NCBI GenBank assembly: GCA_024711295.1
Contig: JANJTB010000033.1
Location: forward strand, 1-64,000
Length of the DNA stretch: 64,000 nt
Direction: 5' to 3'
DNA from: a bacterium
GTDB taxonomy: Bacteria; Bacteroidota; Ignavibacteria; Kapaibacteriales; UBA2268
Notes under the pieces: generated by a model
What the model was told of the DNA's origin: nothing
Seen by the model: the letters and a program-made list of their open reading frames with translations, nothing else
Database searches by the model: none
Part shown: in pieces, positions 1 to 64,000 of the stretch
Layout of the letters: the number at the start of each line of letters is the position of its first letter
Numbering within the stretch: the stretch's first letter is position 1
Translations under genes and position numbers: made by a program

Positions 1-1
1 A

Positions 2-403
2 GGTTTATTCGAGGGTACGATAAGCACAACGGCAGTATATAACATTAATCTGGATAAAGGAACCAGTGGTGGTACTTACGAGATGGCAACAGATGATCCT
101 GATGTCACTACGGTAGGTATAGTTTGGCATACATCAACAAATCCTACACTGACAACAAAAACAGGATACACTTCACAAACACCTCCTAATGCAAGAAGTG
201 GCAGCTTTACCTCACAGATGAGCAGTCTTGTAAACGGCAATACATATTATGTGCGAGCATATATCATAAATACTGACGGCACATTTTATGGAGACGAGGT
301 ATCATTTGTATCCATACCTACACTGGGGGAATGGGGCTTAATCGCACTCACGGTATTACTCGCAGGATTCGGTGGTTGGTTTATATGGAGAAGGGTAGCA
401 TAG
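2..403 (+). CDS. IPTL-CTERM surface protein, C-terminal fragment
   Basis: The frame is open from the first bases of the window, so the gene starts upstream and only its last 133 codons are visible. The visible part resembles the short fibronectin-like repeats of Bacteroidota surface proteins (an N-T-Y-Y-V-R-A-Y stretch followed by a Y-G-D-E-V-S-F stretch). It ends with IPTLGEWGL, then a hydrophobic helix and a basic WRRVA tail. That layout is the IPTLxxWG-CTERM sorting signal, which is known to pair with exosortase H. The protein is therefore probably exported, cut near the signal and attached to the surface. No exosortase gene is in the window. A strong hairpin terminator follows at 426. The function of the missing part cannot be judged. 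Confidence 0.8.
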   Translation, partial: GLFEGTISTTAVYNINLDKGTSGGTYEMATDDPDVTTVGIVWHTSTNPTLTTKTGYTSQTPPNARSGSFTSQMSSLVNGNTYYVRAYIINTDGTFYGDEVSFVSIPTLGEWGLIALTVLLAGFGGWFIWRRVA

Positions 404-425
404 CACCTTGATATTTTGAATAATC

Positions 426-463
426 AAACTCCTCAGTTAAGCAGTAATTGAGGAGTTTTTTTT
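426..463 (+). terminator. Rho-independent terminator after the IPTL-CTERM gene
   Basis: A ten-base arm AAACTCCTCA (426-435) pairs with TGAGGAGTTT (449-458), and the T run continues to 463. It lies 23 bases after the stop codon and insulates the defence operon that follows. Confidence 0.85.
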
Positions 464-551
464 CTAAGTATCTACAAACTCAAAAGAAAAAACATTTTGA
501 AAATGTGCTTATTGATAGGATAATTTCTTTATCACTCTCACTTTTTTTTGT

Positions 552-559
552 TAATTTTG
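552..559 (+). promoter_or_regulatory. Candidate -7 box of the defence operon
   Basis: TAATTTTG matches the Bacteroidota -7 consensus TAnnTTTG and lies about 50 bases before the hsdM start. No clear TTTG -33 element is seen at the usual 19-21 base spacing, so support is moderate. It is the best candidate between the terminator at 426-463 and the operon. Confidence 0.4.
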
Positions 560-609
560 TAAATTGACAATTTTAACTTTTTAATTCTGAAGTTTTTTGG
601 ATTTACCTA

Positions 610-2652
610 ATGAATATTCTAGAAATTGGACAACTTGTTAAGACTGATGGCAAATATGATTTAACCATTTTCTCATCTGCAAGTATTGATAGACTTGATG
701 AAAATATTTTTGAAAAAGGAAACAAGTTATTCTTTAAGTGCCTAAAAAGGAAAAAAGACATTCAAGTAAAACCGGAAGAGATAGTCAGGCAATTAATGAT
801 TGATAAGCTAATTAATGAGTATGGCTACCCTATTGATTTGATAGAGGTAGAGTATTCTGTTTCTTTCGGCAGGGAAAAAAAGTTTGCAGATATTGTTATT
901 CTGAACAAAAAAGACAAAACAAGTGTTTATTGCGTAATCGAAATCAAAAAACACAAAGCTAAAGATGGTAAAGACCAGTTAAAAAGCTATACTAATGCTA
1001 CAGGAGCACCTCTTGCCGTATGGACTAATGGTGTTGAAATCAATTATTATGAAAGATTAGACCCAAATTATTTTGAGCCACTTTCAAATATACCAAAAGC
1101 AAATGAAACTATTGATGATGTAAAAAATGAAAGGTTTACATATCTGGAATTAATGCTCAAAGACAAACTAACCGAAGAAAGAAAATCTTTGAAAGATCTT
1201 ATACAAGATATGGAAGATGAAGTACTTGCTAATGCCGGAGTAGATGTATTTGAGGAAGTATTCAAGTTGATTTTTACAAAACTATATGATGAAATGGAAA
1301 GCTCTGATGACAGAGTTAATATAGAGACTCAGTATAAAATTATCAAAAAGCAAAATCAAGATTTAAACGATAAGCAAATCCTTGAAAAAATAGAAACAGA
1401 TGATTATAGAAAACTTGAGTTCCGAAGTCGTGGCGATGCACATCATACAAAAGAAGTGATTAACGCTCTTTACAGAAAAGCTAAAGATAAATGGCAAGGC
1501 ATATTTGAGCAAGGAGAACCTCTCAGAATTACTGATGAAAACCATTTGCAAATTTGTGTTGGCTTCTTACAAAATGTTAAGCTTTTCAATTCTAATCTGC
1601 AAGTGATCGATGAAGCCTTTGAGTACCTCGTAAACAAGTCTGCCAAAGGTGAAAAAGGGCAATACTTTACACCAAGAAATGTAATTGATATGTGCGTCTA
1701 TATGATGAATCCAAAAGCTAATGAATTTATGATTGATACAGCTTGTGGCAGTTGCGGTTTTACTGTTCATACTCTTTTCAATGTTTGGCAAAAACTTGTT
1801 AGCCAAGGCAAAGCTCAGTTTGCAAATTTCTCAAATCAAAAACTTTCTAGTGAACAAAAAGAGTATGTTAATAAAGTTTTCGGAATTGATTTCGATGAAA
1901 AGTCTGTCCGTGTGGCTCGAACTCTCAATATGATTGCCGGAGATGGCAAAACCAATGTTTTGCATTTAAATACTCTTGATTATACAAGATGGGAAGAAAA
2001 GCAAAAAGATAGAGCTTGGGTGAAAACTTATAATGACGGCTATCAAAGATTGCTCGATTTAGCTGTTGATGCTAAGAATCCTAAGGAGTTTAATTTTGAT
2101 ATTGTTATGGCAAATCCTCCTTTTGCCGGTGATATTAAAGATTCACGTTTGATTTCCAATTATGAGGTAGCTTTCGATAGCAAAGGTAAAAAAGCAAACA
2201 AAGTTTCTCGTGATATTTTGTTTATAGAAAGAAATTTGGATTTTCTAAAACCCGGTGGCAGAATGGCTATAGTTTTACCACAGGGTAGGTTCAACAATAC
2301 AAGCGACGAGAAAGTTAGAAGTTTTGTTATGGAACGTGCAAGGCTTATTGCTGTTGTAGGGCTTGACGGCAACACTTTCAAACCACATACCGGAACTAAA
2401 ACATCTGTTCTCTTTGTGCAGAAGTGGGATGATGAAATTAATCCTAAAGTTGATGATTATGAAGTTTTTATGGCTGTGAGCGAATGTACTGGCAAAGATA
2501 ATTCAGGAGAAGAAATATATCTGACAAATGAAATTGGTGAAAGATTGCTCGACGAACATAATCACCTAATACAAAAACACGACCTAAAAGAAATAGCAGA
2601 TGCCTTCGAAACATGGGCAAAACAACAGAATTTAAGTTTTTGGAGAATATAA
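610..2652 (+). CDS. HsdR_N nuclease-HsdM methyltransferase fusion (restriction-modification subunit)
   Basis: A 680-residue protein with two enzymatic parts. Residues about 55-150 form an HsdR_N-type PD-(D/E)xK nuclease with Asp94, Glu111-x-Lys113 and a Q-x3-Y helix (Gln123, Tyr127), so the active site looks complete. Residues about 340-610 form a type I N6-adenine methyltransferase: the SAM loop DTACGSCGF at 376-384 and the catalytic NPPF at 502-505. No helicase/translocase domain or hsdR gene is present in the operon. With the separate HsdS at 5455, this matches the A-plus-S layout of BcgI-like type IIB enzymes better than classical type I. The next gene starts three bases after the stop, and five more genes follow on the same strand. 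Part of its 3' end is repeated at 3948. Domain assignment is firm; the cleavage mode is inferred. Confidence 0.9.
   Translation: MNILEIGQLVKTDGKYDLTIFSSASIDRLDENIFEKGNKLFFKCLKRKKDIQVKPEEIVRQLMIDKLINEYGYPIDLIEVEYSVSFGREKKFADIVILNKKDKTSVYCVIEIKKHKAKDGKDQLKSYTNATGAPLAVWTNGVEINYYERLDPNYFEPLSNIPKANETIDDVKNERFTYLELMLKDKLTEERKSLKDLIQDMEDEVLANAGVDVFEEVFKLIFTKLYDEMESSDDRVNIETQYKIIKKQNQDLNDKQILEKIETDDYRKLEFRSRGDAHHTKEVINALYRKAKDKWQGIFEQGEPLRITDENHLQICVGFLQNVKLFNSNLQVIDEAFEYLVNKSAKGEKGQYFTPRNVIDMCVYMMNPKANEFMIDTACGSCGFTVHTLFNVWQKLVSQGKAQFANFSNQKLSSEQKEYVNKVFGIDFDEKSVRVARTLNMIAGDGKTNVLHLNTLDYTRWEEKQKDRAWVKTYNDGYQRLLDLAVDAKNPKEFNFDIVMANPPFAGDIKDSRLISNYEVAFDSKGKKANKVSRDILFIERNLDFLKPGGRMAIVLPQGRFNNTSDEKVRSFVMERARLIAVVGLDGNTFKPHTGTKTSVLFVQKWDDEINPKVDDYEVFMAVSECTGKDNSGEEIYLTNEIGERLLDEHNHLIQKHDLKEIADAFETWAKQQNLSFWRI
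2614..2652 (+). repeat. Direct repeat, copy 1 (3' end of hsdM)
   Basis: The last thirteen codons of hsdM (reading WAKQQNLSFWRI and stop) recur at 3948-3983 as WAKQQNLSFWK and stop. The two copies differ by a few substitutions and a three-base deletion. Similarity continues a few bases further, through the sequence AAAT-ATGG. The two copies flank the gene pair at 2656-3933. Confidence 0.85.
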
Positions 2653-2655
2653 ATT

Positions 2656-3141
2656 ATGGCAAGCGATTTTTTAACTGATGCAGAAATTAATGATTTGATA
2701 AAAGAGCCAAAATCCTTTAAATTTGAATTTAATACTTTCTTGTCAAAAGCAAAAGAAAAGCAAGGGCATAGAGAAAATGAATTTTTTATTGATAGAAATG
2801 ATGGAAGTAAATTTAGAATTATGATTCGACAAAGCATTCATAATCCTTTGGATTTCTCTATTATTCTTGGTTTTCTTAAGCCAAATTCAAATATTTTAAT
2901 TAGATTAACAAGATATAATGGCAAAAGTCATCAACATCAAAACAAACTAGAAAAGACCGATAAGTTTTATGATTTTCATATTCACTTAGCAACTGAACGT
3001 TATCAAAAAACAGGACAATACAGACCAGAACATTTTGCTGAGCCAACAAATAGATATTCAGACATTCATTCTGCTTGGATTTGTTTTGCAGAAGATTGTA
3101 ATATTTCTTTTCCAAATTCAAATATTCAACCATTGTTTTAA
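2656..3141 (+). CDS. Uncharacterised 161-residue protein in the defence operon
   Basis: I do not recognise this protein with certainty; it may belong to the small DUF6978-like group, but that is a recollection and was not tested. It is soluble, with no signal peptide or membrane segment. It starts with an acidic helix, followed by a lysine-rich stretch and alternating strand-like segments. The C-terminal half carries several His and aromatic residues (DFHIHLATERYQ near 108-119) and a W-I-C-F-A-E segment near 143-148. The start lies three bases after hsdM, implying translational coupling. It forms a pair with the DUF1828-like gene 12 bases downstream, and repeats of the hsdM 3' end flank the pair. 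It may be a companion or effector in defence; no function can be assigned. Confidence 0.75.
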   Translation: MASDFLTDAEINDLIKEPKSFKFEFNTFLSKAKEKQGHRENEFFIDRNDGSKFRIMIRQSIHNPLDFSIILGFLKPNSNILIRLTRYNGKSHQHQNKLEKTDKFYDFHIHLATERYQKTGQYRPEHFAEPTNRYSDIHSAWICFAEDCNISFPNSNIQPLF

Positions 3142-3153
3142 AAGGGGGTAATT

Positions 3154-3933
3154 ATGAATACTGAATTAATTCAATCCGAATTTCAAAAAAAGGTTTCCTC
3201 AGATATTTCTCTATATCAGGAAGGAACTAATAGATTTAAAGTTTTTACTCCATTTCAATTTGAAGACGGTGATTTTTTCTCTATTGTTTTGAAAAATGAA
3301 AACGGAAAATGGTTTCTGACAGACGAAGGGCATACTTTTATGCATCTTAGTTACGAACTCGATATTGATACGATTGAAAAAGGTACAAGAGCTCAAATTA
3401 TTTCAAATGTTCTTTCGCAATTTGAACTAAATGTAAATAATGGTGCAATTTCATCAGAACTTAATGGCTCTTGGGGCGATTCATTATTCTCATATATTCA
3501 GGGATTGGTTAGAATTTCGGATATTAATTATTTAAGCAAAGAAAGAGTTAAATCAACTTTTCTTCAGGATTTCAGAGAATTTATTTCTGAAAAAATTGAT
3601 AATTCAAGAATTATATTTGATTTTAATCATCCAGACAATGACCCTAAATCAAAATATCCTATTGATTGTAGAGTAAATGGTATGGCGAAACCACTATTTA
3701 TCTTTGCTGTTAATAATGATGATAAATGCAGAGATGTTACCATTTCATTATTGCAATACGAAAAATGGGCTTTGATTTTTCATTCTATTGCAATATTCGA
3801 AGACCAAGAAGCAATTAGCAGAAAGGTTTTGGCTCGTTTTTCGGATGTATGCGAAAAGCAGTTTTCATCCCTTTCCGGTGATAATTTACCAAGAATTGAG
3901 AAATATTTTAATGACAATATTCAAACAAATTAA
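3154..3933 (+). CDS. DUF1828/DUF1829-like protein
   Basis: A 259-residue soluble protein. Residues about 30-115 have the DUF1828 look: F-K-V-F-T-P-F, a G-D-F-F-S-I-V segment, then the signature W-F-L-T-D-E-G-H-T at about 53-61. Residues about 150-245 resemble DUF1829, with a conserved P-L-F-I-F-A-V-N strand near 191. Proteins of this type occur in mobile and defence regions, but no biochemical activity is established to my knowledge. A purine-rich Shine-Dalgarno-like AAAGGGGG precedes the ATG. The gene sits 12 bases after the unknown gene at 2656, and the pair is bracketed by duplicated hsdM ends. It could equally be an antitoxin-like or a recognition partner. Confidence 0.75.
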
Positions 3934-3947
3934 ACCAAATTATAATT

Positions 3948-3983
3948 TGGGCAAAACAACAAAATTTAAGTTTTTGGAAATAA
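3948..3983 (+). repeat. Direct repeat, copy 2 (displaced hsdM 3' end)
   Basis: This segment reads WAKQQNLSFWK and stop in one frame, almost the same as the last residues of the HsdM fusion. It lies in the gap between the DUF1828-like gene and kwaA and has no start codon of its own. It is best read as a relic of hsdM left when the gene pair at 2656-3933 entered or was duplicated into the operon. Confidence 0.8.
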
Positions 3984-3997
3984 ATAATGGTAAAGCT

Positions 3998-4555
3998 ATG
4001 AAAAATATATTGTTTAAATTCCTATTCTCTTTATCTTCTTTTTCAGGTGTTTTAATGTTTCTATGTATTAATAGAAATATTGACGTTCCATTTATAAAAG
4101 CACCTGAAATATTAATTTCTAACATTCAATTTGTAATAGTCATAAAGTTTTTACTTATTTTCTTAGGTTTATTGGCATTTGCAAAATTTGTTTTAATAAT
4201 GGGTAAGAAAAAACTTGAAGTTGAAGGAGCAATTAGCAATATTGAAAAAATTAAACCGCTTGAAGGTCAATATTTACCAGTTTATATTGGATTGTTTGTA
4301 ATTGCATTAAGTTTTAATGATGGATTATCAATTCAAGCAATATTTTTAATATTTATACTTTTTATTTTATGGCTTTTCTTGGAATCTATAGTCTATTTTA
4401 ATCCATTTTTTATAATTTTGGGTTATAGATTTTATGAAATTGAAACAAAAAACAAGATTACTTCAATAATAATTACAAAAAAAAGAGATTTGAAAAAAGT
4501 TGATAATTTTCAAAACCTTATTCGTTTAAATAACTTTACTTTTTTGGAATACTAA
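3998..4555 (+). CDS. kwaA: KwaA-like four-helix membrane protein (Kiwa defence system)
   Basis: From the ATG at 3998 the protein has 185 residues and about four membrane segments (roughly 7-24, 43-68, 92-110 and 112-142). A short cytoplasmic basic and amphipathic tail follows. The open frame extends upstream to 3788, but that would overlap the previous gene by 146 bases and read through the hsdM relic, so 3998 is preferred (3911 is an alternative). In Kiwa, KwaA is a small multi-pass membrane protein that senses phage attack at the envelope and works with KwaB. The call rests on topology, size and the KwaB-like gene one base downstream; membrane proteins of this size are hard to identify by eye. 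The gene sits inside a restriction operon. Confidence 0.6.
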   Translation: MKNILFKFLFSLSSFSGVLMFLCINRNIDVPFIKAPEILISNIQFVIVIKFLLIFLGLLAFAKFVLIMGKKKLEVEGAISNIEKIKPLEGQYLPVYIGLFVIALSFNDGLSIQAIFLIFILFILWLFLESIVYFNPFFIILGYRFYEIETKNKITSIIITKKRDLKKVDNFQNLIRLNNFTFLEY

Positions 4556-4556
4556 A

Positions 4557-5438
4557 ATGAAAAAAATAATAGCAAAACTCGAAGATGGATCATTTCGTAC
4601 CGTTTTTAATAGTGATAACAAAGGCTTTACAAGTATTGAAAGTTCTTACCATACTCCTACATTTACAGATGAAATTATATTTAAATTTGATCCTGAAAAA
4701 AAATTGGAAAATGATGAATGGTTCTATGTCGAGCCCAGTGAAGAACAAATGATAAAAATGATTGATCCTTATATTTCTACGATTACAAATATTGATTCAC
4801 TTAATCCAATAACAAAAAATGATTACCAAAACATAAGAGCAATATGTTTGATCGAAAAGGAAGTTGTCAATGACAATGGTTTGGAAAATTGCCAAGAAAG
4901 ATTAATTATCTCAAGAGTTTATCCAAGATTCTATACAATAGCAAGGAAAATACTTAAATGGAATGATGGTCCACAATTTGAAGAACAATCATCAAGTGTG
5001 TATTTTTCAGGATACATCGATGCTTATTGGATTGCTGGCAAATTATATTTCAAATCTTATTTAAATATTAAACCAATATTTGATGGTTTAGAAGATTTTT
5101 ATAGACTCGCAACAGAAGATGAAAAAAATGAATTTTTACAAAAAGACTTTTTCAAATGTGAAGATACTAATATAGTAATTAAACAAAGAAATTTAAGAAA
5201 GATTGCATCAGTTATAAACAATATTAATTGGAGCGAACCTTTAACTCGACAAAAGTATATTAAATATGCCGAAAAGTATCCAAATATTGGAGTACAAATA
5301 ACAGCAGATGGGAAATTGAAAATAGAATCCAATCAAGATGTAACAAAGATTTTAAGTGTATTAGAAGAAAGGATATATACAACTCCAATTACTGGGGAAG
5401 AGCGCGAAGCTCATTCAATCTCAAAGTTAAATCAATAA
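4557..5438 (+). CDS. kwaB: KwaB-like DUF4868 protein (Kiwa defence system)
   Basis: A 293-residue soluble protein that starts one base after the KwaA-like gene. It shows features I associate with DUF4868. A central strand-rich block near 150-194 has an A-Y-W-I-A-G-K-L-Y-F segment and an F-Y-R-L-A-T-E-D-E helix. The C-terminal signature near 269-291 reads L-E-E-R, then T-P-I-T-G-E-E, then S-I-S-K-L. DUF4868 is the domain of KwaB, the DNA-binding effector of Kiwa that blocks phage replication and late gene expression. The N-terminal half is more divergent. It probably forms a complex with the product of the upstream gene. A profile search against KwaB would settle the call. Confidence 0.68.
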   Translation: MKKIIAKLEDGSFRTVFNSDNKGFTSIESSYHTPTFTDEIIFKFDPEKKLENDEWFYVEPSEEQMIKMIDPYISTITNIDSLNPITKNDYQNIRAICLIEKEVVNDNGLENCQERLIISRVYPRFYTIARKILKWNDGPQFEEQSSSVYFSGYIDAYWIAGKLYFKSYLNIKPIFDGLEDFYRLATEDEKNEFLQKDFFKCEDTNIVIKQRNLRKIASVINNINWSEPLTRQKYIKYAEKYPNIGVQITADGKLKIESNQDVTKILSVLEERIYTTPITGEEREAHSISKLNQ

Positions 5439-5454
5439 ATAATTAAAAATTAAA

Positions 5455-6855
5455 ATGCCACAAATATCATACATAAGATATAAAGATATTCTCCAAGCTC
5501 GAAGGATTGATGCCGAGTTTTTTAAACCAGAGTATTTGGAGATTGAAAGAATAATTACTTCCAATATTTTTAAAAATCTTGAAGAAATCACAAATAAAAT
5601 TGATGTAGGTTTTGTTGGCAGTATGACAAAAGAATATTGCGAAAACGGGATACTTCTTTTACAAACAAAAAACATTGAAGAGTTTTCTATTAATTTATCT
5701 CAAACTACTTTTATTAATGAAAGATTTCATAAAATACTTAAAAAGTCAACAATTAAATACGGTGATATTTTAATTGCAAGAAGTGGTTCTTTCGGGAAAG
5801 CAAGTATATACATGGAGAACGAGGTTTGTAATTCATCAGATATAATAATCGTTGAAGGAAATAATAATTACATAAATAACTTTTATCTAGTTGCTTTTCT
5901 AAATTCAAGTTATGGTGTTGGTCAACTTATGAAATTTGCAAGTGGAGGATTGCAAGGTCATGTAAATTTAACAATTCTGGAATCTCTAAAAATCCCCATT
6001 CTCCCTCAATCTTTCCAACTTAAAATTGAAGAGATTGTTAAATCTGCTCATCAAAAACAAACAGACTCCAAACAACTATATAAAGAAGCAGAAGAAATAC
6101 TTTTGAATGAACTTGGGCTTTTGAATTATCAAACAAAACATTCACTTTGGTTTTCAACAACAAAAAAAGAAATTGACCAAGCCAAAAGATACGACAGCGA
6201 ATATTACCAACCAAAATATGCTGAGATAATTAAGAAAATAGAAGAATATGAAGGCGGCTGGGATTATTTGAAGAATCTATTTAAATTAATAAATGGAAAA
6301 ACACCTGAAGTTTATTTTGAAGAGGAAAATGAAGTACAAATATTAAAAACAAAACAAATTAGAAATGAATCTTTATTATATGAGGGTGTTGCTTATTCCA
6401 AAAAAGAATATGTAGCTAATCTCTTAAAAGAAAATGACATTCTTTTCGCTTCAATGGGTGTTGGTTCACTTGGTAGAACAGGTATTTTTTATAAATCTGA
6501 AACAAACAAACCAACAAGTGTAGATAGCACAATAAAAATTCTTCGAGATTCAAAAAGTATTTTGCCAGAAGTACTTCAAACTTTTTTCAATTCTATTGTT
6601 GGCCAGGAAATTATTTATAGATATATTGTAGGAAGTACAGGGATAATTAGTATAAAAAATGATTTTATTCTTAATCTTAAGATTCCATTAATCAAACCCG
6701 AAGTTCAAGCACATATTGCAGACAAAATAAAAGAAAGCCATAAACTAAGAAAAGAAAGCAAAGAACTTTTAGAAACAGCCAAGCGTGCCGTAGAAATTGC
6801 AATCGAAGAAAATGAAGAAACAGCAATGGAATATATAAATTCCCATACAGTTTAA
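5455..6855 (+). CDS. hsdS: Type I-like restriction specificity subunit HsdS, two target domains
   Basis: A 466-residue protein with two target-recognition domains, each followed by a long conserved helix. The first half covers about 1-215 and shows typical HsdS segments: I-L-L-L-Q-T-K-N-I, then G-D-I-L-I-A-R-S-G-S-F-G-K, then a spacer helix near 190-210. The second half covers about 235-460, with I-L-K-T-K-Q-I and N-D-I-L-F-A-S-M-G-V-G-S-L-G. It should direct the HsdM fusion at 610 to a split, asymmetric DNA site. The gene follows kwaB by 16 bases and has no strong Shine-Dalgarno sequence. It closes the six-gene operon. Separation from its methylase partner by four other genes is unusual. Confidence 0.88.
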   Translation: MPQISYIRYKDILQARRIDAEFFKPEYLEIERIITSNIFKNLEEITNKIDVGFVGSMTKEYCENGILLLQTKNIEEFSINLSQTTFINERFHKILKKSTIKYGDILIARSGSFGKASIYMENEVCNSSDIIIVEGNNNYINNFYLVAFLNSSYGVGQLMKFASGGLQGHVNLTILESLKIPILPQSFQLKIEEIVKSAHQKQTDSKQLYKEAEEILLNELGLLNYQTKHSLWFSTTKKEIDQAKRYDSEYYQPKYAEIIKKIEEYEGGWDYLKNLFKLINGKTPEVYFEEENEVQILKTKQIRNESLLYEGVAYSKKEYVANLLKENDILFASMGVGSLGRTGIFYKSETNKPTSVDSTIKILRDSKSILPEVLQTFFNSIVGQEIIYRYIVGSTGIISIKNDFILNLKIPLIKPEVQAHIADKIKESHKLRKESKELLETAKRAVEIAIEENEETAMEYINSHTV

Positions 6856-7289
6856 AATAAACGTAGGGAACTTCTATTATTACCCCCTACAAATCAAATA
6901 TCCTTTCCATTTCCTGTGGTTCCAATATAATTTAATTCTTAATGAATTATCGCCATAAATTATTACACCATTTTGACCACTTTACTGTGAACTGGAAGAA
7001 TGTTTATTTTCAATTACGAATTTGATTGTATCGAATAAAGATGTATATTCGTAAAATGAAATTGTTGCATAGTGATTAACTATAAAAACAATATACTTGA
7101 AAGCATCAGAAAGCAATCAAAAATTCAATAATGAAACAAATTTTAAAAATTATTAAATTTTTTTTAATATTTTGAAAAAAGTATTGTAAAAAGATAATTT
7201 TTTTTTGTAGTTTTGAATTTGACAAAAGAATGAAATTAATTAATGAATATAGAAAAGTTTATTTATAATTGTTTAAGGAGTAATGTCGG
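6856..7289. other. Intergenic region after the defence operon
   Basis: A 434-base AT-rich gap. No convincing gene or strong terminator follows hsdS. The last 110 bases hold the promoter and ribosome-binding site of the membrane protein at 7290. A short reverse-strand stretch at about 6890-6950 could be read as a coding relic, but it is too short to assign. Confidence 0.5.
7183..7215 (+). promoter_or_regulatory. Candidate Bacteroidota-type promoter of the 7290 gene
   Basis: TAGTTTTG at 7208-7215 matches TAnnTTTG exactly, with ATTG at 7183-7186 as a -33 element 21 bases upstream. The start codon lies 75 bases further on and is preceded by a strong AAGGAG at 7275-7280. Confidence 0.55.
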
Positions 7290-8648
7290 ATGACAAACAA
7301 AAATTTCTCGACAAAAACAAAGAAGTACAAAATAGGTTTGCAACACGTATTATTACTGTTCGTAATGGCTATCACCTTCTTTTACTTCTACTTTTTCAGT
7401 CTCGTTCCTAACATGATCGCAGGCTTTGTTGTGCCTTTATTCCAACCTACACTGGAACAACAAGCTCGTATCGGTTTTGTTGATTTCGATGGATTAGTAT
7501 GGGGTTCAACAGCAAAGGATAAAGAATTAGCCAATATCGGCAAAGAAATATCAAAAGATGCAATCAACAAAGAATATCTATTTGATTTTTCTTGGTCAGC
7601 AAGGACTGAAGAAGAGCATGGCTACTCCAAATCAAAAACTGAATGGTATGTAAGAGCTCCAATTTTGGGTGAAGAGGCAATTATCCTCGAGCCATGGATT
7701 GGATTTATCATTTTGGCTATCACATTTGCATTTGTGTCTGCTCTGTTCCTAACAATGTTTATGCCATCCGGAATTGGTATGATGGCTGTATTGTTCGACA
7801 GACAAATTGATAACACAAAAGTTAAACTTCGTCTTCAGACAGGTTTTTCTGATGATGTAATTGAATTATTGATTATGCCTGATGACAAATTAGCCGAAAA
7901 AGAAATCAGTGAAGTACGTAGCGCATTCAGATTGGTATGGGACAGAACCATGACAGAAGACATTGCATCTCCTTTCCAATCAGCACGATTCGAAGATGTA
8001 TTTGATGAAGAAACTGATATAGTATTTTTCAGAAATGAAGCGATTTATACGCGTATCAGAGAATTTTTCTCAGACTTCGTTGTTATCGAAATCCAGGATA
8101 CAAAGAATGCTCTCTTATGGAGAAGAAACCGCTTGCTCATTATGAGAGGATTCCGTTTATATATGTCACACCACTTTACAGAAAAGTATGCAAACTTCGT
8201 AACAGGTCTTGCTTATGGTGGTGCTGCCTTCCTTATCGTAGCAGTAGGTATTCGTGGTCTTAAATTTATTCCTGCTGCACGTCCTTCATTCATTCTCTTA
8301 GCGATCACACTTGAATTCGTGATGTTGTCTTTACTTGCGTTAACACTTATCTACACTGAAGAAGAAGAACGTATGGACAGAATGCTTAAGAAAATGGAAG
8401 ATGCTAATCGTAGCCAGCTCGAAGCATTACGTGGTCAGCAAGCTGATATTCATCAATTATCTAATGCACTTGTTGGTCAGACAGCAGAGATTATTCGTGC
8501 AAGAGTTGAAACTGCAATTGAAGATTATATGACAAGTGGCGACCAAATCCAAAAAGTTGTTGCCGAAGAGATTGCAAAGAAAATTATGTTTAGTCTGAGA
8601 GACGAAAAACCATCTTACAAAACTTATGGTGGCGAAACTAGAAGATAA
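7290..8648 (+). CDS. Uncharacterised four-helix membrane protein with C-terminal coiled coil
   Basis: A 452-residue inner-membrane protein that I cannot place in a family. Hydrophobic segments lie at about 17-38, 136-158, 302-324 and 332-355. Between the first two is an extracytoplasmic domain of about 90 residues. Between the second and third is a cytoplasmic domain of about 140 residues rich in charged residues. After the fourth segment an acidic and basic heptad-like helix (about 357-400) and a short regulatory-looking tail follow. A perfect AAGGAG lies nine bases before the ATG, one of the strongest ribosome sites in the window, and codon use looks better adapted than in the defence operon. 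This suggests high expression. It stands alone between its own promoter and terminator, so context gives no function. Confidence 0.85.
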   Translation: MTNKNFSTKTKKYKIGLQHVLLLFVMAITFFYFYFFSLVPNMIAGFVVPLFQPTLEQQARIGFVDFDGLVWGSTAKDKELANIGKEISKDAINKEYLFDFSWSARTEEEHGYSKSKTEWYVRAPILGEEAIILEPWIGFIILAITFAFVSALFLTMFMPSGIGMMAVLFDRQIDNTKVKLRLQTGFSDDVIELLIMPDDKLAEKEISEVRSAFRLVWDRTMTEDIASPFQSARFEDVFDEETDIVFFRNEAIYTRIREFFSDFVVIEIQDTKNALLWRRNRLLIMRGFRLYMSHHFTEKYANFVTGLAYGGAAFLIVAVGIRGLKFIPAARPSFILLAITLEFVMLSLLALTLIYTEEEERMDRMLKKMEDANRSQLEALRGQQADIHQLSNALVGQTAEIIRARVETAIEDYMTSGDQIQKVVAEEIAKKIMFSLRDEKPSYKTYGGETRR

Positions 8649-8670
8649 ACTTCTTAGATTATTAATAGTT

Positions 8671-8710
8671 AAAGAGACTATCTCGTATAAAGATAGTCTC
8701 TTTTTTTTTT
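8671..8710 (+). terminator. Strong terminator of the 7290 gene
   Basis: A 13-base arm at 8671-8683 pairs with 8691-8703 around a seven-base loop, followed by T residues to 8710. It lies 22 bases after the stop codon. Confidence 0.92.
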
Positions 8711-8720
8711 GTAACTGTAT

Positions 8721-8749
8721 AAAAAAACCATCCAAAATAAATTGGATGG
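8721..8749 (-). terminator. Terminator of the flavodoxin gene
   Basis: CCATCCAA (8728-8735) pairs with TTGGATGG (8742-8749). Seven A residues at 8721-8727 become the U run on the reverse strand. It faces the terminator at 8671-8710. Confidence 0.85.
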
Positions 8750-8788
8750 CCTTTGCTAAATCATTCAACAAATTGAATTAGTTTTTAA

Positions 8789-9304
8789 TTAAGCACCTAA
8801 TTCAGTTTTAATTTGTGCAACCCATGCTTTGAGTCTGTCTTCAGTCATGTCTTCTTGGTTATCTTGGTCAATACCAACACCATAGAACTTACCATTTTCG
8901 GCAACGCCTAAAGATTGTGAAAAATCATAACCTTCAGTTGACCAATAACCGAATATTTTGCCACCATTCTTCAATACAGGTTTAGCTAAGGTACCGATTG
9001 CATCAAGGAAATTGTCAGGATAACCATCCTGATCGCCTAAACCAACAAAACCAACATTCTTTCCGGTGAAATCAAATCTTTCGAATTCTGTAAATACAGC
9101 ATCCCAATCGTCTTGTAATTCACCGTCATTCCAAGTAGGAACAGCGATAATTATATTATCATATTTACCCATATCGTCAACAGATGCACTTGCCATATCG
9201 TGAGTATCTACGTCAAATCCATTATCTTTTAAGATTCCTTCAAGCTGTTGTGCAACTGTTTCAGTATTGCCTGTGTTTGTACCATAAAACAAACCAATTT
9301 GCAT
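8789..9304 (-). CDS. fldA: Flavodoxin (long-chain type)
   Basis: A 171-residue cytoplasmic electron carrier that binds FMN. The phosphate loop GTNTGNTE lies at 9-16. The first flavin-contact loop follows P-T-W-N-D-G near 56-61. The second loop contains G-L-G-D-Q-D-G-Y-P-D-N-F near 92-103. The length and the insertion near 120-140 fit the long-chain class. A Shine-Dalgarno AGGAG lies at 9312-9316. The gene is divergent from an ArsR-type regulator across 346 bases. Flavodoxin can replace ferredoxin as low-potential carrier; a link to the NuoEFG-less complex I in this window is possible but unproven. Confidence 0.96.
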   Translation of the reverse strand: MQIGLFYGTNTGNTETVAQQLEGILKDNGFDVDTHDMASASVDDMGKYDNIIIAVPTWNDGELQDDWDAVFTEFERFDFTGKNVGFVGLGDQDGYPDNFLDAIGTLAKPVLKNGGKIFGYWSTEGYDFSQSLGVAENGKFYGVGIDQDNQEDMTEDRLKAWVAQIKTELGA

Positions 9305-9650
9305 TTAAATTCTCCTAATTTTATGAAAACAATGATTTTTAAATAAATTTACTAAATTTACAAATTTAAGTATTCAAATAAATATAATATTTTGGTATAA
9401 AGCAAATTTTTTAGAAAAAAAGTGAATTTTTTTAATAAATTTAAAACTTCTAGGTTTCGAGCAAATATGGTTTGCAAAAAAAGTTCAATATTTATGATTG
9501 TATAAATGCTTCAAATCGCTTATTGTGATAATATTATAAAATAAATATGATATATAACTAATATTTGTTATAAATATGTTGATATTTTCAAATAAATTTG
9601 TTACGTTTGTAACGTAGGTTTTTAACTAACAATTAAAACTTTTTTACACT
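9305..9650. promoter_or_regulatory. Divergent control region between flavodoxin and the ArsR-type gene
   Basis: A 346-base, very AT-rich region. For the forward gene a TAAATTTG -7 box at 9593-9600 is directly followed by the inverted repeat GTTAC-GTTT-GTAAC at 9600-9613, placed over the probable transcription start. That is the expected position of a repressor operator. On the reverse strand a match to TAnnTTTG lies at 9361-9368, before flavodoxin. Neither promoter has a clear -33 box. No RNA gene is seen. Confidence 0.45.
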
Positions 9651-9947
9651 ATGAAAAGAAATGTAAAAGCTGAACAGCTGGAAAAGATGGCAGACATACT
9701 AAAATGTATTGCCCACCCGATTCGTTTAGAAATCATCGAAATGCTCGAAGGATGTCGCAGACTTTGTGTAACTGATATTGTCGAAAAAATGCATATCGAA
9801 CAATCTGTTGTATCACATCACCTTACAAAACTGAAAGATAAAGGGATACTGAGGTCTGTAAGAGAAGGAAAGAATGTTTTTTATCAAATTTCGATGACTG
9901 AACTTTCTGGACTATTTAATTGCATTGAGCATTGCTCAATTCACTAA
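9651..9947 (+). CDS. ArsR/SmtB-family winged-helix repressor
   Basis: A 98-residue DNA-binding protein of the ArsR fold. The sequence L-K-C-I-A-H-P-I-R-L-E-I-I begins the dimer and first helices. The recognition helix is in the segment S-V-V-S-H-H-L-T-K-L-K-D-K-G-I-L near 53-68, followed by the wing with R-E-G-K-N-V-F-Y. Cysteines at 19, 35, 39, 91 and 95 are candidate metal or redox ligands; the C-x4-H-C-S-I-H tail could add to a metal site. The regulator is probably autoregulated through the inverted repeat at 9600-9613. Its inducer is unknown, and the cysteine pattern does not match a class I can name. Confidence 0.9.
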   Translation: MKRNVKAEQLEKMADILKCIAHPIRLEIIEMLEGCRRLCVTDIVEKMHIEQSVVSHHLTKLKDKGILRSVREGKNVFYQISMTELSGLFNCIEHCSIH

Positions 9948-9968
9948 CTATGATTACTGACTATCGTT

Positions 9969-10005
9969 GAAGCATATACGATTAATAAAAAGTTGTATAT
10001 GCTTC
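9969..10005. terminator. Terminator-like inverted repeat between convergent genes
   Basis: GAAGCATATAC (9969-9979) pairs perfectly with GTATATGCTTC (9995-10005) around a 15-base loop. It ends next to the stop codon of the glycosyltransferase at 10007. No long T run follows on either strand, so function as a terminator is only likely. Confidence 0.5.
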
Positions 10006-10006
10006 G

Positions 10007-11116
10007 CTATTGTTTATTAATTATAGAAGAAATTATACCATACATTTTCCTGGCAGATAAATCCCAACTGAAAGTCTTAGCCCATGAAACAGCCCCAAGC
10101 GATAACTTATCCCTCAAACTTTCATCAGTAAATATCATCCTCAACTTATTAGCGAGGTCATCTATGTTTCCATATTCATATAAAAGTCCGGACACTCCTT
10201 CACTAACAGAATCTCTAAGCCCCGGTACATTTGCTGAAATCGCAGGTGTACCGCAGGCGTTAGCTTCAATATTAGTAATACCCCATCCCTCTTTCATAGA
10301 AGTATTAACAACACAATAAGTCCTTGAAAGCAATTCAGACTTCTGCTCTTCACTTATAAAGCCATGAAAAATTACTTTATCAGATATTCCGAGTTCAGAC
10401 GCTAACCCTAACAAGTAATCCTTGAAGTCTCCTCTGCCAATAATTTCCAGTTTAGACTCGGGTAGCTCTCGATTAACTATTGCAAATGCTCTGAATAAAT
10501 GGTCAACAGACTTATATTTCTTTAGTCTTCCGAAGTAAGTAGCAGTAGGAATACTATTTTTCTGGGTTACATTCATCGGAAACTGTTCCTGATTAACAGC
10601 ATTTGTCACAATTTCAAAATTTCGGGTATCAAAACCACGTTCTTCAAACTCATCTAAAGTGCTTTTAGAAACAACAACAAACCTTGTTTTTTTATAAATA
10701 TAATCTACCAGCTTTTCACTAAGATATACATAAGTGCCTGAAATTAAGCCAGCTTCCCTGTAAATACTCTTTCCAAAAAAATGATGACTGATTGCAAGTA
10801 TTGGCTCCTTTACAAAAAGTGGAGTATAAAAAGGAATTTTGTTAATATCATCAATTATTAAATCAAACTTGTGCTCAGAATTAAGTTTTTTATAAAGTGA
10901 TGGAACATAATAATTGAACAACTCACGTTTACCATGCCTGTAAACATGAATTCCATCAATAAATTCATAATTTGGTAAACCATCATGAGAGCAGGAAATT
11001 AAATGAACTTCAGCACCCATGTGAGCAATTCGTGAAAATATTTCGTGCATGTGTACTTCTGCGCCACCACCTAAAGGATTTTTTATATCTTGCCAATTAA
11101 TTAAAAGAATTTTCAA
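10007..11116 (-). CDS. GT4-family glycosyltransferase
   Basis: A 369-residue GT-B glycosyltransferase. The N-terminal acceptor domain begins with M-K-I-L-L-I-N-W and a G-G-G-A-E-V-H-M-H loop near 16-24. The C-terminal nucleotide-sugar domain begins with Y-F-G-R-L-K-K-Y-K near 194. It contains the GT4 E-x7-E motif in K-E-G-W-G-I-T-N-I-E-A-N-A-C-G-T-P near 276-292. Such enzymes transfer sugars from NDP-sugars to lipid or polysaccharide acceptors at the cytoplasmic face of the membrane. There is no signal peptide and no neighbouring sugar gene, so substrate and product are not predictable. The 3' end converges with the ArsR gene. Confidence 0.93.
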   Translation of the reverse strand: MKILLINWQDIKNPLGGGAEVHMHEIFSRIAHMGAEVHLISCSHDGLPNYEFIDGIHVYRHGKRELFNYYVPSLYKKLNSEHKFDLIIDDINKIPFYTPLFVKEPILAISHHFFGKSIYREAGLISGTYVYLSEKLVDYIYKKTRFVVVSKSTLDEFEERGFDTRNFEIVTNAVNQEQFPMNVTQKNSIPTATYFGRLKKYKSVDHLFRAFAIVNRELPESKLEIIGRGDFKDYLLGLASELGISDKVIFHGFISEEQKSELLSRTYCVVNTSMKEGWGITNIEANACGTPAISANVPGLRDSVSEGVSGLLYEYGNIDDLANKLRMIFTDESLRDKLSLGAVSWAKTFSWDLSARKMYGIISSIINKQ

Positions 11117-11294
11117 TTTTAATTTTTCCCAAAAAATTTTAAATCAGCATTACAAAATTAATAAATTTTGTATACTTATTGCATAACCCAAGTAATTTAA
11201 TATATATATTAGCAATTATTACAATTTTTGAGTTTTTATAACTTCTTTGAATAATTGTAACAAAATTTTTTTAAAATTTGTATTTGGTAATAAA

Positions 11295-13226
11295 ATGATA
11301 GAAATTACTCTTCCTGATGGCTCAGTAAAAGAGTTTCCTGTAGGAACAACAGCTTATGATATAGCAATGTCAATATCCGAAGGTTTAGCACGAAATTCAG
11401 TAGGTGCTGTTGTAAACGGAGAATACTACGAAATAAACAAACCCATAATTAATAGTTCAGAAGTAAAGATTGCAACGTTTAATGATGATGACGGCAAACA
11501 AATGTTCTGGCATTCTTCAGCACATTTAATGGCTGAAGCATTGCAAGTGTTGTATCCTGGAACAAAATTTGGGATTGGACCTGCAATCGAAAATGGCTTC
11601 TACTACGATGTTGATCTGCCTGATGGAACAAAAATCACCACTGAAGACCTGCCATTAATTGAAAATAAGATGAAAGAACTTGCTAAGAATAATTCAACTT
11701 ACAATATGAGTGAATCATCTTGGGAAGAAGCAATGGAATACTATCAGCAAGCAGGTAACGAATATAAAGTTGAACTCATAGAAGGTTTGAAAGGACAGAA
11801 AATCACATTTTGCAAACATGGTGGTTTTACTGACCTTTGTAGAGGTGGTCATATACCAAATACAGGAATAATAAAAGCAGTAAAACTACTTTCGGTTGCT
11901 GGAGCTTATTGGAGAGGCAACTCTGACAACAAAATGATGACAAGAATTTACGGTATCACTTTTCCAAAACAAAAGATGTTGGATGAATTTATTCAACTCA
12001 GAGAAGAAGCTGAAAAGCGAGACCACAGAAAACTTGGTAAAGAGCTCGAACTTTATATGATTACCCAAAACATAGGTGGCGGACTTCCTGTGTGGCTTCC
12101 AAAAGGAACCACTATCAGGAGAATTTTGGAAGATTTCCTAAAGAAAGAGCTGCTGAAGAGGGGCTACCAAGAAGTTATCACTCCACATATCGGCAACCTA
12201 AATCTTTATAAAACTTCAGGACATTATCCATATTATTCAGAATCTCAATTCTCACCAATCAAGGTTGAAGAAGAAGAATATATGCTCAAACCAATGAACT
12301 GCCCGCATCATCACCAGATTTATGCTTCAAAACCACGCAGTTACCGAGATTTACCCCTTCGATTGGCTGAATTTGGAACTGTGTACAGGTATGAGCAGTC
12401 AGGTGAGCTGAGTGGATTATCAAGAGTGAGAGGATTTACACAGGATGATGCTCACATTTATTGCACTCACGAACAATTGAAAGAAGAATTGATAAATGCT
12501 GTTGACTTAACTCAATTGGTTTTCAAAACATTTGGAATGCAGGTAACAACCAGATTATCCTTCCGCGATGATAATTCTGATAAGTATGCAGGTGACCCTG
12601 AGGTTTGGGAAATTGCACAAAAAGAAATTAAAGAAGTTGCTGATATGATGCAACTCGACTATTTTGTAGGACTGGGAGAAGCTTCATTCTACGGTCCTAA
12701 AATTGACTTTATTGTCAGAGATGCTATTGGACGTAAATGGCAACTTGGAACAGTCCAGGTTGATTATGTGATGCCCGAAAGATTTGAACTTGAATTCATG
12801 GGAAGTGACAACCAAAAACACAGACCTGTAATTATTCACAGAGCCCCATTTGGCTCGATGGAGAGATTTATTTCAATTCTAATCGAACATTACGCAGGTA
12901 ATTTCCCATTTTGGATAGCTCCTGTACAAGTATCTGTTTTACCTATAGGTCAAAATCAAAACGAATATTGCGAAGGAATATATACAAAACTCAAAGATTT
13001 AGGTTTCAGGGTCGAAATAGATACAAGAAGTGAAAAAGTTAACAGAAAGATAGCTGAGTCAGAACAGATGAAGATACCTTTTGCAATAATAGCTGGGCAA
13101 AAAGAACTCGAAAACGGTACAGTTTCTCTGCGTCAGCATGGTAAAGGTGATTTAGGTACAAAAACTTTGGAAGAAATAGTTGAAATGTTCAATTCATTAA
13201 ATGTTCCGGGTTCATCTCAACACTGA
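11295..13226 (+). CDS. thrS: Threonyl-tRNA synthetase
   Basis: Class II synthetase that charges tRNA-Thr. From the ATG at 11295 it has 643 residues, the normal length; the frame extends 16 codons upstream, but the TGS domain begins exactly at M-I-E-I-T-L-P-D-G-S. Order: TGS (about 1-62), editing domain with H-S-S-A-H-L-M near 74, catalytic core about 245-535, anticodon-binding domain about 540-640. The zinc Cys is in P-M-N-C-P-H-H-H; the other ligands lie in the catalytic core, and motif 3 contains H-R-A-P-F-G-S. Motif 2 includes V-R-G-F-T-Q-D-D-A-H. The gene stands alone and ends with a hairpin terminator at 13250. Confidence 0.98.
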   Translation: MIEITLPDGSVKEFPVGTTAYDIAMSISEGLARNSVGAVVNGEYYEINKPIINSSEVKIATFNDDDGKQMFWHSSAHLMAEALQVLYPGTKFGIGPAIENGFYYDVDLPDGTKITTEDLPLIENKMKELAKNNSTYNMSESSWEEAMEYYQQAGNEYKVELIEGLKGQKITFCKHGGFTDLCRGGHIPNTGIIKAVKLLSVAGAYWRGNSDNKMMTRIYGITFPKQKMLDEFIQLREEAEKRDHRKLGKELELYMITQNIGGGLPVWLPKGTTIRRILEDFLKKELLKRGYQEVITPHIGNLNLYKTSGHYPYYSESQFSPIKVEEEEYMLKPMNCPHHHQIYASKPRSYRDLPLRLAEFGTVYRYEQSGELSGLSRVRGFTQDDAHIYCTHEQLKEELINAVDLTQLVFKTFGMQVTTRLSFRDDNSDKYAGDPEVWEIAQKEIKEVADMMQLDYFVGLGEASFYGPKIDFIVRDAIGRKWQLGTVQVDYVMPERFELEFMGSDNQKHRPVIIHRAPFGSMERFISILIEHYAGNFPFWIAPVQVSVLPIGQNQNEYCEGIYTKLKDLGFRVEIDTRSEKVNRKIAESEQMKIPFAIIAGQKELENGTVSLRQHGKGDLGTKTLEEIVEMFNSLNVPGSSQH

Positions 13227-13249
13227 TGTAAAAAATTAATTCTGATTAT

Positions 13250-13284
13250 GGTGCACTGATAATTATCCGTGCACCTTTTTTTTT
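13250..13284 (+). terminator. Terminator of thrS
   Basis: GGTGCAC (13250-13256) pairs with GTGCACC (13269-13275), followed by nine T residues to 13284. Its tail overlaps the stop codon of the convergent VWA gene. Confidence 0.9.
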
Positions 13285-15211
13285 AATGAATCAAAACAAT
13301 TTTACCCTTAACCCATTTTCCAGGACTATATTCATACATAATCAAATATACACCTGCAGGTAATCTTGTTAAATCAACGCTGATTGAATCTTGACCTTTC
13401 GTATCTAATCTTTCTATTATTTTACCACTTATATCAGCAAGGAATAATTCCATTGGATTACCCTCAAATTCTAAAGTAACAACACCGAATGTAGGATTAG
13501 GGAAAATACTTATTTCAAACGATTCTGCCTGACTACCCAAAGAATCTACACCTGTAACAGGATATCTGACTGTACTTGTGTCTTGAACTAAATCATCCTT
13601 TTCGTACTTACAAGCAGGGAAATATGAATATTGATATACAACTCTAATAAGTAGATCTTTCAAAGTTTCAACATTGAATTTATCGGTGCTTGGTTTGATG
13701 TGTGGATTTCCAATACCACTGTCATCAGTAAGAAAAGTATATGTACCATTTGTCAGCAAAGCCATAGATCGTAAAATATACTCAGTTGATTTATCAATAC
13801 CACTACAAGCGACTGGAACAATTCTTATACCCATCTCAGAAGCTTTATAAATCAATGATTGAAGTTCAAGGATAACATCATCCCTTTGGTGAGGTGGTGC
13901 ATCAAGTATAATAAAAACGATTTTAGTTATCGCATCATTTCGCCAACTCAGTTGATTAAGAGCAACATTCAGGCCATTGTGAACTGCTTCAGGGAAATCT
14001 CCACCACCGGCCGCTTCATTAGCTGCAATAAATTTCTGGATTTTATCAACATCACTCTCAAAATCATGAATTTTTGTCAAATATTCATCAAGAGTGTCTC
14101 TATAAAATACAGCACTAAGGTTAAAACTATAGTTTGGTAAAGTGTCTTTAATCTGCTTCATAATATCTTGAATATCAAGCTTAAGATAATTGATTTCATC
14201 ACCCATCGAACCAGTTGCATCAACGAGAAATGCAATATCTACCTTGTTTGCTTCCAGGCAACCGGTATTAATTGTAAAATGATTTAATCCTTTATCGAAA
14301 CTTTTTGGTGCATCGATATAAAAGTAACTACCTTGGTATTCAATTTCTAAGGATAATTTTTTATTATCAACAGGTCTATTTGTCAAAGGACTTGCCCACA
14401 ATTCTGCTTTGCCTGTGTTATCTGTTCTTGATGACCAAACAGCATATCCATTTTCCAATAAATTTACATTGACGTTATAAACAGGTTGAAAAAGTTCGTT
14501 TTGTACAAGTAGTGTAAACCTTTGATATGGAAACAATTTCCAAATTTCTTTGTAGTTTGACAAATCACCTTCTGACAGGTCGTTCCAAAGATTCCATTTT
14601 GAAAAATCATTCACTTCACCTGCAGTAAGTAATCCTGAGCGAGCATTATCATTACGATTAACAATCAATGCTGACTTTGAATCAATACCGGGTGGTACGT
14701 CGGGAGCTCCGTCCACACGAACTTCCAATGCTGAAGTAACCGTTCCAACCATTTCATGTGATGCATCCCTTCCACCTCTGGTAGAAAATCCTTCTCCGCT
14801 TTCGTGAATCCCAGCTGATAAACTTAATACCCTTCCCAAACCTTCTCGAGATTTATATTCCTTCTTTTTAGAGTCTGCTTTTTTTTCGACTAAAGTAGTC
14901 TGCTTTGCTTTCTTTAGTTTAAATAAATACTCACTTTGAGATTTCTTTAAACTAATCAGTTGGGACTCATACCCATCAGCCCATGCTATGATTTTTTTGG
15001 CATCCTTAGAAAGTTTCAATTCAAACGAACCATCAATCGGATTAACTTTGGTAAAGTGATAAGAATTTTCAACTTTCACAAATGCACCGTTTATAGGTTT
15101 TGATTTACTGTCTAAAACACTGCCTGAAATCTTAGCAGAAAATTGAGCAATAGATTGACTGTATGTCAATAAAAGGAAGAAAAATAAAATTTTTGCTTTC
15201 ATGGCATTCAC
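13283..15211 (-). CDS. Secreted VWA-domain protein with T9SS sorting domain
   Basis: A 642-residue exported protein. Residues 1-22 form a signal peptide ending near S-I-A-Q. A carboxypeptidase-regulatory-like beta domain follows (about 27-90). A von Willebrand A domain lies at about 325-500, with MIDAS sequence D-A-T-G-S-M-G and a later conserved Asp-Ala-Pro-Pro in I-I-L-D-A-P-P. The last 80 residues are a T9SS type A sorting domain: I-S-I-F-P-N-P-T near its start, then L-P-A-G-V-Y-L-I and the basic end K-G-K-I-V. The protein should be secreted through type IX and fixed at the surface, where the VWA may bind proteins or metal. An ATG three codons downstream is an alternative start. It is encoded next to another T9SS cargo gene. 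Confidence 0.9.
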   Translation of the reverse strand: MNAMKAKILFFFLLLTYSQSIAQFSAKISGSVLDSKSKPINGAFVKVENSYHFTKVNPIDGSFELKLSKDAKKIIAWADGYESQLISLKKSQSEYLFKLKKAKQTTLVEKKADSKKKEYKSREGLGRVLSLSAGIHESGEGFSTRGGRDASHEMVGTVTSALEVRVDGAPDVPPGIDSKSALIVNRNDNARSGLLTAGEVNDFSKWNLWNDLSEGDLSNYKEIWKLFPYQRFTLLVQNELFQPVYNVNVNLLENGYAVWSSRTDNTGKAELWASPLTNRPVDNKKLSLEIEYQGSYFYIDAPKSFDKGLNHFTINTGCLEANKVDIAFLVDATGSMGDEINYLKLDIQDIMKQIKDTLPNYSFNLSAVFYRDTLDEYLTKIHDFESDVDKIQKFIAANEAAGGGDFPEAVHNGLNVALNQLSWRNDAITKIVFIILDAPPHQRDDVILELQSLIYKASEMGIRIVPVACSGIDKSTEYILRSMALLTNGTYTFLTDDSGIGNPHIKPSTDKFNVETLKDLLIRVVYQYSYFPACKYEKDDLVQDTSTVRYPVTGVDSLGSQAESFEISIFPNPTFGVVTLEFEGNPMELFLADISGKIIERLDTKGQDSISVDLTRLPAGVYLIMYEYSPGKWVKGKIVLIH

Positions 15212-15348
15212 TTTTGTTAATCATCGAAATCAATACGTTTCCTTGATACTAAGATGAATTAATTCCAGAAAAGTTACATCATAAAGTAAATTAAATTTAC
15301 GATAAAATCTGGAATCCAATTTAATCAGATTGAAAAAAAGTGGCGTTA

Positions 15349-17442
15349 TCAATTTTTGATAAACTTGTTTACTCTACCGTCAATTACAACAAAATAAACA
15401 CCATCTGCTAAATTTGAAACATTTATTGTCTGTTTATCAGATTCAATAATTGAATTAATCATAAGCTCCCCAAGCAAATTCACAATTTTTAATTCTTTTC
15501 CCACATTTGAATAAGAAGTTGTCAGGTTCAAAATATCCTCGCTTGGATTAGGGAAAATTATAATATCGGATTTCTTATCTTCTTCTATGGAGCTTGCAAT
15601 TTTCTTATTTTTAGCTAGTACTTTTCTGTTATCAACAAAAGCATATTTCACAGGAAATTCAAAGCTAAAATTTACGGTTTGATTTCTATCGTCGTTATAA
15701 ACAGATTCCAAAGCAAGCAGGTTATTTAAATCATCAGTAAATGCAATTTCAATTGGCATTTCGTATAAATCCCGATATCCATTACCCATCTGAACCTGAT
15801 TAATATCCAATGAATAATTATATTTACCGTTTTCAATTCCCAAAAAATCAAGTTCTAGTTCGTATTCGATATGACCGCTATCGAAAACCCATTGCTCAAA
15901 GAATTTCTCTATATCCATTTTTGGATTTTTAGCATATTGAATTATTAAATCCTTGAAATCATAAGTGGTGATTGTACGAAACTTATTATTTTCAAAAATT
16001 GAATTCATAACATCAAAGAACTCTTTTCTGCCAATAATTTCTGCTAGCATGTGATAAATCCACCCTGCTTTGTTATATGTGATATATGTTTTTGTAAATA
16101 CCTGATTTTCAGGGACATTATAAACAGGAATTAAATGTGCATCTTGTCTGCTGAAATAGAAATCAGCCCTGGATAACATGTGTTGATAGTATCTTGATTC
16201 TGACTTATTAATATGCTCTAACCATACAGCCTCGAACCAGGTTGCCCCACCTTCGTTCAACCATATATCACCCCAAGTGGCACAAGTAATCAGATCACCT
16301 ATCCAATGATGGGCAGCTTCGTGTGCTAATCCTATTTCAGCATTACCTCTAAGCCAGTCCCTGTTAATACTCGTCATAGTTTGGTGTTCCATACCACCAA
16401 AATCAAATGGATGAACAGATACATTACCGTATTTTTCGAATGTATATTCTCCAAATTTTTCTGAGAAGTATCTGAGCATTTCAGGTTGATTTCTAAGAGC
16501 AAAGACCGCATTAAATGGATGACCTTCAGGAACTTCCAAATCTGATTTCCAAACAAAATTCATAATTGGAATTTCTTCATCCGGATTACTATGTCTTTTG
16601 TAAACTTGTTCATAATTCTCATATTTTGAAGCAGCTGCAACCATCAAGTATGTAGAAATTGGGCTCTTGTGACTCCAATAATAAGTAGAGAACTCTTGAG
16701 ATTCATCATTTCTTATAGAATCCAACAAACCATTTGATGCTGTTGTAAAACCATTAGGAACTTTAATTGCTATTGAGCTTAATGCTTTATCATAAGGTTT
16801 GTCATTACAAGGCATCCAATATCTTGCCCAAGAAGGTTGACTAAAAGTAAATGCTGATGCCTCTTCTACCCTAACTTTGTTTTGACGGATCAGATATTCA
16901 CCCGGAGCAAATAAATAGAAACCCACCCTGTTTGTTCTGGCAACTGAATAATCAATTTTAACATATAAAGTATCACCTTTACTAAATGGTAAAATTGATC
17001 TTATCTCAATATTATTATCATTATATACCCAATTATAAGCTTTGTCTTGACTATATTTTCCTGTTATGACTACATCATCAATATTCATGTTATTGGCATT
17101 TATCTTAATTAGCTCGATATCATTACTGTCGATGGCAAGCAATATTCTCTGTACACCGTTGAAATATCCTTTGAAGCTGGTATCACGATTCAAATCAGCT
17201 TCCTTTAATGCATTACCAAAATCCAAAAACAAATCGTATCTGATTACATCATAAGGCTCTTTTACAAAATTTGACTGAAATTGTTCTCTCAAATGACTAT
17301 ACTTACTAGAGCAACAAGACTCAGTGCAATCAAAATGCTTACTTTCATTTACATCATCCAAAATTGAAGCCTGCCAGGGAATTTTCTGAGAATATAAGTT
17401 ACAAGCAAAAGCAAATAGCATAAATACTAAAAATTTTTTCAT
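15349..17442 (-). CDS. Secreted M1-family metallopeptidase with T9SS sorting domain
   Basis: A 697-residue exported aminopeptidase-like protein. Signal peptide residues 1-19 end at L-Y-S-Q. The M1 catalytic domain contains G-G-M-E-H (near 349), the substrate N-terminus loop, and H-E-A-A-H followed 18 residues later by Glu in L-N-E-G-G. This complete HExxH-x18-E set binds zinc. A short Cys-rich segment (C-T-E-S-C-C) follows the signal region and may form disulfides. The C-terminal 80 residues are a T9SS sorting domain (I-I-F-P-N-P-S, then L-A-D-G-V-Y-F-V). It likely trims peptides outside the cell. The large helical C-terminal domain of PepN-type enzymes is replaced by the sorting domain. Confidence 0.93.
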   Translation of the reverse strand: MKKFLVFMLFAFACNLYSQKIPWQASILDDVNESKHFDCTESCCSSKYSHLREQFQSNFVKEPYDVIRYDLFLDFGNALKEADLNRDTSFKGYFNGVQRILLAIDSNDIELIKINANNMNIDDVVITGKYSQDKAYNWVYNDNNIEIRSILPFSKGDTLYVKIDYSVARTNRVGFYLFAPGEYLIRQNKVRVEEASAFTFSQPSWARYWMPCNDKPYDKALSSIAIKVPNGFTTASNGLLDSIRNDESQEFSTYYWSHKSPISTYLMVAAASKYENYEQVYKRHSNPDEEIPIMNFVWKSDLEVPEGHPFNAVFALRNQPEMLRYFSEKFGEYTFEKYGNVSVHPFDFGGMEHQTMTSINRDWLRGNAEIGLAHEAAHHWIGDLITCATWGDIWLNEGGATWFEAVWLEHINKSESRYYQHMLSRADFYFSRQDAHLIPVYNVPENQVFTKTYITYNKAGWIYHMLAEIIGRKEFFDVMNSIFENNKFRTITTYDFKDLIIQYAKNPKMDIEKFFEQWVFDSGHIEYELELDFLGIENGKYNYSLDINQVQMGNGYRDLYEMPIEIAFTDDLNNLLALESVYNDDRNQTVNFSFEFPVKYAFVDNRKVLAKNKKIASSIEEDKKSDIIIFPNPSEDILNLTTSYSNVGKELKIVNLLGELMINSIIESDKQTINVSNLADGVYFVVIDGRVNKFIKN

Positions 17443-17562
17443 TACATTTTTTATTTAATTAATATGAAATTATTTAAACTATCTCGATTTAAGAGGTCAA
17501 ATATTTATTAAAAGAAAAAAAATCAACTTTTTTGAACTCAAAAAGTTCAAATATGTTATTAT

Positions 17563-17597
17563 TTTGTTGGAATTATAAGAATAATTTGTTAATTTTG
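17563..17597 (+). promoter_or_regulatory. Candidate Bacteroidota-type promoter of citrate synthase
   Basis: TAATTTTG at 17590-17597 matches TAnnTTTG. TTTG at 17563-17566, or the overlapping TTG at 17567-17569, gives a spacing of 20-23 bases. The start codon is about 115 bases downstream, leaving an untranslated leader in which I see no known riboswitch. Confidence 0.5.
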
Positions 17598-17711
17598 GTA
17601 AATTGTAAAACATAAAAATTATATTTTCGTTTGATTTTTTAACTAACAATTAACATGAAATATTTTGATTATTCTATAAATAATTTTCATTACTTTTAAC
17701 AGGTATCAATT

Positions 17712-18989
17712 ATGTCAAAATTACATCAAAAATTGTCGGAAGTATTACCCAAACAAATTGATTCAATCAAAGATATGTTGAAGAATCATGGAGATAAGGT
17801 AGTTTCGGAAGTAACATTAAAGCAAGTTTATGGCGGTATGCGCGGAGTAAAAGGGCTTGTATGTGATACATCCGAGGTACCACCCGACAAAGGTCTTATT
17901 ATTCGTGGTATTGAGTTAAAGAATCTATGGGAAGCATCTCCTGAAGAGATTTTATGGCTACTATTAGTTGGCGAAATGCCAAACGGTGATGAATTAAAGG
18001 ATTTACAGCAGGAGTTGGTTAATCGAGCAAATGTTCCTCAATATGTGTGGGATGTTATTGATAATATGCCCGCGGACTCTCACCCAATGACAATGTTTAA
18101 TACTGCAATATTAGTATTACAGCACGATTCCGTCTTTGCTCAGCAATACGATGAGGGAATGGCTAAACCGGAATACTGGAAAGCTACTTTGGAAGACTTT
18201 TTGAATATTGTTGCAAAAATTCCAGCGATAGCTGCTTATGTTTACAGACGTAGATTTAACAAGGGCCCAAGAATTGAACCTGACTATTCAAAAGATTGGT
18301 CAGCGAATTATGTACACATGCTTGGATTACCGGATCCAAATGGTGATTTTTCGAAATTAATGCGTTTATATCTTACATTACATAGCGATCACGAAGGTGG
18401 AAATGCCAGTGCATTTACCTCAACAGTAGTTAATTCAACATTAGCTGACCTTTACTATTCACTTTCAGCTGGTCTTAACGCTCTAGCAGGTCCATTGCAC
18501 GGATTAGCAAATCAAGAATGTTTGAAATGGGTTCTTGACACTATGGAACAATTTGGTGGTACTCCAACAGACGAACAACTCGAGAAATTTGCATGGGAAA
18601 CTCTCAATGCAGGCAGAGTAATACCCGGTTATGGCCATGCTGTTCTTAGAATTACTGATCCTAGATTTGATGCATTCTTATCTTTTGGTAAGAAATATAT
18701 GCCGGAAGATCCTGTATTCCAAACAGTTGCCAAAGTATTTGAAGTAGTGCCTACTGTATTGAAACAAGTACAAAAAATCAATGACCCATGGCCAAACGTT
18801 GACGCAGGCTCAGGTGCATTACTTTATCATTACGGCTTGACTGAATTTAGCTATTATACTGTTTTATTCAGTGTTTCGAGAGCATTGGGTATTGGTGCAC
18901 AATCTGTAATTTCACGAGCATACGGATTGCCAATTACACGTCCCAAATCTCTACCAACATCAAAATATGCAAAAATGGTTAACAGTTAA
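17712..18989 (+). CDS. gltA: Citrate synthase, eukaryotic (type I) form
   Basis: A 425-residue enzyme that condenses acetyl-CoA with oxaloacetate in the TCA cycle. It resembles the mitochondrial-type enzyme rather than the hexameric E. coli type. The catalytic residues are visible: His in G-P-L-H-G-L-A-N (near 257), His in I-P-G-Y-G-H-A-V-L-R (near 303) and Asp in N-V-D-A-G-S-G (near 359). The oxaloacetate-binding segment S-D-H-E-G-G-N is intact near 220. The N-terminal zinc/NADH-regulatory region of the type II enzymes is absent. The gene is monocistronic, with its own promoter candidate and terminator. An acetyl-CoA synthetase in the same window could feed it. Confidence 0.97.
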   Translation: MSKLHQKLSEVLPKQIDSIKDMLKNHGDKVVSEVTLKQVYGGMRGVKGLVCDTSEVPPDKGLIIRGIELKNLWEASPEEILWLLLVGEMPNGDELKDLQQELVNRANVPQYVWDVIDNMPADSHPMTMFNTAILVLQHDSVFAQQYDEGMAKPEYWKATLEDFLNIVAKIPAIAAYVYRRRFNKGPRIEPDYSKDWSANYVHMLGLPDPNGDFSKLMRLYLTLHSDHEGGNASAFTSTVVNSTLADLYYSLSAGLNALAGPLHGLANQECLKWVLDTMEQFGGTPTDEQLEKFAWETLNAGRVIPGYGHAVLRITDPRFDAFLSFGKKYMPEDPVFQTVAKVFEVVPTVLKQVQKINDPWPNVDAGSGALLYHYGLTEFSYYTVLFSVSRALGIGAQSVISRAYGLPITRPKSLPTSKYAKMVNS

Positions 18990-19009
18990 TAATAAGCATA
19001 CTATTTATA

Positions 19010-19042
19010 AAAAACCCTTAGAAGAGTCTAAGGGTTTTTTTT
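19010..19042 (+). terminator. Terminator of citrate synthase
   Basis: AAACCCTTAGA (19012-19022) pairs with TCTAAGGGTTT (19027-19037) around a four-base loop, followed by T residues to 19042. The A run on the left side lets it work for the reverse strand as well. Confidence 0.93.
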
Positions 19043-19060
19043 ATTAAGAATATAATTTCA

Positions 19061-21319
19061 CTATTCTGTAACGGCAATTTTTTGTACAGCTGAATTTTTG
19101 TTGGTATTAGAAGTAGCAAGTACAAGGTAAACTCCCGGAACAACTACATTCCCATTTGAGTCTTTTCCATCCCAAAGAGCTTTGTTGCTATTGATGAACA
19201 TTTGCTTAACTAAAGCGCCTGCCATTGTAACTATTCTGATATCAGAATATTCTTCCAGTCCCTCAATAACCATTTCATAATCTTTGTTAGGCTTAAATGG
19301 TTGTGGATAACATTTCAAATCATAACTTTTAGCTGGTTCTACTGAAAGAGATTTTGCCTCATAAACACCAAGCTTTGTACCAAAATATATTTGACCTGTT
19401 GATTTGTTGTAAGCCAAAGAAAGTACCTCATTTGTTGGAAGCATTGAATTGGAGGTATTAATTATTCCTACTGTGTCTGATCCGTCAGAATTTACAACCC
19501 AAACACCATTATTGGTAGCAAGCCATTTATTGTTTTGAGCATCAACAAGTATATAATTTATATTTTGTTCACCGATTATTCTATTCAGATTACGAACAGT
19601 GATGTTGGGATTAGACTGCAAAACTGTCGAGGGGTTAGCAATGACAGCTAATCCACGTGGAGTACCAATCCAAACAAATCCATTTTTGTCAACTTCAATG
19701 AATGGATGGGTGTTATCAGGCATATTCGAAAATTCATTTTGAGTAAGAAATCCGGAAGCTATATTTGATGTAGCGCCTAAATTACCTCTCTCATTTACGT
19801 AAAGAACCCCTAATCCGCTTACAACACTGCCACCAATCCATTTTGTTCCGTTTAGATCAATTGCTAAAGAATTGAAGTATCTTTGATTTGGATTGCGTGA
19901 GTTATTAAATCCATAAGAAACATCATTTTTGTCTATTGCGACCAAAGAGGCTCCGGAAGATTCATTTCCAAGCACAGGAACCCAAACATTATTGTCTCGA
20001 TCGAACCTTGGTTTACCACAAACAATATAATCAAGGGCATTTGATAAACCAACAAGTTTAGAATTTTCTCTATTAAATGATTTAAACTCAAATTTTTCAT
20101 CTTCCATTTTTATTAATAAAAGACCGTTACCATAACTACCTGCTGCTACTCTGTCATCGTCGGCAATCGTAATTTTATGATAATTATTTGTCTTAATTTC
20201 GGGATAATTCTTTAAATTAATATTCCTCCAATTTATCCCATCAAAAACGGATATACCTCTACCATTAGGATCAACATCAGTAGCAGTCCACAGATTGCCT
20301 TTGCTATCAACACCCATGTCTAAAGATATGTTTGATAATGGTGAATTTGGAATAAAATTTTTAAATTCACCATTAATGAATAGACCGATACCATTACTTT
20401 GGTATCTGATTACTAACCCAACACCATTATTATGCCTCACAGTACTCACACTATAAACAAAATCCGGGTGAGGTATATTGATCGGATTACCCAATGAATC
20501 CAAGACACCAAAAATTGTTGTGAAAACAAAACCAGTTTCAGGAGTACTCAAAATTGAAGTAAAAATATCTTGTGTTCGCAAATGCTCAACTAATGTTTCA
20601 TTTTCTAATCTTGTGATAAACTTGTCGCTCATAGCATAAACAACACCTCTGTGAATCACTACATCATTGATGGATTGTTCGAATAATCCTGGATTTGCGG
20701 GATAACCAGTCCAGCTGGCTGGATTTGCCAAAATACTGCCAATATTTGCTTTAGCTATACCTGATGTAGTAGCAACCCAAATTTCACTATTGTCAATGAA
20801 AATCTTGTTTGCAGGTAAATTTGAATTAAATCCTGCAAAACGACGCACAGTCTCATCAAAAACCCGTTTTTTTACATCGAAAACAGCTAACCCGAATCCA
20901 CCTGCTATAAATGCTTTATCACCGTAAAATACAATGTCATTAATTCTGGGATTCGAAAATTTCTGATTGAAAATATCTGTTATATGAGTCCAATTTCCAT
21001 CTTTATCAAGAATGTCGATATAACCGTTTTTACTTCCGGTGAACAGCTCACCGCTAACTTTGTTATACTTAATTGCAGATATGTCCAAATCAAGCATTTC
21101 ACCAATATTTCTGTAAATTCTAAGCCCTGTACCATCGGGCATAACGGAATAAATACCACCAGAGGTTGCAACCCAAATTTTGCCTTCATCATCTGAATCA
21201 ATATCCTGTGTATATACCAATGATGTATGGGCTTTCCAATCATCTAATCTAATTTGAGAAAACGAAAGAGAATAACTTATCAAAAAAAAACAGACAAGCA
21301 CTATCAGAAATCTAGACAT
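19061..21319 (-). CDS. porZ: PorZ-like beta-propeller protein of the type IX secretion system
   Basis: A 752-residue exported protein: signal peptide 1-21 ending at S-F-S-Q, then two beta-propeller regions. The first propeller starts with W-K-A-H-T-S and contains the repeated pattern of a strand, G-x-I-Y or G-L-A-V-F, and an I-x-V-A-T-S-G-G-I turn. A segment reading G-S-K-N-G-Y-I-D-I-L near 95-104 resembles the same place in PorZ. The last 80 residues are a gliding/T9SS-type C-terminal domain (W-D-G-K-D-S-N-G-N-V-V-V-P-G-V-Y). PorZ sits at the cell surface and presents anionic LPS to the PorU sortase. The length is close to P. gingivalis PorZ. Other regulatory-propeller proteins are possible alternatives. 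Confidence 0.75.
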   Translation of the reverse strand: MSRFLIVLVCFFLISYSLSFSQIRLDDWKAHTSLVYTQDIDSDDEGKIWVATSGGIYSVMPDGTGLRIYRNIGEMLDLDISAIKYNKVSGELFTGSKNGYIDILDKDGNWTHITDIFNQKFSNPRINDIVFYGDKAFIAGGFGLAVFDVKKRVFDETVRRFAGFNSNLPANKIFIDNSEIWVATTSGIAKANIGSILANPASWTGYPANPGLFEQSINDVVIHRGVVYAMSDKFITRLENETLVEHLRTQDIFTSILSTPETGFVFTTIFGVLDSLGNPINIPHPDFVYSVSTVRHNNGVGLVIRYQSNGIGLFINGEFKNFIPNSPLSNISLDMGVDSKGNLWTATDVDPNGRGISVFDGINWRNINLKNYPEIKTNNYHKITIADDDRVAAGSYGNGLLLIKMEDEKFEFKSFNRENSKLVGLSNALDYIVCGKPRFDRDNNVWVPVLGNESSGASLVAIDKNDVSYGFNNSRNPNQRYFNSLAIDLNGTKWIGGSVVSGLGVLYVNERGNLGATSNIASGFLTQNEFSNMPDNTHPFIEVDKNGFVWIGTPRGLAVIANPSTVLQSNPNITVRNLNRIIGEQNINYILVDAQNNKWLATNNGVWVVNSDGSDTVGIINTSNSMLPTNEVLSLAYNKSTGQIYFGTKLGVYEAKSLSVEPAKSYDLKCYPQPFKPNKDYEMVIEGLEEYSDIRIVTMAGALVKQMFINSNKALWDGKDSNGNVVVPGVYLVLATSNTNKNSAVQKIAVTE

Positions 21320-21383
21320 AATTGATTCCTAAGTTTCTAAATGTAAAAAATGAAGTATCTTTCTGATCTATAAAATATCCCGA

Positions 21384-21848
21384 CTATATAGATTTGAGTA
21401 AAGAAGACATTTCTATTGCAGTAATGGCTGCTTCAAAACCCTTATTTCCTGATTTAGAGCCCGCACGTTCGATTGCCTGTTCAATAGTGTCGGTTGTAAG
21501 TACACCGAAAATACAGGGAACTCCGGTGTCGAAATTTACTTTTGCAATACCTTTTGTTACCTCAGCAGCTATGTAATCAAAATGTGGTGTAGAGCCTCTG
21601 ATAACTGCTCCAAGAGCTATTACTGCATCAAATTTGTCAGACTCTGCAAACTTCTTAACAACCAAAGGAATTTCAAAAGCTCCGGGGCAGTAAGCTATTG
21701 TAATTTTTGCATCATCAGCGCGATTTCTTTTTAGTGCATCTAAAGCTCCATCAAGCATTTTGCTGACTATAAACTGATTCCATCTCGAAACTACGATTGC
21801 AAAAGATTTGTCCTGTGCATCAAAAATTCCTTCAATAATTCTTGGCAT
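21384..21848 (-). CDS. ribH: 6,7-dimethyl-8-ribityllumazine synthase
   Basis: A 154-residue enzyme of riboflavin synthesis that condenses the ribityl-aminouracil intermediate with 3,4-dihydroxy-2-butanone 4-phosphate. Diagnostic segments are V-S-R-W-N-Q-F near 20-26, P-G-A-F-E-I-P near 55-61, [13 protein letters not shown] near 81-93 (catalytic His) and G-V-L-T-T near 115. The length is typical. The butanone phosphate comes from RibBA, encoded about 9 kb away in this window. The gene lies downstream of no other riboflavin gene here. Confidence 0.98.
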
Positions 21849-21999
21849 AAAATACCTTTATTTAATTATAATTACAAAAAATTTCTTATTTTTAAGGTTT
21901 CACAAAATCAAAAAAAATAATTTGATTTTTTTGATACTTGTTGTTATTAAATTATTTAGTCGAATTAACTATTGTTTTAACTTATTTTTTGGATTTTTT

Positions 22000-22731
22000 A
22001 TGACCAAATATTCAATCGTACTTTTTGCATTAATGATGTTAGCCATCTCTTGTAATGCAGAGAACAAAAATGGAACTCCAGCAACGGATGTTAAAATTTC
22101 AAGCACTATGGATACAGTTTCATATATCCTTGGTGTTAATTTAGGTACCCAGTTATCATCTGATAGTCTTGTCCCTAACATCGATGCTGTCGCTATGGGT
22201 ATCAAGGATGCTATTGACAAAAAAATTAAAATTGATGACAAAACCCGTGAAGCAATAATTCAAAGTTTTGTAGCGCAACTACAAGAGAAAGCCATGAAGA
22301 AACAAGAAGCTGAATTGGCTAAGCTAAAAGCTGATGCACCAAAGAATTTAGCTGAAGGCAAGAAATTCCTTGAAGAAAATAAATCTAAACCAGGAGTTCA
22401 AACTTCAACAACAGGTCTTCAGTACAAAATTATCAACCCCGGTACAGGAGCCAAGCCAAAACCAACTGACCAAGTAACAGTTCATTATAAAGGTACATTG
22501 GTAAACGGAACAGTTTTCGATAACAGCTTCGAAAGAGGGCAACCTTCCACTTTCCAATTAAATGGTGTTATTCCCGGTTGGACAGAAGGATTACAGTTAA
22601 TTGGTCAAGGTGGCAAAATGATACTTTATATACCACATGAACTTGCTTATGGGGAAGAAGGAAGACCTCCTGTAATTCCACCTAGCTCAGTATTAATATT
22701 TGAAGTTGAATTAGTTAAAATCGGCAAATAA
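22000..22731 (+). CDS. Lipoprotein FKBP-type peptidyl-prolyl isomerase
   Basis: From the ATG at 22000 the protein has 243 residues; the frame extends upstream to 21808 but only through AT-rich intergenic DNA overlapping ribH. Residues 1-18 form a lipoprotein signal with lipobox L-A-I-S-C (Cys18). A dimerising FKBP_N helical domain (about 35-125, with T-M-D-T-V-S-Y-I-L-G near its start) is followed by a C-terminal FKBP domain. The FKBP domain has V-H-Y-K-G-T-L near 165, F-D-N-S near 178 and I-P-G-W-T-E-G near 195. It resembles Mip/FkpA folding factors and should act in the periplasm on outer-membrane or secreted proteins. A terminator follows at 22755. Confidence 0.94.
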   Translation: MTKYSIVLFALMMLAISCNAENKNGTPATDVKISSTMDTVSYILGVNLGTQLSSDSLVPNIDAVAMGIKDAIDKKIKIDDKTREAIIQSFVAQLQEKAMKKQEAELAKLKADAPKNLAEGKKFLEENKSKPGVQTSTTGLQYKIINPGTGAKPKPTDQVTVHYKGTLVNGTVFDNSFERGQPSTFQLNGVIPGWTEGLQLIGQGGKMILYIPHELAYGEEGRPPVIPPSSVLIFEVELVKIGK

Positions 22732-22754
22732 AATTAATTCACAACTTTGCAAAG

Positions 22755-22790
22755 TCCCTTTTAGTCATAAGATTGAAAGGGATTTTTTTT
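22755..22790 (+). terminator. Terminator of the FKBP gene
   Basis: TCCCTTT (22755-22761) pairs with AAAGGGA (22776-22782), followed by eight T residues to 22790. Confidence 0.85.
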
Positions 22791-22887
22791 AAGTATAATT
22801 TACTATACAATTTAATTTGCATAAGTATCAAATCATATTGATTATATTTGTAGTTTGTAGAAATGTTTATAATGAAATAAATATTTG

Positions 22888-24930
22888 ATGAAATTACTCA
22901 GATTTTTTATAATAGTATTATTTATTAGCAATTACTCCATAAATTTAAACGCACAGAACGAGAATACCTCCGACAGTGTAAATTATGATTTAAAACCAAA
23001 ATATGGAGTATTTGGTAATTACAATTTGAATCTCCATAGCTCATCTATTACAGAAATTAAGGGGTTTAACAGTTGCTGTCCTGAATATACCGGTGGATTT
23101 GGAACAGGGTTTGCAATTGGTGCCCTAATAGATTATCCCCTTGATGAATTATTACAGATCAGCATAAGATTAGGTTACAGCTCATATAATGGCTTACTTA
23201 CCGAAAGTCAGATAATTCCGGTATTTGATGCTTCAACGGGCGGCTCAATTAATGCAAATATTGAAAATAGGTTTGATGTTCAATTCGGAACCATTGGAAT
23301 TGAACCATTAGTATCATACAAGTTGATGGAGGAGCTTTTTGCACATGGTGGCATAAGAGTAGGATTTCTTGTAGACAACAATTACTCACATATTGAAGAA
23401 ATAATTAGCCCAAGGGATAAGGGCACATTTAGCAACGGTCTATTACAGTGGAATGTTTCCTCAGGGGAAATACCGGATCAAAATTCATTGTTCTTCGGAC
23501 TTAAATTGGGTGCTTCGTATAATTTGCCACTCGATAAAAAGAAATCTTTTTTCCTGGCTCCGGAATTTTTTTATAACCTGTTGCTCACACCTGTAATTAA
23601 GGAGCTTAGTTGGAATGTACATCAGTTCCAAATAGGTGCTGCAATCAAATACAGACAACCACCACCACCACCACCACCACCGCCACCACCACCGCCACCT
23701 CCTTCACCGGAAATGGCAATGGCACCGGAACCACCTTCACTTGACGCAAAGATTTCAGTAGTTGAAGTTGACTCATTAGGAAAAGAAAAGAAAAACTTTA
23801 GTCTTAAAATTGAAGATTTTATATCTTACAATATGAGACCATTACTTAATTATATATTTTTTGACTCTCTATCAAGCGAAATTCCTTCTAAGTACATTAA
23901 AATGAATGCTCGTGATACTAAGAATTTCTCAAATAAATCATTGCAAAATTTAGGACCGATTGAAACTTATTACCAAATTTTAAATATCATAGGTAAAAGG
24001 CTGACAGAGTATCCTGAAGCAACCATAAAACTTACAGGCACCAATTCTAACTCCGGTGATGAAAAAGGAAACACTACTTTATCCAAAGACAGAGCATTGC
24101 AGGTAAGAGATTACTTAAGGGATTACTGGGGTATTGATACTGATAGAATTTCTGTGATAGCCCGTAATCTACCCGAAAAATTTACTCGCCCGGATGACCC
24201 TGGAAGTGATGCCGAAAACCGTCGAGTAGAGATTGTAGCCAGTGACTCTAGAATTACTGAACCTGTATTTACTGTTGATACTCTCAGAGTATTACCTCAT
24301 TATGATTTAAGATTCAAACCTGATGTAAAAGCTGATGCAGGTGTAAAATCTTGGGAAGTAAAAGCAATATTCGACAATAAAGAGCTTATTTCTTATTCCG
24401 ATAAGGGAAATGTACCTGTAAATTTAGACTGGAAATTGACAAACGGAAATAAAGAAACGCCAAGAACTGCGGGTAATATTTTTTATTACATCAAAGTAAC
24501 AGATTCATTAGGGCAAACTGTTGAATCATCCAAAAACAGAATTCCAATCGAGCAGCTTACTATTGACAGAAAGCGCTTGGAAAGAATAAAGGATAAGGAA
24601 TTTGAGTATTATAGTCTTATTCTTTTTGACTTTGGTAAGTCTGATTTAAGAAGTGAACACAATAAGGTAGTTGACTTCATAAAGAACAGGATTACACCAA
24701 ATGCAACAATCTATGTTAAGGGATTTACTGATTTAATTGGAGATGAAGACATTAATAAAAAAATATCTTCGAAAAGAGCAAAAGCTGTTGCTGATAGATT
24801 AAAAATACCCAGCGCTCAGGTTGAAGGTGTAGGGGAAACGGAAATTCTTTATGACAACAGTACTCCTGAAGGCAGATATTATTGCCGGACAGTGCAGATT
24901 ACAATTGAAACACCAATTGATGATAAATAA
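22888..24930 (+). CDS. OmpA-family outer-membrane protein with polyproline linker and two OmpA-like domains
   Basis: A 680-residue exported protein from the ATG at 22888 (the codon before it is TTG). Signal peptide 1-23 ends near L-N-A-Q. Residues about 35-255 look like an outer-membrane beta-barrel ending in a W-N-V-H-Q-F-Q-I-G-A strand. A run of 15 prolines follows near 258-272. Two OmpA-like peptidoglycan-binding modules come next: the first at about 360-450, with N-R-R-V-E-I at its end, the second at about 570-680, with F-D-F-G-K-S-D-L and K-R-A-K-A-V-A. The two modules are separated by a strand-rich domain. It probably anchors the outer membrane to peptidoglycan. Two OmpA modules in one chain are less common. 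The coaBC gene follows after ten bases. Confidence 0.88.
   Translation: MKLLRFFIIVLFISNYSINLNAQNENTSDSVNYDLKPKYGVFGNYNLNLHSSSITEIKGFNSCCPEYTGGFGTGFAIGALIDYPLDELLQISIRLGYSSYNGLLTESQIIPVFDASTGGSINANIENRFDVQFGTIGIEPLVSYKLMEELFAHGGIRVGFLVDNNYSHIEEIISPRDKGTFSNGLLQWNVSSGEIPDQNSLFFGLKLGASYNLPLDKKKSFFLAPEFFYNLLLTPVIKELSWNVHQFQIGAAIKYRQPPPPPPPPPPPPPPPSPEMAMAPEPPSLDAKISVVEVDSLGKEKKNFSLKIEDFISYNMRPLLNYIFFDSLSSEIPSKYIKMNARDTKNFSNKSLQNLGPIETYYQILNIIGKRLTEYPEATIKLTGTNSNSGDEKGNTTLSKDRALQVRDYLRDYWGIDTDRISVIARNLPEKFTRPDDPGSDAENRRVEIVASDSRITEPVFTVDTLRVLPHYDLRFKPDVKADAGVKSWEVKAIFDNKELISYSDKGNVPVNLDWKLTNGNKETPRTAGNIFYYIKVTDSLGQTVESSKNRIPIEQLTIDRKRLERIKDKEFEYYSLILFDFGKSDLRSEHNKVVDFIKNRITPNATIYVKGFTDLIGDEDINKKISSKRAKAVADRLKIPSAQVEGVGETEILYDNSTPEGRYYCRTVQITIETPIDDK
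23659..23703 (+). repeat. CCA/CCG trinucleotide repeat coding for 15 prolines
   Basis: Fifteen consecutive proline codons, mostly CCA with interspersed CCG and two CCT at the end. Changes in copy number would stay in frame and alter linker length. A proline run of this size normally needs elongation factor P for translation. Confidence 0.95.
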
Positions 24931-24940
24931 ATGATGAATT

Positions 24941-25690
24941 ATGGCAAATAAATCAATAATATACGGCAAGACCATACTACTTGGTATAACCGGTTCGATA
25001 GCGGCTTTTAAGACTCCTCTTTTAGTGAGAGAACTCGTAAAGAAAGGTGCCAATATCCATGTTTTGCTAACACCATCTGCAACCCAATTTGTTACACCGC
25101 TGACACTTGCCAATGTCAGCCGGAATAAAGTGATTGTAGATATGTTTGACGAGGAATCACAGACATCGGGTGCTTGGCATATAGAATTAGCTCACAAGTG
25201 TGATGCAATGCTTATTGCACCTTGCTCTGCGACTACGCTTGGTAAAATAGCAAACTCGATTTGTGATACACCCCTTGTATCCGTTGCTATAGCATTACCA
25301 TCATCAATTCCATTAATTATTTCACCTGCAATGGATTCCACTATGTGGATGCATCCTGCAACACAAAGATCACTAGATTTGGTTAAATCAGACGGGGCAA
25401 TCGTTTTACCACCTGTTGATGGTGATTTATCAAGCGGATTTGTCGGACCAGGAAGATTTCCTGATATTCCGGATATAGTATCATTTCTTGAAAATAGTTT
25501 AATCAATTGGGGCGAAAAGAAAAGATATAATTCCTCCTTAGACTATTCAATGCAACATGATTCTATTAAATCAAATTTTGAAAGAGAACAAGAACTTTTG
25601 AATAATCCGATAGAGTCTGTTTCGGAATCTGTATCAAAAGATAAATTTAATGCAGAGCTTGAACTAGAGCAACTAAAAAAAAAACTCTAA
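24941..25690 (+). CDS. coaBC: Phosphopantothenoylcysteine decarboxylase part of a frameshifted CoaBC
   Basis: The first 249 codons of coaBC (Dfp). The CoaC flavoprotein domain spans about 1-185: G-I-T-G-S-I-A-A-F-K near 14-23, active-site His in A-W-H-I-E-L-A near 75, A-P-C-S-A-T-T-L-G-K near 88, P-A-M-D-S-T-M-W near 123 and G-P-G-R-F-P-D near 163. A linker of about 60 charged residues follows and runs into an A10 tract at 25675, where this frame stops at 25688-25690. The CoaB domain continues in the -1 frame without a usable start codon. The two parts form the two-step enzyme converting phosphopantothenate and cysteine to phosphopantetheine for coenzyme A. It may be a real frameshift, programmed slippage or a sequence error. 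Confidence 0.88.
   Translation: MANKSIIYGKTILLGITGSIAAFKTPLLVRELVKKGANIHVLLTPSATQFVTPLTLANVSRNKVIVDMFDEESQTSGAWHIELAHKCDAMLIAPCSATTLGKIANSICDTPLVSVAIALPSSIPLIISPAMDSTMWMHPATQRSLDLVKSDGAIVLPPVDGDLSSGFVGPGRFPDIPDIVSFLENSLINWGEKKRYNSSLDYSMQHDSIKSNFEREQELLNNPIESVSESVSKDKFNAELELEQLKKKL
25675..25684 (+). other. A10 homopolymer at the coaBC frame change
   Basis: Ten A residues in a row lie exactly where the CoaC frame must shift by -1 to enter the CoaB frame. Runs of this length are known sites of polymerase or ribosome slippage, and also of sequencing error. Confidence 0.85.
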
Positions 25691-26388
25691 CTGAACACTT
25701 TCTGAAAAATAAGAAAATCTTAATTACAGCAGGACCTACCAGAGAAAAAATAGATGATGTAAGATTCATTTCAAATTACTCAAGCGGTAAAATGGGTTAT
25801 GCTCTTGCTGAGATTGCATTCCTGCATGGTGCAGAAGTCATCTTGGTTAGTGGTCCGGTAACAATAAAATGTTCTGAAGGAATTAAAAAAATTGATGTGG
25901 AGTCTGCAGAAGAAATGTTCGAAGTTGCAACATCATATTTTGGTTATTGTGATATTGCAATTCTCTCGGCGGCAGTTGCAGACTATACTCCTGCAAAAAA
26001 AATCAAGGGTAAACTAAAGAAGGAACAAATCGGGGATAATTCAACTTTAGAATTATCCAAAACAAAAGACATTTTAAAAGAATTGGGATCCTTAAGGAAT
26101 GATTCGCAAATATTGGTAGGATTTGCCCTTGAATCTAACAACTTAATTGAATATGCGAAGGAAAAGCTTAAGAAAAAAAACTGTGATATTATTGTTGCTA
26201 ACTATGCAAATAAAGAAAATAGCGGCTTTGGTGGTGATTACAACACAATCAGTATAATTGATAAACACGATAAATTCACAGATTATCTACCTATGACAAA
26301 AATAGATTGTGCTGAAGCGATCATTAAATATATCGTTGAATACTCTACTAATGCCCGGGTTCGTAAATCAATCTCAGAAACGTGCTAA
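25675..26388 (+). CDS. coaBC: Phosphopantothenate-cysteine ligase part of a frameshifted CoaBC
   Basis: The CoaB domain in the frame -1 relative to coaC. Its N-terminus reads I-L-I-T-A-G-P-T-R-E-K, then F-I-S-N-Y-S-S-G-K-M-G, the nucleotide-binding motifs, and lies upstream of the first ATG (25792). A protein starting at that ATG would lack both motifs, so translation must enter from coaC by a frameshift. The open frame begins at 25663, after a stop at 25660. Further CoaB signatures are A-A-V-A-D-Y-T-P near 102-109, and V-G-F-A-L-E-S and N-Y-A-N toward the end. The stop lies 41 bases inside the 3' end of the convergent broken gene at 26348. Confidence 0.85.
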   Translation, partial: KKKTLTEHFLKNKKILITAGPTREKIDDVRFISNYSSGKMGYALAEIAFLHGAEVILVSGPVTIKCSEGIKKIDVESAEEMFEVATSYFGYCDIAILSAAVADYTPAKKIKGKLKKEQIGDNSTLELSKTKDILKELGSLRNDSQILVGFALESNNLIEYAKEKLKKKNCDIIVANYANKENSGFGGDYNTISIIDKHDKFTDYLPMTKIDCAEAIIKYIVEYSTNARVRKSISETC

Positions 26389-27208
26389 ATCTTTGATTTT
26401 CTCTGTCAATTGGAATGCCTGTAACTATTCCGATCATTAAATTATCAGATATTCCTACTCTCATTTGAGGTCGGATGACCATATCAAAGTCGTTACTTCT
26501 AAATTCTTTGTTAAGTTCTATACCAATAAAATTACGAGTCCCGGTAATCATATAATGAAAATTTGTATTTATCTGCCAATTTATATGAATACTTGAACTA
26601 TTAAAATTTTGAAGAATTTGAGGTCCGGTATATATCAAAGTATGGAAATTATGACCCCACCTTTTTGCTGCTACAAAAAAAGGATTGAATACATTTCCTA
26701 TAAGTATTTATTCCCGTGCATAATTGGCAAAATCATTAAGCTCAAATTCATGGACCTATCCTAAAGCCAATGATGTTTTATATTCCTGAGAAACTAAAAA
26801 AGTAAACTGAGCAGCAATCTTTAATCTGTCAATCTTACTTTGCGGAGTATCGGAACCATTATCAAATGGGTAATATATTGAAAATGGCAACTCGACCTCT
26901 ATTCCTAACCTGTCAATAACTGCAAATTCGTATTCAACTAGAAATGTATAATAATCATAGTTATTATTATCTGTTATCCCAAGTCCGACATTCCACTCTT
27001 TTTCACCTTTTCTTGCTCCAAGATCTCGAATAAGATCTATAAAAAGTGGTTCTGCATGAAGAACTTTATCAGGCTCTACTAAATCCTGAACTTCAAAAAT
27101 AAATGCGCTATCGAGTTTTTTGTTGAATGCGTCTTTTTTTGTATCAGCAAATATACATTCAAAACTAAGAAATAACAAAGCAATCCCGAAAAACAAATAA
27201 CTCATCAT
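26348..27208 (-). pseudogene. Broken outer-membrane-type gene with two in-frame stops
   Basis: One reading frame of 287 codons is interrupted by TAG at 26756-26758 and TAA 17 codons further on, with no frameshift. The coding pattern continues on both sides. The 5' part (151 codons) has a signal peptide ending near I-F-A-D and the segment H-A-E-P-L-F-I-D-L-I-R-D-L-G-A near 51-65, followed by K-G-E-K-E-W-N. That block looks like a conserved Bacteroidota family of exported proteins with a barrel-like C-terminus, whose function I do not know. The 3' part ends in alternating strands typical of a barrel. Both stops are one substitution from sense codons. It is probably a young pseudogene. Its end overlaps coaB by 41 bases. 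Confidence 0.7.
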
Positions 27209-27274
27209 TTAGTTAAAATGTTGTTTCACATATCATCAAAAAGTTAATGTCGAATAACCAGTATTTTTTATTAT

Positions 27275-27307
27275 AAAAAAAGCCCTCATTTTTTAGTTGA
27301 GAGCTTT
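27275..27307 (-). terminator. Terminator of the 27336 gene
   Basis: On the reverse strand, AAAGCTCTCA pairs with TGAGGGCTTT (27279-27307, one mismatch), followed by a U run from the A residues at 27275-27281. Confidence 0.75.
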
Positions 27308-27335
27308 AGATTATCTAATTAAAATAAATATTTAG

Positions 27336-27848
27336 TTACCAGGCATACCCGACATTTACACCTAAATAAAATGGTCTCCAATCTAAGCCTTTTTCGCTGA
27401 GAACATTATAATTGATACCAAAAACCGGCTCTAAAACAAAATCATCCAAAATCCATTTATATGATGCTTCTCCACCAATAGATAGTGCCATACGATTTGA
27501 ATATGAATCATTTTCGTAACCAAGGAAAAGAACAGATGCTTGAGGACCAAACCCAAATCCTTTGATTGCCTTTTCATCTTCCTGGAAAATATACCATTTA
27601 TATGTTCCACTAAGACCAAATCCTGTCCACCCTTGATAACCCAAATACTGTGCACCCAAAACAACTGAGTTGTCTCTTGAAACCTGCATTTCGTAATTAA
27701 CATTAAAAATGCCGAATGCAAATGCCAAAGGATTAGCAGTTATGGCTTCATTGTAATTTTTGATTATTCGTTGAGAATATGAATTTTCGGTTGCAGCAAT
27801 AAACAACATTGATAACAATGCAACCATCAGTAAACTTTTAATTTTCAT
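27336..27848 (-). CDS. Small outer-membrane beta-barrel protein
   Basis: A 170-residue exported protein. The signal peptide (1-25) ends near N-S-Y-S-Q. The rest is made of alternating hydrophobic and polar strands with frequent Gly and aromatic residues (for example G-A-Q-Y-L-G-Y-Q-G-W-T-G-F-G-L-S-G-T-Y). The C-terminal strand ends in Y-A-W, an aromatic end suited to BAM-mediated insertion. It resembles the porin-like 'outer membrane protein beta-barrel' group of eight-stranded proteins. No ligand or partner is visible. It has its own terminator and lies between a broken exported gene and the tRNA-prs unit. Confidence 0.82.
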   Translation of the reverse strand: MKIKSLLMVALLSMLFIAATENSYSQRIIKNYNEAITANPLAFAFGIFNVNYEMQVSRDNSVVLGAQYLGYQGWTGFGLSGTYKWYIFQEDEKAIKGFGFGPQASVLFLGYENDSYSNRMALSIGGEASYKWILDDFVLEPVFGINYNVLSEKGLDWRPFYLGVNVGYAW

Positions 27849-27979
27849 GAAATCTCCATAAAAAAATGATAATAATTACAAAAAATAAAATACTAATATA
27901 AGGTTATTTTTTATCATAATAAAATGAAATAAGAAAGTAAGTTAAAATTTTAATTCAGAAAATAATTTTCAGTTTTTAT

Positions 27980-28010
27980 TTTGACAAATGAAAAATAAAT
28001 CGTATTTTTG
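27980..28010 (+). promoter_or_regulatory. Promoter of the tRNA-Gln/prs/rplY unit
   Basis: TTTG at 27980-27983, a 19-base spacer and TATTTTTG at 28003-28010 match the Bacteroidota TTTG-N19-TAnnTTTG consensus almost perfectly. The tRNA begins 30 bases downstream. This is the clearest promoter in the window. Confidence 0.75.
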
Positions 28011-28039
28011 TAATCCTAAAATTTGTTAGGAAAAATAAC

Positions 28040-28111
28040 TGGGACGTCGCCAAGTGGTAAGGCAGCGGGTTTTGGGTCCGCCATTCGTAGGTTCGAATCC
28101 TACCGTCCCAG
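28040..28111 (+). tRNA. tRNA-Gln (anticodon TTG)
   Basis: A complete 72-base cloverleaf. The acceptor stem TGGGACG pairs with CGTCCCA and the discriminator is G. The D arm is GCC-AAGTGGTAA-GGC, and the anticodon stem GCGGG/TCCGC holds the loop TTTTGGG with anticodon TTG. The T arm is GTAGG-TTCGAAT-CCTAC. A full CCA is not encoded (GCA follows the acceptor stem), so CCA must be added. U1-A72 is typical of tRNA-Gln. The prs start codon lies only 11 bases after the tRNA, so the two are almost certainly one transcript. Confidence 0.97.
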
Positions 28112-28122
28112 CAAACTGTATA

Positions 28123-29082
28123 ATGCTGAATCATCAAACTCCAATGCACGATTTTAAAGTAGCTTCAGGCAGAGCCAACATACAGTTGGCACAAAAGGTT
28201 GCAGGTCACCTAGGCATAGAGCTAACCGGCACTAATATAAGAAATTTTAGTGACGGAGAAATATGGGCTAAGTTTGAGGATAATGTAAGAGGTGTTGATT
28301 TGTTTTTGATACAGTCAACATTTGCTCCAACAGACAATCTGATGGAACTACTCATACTTATAGATGCAGCAAAGAGAGCTTCGGCTAAAAGAGTAACGGC
28401 AGTAATTCCATACTATGGTTATGCAAGGCAGGACAGAAAAGACCAACCTCGCGTATCAGTGACTGCCAAGTTGATAGCTAATCTTATTACTAGAGCAGGT
28501 GCAGACAGAGTAATTACTGTAGATTTGCATTCTTCTCAGATTCAGGGGTTCTTTGATATTCCGTTAGACCATCTTTACGCTTCACCGGTCTTACTAAGAA
28601 GCATAAAGAAACTTGGGCTTGATAATCTTACCATAGCATCACCAGATGTAGGCGGACTCAAGACTGCACGTTCTTATGCAAAAAGATTAGATGCAGATTT
28701 AGTTCTTGTTGATAAAAGGCGCCCAAGTCATAATGTTGCTGAAATAATGAACATTATTGGTGAAGTAAACGGGAAAAATGTTCTTATTGTTGACGACATG
28801 ATAGACACTGCAACTACTTTCGTTAAATGTGCAGAGGCACTTAAAGAAAGAGGCGCTAAGTCAATTATCGGTGTTACTGTCCATCCTGTGCTTTCAGGTA
28901 CAGCTCTGGAAAAAATCGAAAATTGTGATGCTGTCGAAAAACTTTATGCCACGGATACAATTCCTATCAAAAGGATTTCCGATAAAATTGAAGTTGTCAG
29001 TGTTGGAGAATTGCTTGCAGAAGCAATTATACGTACACACGATAATCGTTCGATAAGTTCTTTGTTTGAAATAGAAAGATAA
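28123..29082 (+). CDS. prs: Ribose-phosphate pyrophosphokinase
   Basis: A 319-residue PRPP synthase that makes phosphoribosyl pyrophosphate from ribose 5-phosphate and ATP for nucleotide, His and Trp synthesis. Motifs: N-F-S-D-G-E-I near 39-45, the ATP flexible loop Y-Y-G-Y-A-R-Q-D-R-K near 97-106, V-D-L-H-S-S-Q near 131-137 (metal His) and the PRPP loop V-D-D-M-I-D-T-A-T-T near 223-232. The frame runs upstream into the tRNA, which is an artefact. ATG at 28123 or 28144 is the true start; neither has a Shine-Dalgarno sequence, and processing of the tRNA would leave a leader of about a dozen bases. rplY follows after 33 bases. Confidence 0.96.
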   Translation: MLNHQTPMHDFKVASGRANIQLAQKVAGHLGIELTGTNIRNFSDGEIWAKFEDNVRGVDLFLIQSTFAPTDNLMELLILIDAAKRASAKRVTAVIPYYGYARQDRKDQPRVSVTAKLIANLITRAGADRVITVDLHSSQIQGFFDIPLDHLYASPVLLRSIKKLGLDNLTIASPDVGGLKTARSYAKRLDADLVLVDKRRPSHNVAEIMNIIGEVNGKNVLIVDDMIDTATTFVKCAEALKERGAKSIIGVTVHPVLSGTALEKIENCDAVEKLYATDTIPIKRISDKIEVVSVGELLAEAIIRTHDNRSISSLFEIER

Positions 29083-29115
29083 TACAAATTTAATTTGTTT
29101 TGAGGATAAAAAGCT

Positions 29116-29691
29116 ATGAAAGAAATAGCACTTACAGCTGAAAAACGTGAATCCGGCAAGAAAGCATCAAAATCAGTGCGTAATACCGGATATGTACCAG
29201 GTATTTACTATGCTAATGGTGATACCAATATTAATATCAAAGTGAAACCTCTTGCTTTAAGACCAATTGTTTACACTTCATTAACAAGACTTGTAAACCT
29301 TGAAGTAGCTGGTGAAACTCCAAAACTTTGTTTCTTGAAAGATGTTAGGTTTGACCCTGTTACTGACCAAATCGTACATTTCGATTTGCAGGGAATTAAA
29401 CAAGATCAGAAGATAACAGTTGAAGTACCCATCAAATTGTCAGGTCAGCCAATTGGCGTTAGACAAGGCGGTAAATTGATGCAAACACTACATAAAATCA
29501 AAATTAAATGTTTGCCAAAAGATATGGTTGAATCAATTGAATCTAATATAGCAGGGCTAGAAATGGGTAGCGTATTATATCTCAAAGATTTAAATACAGA
29601 AAACCTTGAAATTGATTTGCCGGGCGAAGCAGTTATTGCTAGAGTTTCAAAACCACGTGGTGGTACTGCTCAAGAAACAGGCAAAAGATAA
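29116..29691 (+). CDS. rplY: Ribosomal protein L25 (TL5/CTC form)
   Basis: A 191-residue two-domain L25 that binds 5S rRNA. The N-terminal domain (about 1-95) starts with L-T-A-E-K-R-E-S-G-K-K-A-S-K and contains V-P-G-I-Y-Y near 28-33. The C-terminal TL5 domain (about 100-185) has the segments V-E-V-P-I-K-L-S-G and G-V-R-Q-G-G-K-L near 115-125. The last ten residues are basic and flexible. The prs-rplY order is widely conserved (often followed by pth). A weak purine-rich GAGG lies ten or more bases before the ATG. A terminator closes the unit at 29714. Confidence 0.96.
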   Translation: MKEIALTAEKRESGKKASKSVRNTGYVPGIYYANGDTNINIKVKPLALRPIVYTSLTRLVNLEVAGETPKLCFLKDVRFDPVTDQIVHFDLQGIKQDQKITVEVPIKLSGQPIGVRQGGKLMQTLHKIKIKCLPKDMVESIESNIAGLEMGSVLYLKDLNTENLEIDLPGEAVIARVSKPRGGTAQETGKR

Positions 29692-29713
29692 TTACTGAAT
29701 TATCACAAAAATT

Positions 29714-29749
29714 AAAAACCTTCATTTAATAAAAAAATGAAGGTTTTTT
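29714..29749 (+). terminator. Terminator of prs-rplY
   Basis: AACCTTCATT (29717-29726) pairs with AATGAAGGTT (29736-29745), with an A run before and T residues to 29749. It can also serve the convergent greA gene. Confidence 0.9.
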
Positions 29750-29768
29750 AGTATAATTTAAATATGAA

Positions 29769-30242
29769 CTATTTATAAATTTCCAAAATTTCTAATACAG
29801 TTGTACCTGCAGGGACTTTGATTTCTGCTATCTCCCCAACAGACTTGCCCATCAAAGATTTGCCCATTGGCGATAGAACCGAAATTTTATTTTTTTCAAA
29901 ATCGGCTTCGTCTGCACTAACTAATTGATATTCCATAATTTTGTTTGTATTTTGATTCTTAACCTTTACCTTTGATAAGATATAAACTTTATCATCAGGG
30001 AATTCATCTGCGGAAATCACCTGAGAATTTGCCAACAAGGAAGATAACTTGCTGATTTTTAACTCAAGTAATCCTTGTTCATCTTTGGCAGCATCATAAT
30101 CGGCATTCTCTGATAAGTCACCATGAGAGCGTGCTTCAGCAATTTTCTTTGCAATTTCCATTCTACCCTTAGTTCTAAGAGTATGTAATTCCTCTTCGAT
30201 TTCTTTCATTCTTTCTTTTGTCATATAAGCAGTCTGTGACAT
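29769..30242 (-). CDS. greA: Transcription elongation factor GreA
   Basis: A 157-residue factor that reaches into the RNA polymerase secondary channel and stimulates cleavage of backtracked transcripts. The N-terminal coiled coil (about 1-75) carries the acidic tip S-E-N-A-D-Y-D-A-A-K near 44-53, with the Asp-Glu pair needed for cleavage. The C-terminal FKBP-like domain (about 80-157) has S-P-M-G-K-S-L-M-G-K near 125. The length is normal. It is read alone; the terminator at 30277-30316 separates it from ribBA. Confidence 0.97.
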   Translation of the reverse strand: MSQTAYMTKERMKEIEEELHTLRTKGRMEIAKKIAEARSHGDLSENADYDAAKDEQGLLELKISKLSSLLANSQVISADEFPDDKVYILSKVKVKNQNTNKIMEYQLVSADEADFEKNKISVLSPMGKSLMGKSVGEIAEIKVPAGTTVLEILEIYK

Positions 30243-30276
30243 ACTTTACTCCATTATAAGATATATTTATATATAT

Positions 30277-30316
30277 AAAAAAAACGTAAAGCCGGTAAAA
30301 GAATTATCGGCTTTAC
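30277..30316 (-). terminator. Terminator of the ribBA unit
   Basis: GTAAAGCCG (30286-30294) pairs with CGGCTTTAC (30308-30316). On the reverse strand the stem is followed by the U run given by the A residues at 30277-30284. A T run on the right could make it bidirectional. Confidence 0.85.
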
Positions 30317-30362
30317 TTTTTTGTTTTTCAACTATTTAGTAAACGACACTACTGCAAAATTA

Positions 30363-31571
30363 TTACAAATTGTGCAGGAAATGTCCCATTTTTGTTTTCT
30401 TGGTCTTTAAATAAAACTCATTATGTTCGTTTGGTTGTATTTCCATAGGTACCAATTCAACAACATTTAATCCATAGCTTTCGAGTCCAACACGTTTCTT
30501 AGGATTATTTGTTATCAATCTCATATTCCTAACGCCCATAGTATGCAAAATTTGTGCACCGATACCATAATCACGGGGGTCAGATGCGAATCCCAAGTGC
30601 TGGTTAGCTTCTACTGTATCTAGGCCCTGTTCCTGTAATGAATAGGCTTTTATTTTATTGACTAAGCCTATACCTCTTCCCTCTTGCCTCATATATAGCA
30701 GGATTCCACTTTTGTTTTTTGCAATCATTCTCAGCGATTCATGAAGCTGATCTCCACAATCACATCTTAAAGATCCAAAGACATCGCCTGTCAGGCACTC
30801 TGAGTGAACTCTAACTAAAGTAGGATCATTCTGATTTATTTCACCTAAATATACCGCAACATGTTCTAATCCATCAACTTTATTTGCAAAAACCCTTATA
30901 TTGAAATCACCGAATTCGGTTGGCAGTTTTGCTTCTGCGACAACTTCAACCAGAATCTCACTACGTAGTCTGTATGCTATTAAATCTTTGATTGTTACGA
31001 TTTTTAAGTTCCATTCTTTAGCAAATTCAATTAATTGAGGCATACGCGCCATTGTGCCGTCTTCATTGATAATTTCGCATAAAACACCTGATGGCATCAA
31101 CCCTGCTAATCTCATTAAATCTACTGTACCTTCTGTGTGGCCTGCACGTCTAAGAACACCTTCCTTGTGAGCAATCAATGGAAACACATGCCCCGGTCTT
31201 AGTAAATCTGCAGGTTTTGTATCTTTTCTTGCCAAAGCTCTTACAGTAGCTGCTCTATCGAAAGCTGATATACCTGTAGTAGTACCAAAAGCGTAATCCA
31301 CGGATACAGTGAACTTTGTTTCGTGAAGCGATGAATTGAGTTTAACCATTGGTTCAAGTTCCAATTCTTTTGCCCTTTCTTCGGTTATCGAAACGCAAAC
31401 CAATCCTTTTGCTTTTGATGCCATGAAATTGATTGTTTCAGGAGTACATAATTCAGAAGAAGCTACAAGATCTCCTTCGTTTTCTCTGTCTTCATCATCC
31501 ATGACAATAATTAATTTGCCTGAAGCTAAGTCTTCAATAGCTTCTTCTATAGTATTTAATTTAAATTTCAT
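30363..31571 (-). CDS. ribBA: Bifunctional DHBP synthase / GTP cyclohydrolase II
   Basis: A 402-residue fusion that supplies both starting compounds of riboflavin synthesis. The RibB part (about 1-200) has D-D-E-D-R-E-N-E-G-D near 25-34 and G-H-V-F-P-L near 147; the sequence R-A-G-H-T-E near 162 completes the active site. The RibA part (about 205-402) has the zinc-binding set in C-L-T-G-D-V-F-G-S-L-R-C-D-C-G near 258-272 and R-Q-E-G-R-G-I-G-L near 295. Products feed RibH (21384). It lies 72 bases downstream of yajC, probably within the same reverse-strand cluster. No FMN riboswitch is seen in the short leader. Confidence 0.98.
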   Translation of the reverse strand: MKFKLNTIEEAIEDLASGKLIIVMDDEDRENEGDLVASSELCTPETINFMASKAKGLVCVSITEERAKELELEPMVKLNSSLHETKFTVSVDYAFGTTTGISAFDRAATVRALARKDTKPADLLRPGHVFPLIAHKEGVLRRAGHTEGTVDLMRLAGLMPSGVLCEIINEDGTMARMPQLIEFAKEWNLKIVTIKDLIAYRLRSEILVEVVAEAKLPTEFGDFNIRVFANKVDGLEHVAVYLGEINQNDPTLVRVHSECLTGDVFGSLRCDCGDQLHESLRMIAKNKSGILLYMRQEGRGIGLVNKIKAYSLQEQGLDTVEANQHLGFASDPRDYGIGAQILHTMGVRNMRLITNNPKKRVGLESYGLNVVELVPMEIQPNEHNEFYLKTKKTKMGHFLHNL

Positions 31572-31643
31572 TTTTAATCAAATAAATAAGGCTTTTTTAA
31601 AACAAATACAGAATACTCTATAAATGATAAAAAAGCCGATTAA

Positions 31644-31955
31644 CTAATTTTTGCTTGCAATTGAAGCTTTTTCAAATTTTATTTTTACATTATCTGCGAC
31701 TTGAACAGTATATGTTTTGTCATCATGATCAGTTACAGTACCGTGCATACCCGAAGTTGTAATTACTTTGTCACCTTTACGAATTGAGTCAAGCATTGCT
31801 TGATGCTCTTTTTGTCTTTTTTGTTGTGGTCTTATCATCATAAAATACATGATTAATATAACAAGACCAAACATTATAAACATACTCAGCATAGATCCAC
31901 CACCACCTTCTCCGGCAGGAGGTGTCATAAGTATGATTTGATTTATTAAATCCAT
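31644..31955 (-). CDS. yajC: Preprotein translocase subunit YajC
   Basis: A 103-residue single-pass membrane protein. A Gly-rich N-terminus (A-G-E-G-G-G-G-S near 15-22) is followed by a membrane helix at about 24-43. The conserved M-I-R-P-Q-Q-K-R-Q-K-E-H near 40-51 comes next, then a small domain with G-D-K-V-I-T-T-S-G-M-H-G near 60-71. It associates with SecDF and YidC at the Sec channel. Its place after tgt is the classic tgt-yajC order; secD, usually next, is replaced here by ribBA. Confidence 0.96.
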   Translation of the reverse strand: MDLINQIILMTPPAGEGGGGSMLSMFIMFGLVILIMYFMMIRPQQKRQKEHQAMLDSIRKGDKVITTSGMHGTVTDHDDKTYTVQVADNVKIKFEKASIASKN

Positions 31956-32062
31956 CGGTTTTCCTTAAATCTTTTCATTAAAATAAAATACAAAAATACT
32001 ATATTAATTTCAATTAACAATAAAAAGGACGTAAATTAATACTTCAACTTTAAATCGTTGAT

Positions 32063-33190
32063 TTAATTATCACTTGAGTTCATCATTTCAAGAGTCATTT
32101 TTTTCCATGACTCATAATTATCATTAAGAATATTTTTACGGGCTTCCCTTACCAAATGTAAATAAAAGGAAAGGTTATGCATTGTAGCTATCTGTAATGC
32201 TAAAATCTCACCCGAAACAAATAAGTGCCTCAAATATCCTAAACTAAAATTGTTGCTTGCATATCCTTCAATAGCGCTGTCAATCGGTTCGTCAGACAAT
32301 TTAAATTTCTGATTTTTTAGATTCAGTTTGCCTCTTTTTGTAAACAGCTGCCCATTTCTGGCGTTTCTGGTTGGCAAAACACAATCGAACATATCAATAC
32401 CTCTCTCGATAGACTCTAGCAAATTTTCGGGAGTACCAACACCCATCAAATATCTTGCTTTTGATTCCGGTAGCAAATCAGTTGATAAATCAGTCAGCTC
32501 ATACATCATTTCGGCTGGTTCACCCACTGATAAACCCCCAATAGCATTACCGTCGAAGTCAATATCTATCATTCTTTTCAAATATTCAGTTCTTAAGTTT
32601 TTATACATACCTCCCTGAGAAATTCCAAATTGAAATTGTGAAAAACCATAAAGAGGATCTGTTTTCAAAAATTCCTTTCTCGAACGAATAGCCCAGTCAA
32701 TAGACAATTCCATTGATTTAGCTGTATAGGTTTCGTCTGCCGGATAAGGTACACATTCATCAAGAACCATAATAATATCAGAACCTAAATTACGCTGTAT
32801 TTCTACAACATTTTCAGGTGAAAAGAAGTGCTTAGAGCCGTCAATATGTGACTTAAAGTAAGCTCCTTCTGGAGTGAGCTTCCTCATATCCTGCAGAGAA
32901 AAAATCTGATAACCTCCGCTATCAGTCAAGATTGCTCTATCCCAATTGATAAATTTGTGCAAACCCCCAAAGTGGTTAATTACCTTGTCCCCGGGCCTTA
33001 GATAAAGATGATATGTATTTCCAAGTATTATCTTAGCGTCTATCTCATACAAATCTCTTTGCATTATTGCCTTAACAGTTCCTGCTGTTCCAACCGGCAT
33101 AAAAATAGGTGTAGGTATAACACCGTGACCTGTTTTTAAAAAACCGGCTCTGGCTTTTGAGTTTGATGATTTTTTTACTAATTCATACAT
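32063..33190 (-). CDS. tgt: Queuine/preQ1 tRNA-ribosyltransferase
   Basis: A 375-residue enzyme exchanging G34 of Asp, Asn, His and Tyr tRNAs for the queuosine precursor. Catalytic Asp residues are in T-D-S-G-G-Y-Q-I-F near 90 and in F-D-C-V-L-P-T-R-N near 268. The zinc site usually reads C-x-C-x2-C with a distant His; here the corresponding segment is P-I-D-S-A-I-E-G-Y-A-S-N-N-F-S, in which all three Cys are gone while the His of M-H-N-L-S-F-Y-L-H remains. I believe related Bacteroidota enzymes share this loss, but could not check. It lies between yajC and rpsP; a terminator at 33223 separates it from rpsP. Confidence 0.95.
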   Translation of the reverse strand: MYELVKKSSNSKARAGFLKTGHGVIPTPIFMPVGTAGTVKAIMQRDLYEIDAKIILGNTYHLYLRPGDKVINHFGGLHKFINWDRAILTDSGGYQIFSLQDMRKLTPEGAYFKSHIDGSKHFFSPENVVEIQRNLGSDIIMVLDECVPYPADETYTAKSMELSIDWAIRSRKEFLKTDPLYGFSQFQFGISQGGMYKNLRTEYLKRMIDIDFDGNAIGGLSVGEPAEMMYELTDLSTDLLPESKARYLMGVGTPENLLESIERGIDMFDCVLPTRNARNGQLFTKRGKLNLKNQKFKLSDEPIDSAIEGYASNNFSLGYLRHLFVSGEILALQIATMHNLSFYLHLVREARKNILNDNYESWKKMTLEMMNSSDN

Positions 33191-33222
33191 ATCAGATTTA
33201 ACACAATTATAGATTTGGAATT

Positions 33223-33263
33223 AAAAAAAACTGAGGAATTAAATATTATCTAATCCCTCAGTT
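33223..33263 (-). terminator. Terminator after rpsP
   Basis: AACTGAGG (33229-33236) pairs with CCTCAGTT (33256-33263). On the reverse strand eight U residues follow from the A run at 33223-33230. It separates the ffh-rpsP transcript from tgt. Confidence 0.85.
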
Positions 33264-33293
33264 GCATTATTTAAATAAGAAAAGTACAGGGAA

Positions 33294-33704
33294 TTACTCT
33301 TCAGTTTTGTTTTTGGCAGCTTCTTCAGCTTTAGCTTTAGCAATTGCTCTTTCAACTCTTAATTTTTTGCGACGAGTATAACGATTTGCAACAACTCTTT
33401 TGTGCTTTTCAACTTCAGCATCAATTTCTTCAGCAGTTTTGCCTTTGAAACCTAAATGACGACGCAATAAAACACCTTCGTAGCTAAGTATCTGCTTTAC
33501 AGTGTCAGTTGGCTGAGCACCAACATTTAACCAATGAAGCGCTTTCTCTGTATTAATTCTGATGGTATTAGGATTAGTATTAGGATCGTAGAATCCAACC
33601 TTATCCAAAAATGCACCATCACGACGAGCTCTGCCATCTACTGCTACAATATCATAAACAGGATGGTGTGCTCTACCTTTTCTTCTTAATCTTAACTTAA
33701 CCAT
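33294..33704 (-). CDS. rpsP: Ribosomal protein S16
   Basis: A 136-residue small-subunit protein. The N-terminal 80 residues are typical S16: V-K-L-R-L-R-R-K-G-R, then H-P-V-Y-D-I-V-A-V-D, the F-Y-D-P-N-T-N-P loop, and A-L-H-W-L-N-V-G-A-Q-P-T-D-T-V. A basic, Ala- and Lys-rich C-terminal extension of about 50 residues makes it longer than the 80-90 residues of E. coli S16, as in several Bacteroidota. It follows ffh by 95 bases on the reverse strand, a common order in bacteria. Confidence 0.97.
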   Translation of the reverse strand: MVKLRLRRKGRAHHPVYDIVAVDGRARRDGAFLDKVGFYDPNTNPNTIRINTEKALHWLNVGAQPTDTVKQILSYEGVLLRRHLGFKGKTAEEIDAEVEKHKRVVANRYTRRKKLRVERAIAKAKAEEAAKNKTEE

Positions 33705-33799
33705 TTTAAATAACCTTTATATATAATAGAGAAAAAAATATAAAATTTGTCATCTATAAAATTCCCATTATTGGGTGCAGATGCCCAAATCTCATTACA

Positions 33800-35128
33800 T
33801 TACATTCCAAATCCGGGCAACTTAGGTAAAAATCTTGATTTTTTACCTAATGCCATGCTTTTCATAATTTTTTGCATTTCTTCAAATTGCTTGAGCAGTT
33901 TGTTTACATCTTGTACTTTTGTACCACTTCCTTTTGCAATTCTCATTCTGCGGGAGCCGTTAATAATCTTTGGATTTTTTCTTTCATGCTTCGTCATAGA
34001 GTAAATAATTGCCTCTACTCTCTTGAAAGCTGTATCATCAATCTGGACATTTTTGAGCTGTTTGTCCATTCCGGGAATCATACCTAATAAATCTCTTAAA
34101 GACCCCATTTTCTGAATAACTTTGAGCTGTTCTAGAAAATCATCAAAAGTAAATTGATTCTTTCTGATCTTTTCTTCCAACTCTTCAGCTTTTTTCTTGT
34201 CAAATTGTGATTCGGCTTTTTCAACAAGCGTAAGAACATCACCCATACCAAGGATACGAGATGCAATTCTCTCAGGGTGAAATGGTTCGAGTGAATCAAG
34301 CTTTTCGCCCAAACTTACAAACTTAATTGGTTTACCGACTACCTCCAAAACCGATAATGCTGCACCACCACGTGTATCACCATCCATTTTGGTAAGCACA
34401 ACACCTGTAAGAGATAAATTATCGTGAAATGCTTTTGCAGTATTGACTGCATCTTGACCGATCATCGCATCAAGTACAAAAAGCTTTTCGGTTGGCTTGA
34501 CAGCTTCAGAAATATTACGTACTTCTGCCATCATCTCTTCGTCAATTGTCAGGCGACCTGCAGTATCAATAATCACAGTATCACGACCAAATTTCTTTGC
34601 ATAGGCAATAGCATTATTTGCAATTTGAACCGCATCTTTTGAATCTTCAGTAAAAACTGGAACTTTAACCTCCCCAGCCAACTGTTGTAACTGAAGAATC
34701 GCTGCAGGACGATAAATATCGCATGCTACAAGAAGTGGTTGCTTCCCTTTCTTTTTTAAATTTTTAGCTAATTTACCACAAAAAGTTGTTTTACCGGAAC
34801 CTTGCAATCCAGCAACCATTATCACTGTTGGCTGCTGTGAAGAGTAAGTAAGCTCCGACATTTTGCTACCCATGATTGAAACCAATTCATCATGAACAAC
34901 TTTCACGATTAATTGCTCCGGTAACAGTTTGCCTCTGACCTCTTGACCTACAGCTTTTTGAGTAATTTCATCAATCAACTTCTTTACAACATTGATATTA
35001 ACATCAGCTTCCAACAGTGCACGACGTATCTCGCGCATAGCTTCACTAATATTTTCTTCGCTTATGATTGATTGGCCACGAAATTTCTTAAGGGCTAATT
35101 CTAACTTTTCTTGTAAATTTTCAAACAT
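33800..35128 (-). CDS. ffh: Signal recognition particle protein Ffh
   Basis: A 442-residue GTPase that binds 4.5S RNA and signal sequences and delivers ribosomes to FtsY. The N domain covers about 1-85. The G domain has G1 G-L-Q-G-S-G-K-T-T near 106-114, D-T-A-G-R near 189-193 and T-K-M-D near 246-249. The Met-rich M domain (about 300-442) has the RNA-binding segment G-S-R-R-M-R-I-A-K-G-S-G near 388-399. It ends in P-G-F-G-M. The 4.5S RNA gene is not in the window. ffh and rpsP appear cotranscribed. Confidence 0.98.
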   Translation of the reverse strand: MFENLQEKLELALKKFRGQSIISEENISEAMREIRRALLEADVNINVVKKLIDEITQKAVGQEVRGKLLPEQLIVKVVHDELVSIMGSKMSELTYSSQQPTVIMVAGLQGSGKTTFCGKLAKNLKKKGKQPLLVACDIYRPAAILQLQQLAGEVKVPVFTEDSKDAVQIANNAIAYAKKFGRDTVIIDTAGRLTIDEEMMAEVRNISEAVKPTEKLFVLDAMIGQDAVNTAKAFHDNLSLTGVVLTKMDGDTRGGAALSVLEVVGKPIKFVSLGEKLDSLEPFHPERIASRILGMGDVLTLVEKAESQFDKKKAEELEEKIRKNQFTFDDFLEQLKVIQKMGSLRDLLGMIPGMDKQLKNVQIDDTAFKRVEAIIYSMTKHERKNPKIINGSRRMRIAKGSGTKVQDVNKLLKQFEEMQKIMKSMALGKKSRFLPKLPGFGM

Positions 35129-35239
35129 CTTTTTTGCTTATATTCATCTTTACAGAACTACAAAAATACGTAATTTAATCAGCATGACAAAAATCTTTTT
35201 GATTTTTGACTAAATATATACAATTATTTGTACTTAAAT

Positions 35240-35281
35240 AAAAAACAGGAGTAAGTCTTTATGCAATTGATCTTACTCCTG
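35240..35281 (-). terminator. Terminator of the TonB-dependent receptor gene
   Basis: CAGGAGTAAG (35246-35255) and CTTACTCCTG (35272-35281) form a perfect ten-base stem. On the reverse strand a U-rich run follows from 35240-35245. Confidence 0.9.
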
Positions 35282-35304
35282 ACAAAATTGCTGCGATAAC
35301 CTAA

Positions 35305-37470
35305 TTAAAGATGAAAATCTATCCCTGCCGTTATAAATCTGGGGATACCAACTTTGATACCTTGCGGTCGACGTGAGGCTATGTATCGTTCGTCAGTGAT
35401 ATTTTTGATTGATACAAAAATGTCTGACTTCTCAGTAATTCCATAAAATACGGTCACATCAAACAACATAAAGGCATCCATCTTTCCGATTGTACCATCA
35501 TTGCTTGGATTGACAGTATTGAGTTCATCTGTAAATTGCTCTGAGGTATAACTCAAATTAAGATTGATTCCAAAATTAAGAGGATTTTTGTATTGCAACA
35601 TTGTTGAAAAAACAAATTCCGGTGCATAAGGCAATCTGTTTCCGTTAATATTAACTTTGTTATCACCTGATCCGATAAATCTATCGGAAGAGAATTTGGC
35701 ATTACTGTAAGTAGCATTAAATGCCAGAGATAATGAATTATCATTTTCGATAAGCTTGCCGATATCAGCCATCAATGCAAATTCAAATCCAGTGTGGTTA
35801 GTCTTACCACCGTTAATAAGTCCAAATCCAAGATTTCCGGATGACTCTGATACAGGTATAATTTGATTTGAGAAATCAAGCATATAAGCAGTCATCTCAA
35901 TATTTAAAAAATTACTGATTGAGGTTCTTAAGCCCAATTCATAATTCCAACTTAATTCGGCAGACAAATCAAGTGCTGCACCTTCGTTGGTGATTGCGTC
36001 CTTTGTCCTTGGTGGAGCAAATCCCCTGTGAGTACCAGCAAATAAAGTTACTTTTTCACTAACGTTGTAATTAATCCCCAAGCCGGGTATTATTTCGGAT
36101 GTAGTATTACTTGCTGTCAGATTAGTATCTTTTGAAGATATTCTGTGTATATCTCTTTGGTAATCAAAATATTCATATCTGATACCTGGTGTAATAATCA
36201 ACTCATCAGACAAAAATACTCTATCTTGGAAAAATGTACTAAGAGCCATACCAGAGCGAGTTTCATCTTCCGTAAGATTGCCCGAAATTGCTTTGTAATT
36301 AGTACCGTTTACTCTTTGTTCGTAAGCTTTTTCGACTAAAAATCTTGCACCAATTTGAATTTCGTTGTCCATTCCGAAAAAGTTTTCATTTGCCATAAGT
36401 TGAGGTTGTACACCAAAGACATCAAATGCTCTGTCACGATTTCCTGTTGAATTTCGCATATAAATGGCGCCATTCTGAATTGATGTATCACCATAAACCT
36501 GACCAGTCAGATTTGATGCTGACGGACTTCTCGAAAAATCCTGACGACGCCAAAACCTACTGGTTGTATATGCAAATGCAGTTGTGCTGAATATCATTTT
36601 ATCAGAAATGATATTTTGGTAGTTCAGACTTGCTGAATATCGTCTGATAGTAAGCTCATCATTTGGAGCAATTTCTCTGAAGTAATCTCCATTTTCGTAC
36701 ATGTTTTGAGTAATACCAACGTAGGTAGAATTCGAAACTTCATCATACACATTAATTTTTGCATTAATTGATGAATTATCCGAAATAAAGAATTTTGCTT
36801 TTGTAATAAAATCATAAATGCTGTATCTTGTTAAACCAATTCTATCAGCTTTTTTGTGATAGAGTTCAGTTAAGAATCCGGTGGCACCGCTGCTTGCACC
36901 ATAACCTGCTTTAGCATTCATGAAGCCCCCGCTTCCGCCAATCAAATGTGCATCAGCTTCTGGGTTTACTGGTGGATCATTAGTTATATAGTTTAATACA
37001 CCTCCGATGGTTTGAGGACCATGAATTATCGAACCACTTCCTTTAAGAAGTTCTATTGATCGCATTCTGTCAATCGAAGGAGTATAGTACATTTCAGGCT
37101 CGCCATAAGGAGCTAATGCTACAGGCACACCATCTTCGAGAACTAATAGTGCTCTACTTCTATCCGGGTCAAGACCTCTTATACCAAGGTTCATTCTCAA
37201 GCCTGCCCCTTCCTCATCAACTACATTTACACCTGTAACAGCCTTTAAAATCTGATTACCACTGATTGCTCTCATCGAGCGAATCTGTTCTTGATTGATT
37301 ATTACAGCTGATCCTGGTATCGAGTTAAGCAATTGACTTCTATCTGCTATAATACTTACGTTGGGTACTTGGTAATTTTTGAGTGAATCATTCTTCTGAG
37401 AAAAAACTGATTCAAATGATGTTAATACGATTAAGCTTACAATTATCAAGTATGTTTTAGATACTGGCAT
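35305..37470 (-). CDS. FecA-like TonB-dependent outer-membrane receptor
   Basis: A 721-residue receptor. Signal peptide 1-24 ends at V-F-S-Q; a plug domain (about 40-150) and a 22-strand barrel follow. The plug has the FecA-like block G-I-R-G-L-D-P-D-R-S-R near 98-108, then L-E-D-G-V-P-V-A and A-P-Y-G-E-P-E, and G-P-Q-T-I-G-G-V-L near 151-159. The chain ends in an aromatic-hydrophobic strand with G-I-D-F-H-L. No N-terminal signalling domain or CarboxypepD-like domain is visible, so it lacks a FecR/sigma-factor link. It is probably a ferric-siderophore or ferric-citrate importer; the substrate is inferred from family resemblance only. It is monocistronic. Confidence 0.92.
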   Translation of the reverse strand: MPVSKTYLIIVSLIVLTSFESVFSQKNDSLKNYQVPNVSIIADRSQLLNSIPGSAVIINQEQIRSMRAISGNQILKAVTGVNVVDEEGAGLRMNLGIRGLDPDRSRALLVLEDGVPVALAPYGEPEMYYTPSIDRMRSIELLKGSGSIIHGPQTIGGVLNYITNDPPVNPEADAHLIGGSGGFMNAKAGYGASSGATGFLTELYHKKADRIGLTRYSIYDFITKAKFFISDNSSINAKINVYDEVSNSTYVGITQNMYENGDYFREIAPNDELTIRRYSASLNYQNIISDKMIFSTTAFAYTTSRFWRRQDFSRSPSASNLTGQVYGDTSIQNGAIYMRNSTGNRDRAFDVFGVQPQLMANENFFGMDNEIQIGARFLVEKAYEQRVNGTNYKAISGNLTEDETRSGMALSTFFQDRVFLSDELIITPGIRYEYFDYQRDIHRISSKDTNLTASNTTSEIIPGLGINYNVSEKVTLFAGTHRGFAPPRTKDAITNEGAALDLSAELSWNYELGLRTSISNFLNIEMTAYMLDFSNQIIPVSESSGNLGFGLINGGKTNHTGFEFALMADIGKLIENDNSLSLAFNATYSNAKFSSDRFIGSGDNKVNINGNRLPYAPEFVFSTMLQYKNPLNFGINLNLSYTSEQFTDELNTVNPSNDGTIGKMDAFMLFDVTVFYGITEKSDIFVSIKNITDERYIASRRPQGIKVGIPRFITAGIDFHL

Positions 37471-37763
37471 TTAAAACCTCTAAATATATTTTTAATTAAA
37501 ACTAAATATTTATTATTATCTACATAATGTTATATATTTATATTCAAAAATAATTTATATGTTTGATTTAAAAAAATATTTAGATATTTTGTATCTGGAA
37601 TGTTGTTGATTTTTACTATAAACATTAATATATTATAACATTTATATTATTTCATATTAACTTTAATTTTTATTCATTTATTATTTGAATGTCAATAAGT
37701 AGCGAGTGTATTTCAAATATTGATATTTGTTATTTGAAATAGGGAGTAGTTTATAATTAAAAA

Positions 37764-40700
37764 TTAATTAAAAAAATCAGAGTACTCATATAATGCATTT
37801 TTCTTAGAGATAAATTCAATTAGAGAATTATATATAGTTGATTTTTTCAATGTATCAATATTCCCTATAAGAACAAAATGAGACTTAGCACGGGTAATTG
37901 CAACATTCAGTTTTCGGTCAACTTTTTTATCTGAACTAAGTGACTGCATTCGGGCAAGTAATTCAGAATTAGATGCAGTTGCAGACATAATTATAAACTC
38001 CCTTTCACTGCCCTGAAACCTTTCGACAGTGTCAACAGTTATATAATCCTGGTAATTATCAGGGATTTTCATAGAGATTGCGTTGCATTGCTCCCTGAAT
38101 GGTGAGATAACTCCAAGAGTATTTTTGGAAATTTCATATTTATCTATTATTGCTTTTATAAAACCAACTGCAATATCAATTTCAATTATATTAGTCTTAC
38201 CATTTTGGTATTTATTTGTATTCACAAAAATCATTCTGTGATTAGCTAAAGCCCTTTCAAACATACAATCAGACTGATTACTAAATTTTTCAATGTCAGA
38301 CATCTGAAATTCATACATTGGGGATAACATACTATTATAAAAGAACTTGTTAGGAAATTCCTGAATATCATCGTGCATCCTTGCCTGGAATTTCAACATT
38401 CCTACTGCATCATTCTGTTGTGTTTCACAGATCCTTAATAACCTTTCAAAAAGTGAATCCCGAAAGCTATTAAACTGAATAGAACCAAGTTTCTTTAAAT
38501 ATTGAGTGGAGAGCATATCATTATGAACTACAAGAGGAGGTAGCTGCTTTTCGTCACCAATGAGAATAAATTTTCTGACATTTATCAGAATACTTACTAG
38601 ATGTATCTCAAGTATCTGGCTTGCTTCATCTACAATCAAGGTATCAAAATTCTTTAATTTGAATAATTCACTATTGGTGATTAATGATGCAACAGTCGAA
38701 ACAACTACTTTACTTTTTTTTAACCTGAGATAACCTTCATTCAATCCGTATTTATCAATTATTAATGGCAAATGATGTTCATAGTCATCTGTAGCTTCTT
38801 TTGAGCCAACCCTGACATAACTAATTTCAGGCATTATCCTTGATAAAGCACTTGATATTTCGTCAACAGCTCTATTTGTGTAAGCACATATTAAAATAGG
38901 TTTTTCTTGATTTCGGGCAATCAGTTCTACAATAGTTTTCAGAATAACACTTGTTTTACCTGTGCCAGGAGGACCCTGAATCAAGTAATAATCTTTAGCC
39001 GCTATTGCTTTATTTATAATTTCAATTTGATTTAAGTTTAGATCCTCAGAGAAGAATAAATCATCAATTTGATCAAACTCGGGTACTCTAAGTCCAAAAA
39101 GAAGTTTTTTTAACTTGCCACTACCGGTAGCAAACTCAAATATTTTCGGATAAACTTTTTTGTCAACAGCATCATTTTGATCTGCCTCTATTATCCACTC
39201 ATCATTATTTATGAGGATATTCTGATTAATCATTTTGTTGCGTATGCTAACATATATACAGTTTTTAGTAAGATTTTTAATTACACCTTTAATTAGTGGG
39301 TTCTTATAAATTTCCTTGTTTTCACCATCATCAGATGGATAAACCAACACAATATCACCTTTTCTGAATGAATGGTTGAAAACTTCATCAGGCAAAATAA
39401 ATGAAATTAAGAGGCAGCTTAAGTTACTTTTTTCATAGTCAATTTTTAACTTAGGAATTACTTTATTAGCTTTTAATTTATCCGATGTATTAAGTTTCCA
39501 GAGTGAAGAAAAAGCACTGTTTTTGTCAAGCTCGCTACCCTTTTTGGTATAAATTTTTTCATTAGTCAGGAATTGAACATATCCTTCAAAGTAGTTTTTT
39601 GAATCTTCATCCATAGACAGGTATTTTGCTGCAATTTGTCTGTATTTATCAATTGAATAGCCTGGTGCGTTAAGTTGATTAGCGTTTAAAATATACTCAA
39701 AACAGCTATTACTCGAATTCTCTATTAAAATATCATTAATTACAATTTGATTTCTTAAGAGTATAATTTGATTTACTAAATAAGGGAAAGTTGCTACATT
39801 CCTTAATGGAGCAACCGGGTCATCCACATAGAAAACCAAAGAATTACCCTTACGGGTAGGATATGCTGTTTCTAATAATAAATTGTAGCATATCACCTGG
39901 GCAAGATGATTGGGCCAAACACCAATCGGTACTTTACTATTCTCACCAACCTGGTATGTGTATTTCAAGGCGGGAAATTTTGTCTTCTTTAACTCAATAA
40001 TGTCTTTTCTATCTGGATCATCTTCATATTCAGCAAGCAAGTCCAACCTTCCCTGAATTCCATACAAAGGAGAAATAAATGTTGGCTCAATTGAAAATAT
40101 TGCATTTTCAAATTCATTTATAATATAACTTTTAAGATTAGTTTTAATTTTTTCGAATACTTCATTTACGGAGCTCTTCATAACGTTAAATTGAATCTTA
40201 TCCTGCTCGTAATGAAGAAATAATGAAATAGGGTTTTCTTTGTATGCTTTATCGGTAGCCTCCTGTAAGGTAATTTCAGGGTTCTTGATAATTTCATCAA
40301 ACATTTGATTCATTACTGTTCCCATGGACATTTTTATACTGGTCTCTTCAGATACGAACTTATTTATGAAATTAGTCTTATGTCCATCTTTATTACCGAA
40401 ATTATTAGCTATATCTGTTACATCAACCAATATATCAGGTTCAAGAACTATTAAAGCACCGTTTTGAGTTGATAATAATAGAGGCACTTCGTGTAATATT
40501 TCAGCATCAAAGATATTAAAAATCATTCCCACTTTCATAAAAGGAACTATTTTCACAAATGGAAAGCCAATTTTCAAATTAAATGACTTTTCAGCATCTT
40601 CACAAATAATCTCAGCGTAAGGAGTAGTAATATCTTTATCAAAAAAAGGATTGTTTATTACTTTAACATCAGTGCAAGTAATCTTTTTATTTATAAAATG

Positions 40701-41105
40701 CTTTTTATACTTGAGCTGTATGTCTGGAATCTGTTCAAAATAATTTATAACTTCTTGGGGAAGTTCAATTTTATCTATTGTTGCAATCAGCTCAACAGAT
40801 ATTTTTGCGGCGTACCTGATGTAATCAATTGAGACGAAGAGTTTTTCATTACTTCTGATTTTGTTGTAATAATATCTGCATTGATTTACTGCTTTGTCTA
40901 AATAAGGACTGACATCATATTTATCATTGATAAACTGAATTAAAGCCTGGTTTGTAGTAATTACTCTAGCTTCATCTTTTGATTTTACTTTGTAGAATGA
41001 AGTCAAAACCTTAATAATCTTTTTAAATGCAGTATTATTATCCTGATTTTCGGTTTTTAATACTGATAATATCTCATTTAAATGTAGATGTTCAGAAAAG
41101 GACAT
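37764..41105 (-). CDS. Dna2-like nuclease-helicase (superfamily 1)
   Basis: A 1113-residue protein with a PD-(D/E)xK nuclease before a UPF1/Dna2-type SF1 helicase. The nuclease is near 340-420: G-R-L-D-L-L, then I-I-E-L-K-K, then H-L-A-Q-V-I-C-Y, the Dna2/Cas4-like set of catalytic residues. The Walker A motif Q-G-P-P-G-T-G-K-T is near 707-715 and Walker B V-D-E-A-S near 820. Further helicase motifs are G-D-E-K-Q-L-P-P, T-V-D-T-V-E-R-F-Q-G-S-E-R and N-V-A-I-T-R-A-K at the end. Unlike yeast Dna2, no Fe-S cysteine cluster surrounds the nuclease. It begins two bases after recJ, so the two are probably translated together and act in end resection or repair. A role in defence is also conceivable. 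Confidence 0.88.
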   Translation of the reverse strand: MSFSEHLHLNEILSVLKTENQDNNTAFKKIIKVLTSFYKVKSKDEARVITTNQALIQFINDKYDVSPYLDKAVNQCRYYYNKIRSNEKLFVSIDYIRYAAKISVELIATIDKIELPQEVINYFEQIPDIQLKYKKHFINKKITCTDVKVINNPFFDKDITTPYAEIICEDAEKSFNLKIGFPFVKIVPFMKVGMIFNIFDAEILHEVPLLLSTQNGALIVLEPDILVDVTDIANNFGNKDGHKTNFINKFVSEETSIKMSMGTVMNQMFDEIIKNPEITLQEATDKAYKENPISLFLHYEQDKIQFNVMKSSVNEVFEKIKTNLKSYIINEFENAIFSIEPTFISPLYGIQGRLDLLAEYEDDPDRKDIIELKKTKFPALKYTYQVGENSKVPIGVWPNHLAQVICYNLLLETAYPTRKGNSLVFYVDDPVAPLRNVATFPYLVNQIILLRNQIVINDILIENSSNSCFEYILNANQLNAPGYSIDKYRQIAAKYLSMDEDSKNYFEGYVQFLTNEKIYTKKGSELDKNSAFSSLWKLNTSDKLKANKVIPKLKIDYEKSNLSCLLISFILPDEVFNHSFRKGDIVLVYPSDDGENKEIYKNPLIKGVIKNLTKNCIYVSIRNKMINQNILINNDEWIIEADQNDAVDKKVYPKIFEFATGSGKLKKLLFGLRVPEFDQIDDLFFSEDLNLNQIEIINKAIAAKDYYLIQGPPGTGKTSVILKTIVELIARNQEKPILICAYTNRAVDEISSALSRIMPEISYVRVGSKEATDDYEHHLPLIIDKYGLNEGYLRLKKSKVVVSTVASLITNSELFKLKNFDTLIVDEASQILEIHLVSILINVRKFILIGDEKQLPPLVVHNDMLSTQYLKKLGSIQFNSFRDSLFERLLRICETQQNDAVGMLKFQARMHDDIQEFPNKFFYNSMLSPMYEFQMSDIEKFSNQSDCMFERALANHRMIFVNTNKYQNGKTNIIEIDIAVGFIKAIIDKYEISKNTLGVISPFREQCNAISMKIPDNYQDYITVDTVERFQGSEREFIIMSATASNSELLARMQSLSSDKKVDRKLNVAITRAKSHFVLIGNIDTLKKSTIYNSLIEFISKKNALYEYSDFFN

Positions 41106-41107
41106 AA

Positions 41108-42811
41108 TTAATTAGTATCCGGTTTAATATCCTTTATTATCAGTTGTGGAGTTTTAGCACCATTCAAACTTGTCAGTTCAAGATTATAGACAATGGTAAA
41201 CTTCTTTCCGTTAGTACAAAACTGAAGCTTAGAAGCTAAATTCTGACCGATAGCATCAATAACAAAATTATTTTGTATAGCTCTAAATCTCAGATTATTA
41301 TTGCCGACAACCTTAACGCCATTCACTGATTTTACACCTCTGGTCAGGAAAACAGGTTTGTAATTTGAAAAACCATAAGGTGCAAATTTGCTAAGAGAAT
41401 GTAAAAAATTGGGCGATAATTCATTAAACTGAAGCTCTGCATCTACGACAATCTCAGGTAGCAGCATATCAGTAGAAATATCCACTTTTGCCAACTCATC
41501 AAATCTACGACGGAACTCTTCAATATGTTCAATTTTTAGCGATAGGCCTGCAGCGTGTTTATGACCACCAAATTCAAGTAAAATATCTTCACATTTTTTC
41601 AATGCGGTATGAACATCAAAATCATTGACGCTTCGTGCCGAGCCCTTAGCAATTCCATCAATATTTGTTAGCAATACTGATGGTAAATTAAATTTATCAA
41701 CCAATCTTGAGGCAACTATTCCAATCACACCTGCATGCCATTTTTCACCATATATAACTAATGAGTGTGGGGCATTATCTTCGATGAACTTTTTTGCCAT
41801 TGGTATAGCTTCTTCGAAAGCTTTTTGATCGAAAAGCCTTCTTTTTCGATTTTCATCTTCAAGAATCTGTGCAATTCTGAATGCAGCATTTTCGTCTTGC
41901 TGGAGCATCATCTCCACAGATCTTTTTGCATCTCCAAGCCTTCCGGCAGCATTAATAAGCGGAGCTACGGCATAAACAATATTTGAAGCTGTAATTTTAC
42001 CAAGTCTGAGACCGGTGCAATGAATCAATCCATTTAATCCGGGTCTTGGTTTTGAGTTCAATTGCTTTAAACCATGATGAACCATAATTCTATTTTCCCC
42101 TTTTAGGGGAACCATATCAGCCGCAGAAGATATGGCAACCAAGTCGAGATACTGGTATGCTTTAGATTCATCACCGAGAGTTTTGCATATTCCCTGAACA
42201 AGTTTGAATGCAACACCACAAGCTGCCAACGATTTAAAAGGATATGGACAACCGGGCTTCAGTGGGTCAAGAATGGCATAAGCTTCTGGGACTAATTCAC
42301 CTGGCTCGTGGTGGTCACATATAATTGTATCCAAGCCTTTACTTTTAGCATAGATTAATTGTTCGTAGGAAGTAATTCCGACATCAACTGTTAATAATAT
42401 TTTTGCCTTTTTTAATAAAGCTAAATCAATAGACTTATTGGAAAGTCCATAGCCATCTTCGAACCTGTCAGGAATATAATAATCTACTCTACCGCCAATT
42501 GAACTTATAAACTGGCAGACCATAGATGTACTTGCTGTACCGTCAACATCATAATCACCGTGTACCCAAATTAATTCTTGTCTTTTTACAGCTTCAAGAA
42601 TTCTTGTAACAGCTTTTTCCATGTCTTCCATAATAAATGGGTTGTGTAGGTTTTCGAGTGATGGTTTGAAAAATGTTTCGGCATCATTTTTGCTTTCCAA
42701 ACCCCTCGTAGCCAAGACATGAGCTAAGCTCTTGGGTATATTCAGTGTTTTTGCTAAGTTATGTACAGTTTCGTCATCATAATATTGTTTGAATGTCCAA
42801 CGATAATTCAA
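41108..42811 (-). CDS. recJ: Single-strand DNA-specific exonuclease RecJ
   Basis: A 567-residue DHH-family 5'-3' exonuclease used in recombination and mismatch repair. The DHH domain (about 70-250) has H-G-D-Y-D-V-D-G-T-A-S-T near 80-91, T-V-D-V-G-I-T near 154 and I-C-D-H-H-E-P near 176. The DHHA1 domain has G-G-H-K-H-A-A-G-L-S near 415-424. The OB-fold DNA-binding domain occupies the last 110 residues. The gene is the first of a pair; the Dna2-like gene starts two bases after its stop. Confidence 0.97.
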   Translation of the reverse strand: MNYRWTFKQYYDDETVHNLAKTLNIPKSLAHVLATRGLESKNDAETFFKPSLENLHNPFIMEDMEKAVTRILEAVKRQELIWVHGDYDVDGTASTSMVCQFISSIGGRVDYYIPDRFEDGYGLSNKSIDLALLKKAKILLTVDVGITSYEQLIYAKSKGLDTIICDHHEPGELVPEAYAILDPLKPGCPYPFKSLAACGVAFKLVQGICKTLGDESKAYQYLDLVAISSAADMVPLKGENRIMVHHGLKQLNSKPRPGLNGLIHCTGLRLGKITASNIVYAVAPLINAAGRLGDAKRSVEMMLQQDENAAFRIAQILEDENRKRRLFDQKAFEEAIPMAKKFIEDNAPHSLVIYGEKWHAGVIGIVASRLVDKFNLPSVLLTNIDGIAKGSARSVNDFDVHTALKKCEDILLEFGGHKHAAGLSLKIEHIEEFRRRFDELAKVDISTDMLLPEIVVDAELQFNELSPNFLHSLSKFAPYGFSNYKPVFLTRGVKSVNGVKVVGNNNLRFRAIQNNFVIDAIGQNLASKLQFCTNGKKFTIVYNLELTSLNGAKTPQLIIKDIKPDTN

Positions 42812-42918
42812 AATAAACTCAACTTAATTTTCTAATTAATACAAAATTATGAAAAAAAATCGTCATAATCAAATAAAAAGTGTGAAATTATGTTGACACT
42901 GTAAAAAATTCTAAACAA

Positions 42919-43950
42919 ATGAAATATTACAAAGAAAAAGAATACTCAAAACGTACTCCTATAAGACAATCTAAAGCATTCAAAGGCAAATTAGTTGGCT
43001 CGAAAGGCAATATTCCTGATGATGCTGTTGAGTGTCTTGCATTATCTGTTATTGGAAATAATGTTTTAGCTTCAATAAATGGCGAATTTCCGGCAAGATA
43101 TGTAGATTGTAGCGTATCCGGCAAAGTAATATCACCAAACGGTGACTCAACTTTAGTCGCTGTCGGCGATAATGTGAAGGTGATAATAGAGAATTTTACA
43201 GATTCTAAACTGAAGGGTAGAATTCTATCTGTCGAGCAAAGGTATAGTAAACTTAGCAGAAAAGTTGCAGGCAAAGGAAAAGGTGAACATGTAATTGCAT
43301 CAAATTTCGATAATTTGATAATACTTGTATCAACATATCAGCCAACATATAGTAAAAGGTTTATTGACAGGTTAATTATCGCTTCAGAGATAGGAGGTGT
43401 TAAACCATGCATTGTTGTCAATAAGATTGATTTAGTCGAAGATATGGAATTTTTTAAAGATGATTTGCAAATTTACAGGCAAATGGATATTCCACTATTC
43501 TTTGTTTCAGCAAATGATAACGTTGGATTGGAAACTTTAATGGAGTTTTTGACAGATAAAATTTCTTTGTTTTTCGGTCCATCAGGGGTTGGCAAATCAA
43601 CAATTGTTAATCAACTGCTTGGAGAAAGCATACAACAGATTAGAGAAATCAGTGAGCGTACTAATAAAGGTCAGCATACCACAAGTTTTGTAAAAATGCT
43701 TTCATTACCATTTGGAGGAAAAATCATTGATTCGCCCGGGGTTAGAGAATTTGCGATGTGGGATGTTGACAAGCTTAATCTTGCAATGCATTATCATGAC
43801 TTTGACGAGTACTACCTGCAATGCAAATATTTGCCATGTTCACACATTCACGAACCTGACTGCGCAGTAATACAAGCGCTTGAAGGTGGTTTGATCAGCC
43901 CTGAAAGATATGAAAGTTACATGAACATCTATAATACACTCGAAAGTTAA
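42919..43950 (+). CDS. rsgA: Ribosome small-subunit biogenesis GTPase RsgA
   Basis: A 343-residue circularly permuted GTPase that checks maturation of the 30S subunit. An N-terminal OB fold (about 50-115) is followed by the permuted G motifs: N-K-I-D-L (G4) near 172-176, then G1 G-P-S-G-V-G-K-S near 226-233, then D-S-P-G-V (G3) near 279. A C-terminal zinc knuckle has Cys and His in C-K-Y-L-P-C-S-H and P-D-C-A-V. A short basic N-terminal extension (about 1-25) precedes the OB fold. The gene is divergent from recJ and followed by acs after 130 bases. Confidence 0.96.
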   Translation: MKYYKEKEYSKRTPIRQSKAFKGKLVGSKGNIPDDAVECLALSVIGNNVLASINGEFPARYVDCSVSGKVISPNGDSTLVAVGDNVKVIIENFTDSKLKGRILSVEQRYSKLSRKVAGKGKGEHVIASNFDNLIILVSTYQPTYSKRFIDRLIIASEIGGVKPCIVVNKIDLVEDMEFFKDDLQIYRQMDIPLFFVSANDNVGLETLMEFLTDKISLFFGPSGVGKSTIVNQLLGESIQQIREISERTNKGQHTTSFVKMLSLPFGGKIIDSPGVREFAMWDVDKLNLAMHYHDFDEYYLQCKYLPCSHIHEPDCAVIQALEGGLISPERYESYMNIYNTLES

Positions 43951-44083
43951 TAACATCAGGTTCCATTTTTTACTGTCCTTCCTACATTATTTGAATTATA
44001 ATTATGCAAATTCATTTTTTTTTGTTAAATTAGAATTTAGCTTTAAGTAATATTATTATTAACTTTGTCAAATGGATAATTAA

Positions 44084-45985
44084 ATGTCTGTAATATCTAA
44101 TGAAGTATTATTGAAATCGCATGAAACATATCATAGCCCAGATAGGATTATAAATAACGCAAAAATTAGCTCAGAGAACTATCTAAAACTCTATAAAAAA
44201 TCGATTTCTGACCCTGAAGAGTTTTGGGGGGACATTGCTGAAAAGGAACTTTTTTGGTTTAAGAAGTTTGATTCAGTTTTAGAATGGAATTATCCAAACT
44301 ACAAATGGTTTGAGGGAGGTAAGATCAATATATGCTATAACTGTTTAGACCGCCATATCAAAAATGGCAAGCGAAACAAAGTAGCTTATATTTATACGAA
44401 CGAAAATTCACAGGAAATTAAAATCACCTATGGTGAGCTATTTGAGAGTGTATCTAGGTTTGCCAATGGATTGAAATCACTTGGAATCAAAAAAGGAGAT
44501 AGGGTTACAATAAATATGGCGCAGACAATTGAACAAGTGATAGCAGTATTGGCTTGTGCCAGAATTGGTGCAATCCATTCAGTAGTATTTGGAGGATTTG
44601 CACCTCATGCTTTAAAGCTAAGAATAGAAGATGCACAAAGTAAACTAGTGATTACATCAACATGGACCCAAAGACGTGGAAAGAAAATAATGATTAAATC
44701 TATAGTTGATGAGGCAGTTGACAGTTTAGGATATAATGTTGATATTATTGTCGCCCAAAGGGATGGAGACAACTTAGAGCTCATCGAAAATGAGTACGAC
44801 TTTCACAAGTTGATGTCTGGTTCATCTCCTGAGTGTGAAGCAGAATGGATGGACTCGGAAGACCCGCTCTTCATATTATACACTTCAGGAACAACCGGCA
44901 AGCCAAAAGGTATTTTACATACTTCAGCGGGATATAACTTATTTACACATTTTACAAGTAAAACCGTATTTGACTTACAGGATGATGATATTTATTGGTG
45001 CACAGCTGATATTGGATGGATTACAGGCCATAGCTACCTTGTGTATGGACCACTTTCGAATGGAGCTACATCATTGATAGTTGAAGGAGCACCTGATTAT
45101 CCTAATCCCGCAAGATGGTGGTCAATAATTGAGAAGTACAGAGTGAATATTTTGTATACAGCTCCAACAGCAATCAGGTTATTTATGAAGTATGGCATTG
45201 AATATCCTGCCAAACACGACCTAAAATCTTTAAGAATACTTGGCACTGTAGGAGAACCAATTAATCCTGAAGCTTGGATTTGGTATTACGAAAACATTGG
45301 CAATAAGAATTGTGCTGTAGTGGACACTTGGTGGCAAACCGAAACAGGAGGTCACATGATAGCTACATTACCTGCAGTATCACAGAAACCGGGTAAAGCA
45401 GGACTGCCTTTTTTTGGTATTGAACCCAAAATTGTGGATAAAGAGGGTAACGATGTGCCAGTTAATACTGTTGGACTATTAGTTGTAAAATCAACTTGGC
45501 CTTCTGCACTGCGAACTTGTTGGGGTGAGCCAGAGAGATATAATAAATACTGGAAAGAAATTAATGGATACTATTTTGCCGGCGACTTAGCAACTATTGA
45601 TGAAGATGGATATATCATGATTTTGGGCAGGTCAGATGATGTTCTTAATGTGTCAGGACATCGCATTGGAACAGCTGAAGTTGAGAGTGCTTTGATAACT
45701 CATCACTATGTTGCCGAAGCAGCTGTAATAGGTAAGCCACACGAGATTAAGGGAGAATCAATCAAAGCTTTTGTTGTACTTAAAGATAACGCAGTTATTG
45801 ACAAACACTTAGTGAATGATATTAAGTTTAGGGTAAGAAGGGAACTCGGCAGCATTGGAGTACCTGATGAAATCGAGTTTGTAGATAAACTTCATAAAAC
45901 ACGAAGCGGCAAAATCATGAGAAGAGTATATAAAGCAAAAGAACTTGGAATGGATGTTGGTGATTTATCTACAATTGAAGATTAA
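44084..45985 (+). CDS. acs: Acetyl-CoA synthetase
   Basis: A 633-residue AMP-forming ligase that makes acetyl-CoA from acetate, ATP and CoA. The A3 motif Y-T-S-G-T-T-G-K-P-K-G lies near 267-277. The substrate Trp is in D-T-W-W-Q-T-E near 421-427, with Y-F-A-G-D near 497. The C-terminal catalytic Lys, the usual target of regulatory acetylation, is in R-S-G-K-I-M-R-R near 605-612. The length agrees with the family. A TAACTTTG box at 44060-44067 could be its -7 element. It may feed the citrate synthase of this window. No deacetylase or acetate permease is adjacent. Confidence 0.97.
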   Translation: MSVISNEVLLKSHETYHSPDRIINNAKISSENYLKLYKKSISDPEEFWGDIAEKELFWFKKFDSVLEWNYPNYKWFEGGKINICYNCLDRHIKNGKRNKVAYIYTNENSQEIKITYGELFESVSRFANGLKSLGIKKGDRVTINMAQTIEQVIAVLACARIGAIHSVVFGGFAPHALKLRIEDAQSKLVITSTWTQRRGKKIMIKSIVDEAVDSLGYNVDIIVAQRDGDNLELIENEYDFHKLMSGSSPECEAEWMDSEDPLFILYTSGTTGKPKGILHTSAGYNLFTHFTSKTVFDLQDDDIYWCTADIGWITGHSYLVYGPLSNGATSLIVEGAPDYPNPARWWSIIEKYRVNILYTAPTAIRLFMKYGIEYPAKHDLKSLRILGTVGEPINPEAWIWYYENIGNKNCAVVDTWWQTETGGHMIATLPAVSQKPGKAGLPFFGIEPKIVDKEGNDVPVNTVGLLVVKSTWPSALRTCWGEPERYNKYWKEINGYYFAGDLATIDEDGYIMILGRSDDVLNVSGHRIGTAEVESALITHHYVAEAAVIGKPHEIKGESIKAFVVLKDNAVIDKHLVNDIKFRVRRELGSIGVPDEIEFVDKLHKTRSGKIMRRVYKAKELGMDVGDLSTIED

Positions 45986-46002
45986 AACACTTGATATTTA
46001 TA

Positions 46003-46049
46003 AAAAAAAAGAAAGTCATACTTATTATTTTTATGTATGACTTTCTTTT
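46003..46049. terminator. Bidirectional terminator between acs and the DUF302 gene
   Basis: GAAAGTCATAC (46011-46021) pairs with GTATGACTTTC (46035-46045). Both flanks carry A or T runs, so it can end the convergent transcripts of acs and the DUF302 gene. Confidence 0.88.
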
Positions 46050-46070
46050 AAAAAAATAGAATGTAAATAA

Positions 46071-46532
46071 TTATTTTAGAGCATTCTCAATTATTTTTTC
46101 AATATCACCTAAAGCAGCACCAACTACTTCTGAAGCATATTCACTTACCTGGCCTTGCATTGCTTCAGGGTTTATTCTTGAAACGTAAACACTACCATCT
46201 GAATTTTCGTAAATAGAAATCCTGCAGGGCAGCATATTAGAAATTAGTCTTTCATCATCTTTGCTCAAAACTTTATATGCATGATTTGGATTACAGGTTT
46301 CGATTACCTGAACCGGATGCACATCCTTGCCATTTTTCTTCATAATTTCCTGAAGATTGTGACTTGTAATTACTTTCCAGCTATTATCCGTAATGGATTT
46401 AGAAATTTTTTCGAAAGTTTCGTTAAATGAGTACTTACTCTTTGATACTAAAAACATACCCTTTCCTTTATTACTTTGACTATATGTATTTAATGTAGTT
46501 AACAACAACAAAAATAATACTATTACTTTCAT
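46071..46532 (-). CDS. Exported DUF302 protein
   Basis: From the ATG at 46532 the protein has 153 residues; a longer frame starting at 46571 adds 13 codons before the signal peptide. Residues 1-19 form a signal peptide ending at T-Y-S-Q. The rest is a DUF302 domain: S-K-Y-S-F-N-E-T near 33-40, V-I-E-T-C-N-P-N-H-A-Y near 75-85, then L-P-C-R-I-S-I-Y near 100-107. The fold is known from structures of family members, but no reaction is established. The Cys residues in the two conserved segments could bind a ligand. It lies between acs and the end of the Nuo operon with its own terminator. Confidence 0.88.
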   Translation of the reverse strand: MKVIVLFLLLLTTLNTYSQSNKGKGMFLVSKSKYSFNETFEKISKSITDNSWKVITSHNLQEIMKKNGKDVHPVQVIETCNPNHAYKVLSKDDERLISNMLPCRISIYENSDGSVYVSRINPEAMQGQVSEYASEVVGAALGDIEKIIENALK

Positions 46533-46604
46533 AAAAATCACCTTTTTAAAATCAATATTACTATAGAGCAATATACGAATTAAATAAATTATATTGTTTA
46601 CTAC

Positions 46605-46640
46605 AAAAAAAACCTCTGTTAATCATTATTAACAGAGGTT
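46605..46640 (-). terminator. Terminator of the nuo operon
   Basis: AACCTCTGTTAA (46611-46622) and TTAACAGAGGTT (46629-46640) form a perfect 12-base stem. On the reverse strand it is followed by U residues from the A run at 46605-46610. It lies 26 bases after nuoN. Confidence 0.93.
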
Positions 46641-46665
46641 TGATTGAAATACATCCGAATATTAT

Positions 46666-48165
46666 TTAGTTGCCTAAAAATATCCTAACTGAGTGCTCTG
46701 CCCATCTCATGATAGGACCAAAGAATAAACCAAATACTAAAGTCGGAATACCTAAAACCATTACCAAAGCCTGACTTTGTATAGAGAATTTAAGAGTTCC
46801 CTTACCATTGTCCACTTTACGAAGCCACATATTCCTTACAACTTTTGCATAATAGTACAATGAGACAACACTATTCAGAACACCAATAACTGCTAACCAG
46901 TACCAACCTGAGTCGAGGACAGCACCAAATAATACCAACTTACCGATAAAGCCGGCTGTAGGCGGAAGTCCTGTAAGAGAAACTAAAAATAAAGTAAGCA
47001 ATGAAGCTAATACTGGTGCCTGATACCCAATTCCTTCGTAATCATCCATTTCTTCTGAACCGATTTTGTGTGCAAATAACATCACGACAATAAAAGCACC
47101 AAAATTCATCAATAAATAAAAGAAGAAATAAACAAGAATACTCATTAATCCGGTATTAGTCATTACAACAATTCCCATAAGTAAATATCCGGCATGAGCA
47201 ATAGAAGAGTAAGCAAGCATACGCTTAACGTTAGATTGCCACAAAGCTACGATATTACCAAGAGTCATTGTTGCTACAGCAAGAACAGCCAGCACCATAT
47301 CCCATGGAATACTATTCATCATGATCCAAGACTCATCACTCGAACCTGCAGCATCAAAAAATGTAAGCTTGATAAATCTGACCAAAACAGCAAAACCAGC
47401 GGCTTTAGAAGCTACAGAAAGATAGGCAGTGATTGTAATTGGCGAACCTTCATAAACGTCGGGTGTCCAAAAATGAAAAGGTACAGCTGATATTTTATAA
47501 GCAAAGCCAGCTATAACCATCAAACCTGAAATAAATATTGCAGGCTGAAAGAAACCATTTGCTGCCAGATAACTTTGTATTGCATACAAATCAAGTGAGC
47601 CTGTCATTCCAAAGAGAATTGACATGCCATAGATCATTATACCTGAAGATAAAGAACCGAAAATCACATATTTAAGTGATGCTTCACTTGACCTTTTAAT
47701 TTCTTTAGTATAACCAGACAAGATATACGAGCTCATACTCATCGTTTCGAGTGCTAAATAAATCATTATCAAGTTAGTAGCACCGGCAAGCAAGAACATT
47801 CCCAAAGCCATTCCCAAAACGAGCATATAATATTCGCCCATCCAAACATCACGATTATGTAGTTCTTCGGAGAATTCGCTCATTACAAGTACAATTAAGG
47901 TAGAAATCAAAATCAGATATTTAAAGAATTCGGAAAATGGGTCAACTGCAATTAAATTAGCAAAAGCCGAAGTATTTGTTCCTGACATTCCAATCAGGAA
48001 AATACCCGAAACTATTGTGCCCAAAATTGACAAGCCTAAGTTCACCTTATTATTTTTAAATATCAGGTCAGCAATTATCACCACAACAAATGTAACAAGT
48101 AATGCAAGCTCAGGTTTTATTAACCCGAGACTGCCTATTAATTCATTGACAACTGCATTATACAT
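46666..48165 (-). CDS. nuoN: NADH-quinone oxidoreductase subunit N
   Basis: A 499-residue membrane protein, one of the three antiporter-like proton-pumping subunits of complex I, with about 14 helices. Diagnostic stretches are L-A-L-E-T-M-S-M-S-S-Y near 137-147 and K-I-S-A-V-P-F-H-F-W-T-P-D-V-Y-E-G near 224-240, with the conserved Lys and His. It is the last gene of the operon, 36 bases after nuoM, and is followed by a strong terminator. Confidence 0.96.
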   Translation of the reverse strand: MYNAVVNELIGSLGLIKPELALLVTFVVVIIADLIFKNNKVNLGLSILGTIVSGIFLIGMSGTNTSAFANLIAVDPFSEFFKYLILISTLIVLVMSEFSEELHNRDVWMGEYYMLVLGMALGMFLLAGATNLIMIYLALETMSMSSYILSGYTKEIKRSSEASLKYVIFGSLSSGIMIYGMSILFGMTGSLDLYAIQSYLAANGFFQPAIFISGLMVIAGFAYKISAVPFHFWTPDVYEGSPITITAYLSVASKAAGFAVLVRFIKLTFFDAAGSSDESWIMMNSIPWDMVLAVLAVATMTLGNIVALWQSNVKRMLAYSSIAHAGYLLMGIVVMTNTGLMSILVYFFFYLLMNFGAFIVVMLFAHKIGSEEMDDYEGIGYQAPVLASLLTLFLVSLTGLPPTAGFIGKLVLFGAVLDSGWYWLAVIGVLNSVVSLYYYAKVVRNMWLRKVDNGKGTLKFSIQSQALVMVLGIPTLVFGLFFGPIMRWAEHSVRIFLGN

Positions 48166-48201
48166 ATATATTCTTTAGTTAAATTATCAATAATTCTAAT
48201 A

Positions 48202-49842
48202 TTACATGCCGGCGAAGTTGCCGCCAATTCTGATTAACTCAACAAAGTGATTGACTGATGATGTCATCATGCCAATTACAGGATTTGGATTAATTCCAAG
48301 ATAAATAACTACTATTGCAAGAGGTACTAATCCACCTAATTCAATATAATTAATATCATCGTTTTTGTAAATCTTGCCTGTTGGATCCCATGGACCTGAC
48401 CAACGTTCAGGCAATTTTCCGAAAAATACTTTCTGCAATGCCCATAGCATATATCCAGCGCCTAGAATGATACCAAGGCCGGAAATAACAGTCAGAACTG
48501 GATAAGTTTTGAATGCTCCCAAAAATACAAGTGCTTCAGAAACGAATCCACTAAGCCCGGGTAAACCTATAGCTGCAAAAAATGCAATTGTCATAATCGC
48601 AGTGTAAACGGGCATTTTATTCGCCATACCACCAAAATCATCAAGGCTACGTGTATGTGCTCTGTCGTAAATTACACCAACAATCATAAAGAGCATAGCT
48701 GTGATAGTTCCATGATTGAACATTTGGAATATTGCACCTATAACACCTTCAGTATTAAGTGCAGCAAGACCTAACATAACATAACCCATGTGGCTGACAG
48801 AAGAGTAGGCAATCATCTTTTTCAAATCACGCTTGCCAACACTGAACTGAGCAAGAGCACACAATGCACCGTAAACAATACTCACCATACCAATAAGTCC
48901 AATCCACCAGTTAAAATACTGGACAGCATCAGGAAACATTGGCCAAGCAATACGTATCATACCGTATGTACCCATTTTCAACAAAACGCCGGCAAGTATA
49001 ACTGAAATAGCAGTAGGAGCTTCGACGTGAGCGTCAGGTAGCCATGTATGAAAAGGTACTATAGGAACTTTGATTGCAAATCCAACGAATAATGCTGCAA
49101 ATGCAATGTATCTCCATGAAGTGCCAAATCCTGCAAGAATGGAATTTTGGTCAAACTTAGATGGATCCATCATATCAAACATATTGAATGAGCCAACAGC
49201 AAAATAAAGAGCGATCATTACCAACAACATGAATACAGAGCCAAACAAGGTATAAAGGAAAAACTTGATGGCAGCGTATTCTTTGCGTGGTCCACCCCAG
49301 ATACCTATCAAAAAGTACATAGGCAGCAACATAAGTTCCCAAAATACATAGAATAAAAAGAAATCAAGTGCTACAAACACACCCATCATACCGGTTACGA
49401 GTAAAAGGTACATAGCAAAATAACCTTTTGCTGCTTTCTTGATGCCCCATGAAGCAAACACTGCGAGAGTAGAAACAATTGCAGTAAGGAGCAACATTGG
49501 CATACTTATTCCATCTATACCAAGGAAATATTCAATCTTCAGGTCACCCAGCATAGGCAATCCTGTTACACTTATCCAAGTAACTCTTTCTATGAACTGC
49601 ATAGATGATGCATCATTGATACCTGGCATACTGAAATTAAAACCGGAATATACAACAAGAGTAAGTATCAACTGAATAAATGTGATACCTAATGTTATAT
49701 ATCTAAAATAATTCAATGAGCGGGCACGGCTTATTTCATCTTTACCGCTTGGTATTGCAAGTATTGCAATCATTCCAAGAATAGGCAAGAATGTTATCCA
49801 GGTTAGAATTCCTACTCCCAAAATGTTAAATGTGCCTGACAT
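48202..49842 (-). CDS. nuoM: NADH-quinone oxidoreductase subunit M
   Basis: A 546-residue antiporter-like membrane subunit. Family signs are F-Y-V-F-W-E-L-M-L-L-P-M-Y near 165-177 (key Glu), K-V-P-I-V-P-F-H-T-W-L-P-D-A-H near 259-273 and K-K-M-I-A-Y-S-S-V-S-H-M-G-Y near 339-352. It forms the middle pump of the membrane arm, between NuoL and NuoN. It follows nuoL by 46 bases. Confidence 0.97.
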   Translation of the reverse strand: MSGTFNILGVGILTWITFLPILGMIAILAIPSGKDEISRARSLNYFRYITLGITFIQLILTLVVYSGFNFSMPGINDASSMQFIERVTWISVTGLPMLGDLKIEYFLGIDGISMPMLLLTAIVSTLAVFASWGIKKAAKGYFAMYLLLVTGMMGVFVALDFFLFYVFWELMLLPMYFLIGIWGGPRKEYAAIKFFLYTLFGSVFMLLVMIALYFAVGSFNMFDMMDPSKFDQNSILAGFGTSWRYIAFAALFVGFAIKVPIVPFHTWLPDAHVEAPTAISVILAGVLLKMGTYGMIRIAWPMFPDAVQYFNWWIGLIGMVSIVYGALCALAQFSVGKRDLKKMIAYSSVSHMGYVMLGLAALNTEGVIGAIFQMFNHGTITAMLFMIVGVIYDRAHTRSLDDFGGMANKMPVYTAIMTIAFFAAIGLPGLSGFVSEALVFLGAFKTYPVLTVISGLGIILGAGYMLWALQKVFFGKLPERWSGPWDPTGKIYKNDDINYIELGGLVPLAIVVIYLGINPNPVIGMMTSSVNHFVELIRIGGNFAGM

Positions 49843-49888
49843 TAATCCTCCAATTTATATTTTTTATTCTTTAATTATCATTTAAAAA

Positions 49889-52003
49889 CTAAAACAACCA
49901 CCAAAGTAACAATATTACTCCGATAATACTCAATAACAAATAAGTCTGAACTCTACCTGTTTGAAGTTTACGTACAATTGAGCCGGAAAATCCTACAACC
50001 CCACCGGAGAGATTGACCAAACCATCTACCACACCATTGTCAAATTTACCTACAAAGGTTCCGAATATTCTCCAAATAAATGCAACACCGTTCACAGCGC
50101 CATCTATAATGTAGGTATCAATCCAAAACATTAATTTTGTTAATAAGATAGTACCACCAATGAATGTTTTTTGATAAATCTCATCAATATACCACTTGTT
50201 GTAGGAAAGTAGGTAAAGTGGCTTTATTGAATTGGCAACTTTGTCTGGGTCAACTTTCTTATAATAATAGAAAATGAATGACAATAGAATACCAAAGCCA
50301 GCAATTGCTAAAGACAAAAACATAGCAGTATAGTGCTGGTGATGCAATTCTTCTTCAAACTTGTTCAAATAAGAATGTGAACCATGTGAAACTTCAGTTG
50401 ATTCAGTAGCATGAGCGTCGTGATAAGGCATCATAAAATCGAATTGATATTCAGCCGGAACAACCGTCTCTACAGGCTTGAATGCTTTTGCAAACCATCC
50501 GCTTGAAGCATCAATAGGATTAAATGAATAGAAAACCCATAGTGAAAGTATCGCAAGTACTACTAGCGGTAAAACAATCTGTGTATTATTTTCGTGTGTT
50601 TTCGACGCTATCTCTGTTTTGAAATCACCGAAAAATGAAACGATGGTTAGTCTGAACATATAAAAAGCCGTCATACCTGCAGAAATAAATGCCATCGCAG
50701 GAATCAACCAGTGCCCGCTTAAATTGCCAAATGCAAGAGTTCCGGCAAGAATTCCATCTTTACTGAGAAAACCTGAAGTTAGCGGAACACCTGAAATAGC
50801 AATAGTAGCAAATAAGAATGTCAGATATGTTTTTGGCATTGTTTTTCTTAGTCCGCCCATATTTCTGATATCTTGAGGGTCGGAATGATGGTCGTGTAAT
50901 TTATGCATTGCATGATGCATAGCATGGATAACTGAACCTGATGCAAGGAATAAACAAGCTTTGAACCATGCGTGAGTTACCAGATGGAAGAAACCATAAG
51001 TATAAGCTCCTACTCCCAACGACATGACCATGAAACCTAGCTGACTCACAGTGGAATATGCGAGAACTCTCTTGAAGTCGTTTTGTGTAATACCTATTGT
51101 TGCTGCCATAAATGCAGTAAATGCACCAGTATATGCAACGAAAGTTAGTGCATCGGCAGTAAAGACCGGGAAGATTTTTGCTGTGAGATATACGCCTGCA
51201 GCAACCATGGTTGCAGCATGTATAAGTGCACTTACCGGTGTTGGACCCTCCATTGCATCAGGCAACCATACATGCAAAGGGAATTGCGCTGATTTACCAA
51301 TAGCACCTGCGAACAGTAAAATACCCATTGCAGTAAGGATAGTTCCACTTTCGAAAGGTAATACACCTGACCTGATTTGTGAGAAAATCTCATCAAACAT
51401 GAAAGTGTTGAAAGTGAAGAAAGCAATCATTATACCCGCAAAGAAACCTAAGTCACCAACACGGTTTGTAATAAAAGCTTTTTTGGAAGCATTCGAGGCA
51501 GAGTCTTTTTCGTACCAAAATCCTATCAAGAGGTATGAACTAAGACCTACGAGCTCCCAGAATATATACATATTTAAAAGATTATTTGCTAAAACAATAC
51601 CGAGCATCGAAAATGTAAATATTCCCAAGTAAGAAAAGAACCTCGGAAATCTTTTATCTTCAGACATATACTCAGTAGAGAACAAATGTACCAAAAAACT
51701 AATCAAAGTAACAACTATCAGCATCATAGCTGCCAGATTGTCAACTCCCAATCCAAGGTCAATTGTTCTGTTTCCTAAAGAAAACCAGTGAAATTTCCAC
51801 TGAATTATGGCTTCATTAGGATAGACAACAAACTTGTTAAATGCAACAATAGCTGCAAGTACTAAGTCAATTCCAAGAATTGAGGTTCCGATTATTCCGG
51901 CTGCTTTGCCAAGCCTTTTTTGATTAAAAACAATAATCAAAAAACTAAGCAGAGGCAGAAACAGTATTACTACAGATATTTTAAGTAATAAATCGTGGCT
52001 CAT
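49889..52003 (-). CDS. nuoL: NADH-quinone oxidoreductase subunit L
   Basis: A 704-residue distal pump subunit with the long lateral helix in its C-terminal part. The conserved block is F-P-L-H-V-W-L-P-D-A-M-E-G-P-T-P near 242-257, followed by D-F-K-R-V-L-A-Y-S-T-V-S-Q near 311. A His-rich loop, M-H-H-A-M-H-K-L-H-D-H-H, near 365 occurs in many NuoL proteins. An extra acidic and His-containing segment near 530-560 precedes the lateral helix and makes this NuoL longer than the E. coli protein (613). Confidence 0.97.
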   Translation of the reverse strand: MSHDLLLKISVVILFLPLLSFLIIVFNQKRLGKAAGIIGTSILGIDLVLAAIVAFNKFVVYPNEAIIQWKFHWFSLGNRTIDLGLGVDNLAAMMLIVVTLISFLVHLFSTEYMSEDKRFPRFFSYLGIFTFSMLGIVLANNLLNMYIFWELVGLSSYLLIGFWYEKDSASNASKKAFITNRVGDLGFFAGIMIAFFTFNTFMFDEIFSQIRSGVLPFESGTILTAMGILLFAGAIGKSAQFPLHVWLPDAMEGPTPVSALIHAATMVAAGVYLTAKIFPVFTADALTFVAYTGAFTAFMAATIGITQNDFKRVLAYSTVSQLGFMVMSLGVGAYTYGFFHLVTHAWFKACLFLASGSVIHAMHHAMHKLHDHHSDPQDIRNMGGLRKTMPKTYLTFLFATIAISGVPLTSGFLSKDGILAGTLAFGNLSGHWLIPAMAFISAGMTAFYMFRLTIVSFFGDFKTEIASKTHENNTQIVLPLVVLAILSLWVFYSFNPIDASSGWFAKAFKPVETVVPAEYQFDFMMPYHDAHATESTEVSHGSHSYLNKFEEELHHQHYTAMFLSLAIAGFGILLSFIFYYYKKVDPDKVANSIKPLYLLSYNKWYIDEIYQKTFIGGTILLTKLMFWIDTYIIDGAVNGVAFIWRIFGTFVGKFDNGVVDGLVNLSGGVVGFSGSIVRKLQTGRVQTYLLLSIIGVILLLWWLF

Positions 52004-52027
52004 ATTTCGCTTCTATAAATATTATTA

Positions 52028-52336
52028 TTATTCTTTCATTTTACTAATTTCATCAATGTTAACGTGTCTGAAATTATGATAAATATTCAGCACGATAGCT
52101 AAAGCAACTGCAACTTCGGCAGCAGCCAATATAATCACAAACATGGCAGCAATATGCCCTTCAAGATTCATTCCACCGTATTTTGCAAAAGCAATAAAAT
52201 TAATATTGGCAGAATTTAGTATAAGTTCCATACTCATCAACACCATGATTGCATTCTTTCGTGTAATTATTCCAAAAACACCTAAAGAAAACAATATTGC
52301 ACCGATTATAAGATAAAGCGTTAGTTCGTTTGTCAT
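52028..52336 (-). CDS. nuoK: NADH-quinone oxidoreductase subunit K
   Basis: A 102-residue membrane subunit with three helices. The conserved Glu residues are in M-S-M-E-L-I-L-N-S-A-N near 35-45 and A-A-A-E-V-A-V-A near 71-78; both help move protons through the membrane arm. The length is typical. It lies 24 bases before nuoL and 23 after nuoJ. Confidence 0.97.
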   Translation of the reverse strand: MTNELTLYLIIGAILFSLGVFGIITRKNAIMVLMSMELILNSANINFIAFAKYGGMNLEGHIAAMFVIILAAAEVAVALAIVLNIYHNFRHVNIDEISKMKE

Positions 52337-52359
52337 AATTTATTTTCCACCAATTTAAA

Positions 52360-52860
52360 CTACTTTCTTCTTGCAATTTTTGCTGCTCCGATAAATGCTA
52401 ACAATAACAAAATTGCCGCAACCTGGAACGCTAAGAAATACTTGGTCATTAACAGAATACCGATGGGTTTGACTGTTGATTCAAGCTCAGGTACAGGATT
52501 TTGTACCCAATCAACATTCAAATACATGATTATCAAGGCAGCTGCCACTATAATGGTTGAAATTCCCGCCAGTACGTACTGCACAGTTCCGGTTGTACCT
52601 GATTTGATTTCCAGATCTGTAAATTTTGATGTGAGCATCACACCAAATATTATTAATATCAGAATACCGCCTATATATACCATTATTTGTGTAACGGCAA
52701 TGAAGTCTGCATTCAATAATACGTACAATCCGGCAACACCGAAGAATGTAAACAGCAGAGAAAATGCAGCGTACATCATCTTCCGCGAGAAAACTACTCC
52801 GGCAGCTGAAACCAGTACTATAAGTGCAAATAAATAAAATACAATATTATACCAATTCAT
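52360..52860 (-). CDS. nuoJ: NADH-quinone oxidoreductase subunit J
   Basis: A 166-residue membrane subunit with five helices. The helix 3 region, V-Y-I-G-G-I-L-I-L-I-I-F-G-V-M near 61-75, carries the conserved Tyr and Gly. The protein is shorter than proteobacterial NuoJ but within the family range. It sits between nuoI and nuoK. Confidence 0.95.
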   Translation of the reverse strand: MNWYNIVFYLFALIVLVSAAGVVFSRKMMYAAFSLLFTFFGVAGLYVLLNADFIAVTQIMVYIGGILILIIFGVMLTSKFTDLEIKSGTTGTVQYVLAGISTIIVAAALIIMYLNVDWVQNPVPELESTVKPIGILLMTKYFLAFQVAAILLLLAFIGAAKIARRK

Positions 52861-52896
52861 AACAGTATTATTTAAGTTTATAATATTCTTTCTTCT

Positions 52897-53694
52897 TTAA
52901 GAACCTTGTTCTTCATTAGCTTTCGCAGCTAATCTCTCTGCACGTTTACGCTCATTTTCTGCTCTTCGTGCTTCTTTTTCCTTTTGCTTTGCCTCCTCTT
53001 CGGGAGTCAATTGTTTTGGAGCTTCTTCTACAACAGCTGCAACCGGAGTTTCTGTAACTGATGTAATATTGCTTTGACTTTCACTTGTTGAAGTATCAGT
53101 ATTTGCAGCTTCTTTTGCTTTTAGTTCTTCTGCTGCTTTTTTTGCTTCTGCTTCTAATCTTTTCTTTTCTTCCTGTTCACGTTTTTTGGCTTCTTGGTGA
53201 TCTTCCCACATTTTCTTCTTTTCTTCACATTCATCAGGTGTGAGATTTGAGAAGTTATATTTGAGTTTTTCTCTATCGAATTCAGAGTATTCGAATTCTT
53301 TAGTCATATAAATAGCTTCTGTAGGGCAAACAAGGGTACAAAGCGAGCAGAAGCAACACTTTCCAAAGTCAATCTCATGAAGTGTAACCCACATTTTCCT
53401 TTTTTTTCCATTGTTCATGTCAGGGACATTAGGATCGTCAGGTGCTACACGAACAGTTTCGACTGTAATACAGTTAATTGGACAAGCTTTAGCACAACTA
53501 TCACATCCATCACAACCGCTCATATCAACAAATAGTCTATTCCGTGCTGTTTCGGGCATATCACCGGATTCTATCGGATGATAAATTTCAGGATACTGAT
53601 TGGTAACTTTCTTTCCGCCAAGGTGTTCAAGTGTAATCTTCATACCTGTTAAGGTAGTTGATACACCTTCATATATTTTTTTGAAATATTCCAT
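52897..53694 (-). CDS. nuoI: NADH-quinone oxidoreductase subunit I with long charged tail
   Basis: A 265-residue iron-sulfur subunit from the ATG at 53694 (53700 is an in-frame alternative). The frame extends to 53784 but would overlap nuoH. Two 4Fe-4S motifs are complete: C61-x2-C64-x2-C67-x3-C71-P and C113-x2-C116-x2-C119-x3-C123-P, carrying electrons N6a and N6b toward quinone. The family usually ends near 160-180 residues. Here about 100 extra residues follow (165-265), rich in Lys, Glu and Ala with a Ser/Thr/Val-rich middle, resembling a coiled coil with a flexible hinge. Such a tail could dock a partner in place of the missing NuoEFG, which is a guess. nuoH ends 20 bases upstream. Confidence 0.92.
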   Translation of the reverse strand: MEYFKKIYEGVSTTLTGMKITLEHLGGKKVTNQYPEIYHPIESGDMPETARNRLFVDMSGCDGCDSCAKACPINCITVETVRVAPDDPNVPDMNNGKKRKMWVTLHEIDFGKCCFCSLCTLVCPTEAIYMTKEFEYSEFDREKLKYNFSNLTPDECEEKKKMWEDHQEAKKREQEEKKRLEAEAKKAAEELKAKEAANTDTSTSESQSNITSVTETPVAAVVEEAPKQLTPEEEAKQKEKEARRAENERKRAERLAAKANEEQGS

Positions 53695-53714
53695 AATCAT
53701 TCTCTCATTATTAA

Positions 53715-54764
53715 TTATCTTAGCATACTCCAGACGGCAATCGCCACAAAACAGACGAAAGCAAGTGGAGTCATTACTTTCCAACTAACATACATCAATT
53801 GGTCAACTCTAAGTCTTGGTAATGTCCATCTAAGCCATATTTGAACAAATACAAGGAAACAAGCTTTGCTGATGAACCAAAATGCCTGCATTGCAGGTTG
53901 ATTTAAGAAATCACCAAACGGTGACTGCCAACCACCTAAGAAGCAAATTGCAATAATAGCAGATACAGTAAACATATTTGCATATTCAGCAAAGAAAAAC
54001 ATTGCGAATTTCATACCGCTATATTCTGTATGATATCCTGCAACGATTTCTGATTCACCCTCGGGGATATCGAAAGGGATACGGTTTGTTTCGGCTAATC
54101 CGCCCACAAAATGAATAACAAACAATGATAGTGTAAATGGTATTACCAAAATTTTCCAAAATGAACCGTAACCACCGAAAATGTTCCAATTCCAAAAACC
54201 ACCACCCTGCTGGTTAATTATTTCCTGAAGGTCAAGTGAGCCCGCAAGAGCTGCAATAGCTAAAATAGCCAGAGCAATCGGAATTTCGTAGCTAACCATC
54301 TGTGAAACGCCACGCATAGCACCCAACAATGAATATTTATTGTTTGATGCCCATCCACCCATTACAATACCTATTACTGAAAATGCTCCGATAGCGAAAA
54401 TATAAAACAAACCAACATTTAAATGAGCAGGCACAAAGTTAAATGCAAATGGCATCGCAGCAAAAGCTCCGAAAGCACCAGTAAACATAACATAAGGTGC
54501 TAAATTAAAAAGTGGTTTATTTGCAGCATCAGGAACGATATCCTCTTTTTGCAACAATTTAATTACTTCTGCAAGTGGCTGTAGTACACCTTTCCATCCT
54601 GTTCGCATTGGACCAAGACGGTCTTGTACCCAAGAAGCAATTTTTAATTCGCCTAAAATAGCAACAAGAGCATAAATTAGCAAGAATACCAGTGGAATTG
54701 TAACAAGAAGTGCGTATGTTATTACTCCGTCACCAAACCAATTGTATAAAAAATTCTGTTCCAT
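53715..54764 (-). CDS. nuoH: NADH-quinone oxidoreductase subunit H
   Basis: A 349-residue membrane subunit that forms much of the quinone site. Typical blocks: Q-D-R-L-G-P-M-R-T-G-W-K-G near 47-59, R-G-V-S-Q-M-V-S-Y-E near 150-159, N-R-I-P-F-D-I-P-E-G-E-S-E near 229-241 and W-L-R-W-T-L-P-R-L-R near 309-318. Eight helices are expected. It follows nuoD by 45 bases; nuoG, which often precedes nuoH, is absent. Confidence 0.97.
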   Translation of the reverse strand: MEQNFLYNWFGDGVITYALLVTIPLVFLLIYALVAILGELKIASWVQDRLGPMRTGWKGVLQPLAEVIKLLQKEDIVPDAANKPLFNLAPYVMFTGAFGAFAAMPFAFNFVPAHLNVGLFYIFAIGAFSVIGIVMGGWASNNKYSLLGAMRGVSQMVSYEIPIALAILAIAALAGSLDLQEIINQQGGGFWNWNIFGGYGSFWKILVIPFTLSLFVIHFVGGLAETNRIPFDIPEGESEIVAGYHTEYSGMKFAMFFFAEYANMFTVSAIIAICFLGGWQSPFGDFLNQPAMQAFWFISKACFLVFVQIWLRWTLPRLRVDQLMYVSWKVMTPLAFVCFVAIAVWSMLR

Positions 54765-54809
54765 AATTTATCTTTATTATTATTTTTTTATTCTTTAATA
54801 AAAAATCTC

Positions 54810-55964
54810 TTATCTGTCAATTTCGCCTAATACTATGTCGAGACTACCAAGTATCATTATCAGGTCAGCTATCATATAACCCTTTGATATTTCGGGTAAG
54901 ACACTAAGATTAACAAAACTGGTAGCACGGGCTCTCATTCTGTATGGATTAACAGTACCATCGCTAACAATATAAAATCCTAATTCACCTTTTGGATTCT
55001 CGGCTTTTGAGTAAATTTCACCTTTAGGAGGCTTTACTCTTCTAGGAACCAAAGCCCTAACATCAGAACTTTCATCAGGGAAATTGGCTATAATTTGTTC
55101 AATTATCTTGCAACTTTCTTCCATCTCTCTCATACGAACGATGTTACGATCCCAACAATCTCCTAAAGTACCCATTTCACCTTTGCCAACAACAACATCA
55201 AAGTCGAATTTATCGTATAACAAATAAGGCTCACTTCTTCTAAGGTCATAGTTAAGCCCTGAACCTCTTAGAACAGGTCCGCTAACTCCGAAATTAACAG
55301 CTACATCCGCAGGAAGTATTCCGACATTAATTGTTCTTTCGATAAAAATACTATTTCCAATAAGAAGATTCATTACTTCTTCGTTAGTTTTTCTGACAGT
55401 GCTGATTATGTTAAGACATTCCTGTTTGAATGTAGGAGGTACATCATGCATCAATCCTCCAATCCAAAAGTAATTATACAGAAGTCTTCCACCAGAAGCT
55501 TTCTCAAATAAATTCAAAATCATTTCTCTGTCTCTGAACAAATAAAGAAATGGAGTGAAAGCACCTGCATCAAGCCCAAATGTAGCAACAGCAAGTTGAT
55601 GATTGGCAATTCTATTCAATTCAGCGAATGCCATCCTTATGAGCTGAATACGGTCGGGAACATTGATTCCCATTAATTTTTCCATACCCACAACATAGGG
55701 TAACTCATTATTCATTGAGGCAATATAATCCATACGGTCAATAAAAGGTATCACCTGAGGATAACTCATTTTTTCGCATGCTTTTTCAAAACATCTATGC
55801 AGGTATCCGATATGCGGAACAACATCAGTAACAATTTCGCCGTCAACCTCAACTTCGAGCCTGAGAACACCATGTGTAGATGGGTGTTGAGGTCCCATGT
55901 TAATCCTCATTCTTTCGGTATCAACCTGGCTATAATCAACGTCTATAATTCTTTTCTCGGTCAT
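54810..55964 (-). CDS. nuoD: NADH-quinone oxidoreductase subunit D
   Basis: A 384-residue peripheral-arm subunit holding the quinone-binding pocket. Motifs: M-G-P-Q-H-P-S-T-H-G-V-L-R near 22-34, with the loop His residues that line the pocket, and then G-Y-L-H-R-C-F-E-K near 58-66. Later segments are G-A-F-T-P-F-L-Y and D-L-R-R-S-E-P-Y-L-L-Y. It ends in the usual D-I-V-L-G-E-I-D-R. The gene is separate from nuoC (some groups fuse them). Confidence 0.98.
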   Translation of the reverse strand: MTEKRIIDVDYSQVDTERMRINMGPQHPSTHGVLRLEVEVDGEIVTDVVPHIGYLHRCFEKACEKMSYPQVIPFIDRMDYIASMNNELPYVVGMEKLMGINVPDRIQLIRMAFAELNRIANHQLAVATFGLDAGAFTPFLYLFRDREMILNLFEKASGGRLLYNYFWIGGLMHDVPPTFKQECLNIISTVRKTNEEVMNLLIGNSIFIERTINVGILPADVAVNFGVSGPVLRGSGLNYDLRRSEPYLLYDKFDFDVVVGKGEMGTLGDCWDRNIVRMREMEESCKIIEQIIANFPDESSDVRALVPRRVKPPKGEIYSKAENPKGELGFYIVSDGTVNPYRMRARATSFVNLSVLPEISKGYMIADLIMILGSLDIVLGEIDR

Positions 55965-55992
55965 TTTTATATCTAAATTTGTGATTTCAAAA

Positions 55993-56469
55993 TTAGTAAG
56001 CTATTTTGACGCCATGATAAGTCTCTGGCTCTTTATAATCTTTTCTTAATGGATGTCCTTCCCAGTCATAAGGAGTTAAAATCCTAACCAAAAATGGATG
56101 GTTTTCGAATATGATACCAAACATATCATAAGCTTCTCTTTCGTGCCAATTTGCAGTCTTCCAAACTTTTTCAACAGATTCTACGGATGGATTTTCCTTA
56201 TTTAACTCCACTTTTAATACAATTCTGTGATTAAGAGGTATTGAATACAAATGATACACAACAGTCAGATTATTTGGATAATCCATACCTGTAAGATTCG
56301 CCATATAGTCAAATTTAAAATTCGGATCGTCACGCAGAACTAGACAAATTTCTACTATTCTTTGAGGTTTGACTACAATAAATGCTTCGTTGGCAGCATC
56401 TTCGGTAAGAGAAATTATTTCATCTCCAAATTCTGATTTCAGCTTTTCATATATTTCGTTTGCGGTCAT
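55993..56469 (-). CDS. nuoC: NADH-quinone oxidoreductase subunit C
   Basis: A 158-residue peripheral subunit. The diagnostic C-terminal block is [12 protein letters not shown] near 109-120, then [17 protein letters not shown] near 130-146. The start overlaps the nuoB stop by four bases (ATGA), implying translational coupling. Confidence 0.97.
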
Positions 56470-57125
56470 GATTGTTCACCTTTATTCAAAAAATCGAGAG
56501 AATAACGACTATAGCCGACATGCTTCGCGTTTGTAAATTCTATATTTTCTTGTGCTGCTCTTTCATTATACTCCTGAATTTTCTTATTTCGGAGTTCGAG
56601 TGCAGCTAAATCTTCAGCAGACATTTTTTCTCTTTTTCTAAATATCGCCTGAGTACTTATCATTTTCTGTAGTTTTACAAGACCTTCAAAAAATGCCTCC
56701 GGGCGCGGTGGGCATCCTGGTACATAAACATCTACCGGAATTAATCTGTCAACACCTTTCACAACATGATAACCATGCTCCCAGTAAGGACCGCCGGTAT
56801 TAGCACATGATCCCATCGACATAACATATCTTGGCTCGGACATTTGCTCATAAAGAGTCTTGATTCTGTCAGCCATCTTAAGTGTAACAGTACCTGAAAC
56901 GATAATAAAATCAGCTTGACGTGGTGAAGTACGTGGAATAGCTCCGAATCTCATCATATCAAAATGCGCTGCATTAAGTGCCATGAACTCGATGGCACAA
57001 CAAGCCAAACCGAATTGCAAATACCAATCGGATTTACTTCTACCCCAATTCAGCAGGTCTTCTACAGTTCCTAATATTATCCCGTCACCCTGTATAGGGT
57101 CATCTAATCTATTTAAAAGTCCCAT
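56466..57125 (-). CDS. nuoB: NADH-quinone oxidoreductase subunit B
   Basis: A 219-residue subunit that carries cluster N2, the last electron donor to quinone. The CC pair is in G-L-A-C-C-A-I-E near 39-46; further Cys ligands are in G-S-C-A-N-T-G-G near 105-112 and V-P-G-C-P-P-R-P near 135-142. A charged C-terminal extension of roughly 50 residues makes it a little longer than usual. It begins one base after nuoA. Confidence 0.97.
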
Positions 57126-57126
57126 T

Positions 57127-57576
57127 TTAGTTACCTGTTTGTTCTTTTTTCTTCAATTCATCTAAATATTGCTCACGGGTGATAACCAACTCATCCAAAC
57201 TTGGAATCTGAGGATTTGGTTTTTCCCAGTCAAGAAGACCTTTTGCCCAGTCGTAAGCTAAGCCAAGTGCCAGAATAAAAGCAAATACTATCATGCCCCA
57301 AAATGCAAACCAACCTATTTCTTTGAATGCAGTTGCCCATGGGAAAAGCATAACTAACTCGACATCAAATATTATGAATGCAAGTGCTATTATGTAAAAT
57401 CGATTGTTGAACTGTATCCATGGCGAGCCTATTGGCTCTTCGCCGGACTCGTATGTAGAGTTTTTGCGTGGGTTAGGTCTGCTTGGTCTGATAAGGGCTG
57501 CAGTTACAATTCCTGCAGCTACAAATAATACACCAACTATCAAGTACACTAACACTACAGAATAATCAATCAGCAT
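57127..57576 (-). CDS. nuoA: NADH-quinone oxidoreductase subunit A
   Basis: A 149-residue membrane subunit with three helices, the first gene of the operon. The conserved loop has [12 protein letters not shown] near 38-49, followed by [11 protein letters not shown] near 71-81. A charged C-terminal tail of about 30 residues follows the third helix. A reverse-strand TAGTTTTG at 57627-57634 is a possible -7 promoter element about 50 bases upstream. Confidence 0.96.
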
Positions 57577-58016
57577 ATTTCATACCGTAAAAATTAAATT
57601 ATCTTAATTAGCTTTTAAAATCTTAACAAAACTAATAAATTCTTCAGATAAAATAAAATTAATTTTCAAATAATTATCAACAACAAACGTAACACAGATT
57701 AATAAATTCTTGTATTTATATTATTTTATATATATTTACAGCTATTTTATAAACTTGTTAATTAAATTATTTTCTTTTCAATTTTACACATTTTTTACCC
57801 TTCAAATTCACATATTTAGATACATCAAAAGATAGTTTAATCAATTTATTTTTTTTATTAAGCTAAATTTTTTGTTTTGCTAAGTAATTTAATTTTAAAA
57901 TTATTTGGTAAAAAAATACTTATTTTATACTTAGATTTTTAATAATCTACAATAATACTCAAAAAATCTTGTTTAATATTTTTATAATAATTCACATTTA
58001 TAAGGAGCATTTTTTA
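57577..58016. other. Divergent intergenic region between nuoA and the fibronectin-like gene
   Basis: A 440-base region of more than 80 percent A+T. It holds the candidate nuo -7 box (57627-57634, reverse strand) and an AAGGAG ribosome site at 58002-58007 for the forward gene. No RNA gene, repeat or small gene is recognisable. Confidence 0.5.
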
Positions 58017-59966
58017 ATGAAATATATTACTATCTTAATATTGGCGCTGTTTTCTATTCATAATTCTTATTCACAGCCGACAATCACCAACAAAACCATT
58101 CCGGTTGTCAGCGATAAATACTATTTCACTGAATGTGATACAAATGGTATTAAACAAGGACCATCAGGGGCAAATGTAGTTTGGGATTTTAGTAGTTTAG
58201 TGAAATTAAATGAACCTGATTCAAGATATGCTTACGAAATTGTTGACCCAAGTACAGGTTACAATTTCGAACAGTTCAAGGAAGCAAACTTTGCATACAA
58301 AAGTGGTGATGCTTATGGATACTATAAATCTTCATCAAATAAATTAGAACGTCTTGGGACTGGATTTCAAGAGGGTTACGAAGTTCTGAGTGATTATGAA
58401 ACGTATGCAATTTTTCCTTTTACATATGGTAATACTACAACTGATGCCTTCAAAGGTACAATGAATATTAAGTATGAGGGCATAGACGCAACGATGAAAC
58501 GTGGTGGTACTATTAAGGTTGAAGCAGATGCCTACGGGAAATTGATTTTACCTGACGGATCTTTTGATAACTTACTTCGATTGAAATTTACACAAATGGT
58601 ATATGATACAATAACATTGAATTTCCCTGGTGCTCCACCAATTTTCAATATTACTGAAACCATAACCTACCATTGGCAGAATGATGAGTTCAAATTCGGA
58701 TTATTATCCATATCGTTTATAAAAACTACCCAGATTGTTATGGGAAGTGAAACAGTAACTTATGCTAATAACGTAGTGATACAGGATGCAGAAAATTCTG
58801 TTTCAAAACTCTCTCCCCCATCAATTGTAAGCCCTTCAAATAATTCTAATGTTAAATTTCCTTTAAATATTGAATGGACTCCATCACAACTTACTTCAAT
58901 AGTCAATAATTTCAATGATTTAAATGAAGATATCAGTTATGAACTGCAGGTTTCGAATGATGCCGGTTGGTCACAGGGTAATATCAATACATTTAATGCA
59001 GGTATTTCAACAACTTATACAATTAATGAACCTATTCAAGGTGAAGTTTTGTATTTTAGAGTTAAAGCTTCATTAGGTGAAATTTCAAGTGAATGGTCTG
59101 AAGTAGTATATGCAAATGTAAGTGGTGGAGAAGGGTTACCAAAACCTATCTTAAAAACACCTCTAGATGGTGCAGAGAATGTAGAATTTATTGACTTACT
59201 ATTATCTTGGGAAGCCGAAGGTACTTATATTGAAATTGATGTTTACAATGATGAATCATCTTTTGGACATTACGGTGAAAACACTAATCAACATTTGATG
59301 GATTTGATGCCAGAAACTACATATAAATGGAGAGTCAGACAATCTGATGATAATGGAAACACCTCAGATTGGTCAGATGAATGGACTTTTACTACTAAAG
59401 TAAATGATAAAGAGTACGATGCCCCATTACTTGTAAATCCCCCTGATGAAGCTACTAATGTTGATTATACATCAATTGAGTTTACCTGGGAGTCTGACGG
59501 AGATGAAATAGAAATTGAAATTTATAATGATGATTATTTATCATCATACGTTGGTCCGAACGAAGGTAAATACGTTGTAACAAACTTAGAAGCCAATACT
59601 ACATATAAATGGCGTATGCGACAGTATTATGGGCTTTTGGTTTCAACATGGTCCGAAGAAAGAACTTTTACAACTTCGTCTGTGTCATCAGTCCACGATT
59701 TGTTAGAAATCAGAAACTTAAATATCACCCCTAATCCATCAAGTAATGTTTGCAATATATCTTGCATAACAAAATTTGACGACAGTTTTGAAGTATCTAT
59801 TATTGATATTAGCGGAAGAGAAATATTGAAAATCAACTTGGGTGATTATAGTGCAAATACCGAATTAAATTCATCACTTAATTTATCAGGTATTCCTGCA
59901 GGTGCTTATCTTATTCAATTAAATGGAAAATTTCACAATTATTATGGTAAATTGGTTGTAGATTAA
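58017..59966 (+). CDS. Secreted fibronectin-like multi-domain protein with T9SS sorting domain
   Basis: From the ATG at 58017 (AAGGAG nine bases before it) the protein has 649 residues; the frame runs 16 codons further upstream. Signal peptide 1-19 ends at S-Y-S-Q. Residues about 25-260 form a beta-rich domain I do not recognise. At least three fibronectin III-like modules follow, near 270-370, 380-465 and 475-560. The last two are similar to each other: L-S-W-E-A-E or F-T-W-E-S-D, then T-T-Y-K-W-R and W-T-F-T-T or R-T-F-T-T. The T9SS sorting domain starts at I-T-P-N-P-S-S and includes I-P-A-G-A-Y-L-I. It is probably an adhesin-like surface protein. Confidence 0.9.
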   Translation: MKYITILILALFSIHNSYSQPTITNKTIPVVSDKYYFTECDTNGIKQGPSGANVVWDFSSLVKLNEPDSRYAYEIVDPSTGYNFEQFKEANFAYKSGDAYGYYKSSSNKLERLGTGFQEGYEVLSDYETYAIFPFTYGNTTTDAFKGTMNIKYEGIDATMKRGGTIKVEADAYGKLILPDGSFDNLLRLKFTQMVYDTITLNFPGAPPIFNITETITYHWQNDEFKFGLLSISFIKTTQIVMGSETVTYANNVVIQDAENSVSKLSPPSIVSPSNNSNVKFPLNIEWTPSQLTSIVNNFNDLNEDISYELQVSNDAGWSQGNINTFNAGISTTYTINEPIQGEVLYFRVKASLGEISSEWSEVVYANVSGGEGLPKPILKTPLDGAENVEFIDLLLSWEAEGTYIEIDVYNDESSFGHYGENTNQHLMDLMPETTYKWRVRQSDDNGNTSDWSDEWTFTTKVNDKEYDAPLLVNPPDEATNVDYTSIEFTWESDGDEIEIEIYNDDYLSSYVGPNEGKYVVTNLEANTTYKWRMRQYYGLLVSTWSEERTFTTSSVSSVHDLLEIRNLNITPNPSSNVCNISCITKFDDSFEVSIIDISGREILKINLGDYSANTELNSSLNLSGIPAGAYLIQLNGKFHNYYGKLVVD

Positions 59967-59988
59967 TCCTAATAGATTTGAAATACTC

Positions 59989-60022
59989 AAAGCAGTGACA
60001 TTTTTTGTTACTGCTTTTTTTT
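59989..60022 (+). terminator. Terminator of the fibronectin-like gene
   Basis: AAAGCAGTGAC (59989-59999) pairs with GTTACTGCTTT (60007-60017) with one G-U pair, followed by T residues to 60022. Confidence 0.85.
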
Positions 60023-60110
60023 ATTTTGTTAAAAACTTGATTTTTCTTGTTTTTAATGATATTTTTAACTAATTTTACATTTTAATGTTTAATTAATCCA
60101 GCAAAAAGAT

Positions 60111-62996
60111 ATGAAAAAGGTTTACCTGTTAATATTTATAATTCCAATGCTATGCTTATCGCAAAATCAAGATGAATTACAAAAAACCAGGGCAGTATTC
60201 AACAGGTACTTCAAATCGGCTCATCCGATACCTGATAAAGATGTAATAAAAAAGGCACCAATATTTTTATCTCAGGAATCCAGATTGCCAAAATTTCTGA
60301 ATGTAAATACTACATCTGATGAATTATCATCAGAGCCAAATAAAATGCAAAATGAGTCATCAATCTCTGTTAATCCGACAGATTCGCAAAATTTGATAGC
60401 ATCTGCAGTTGATTATAGAGCCAACTCGTCAACCTGGGTATATGTTTCGAGTGACGGTGGAAGCTCGTGGCGAAATCTGAACCTTGGCAAACCTTATCCC
60501 AACTGGCGTTCAACCAATGACCCATCAGTGATGTTTGATGGAGAGGGAATTGGCTATCTGTGTTATGGAGGATTTGGTGATGTTGAGAATTCAAGCGCCG
60601 GTTTGGTAGGTGAAAATGGTGTTTTCATTGCAAAAACTACTGACAAAGGTATTACATGGAAAGCACATATACCGGTTATAATTCATTTAGGGAACCAAAC
60701 ATTAGATTCTACATTCGAGGATAAATACTATGTGCAGGTTGATAATTCAAAATCGAGTCCATATTACAGGCATGTTTATGTACCCTGGAAAAGAGTAACC
60801 CCTAGAGATTCAGCTACACAAATTGTAATCTCAAAATCAGTTGATTTTGGTGAAACATGGAGTAAACCAGTTAATATAAGTAATAGATTATCAGGAAGCA
60901 GTGAAGATACAACATTTGGCCAAAGCTTTCCATTAGCACTTACAGGTCCTGAGGGTGAGCTTTATGTAGTATGGAACCATGGAATTGAGCACGGAGTTGG
61001 ATTTGCTAAGTCATTGGACGGAGGAGCTACATTTACCAGCCCTAAAGTAGTACATAAATATAATATATTCGGTGAGACAAAGATGCTAATCGGGCAGGGC
61101 TTCAGACATGTTGTAAAAGGAACCGTCCGTGCAGAAGCTTATCCATCAGCTGTTTGCGATATTACAGATGGACCAAACAGGGGGAACATTTACCTTACCT
61201 GGTCTGCTGATAATTATCCTAATGTTTATTTTTCGAAGTCAACCGACAAAGGTGAATCATGGAGTAAGCCAATAATTATTCACTCAGATACAACAAACGA
61301 TCAATTCTGGCATTGGTTAAGTATTGACCCCACTACAGGTGATCTGGGTGTTATGTTTTTGGATTCCAGAAATGATCCTGCGAACATCATGGTAGAGTGT
61401 TTTGTAGCATATTCAAGCGACGGCGGTGATACTTGGATTGACAGAAGAATTTCAGACATCAACAGTGACTTGAGACTTAATCCTTTTCAAGGCAATAATT
61501 TCGCAGGTGACTACAGCGGAAATGCATTTTATGATGGAATCATATATCCTTCATGGGTAGATATGCGAAATGCTGTCACCAACATTGCTGATAGCGATGT
61601 ATTTACTGCAATAGTCAATACCAGAGCACCCGAGCCGCCGGAAGAATTCAAAGGATTAAGTGATTTAAACAACCCTGTTGATATTAATTTGTCATGGATA
61701 CCTCCTACCAAAAGAGCATTTGGCCAAGAATTACAAAATGATGAGTACGAACTTAAGATTTTTAAAAACAATGAATTTTTTAAGACTCTACCTGGAGGTA
61801 GTGAGCAAATAAACGATAATGATGTTATATCCTTTGAAAAATATGATTACAGAATATTTGCTCAATCAGGCAAAGATTTCAGCATTAGCCGAGAAATTAC
61901 AGTGTACCCGGGTGGTTCAAAACAACCGGATATTCCTGATATAGTTAAGTCATCAGGGAATTACACCAATGATATATTACTTGATGTTAAGCTACCCGGT
62001 AAAAGAAGCGACAAAATCACACCTTTAGTGAATCTGCAAGGTTTGGAATTATTTAGAAACGGTGTATTGACCAAAACTGTACCTCTTAACTCCATGGATA
62101 CAGGGAAAGTATCCCAATTTATTGATAATAGCGGCAGAATTGGATTCTTTAATTACAAGGCCAGGGTATTTGATTTCTTTGAAAAATTAAAGGTCAATAC
62201 AAGCAGTGAATTTTCTGCTGAAGTTAATATTTTCACAGGGTCATATCTTGATAATTTACAAGAGAATTTTGATAATCTAAGTCTTGCAGATTATTATATT
62301 ACTAATAATTGGGAAACAACAGATGAAGTTGCGGTATCAGGCAAATTTTCATTCACAAATGCAAAAAATCGTAAGTATATCGGAAATCAATTTGACACTT
62401 TAGTATTCTTACCTATAAAGCAAATTGAAAACGAAGATTTATATATGACATTTATGCAAATATGCGCTGTATTTCCTGATGATTCATCACTAATCGAAAT
62501 TTCGTATGATAATATGGAAAGTTGGTCGGTTCTTGCAAATTTCAATCAGTCACTATTTGAGGAATGGCGTGATACACAATTATCAAATTCAGATTGGAAA
62601 TTTACCAGATTGACAATACCTTATAACAAAAATTCTGATAGAGTGTTTGTTAGGGCAAGATTCAGATCGAATGTATTACGACATGGCGACGGATGGTACC
62701 TTGATGATGTTGTGATTGGTCCAAAGACACTATCAGTTGAGGCTACAAATAATGATGATTTTGTTTCATTGCTACCTAATCCTGCAAATGACTATATAAA
62801 ATTAATTTCTAAAAATGATTTTATCAATAGTGTTAGAGTAATTGACATGCTCGGAAATACCGCTGTTGAGCTGACAGCTGATAATGTTTCGGACATGACT
62901 GTATATTTGAGAGATTGTGCATCAGGAATTTATTTTGTTGAAATAATAAATTCTAAGAACATCATAAGCAGAAAATTGTTACTTTTAAGAAAATAG
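60111..62996 (+). CDS. Secreted BNR-repeat (sialidase-like) protein with T9SS sorting domain
   Basis: A 961-residue exported protein; signal peptide 1-17 ends in L-S-Q. A beta-propeller of about 430 residues carries Asp-box repeats: S-S-D-G-G-S-S-W near 113, T-T-D-K-G-I-T-W near 176, S-V-D-F-G-E-T-W near 243, S-L-D-G-G-A-T-F near 302, S-T-D-K-G-E-S-W near 378 and S-S-D-G-G-D-T-W near 436. Sialidase catalysis needs an Arg triad, a nucleophilic Tyr/Glu pair and an Asp, which I could not place with confidence, so enzyme activity is unproven. Beta-sandwich and immunoglobulin-like domains follow. A jelly-roll segment with D-G-W-Y-L-D-D-V precedes the T9SS domain (L-L-P-N-P-A-N-D, then C-A-S-G-I-Y-F-V). 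Confidence 0.9.
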   Translation: MKKVYLLIFIIPMLCLSQNQDELQKTRAVFNRYFKSAHPIPDKDVIKKAPIFLSQESRLPKFLNVNTTSDELSSEPNKMQNESSISVNPTDSQNLIASAVDYRANSSTWVYVSSDGGSSWRNLNLGKPYPNWRSTNDPSVMFDGEGIGYLCYGGFGDVENSSAGLVGENGVFIAKTTDKGITWKAHIPVIIHLGNQTLDSTFEDKYYVQVDNSKSSPYYRHVYVPWKRVTPRDSATQIVISKSVDFGETWSKPVNISNRLSGSSEDTTFGQSFPLALTGPEGELYVVWNHGIEHGVGFAKSLDGGATFTSPKVVHKYNIFGETKMLIGQGFRHVVKGTVRAEAYPSAVCDITDGPNRGNIYLTWSADNYPNVYFSKSTDKGESWSKPIIIHSDTTNDQFWHWLSIDPTTGDLGVMFLDSRNDPANIMVECFVAYSSDGGDTWIDRRISDINSDLRLNPFQGNNFAGDYSGNAFYDGIIYPSWVDMRNAVTNIADSDVFTAIVNTRAPEPPEEFKGLSDLNNPVDINLSWIPPTKRAFGQELQNDEYELKIFKNNEFFKTLPGGSEQINDNDVISFEKYDYRIFAQSGKDFSISREITVYPGGSKQPDIPDIVKSSGNYTNDILLDVKLPGKRSDKITPLVNLQGLELFRNGVLTKTVPLNSMDTGKVSQFIDNSGRIGFFNYKARVFDFFEKLKVNTSSEFSAEVNIFTGSYLDNLQENFDNLSLADYYITNNWETTDEVAVSGKFSFTNAKNRKYIGNQFDTLVFLPIKQIENEDLYMTFMQICAVFPDDSSLIEISYDNMESWSVLANFNQSLFEEWRDTQLSNSDWKFTRLTIPYNKNSDRVFVRARFRSNVLRHGDGWYLDDVVIGPKTLSVEATNNDDFVSLLPNPANDYIKLISKNDFINSVRVIDMLGNTAVELTADNVSDMTVYLRDCASGIYFVEIINSKNIISRKLLLLRK

Positions 62997-63022
62997 AATT
63001 CAAAAAAAATACAGGAGATTTT

Positions 63023-63517
63023 ATGAATCTGGAAGAAGTGTTTACATCGGAAGAAATTTCCGAGCTATTGATTGCGCCTGCAAGGGTTTTTAATCTTATC
63101 GGCAAAGCTGATGAAAAAATTGATAAAAAGGAGTCAAAAGCTTATGAAAATTTTATATTAAATTATAAAAAGCTCGACTCAGAACTTGCCAGAGATTTAT
63201 TTTTAAAAATTAGTTCACCTGATGAGCTAATTACCAAAAGATCTAATTCAAGTATGGACGACAGGGCATCACTAAGATATTTATCGGCTTTACTCGACCG
63301 AAAATTAGACAGGGATTCTGCGGTAGATTACAAAATTACCTTAGTATCATTAGGTTATTATGTAGCATATTCCTCTGGTGGATTCTTTGAAGAAAAGGTA
63401 AATGATGACGAAACAGAGTCCTTGATTTTACTATGTAAAGATTTAGACCTGACACTTCGTGAGTTACTGAACTCGAATCAAATACAAAAATTGTTAAACC
63501 GAGTAATCGAAAACTGA
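63023..63517 (+). CDS. Small helical protein, possibly TerB-like
   Basis: A 164-residue acidic, mostly helical cytoplasmic protein without signal or membrane segments. A Shine-Dalgarno AGGAG precedes the ATG. Residues about 22-50 contain I-G-K-A-D-E-K-I-D-K-K-E, which resembles the A-D-G-x-I-x-x-x-E metal-binding pattern of TerB/DjlA-type domains. The repeat of that pattern expected later in the chain is not clear, so the call is tentative. It follows the BNR protein by 26 bases and may be cotranscribed, but the two have no evident functional link. Confidence 0.6.
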   Translation: MNLEEVFTSEEISELLIAPARVFNLIGKADEKIDKKESKAYENFILNYKKLDSELARDLFLKISSPDELITKRSNSSMDDRASLRYLSALLDRKLDRDSAVDYKITLVSLGYYVAYSSGGFFEEKVNDDETESLILLCKDLDLTLRELLNSNQIQKLLNRVIEN

Positions 63518-63540
63518 TTAACTCCATTTCTATTGACTAC

Positions 63541-63577
63541 AATAATGGCTTCTGATTTCAATTGGAAGCCATTATTT
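63541..63577. terminator. Terminator hairpin between convergent genes
   Basis: AATAATGGCTTC (63541-63552) pairs perfectly with GAAGCCATTATT (63565-63576) around a 12-base loop. The T tract is short, so strength is uncertain. It separates the TerB-like gene from murE. Confidence 0.65.
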
Positions 63578-64000
63578 CAGGAAAATTTTTCCAGCTCCTC
63601 AACATCGTCGAAGTGAAATTTTTGATTACCAATAATTTGATATTTCTCATGCCCCTTCCCAGCAACAAGAATTACATCACCATGTTGCGATTTTGAGTAT
63701 GCATATTCAATTGCTTTCCTTCTATCTGATATTGCAACAAAATCAGATTCTTTGTCCACTCCGGCCAAAATATCATCAATTATTCTCAAATCATTCTCGG
63801 TTCTAGGATTGTCGGAGGTGATAATTGTCAGGTCGGCAAGCTGTGTTGAGATTTTGCCCATTTCAGGTCGCTTTGTCTTATCTCTGTCTCCCCCACAACC
63901 AAAGACGCAAATCAAACGGTGACTTGACTTTTCTTTGCTTAAAATTGCCTTAGAGGATAAAATTGCCTTTTCCAATGCATCAGGTGTATGGGCGTAATCT
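63577..64000 (-). CDS. murE: UDP-MurNAc-tripeptide synthetase MurE, C-terminal fragment
   Basis: The gene enters from beyond the window; the last 140 codons are seen. The fragment begins in D-Y-A-H-T-P-D-A-L-E-K-A, the start of the Mur-ligase C-terminal domain. It continues with V-F-G-C-G-G-D-R-D-K-T-K-R-P and S-D-N-P-R-T-E-N. The D-N-P-R signature marks the enzyme adding meso-diaminopimelate rather than lysine. The conserved G-K-G-H-E sequence lies near the end. It acts in the cytoplasm in peptidoglycan precursor synthesis. A TTG at 63975 is in the middle of the gene and is not the start. Confidence 0.95.
   Translation of the reverse strand, partial: DYAHTPDALEKAILSSKAILSKEKSSHRLICVFGCGGDRDKTKRPEMGKISTQLADLTIITSDNPRTENDLRIIDDILAGVDKESDFVAISDRRKAIEYAYSKSQHGDVILVAGKGHEKYQIIGNQKFHFDDVEELEKFS

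Follow-up and report, generated by a model that had tools for sequence, protein, structure and literature searches.

Transcriptional slippage is described for runs of 9 to 11 A residues (PMC5009743, PMC4256274, PMC1088944), and in the E. coli test cassettes reported in the main text of PMC3711429, -1 frameshifting amounts to 63% at 11 A's, 40% at 9 and 10% at 7. In the tssM1 secretion gene of Citrobacter rodentium, where slippage is experimentally shown, an A11 run precedes a premature stop, the 11 A's of the DNA become 10 to 15 in the mRNA, and slippage restores the long protein, such that both lengths are made (PMC4256274). Genes of Buchnera and Blochmannia that are interrupted by poly(A) tracts are thought to be rescued by polymerase slippage (Tamas 2008, as cited in PMC4389277). 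A9-A10 runs in the dnaX genes of Thermus and Chlorobi lead to two products, in Thermus by slippage (PMC3711429, PMC5009743), and 17 dnaX genes identified by GeneTack span two ORFs in -1 (PMC3711429). The avoidance of long A runs in coding sequence is also described for many bacteria (PMC1088944).

The coaBC gene discussed here resembles tssM1, having an A run shortly before a stop and a long protein that slippage would restore, and it resembles the Buchnera and Blochmannia genes in being an otherwise intact gene with a frame break at a homopolymer, for which correction can be ascribed to the polymerase. Unlike tssM1, it is a central metabolic gene, and the slippage is proposed from sequence. 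Unlike in the reduced genomes of the endosymbionts, the break is found in a genome of 3.45 Mb, in the linker between two domains, and the short product is a whole domain. The dnaX gene of the same genome also has an A10 run, within one ORF; its slipped product would be short, whereas that of coaBC would be long. In some bacteria, for example in streptococci, coaB and coaC are split genes, the two enzymes being able to function unfused; these split genes have ordinary start codons, which CoaB of the present genome lacks. No report of frameshifting or slippage in coaBC, or of transcriptional slippage or programmed frameshifting in Ignavibacteria, was found in the literature searched (subscription papers and supplements being outside the search). 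The terms 'coaBC', 'dfp' and 'phosphopantothen' are absent from the main text of PMC3711429, and PMC4389277 mentions coaBC a single time, among the genes of a count.

The coaBC junction

The gene lies on the plus strand of the window, which is the whole stretch of 64,000 nucleotides that was analysed (contig JANJTB010000033.1, assembly GCA_024711295.1). The genome holding the window is referred to as G000, and G001 and G002 are the other two members of its genus, g1, that were compared. The frame of CoaC (phosphopantothenoylcysteine decarboxylase, 249 aa) extends from the ATG at 24941 to 25690, has the C-terminal sequence SKDKFNAELELEQLKKKL and matches PF02441 at 1-159 of 162 positions (E=1.8e-31). 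It reads CTA AAA AAA AAA CTC TAA across the A10 run at 25675-25684, the proposed slippage site, and ends as LKKKL at the zero-frame stop TAA (25688-25690), one codon past the run; the +1 frame stops 2 codons further. The CoaB frame (phosphopantothenate-cysteine ligase) is in -1, is open from 25663 to 26388, joins the proposed fusion at the A10 run and matches PF04127 at 186 of 186 positions (E=7.4e-71), such that both domains are complete or nearly so. This downstream frame encodes a known protein, which is fused to CoaC in relatives and is 56% identical to the CoaB of the relatives HGW-Ignavibacteriae-4 and LH_M33, by which the bacterium can be assigned to Ignavibacteriota. The split of coaBC by a -1 change at an A10 tract, as given in the preliminary description, is therefore confirmed.

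It is also confirmed that the CoaB motifs precede any ATG. The first ATG, GTG or TTG past the run is the ATG at 25792-25794, 107 bases on, which encodes the methionine of the SSGKMG motif and is too late for the whole domain; the complete CoaB domain is thus without any ordinary start, there being none near the CoaC stop of G000. The CoaB frame has a CTG at 25702-25704, which aligns with the ATG of genus g25. A second intact coaBC, which had been raised as the circumstance in which a dead gene would be less surprising, is not found when the genome (3.45 Mb in 40 contigs, with a completeness of 100) is searched with the CoaBC model TIGR00521: just the two half matches are obtained (218.6 and 161.2 bits), with no single ORF above the curated cut-off of 219.7. 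The frame becomes unbroken with 11 or 8 A's; the lengths of 9 or 12 that had been suggested for a continuous gene are wrong, because CoaB is in -1. Under synonymous shuffling, an A10 at the KKK position has P ~0.16, and the run by itself is unremarkable for this string of codons.

The junction in related genomes

Of 41 loci, the junction was compared at all but five (G005, G027, G031, G010 and G004), which have no match to the CoaB motif. Inspection of this tract in relatives, as had been proposed, shows the same -1 layout with other run lengths in two of them. In G002, an A11 run is followed by an immediate zero-frame stop, CoaB is in -1, and there is no ATG, GTG or TTG for 99 bases. In G023, which belongs to another genus, the run is A9, the zero-frame stop follows within 2 codons, CoaB is again in -1 and no ordinary start is nearby; this is a weaker case, as its contig ends ~120 bases past the run. 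The G002 assembly has 380 contigs and 7% contamination. In G001 the junction instead reads A8G, and CoaB begins at an ATG overlapping the TGA of CoaC, its frame being closed by a TAA before this ATG. CoaB also begins at an overlapping ATG, in +1, in genus g25 (G026, G073 and G074), and in g24 (G025, G070, G071 and G072) a short CoaC is followed by TAATG.

When the order is surveyed, PF04127 is matched in 114 of the 123 genomes. The main CoaB frame is shorter than 300 aa in G000, G001, G002, G025, G026, G070, G071, G072, G073 and G074 and, at contig ends, in G023 and G091; it is at least 402 aa long, as in the fused protein, in the remaining genomes, apart from the following exceptions. The splits in G061 (338 aa) and G035 are only apparent, being caused by N gaps, and in G060 (348 aa) coaC and coaB are separate genes ~220 bases apart (L061), the genus mate G024 having one frame of 526 aa. 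G009 has a second PF04127 match of 69 aa beside one of 418 aa. The splits away from contig ends all sit in the family of the window. PF04127 is matched in 263 of 294 genomes of the class, a survey that gives no count of splits.

In a tree of CoaC plus CoaB (33 rows, one G018 duplicate and the two N-gapped genomes being also omitted; the midpoint root is for drawing only), g1 and g25 form one clade (support 100/99). Within g1, G002 is outside G000 and G001 (support 98/84), so that the state without an ATG is found on both sides of the deepest fork among the three genus members. Either the ancestor of the genus would have lacked the ATG and G001 gained one, or the ATG would have been lost twice. 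Identity between G000 and G002 is 67% for CoaC (163/243) and 59% for CoaB (126/214), and dN is 0.28 and 0.35, respectively, well below the dS of 1.7 and 2.2, which is near saturation; both halves have therefore stayed under selection. A dead gene would not be expected to look like this.

A second interrupted gene

In the gene of a SAM hydroxide adenosyltransferase, the frame is cut within the C-terminal domain at an exact A10 run, with the rest in +1, in all three genus members (L196, 1501-1510, and L245, G000:C2:36148-36771, in G000; L246 and L247, the latter at 2086-2095, in the other two), the combination of run and break in coaBC being found in two of the three. In the G000 gene, PF01887 lies complete before the run (E=2.6e-53). 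The PF20257 domain is divided: its positions 1-19 precede the run, with a match (E=6.8e-5) that falls short of the curated cut-off, and positions 26-74 follow in +1 (E=1.5e-12 in G000, and 5.4e-12 for the G001 part). The gene is matched in 18 of the 36 relatives searched, and the junction is placed by script at 15 of 18 loci (G002, G011 and G007 are unplaced, and G038 runs off its contig). When read by hand, the G002 gene is broken; the open frames of G011 and G007 are 261 and 274 aa long. The 12 copies read outside the genus each continue in a single frame and lack A runs of at least 7 within 200 bases. Among 16 further genomes, nine are matched: the best matches of six are frames of 270-293 aa, and three g25 genomes have a distant longer relative only.

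The +1 break at this A10 run requires A9 or A12 in the mRNA. This can be reached by slippage of RNA polymerase and not by -1 slippage of the ribosome, which favours transcriptional slippage.

Homopolymer runs in coding sequence and in dnaX

Runs of at least 9 A's are avoided in coding sequence overall in the samples of both G000 (8 observed versus 25.0, sd 3.2, expected in 289 genes, to which the dnaX locus was added on purpose) and G002 (6 versus 18.6, sd 2.8, in 124 genes). The whole genome of G000 has 49 A/T runs of at least 10, of which 42 are intergenic and 7 are in ORFs; in G001 there are 45, 37 and 8, respectively. For G002, where the scan gives 108 overlapping matches, 25 distinct runs were read at 30 loci and in further stretches; 15 of these are intergenic and 10 are in ORFs. 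Five of the 25 runs read in ORFs are at breaks, namely in coaBC of G000 and G002 and in the SAM hydroxide adenosyltransferase gene of G000, G001 and G002. This confinement to two orthologous genes makes random errors unlikely, as errors would not choose orthologues. The other 20 runs continue in their own frame, and 19 of these have no other frame that is open for 30 codons past the run, the exception being L228, an ORF of 110 aa with 37 open codons in -1. Strong slippage at A10 would be costly for these 20 genes; either the genus tolerates some cost there or it slips less than the E. coli cassettes. In this assembly of G000, three Pfam domains (DUF1980_C, SQS_PSY and HTH_17) extend across A9 or A10 runs without a change of frame.

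In 390 kb of G000, including the window, 35 A/T runs of at least 8 lie within long frames, and only at coaBC does a broken frame give way to a long new one (100 open codons). The coincidence of run and frame change is thus more remarkable than the run itself. The SAM hydroxide adenosyltransferase gene is not in this sample, and its break would have been missed by this definition. The 22 runs in 167 kb of G002 yield coaBC and three other cases. In these three, a start codon lies 8 to 50 bases past the run, and they resemble normal ends of genes. A T9 run (in the sense direction) at 21282-21290 of the window lies 29 bases from the first codon of a PorZ-like (T9SS) gene on the minus strand, close to its start.

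The dnaX gene, matched in 58 of 60 genomes, was read at 30 loci. In the hinge (codons 355-401), 16 of these 30 genes have an A9 or A10 run, versus 7.5 (sd 1.8) by synonymous shuffling. In G000 the A10 run (L159, 2616-2625) is in frame, and the other frames stop within 1 and 2 codons; quick stops in the other frames are also seen for most of the A9-A10 runs, as in slippage of the Thermus type. The 14 genes without such a run include that of G001. This sole genus member with an ATG for CoaB has A7 in dnaX, versus A10 in G000 and G002, as if both coaBC and dnaX had left slippage, for which the number of cases is too small.

Proposed mechanism

It is probable, as judged from these comparisons, that coaBC is functional and relies on slippage at the A10 run. 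The unslipped mRNA, with 10 A's, would give CoaC alone. RNA polymerase would stutter on the run, part of the mRNA would gain one A (a net change of -1), and translation of this part would give the CoaBC fusion, with a linker (LKKK-TLTEHFLKNKK-ILITAGPTRE) of near normal length. The cell would then have both CoaC and CoaBC, with CoaB present as the fusion only. We infer from the sequence that the slip occurs, that it is mainly transcriptional and that both products are made in some ratio. Slippage giving CoaC and CoaBC, already put forward in the preliminary description, is the best-supported reading, and the choice between transcription and the ribosome that was left open there now leans towards transcription.

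This reading is supported by the sole coaBC, the layouts in G002 and G023, the selection on both halves, the SAM hydroxide adenosyltransferase gene, the dnaX runs and the avoidance of runs of at least 9 A's; the argument is drawn from the persistence of the state in G002 and from the second gene, and not from the A10 run alone. Other observations point the other way. G001, the closest relative, has an ATG over the stop and A7 in dnaX, the three g25 genomes also have an overlapping ATG, and in G000 the CTG that is in frame with CoaB could act as a weak start. The run of G023 is near a contig end, the assembly of G002 is fragmented and contaminated, and the coaBC run length in the species of G000 is known from one genome. 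The net changes also differ, coaBC requiring A11 or A8 and the SAM hydroxide adenosyltransferase gene A9 or A12.

Alternative explanations

It is rather unlikely that CoaBC is made by -1 ribosomal frameshifting on the A10 run and not by slippage of RNA polymerase. The run offers an in-frame A_AAA_AAA heptamer for tandem slippage of lysine tRNAs, the required shift is -1, and A_AAA_AAA and A_AAA_AAG are among the frameshift heptamers of GeneTack (PMC3711429). Against this, 9 to 11 A's are the lengths described for transcriptional slippage (PMC5009743, PMC4256274, PMC1088944), and no downstream structure is found clearly beyond that of shuffled sequences (fold z of 0.24, -0.91 and 0.16, and 0.24 in G002, for pseudoknot-free folds). 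Transcriptional slippage is preferred because of this lack of structure, because of the +1 break in the SAM hydroxide adenosyltransferase gene, which -1 slippage does not give, and because of the layout of dnaX. The two processes are not mutually exclusive.

There is a small probability that CoaB is a separate protein, for which the ribosome would terminate at the end of CoaC and re-initiate at a non-AUG codon (the CTG at 25702 in G000, an ATT overlapping the TAA in G002). This route was missing from the preliminary description, and G001, a close relative, appears to use re-initiation, its ATG lying over the CoaC stop as in the three g25 species, with whose ATG the G000 CTG aligns. CTG and ATT are nevertheless weak start codons, on which the whole supply of an essential enzyme would depend. 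The codon of G002 that matches the CTG is TTA, and G023 has no near-cognate start between the run and the domain. In G000, G002 and G023 the -1 frame also has no stop between the run and CoaB, whereas it is closed by TAA in G001, where the ATG exists. The break in the SAM hydroxide adenosyltransferase gene, moreover, is inside one domain, which would hardly be made as two proteins. Re-initiation at an ordinary start fits G001, g25 and g24 and is excluded in G000 and G002.

It is improbable that the gene is in truth continuous and that the homopolymer was wrongly sequenced or assembled, an assembly error having been the main alternative in the preliminary description. Long A runs are error-prone and the species is represented by one genome, but the same break is found in another species with a different run length, the A10 of the SAM hydroxide adenosyltransferase gene is present in three assemblies, the breaks are at 5 of the 25 in-ORF runs read, all in two orthologous genes, and three Pfam domains of the G000 assembly continue in frame across A9 or A10 runs. 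The relatives and the second gene thus remove most of this concern, though not all of it. A pseudogene, with CoA or its precursors taken up, is very improbable: the frame is broken on paper, but both domains are intact and under purifying selection in the genus, and this is the sole copy in a genome of 3.45 Mb that is rated 100% complete.

Implications

If transcriptional slippage is indeed used, an essential enzyme of a non-reduced genome relies on errors of RNA polymerase, and annotation pipelines are likely to call coaBC two genes or a pseudogene. The break within a single domain of the SAM hydroxide adenosyltransferase, shared by three species, lends itself to a clean test of slippage as a regular mode of expression. 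A wider and more tentative proposal, which we would consider possible rather than probable, is that the genus keeps a small group of genes set by slippage at A10 runs (coaBC, the SAM hydroxide adenosyltransferase gene and dnaX), with such runs otherwise purged, that the coaBC run sets the ratio of CoaC to CoaBC, and that slippage and re-initiation swap between sister species. Fused, run-interrupted and re-initiated versions of the enzyme are found side by side in this clade, and the routes of gene fusion and fission can therefore be tested.

The comparison of G060 with its genus mate G024 points to repeated fission within the family. A linker helix, (E/S)KDKWNAE..(L/M)KK, is kept at the CoaC end in G001, G026, G073 and G074, although CoaB starts independently in these genomes, and it may therefore serve a function within CoaC.
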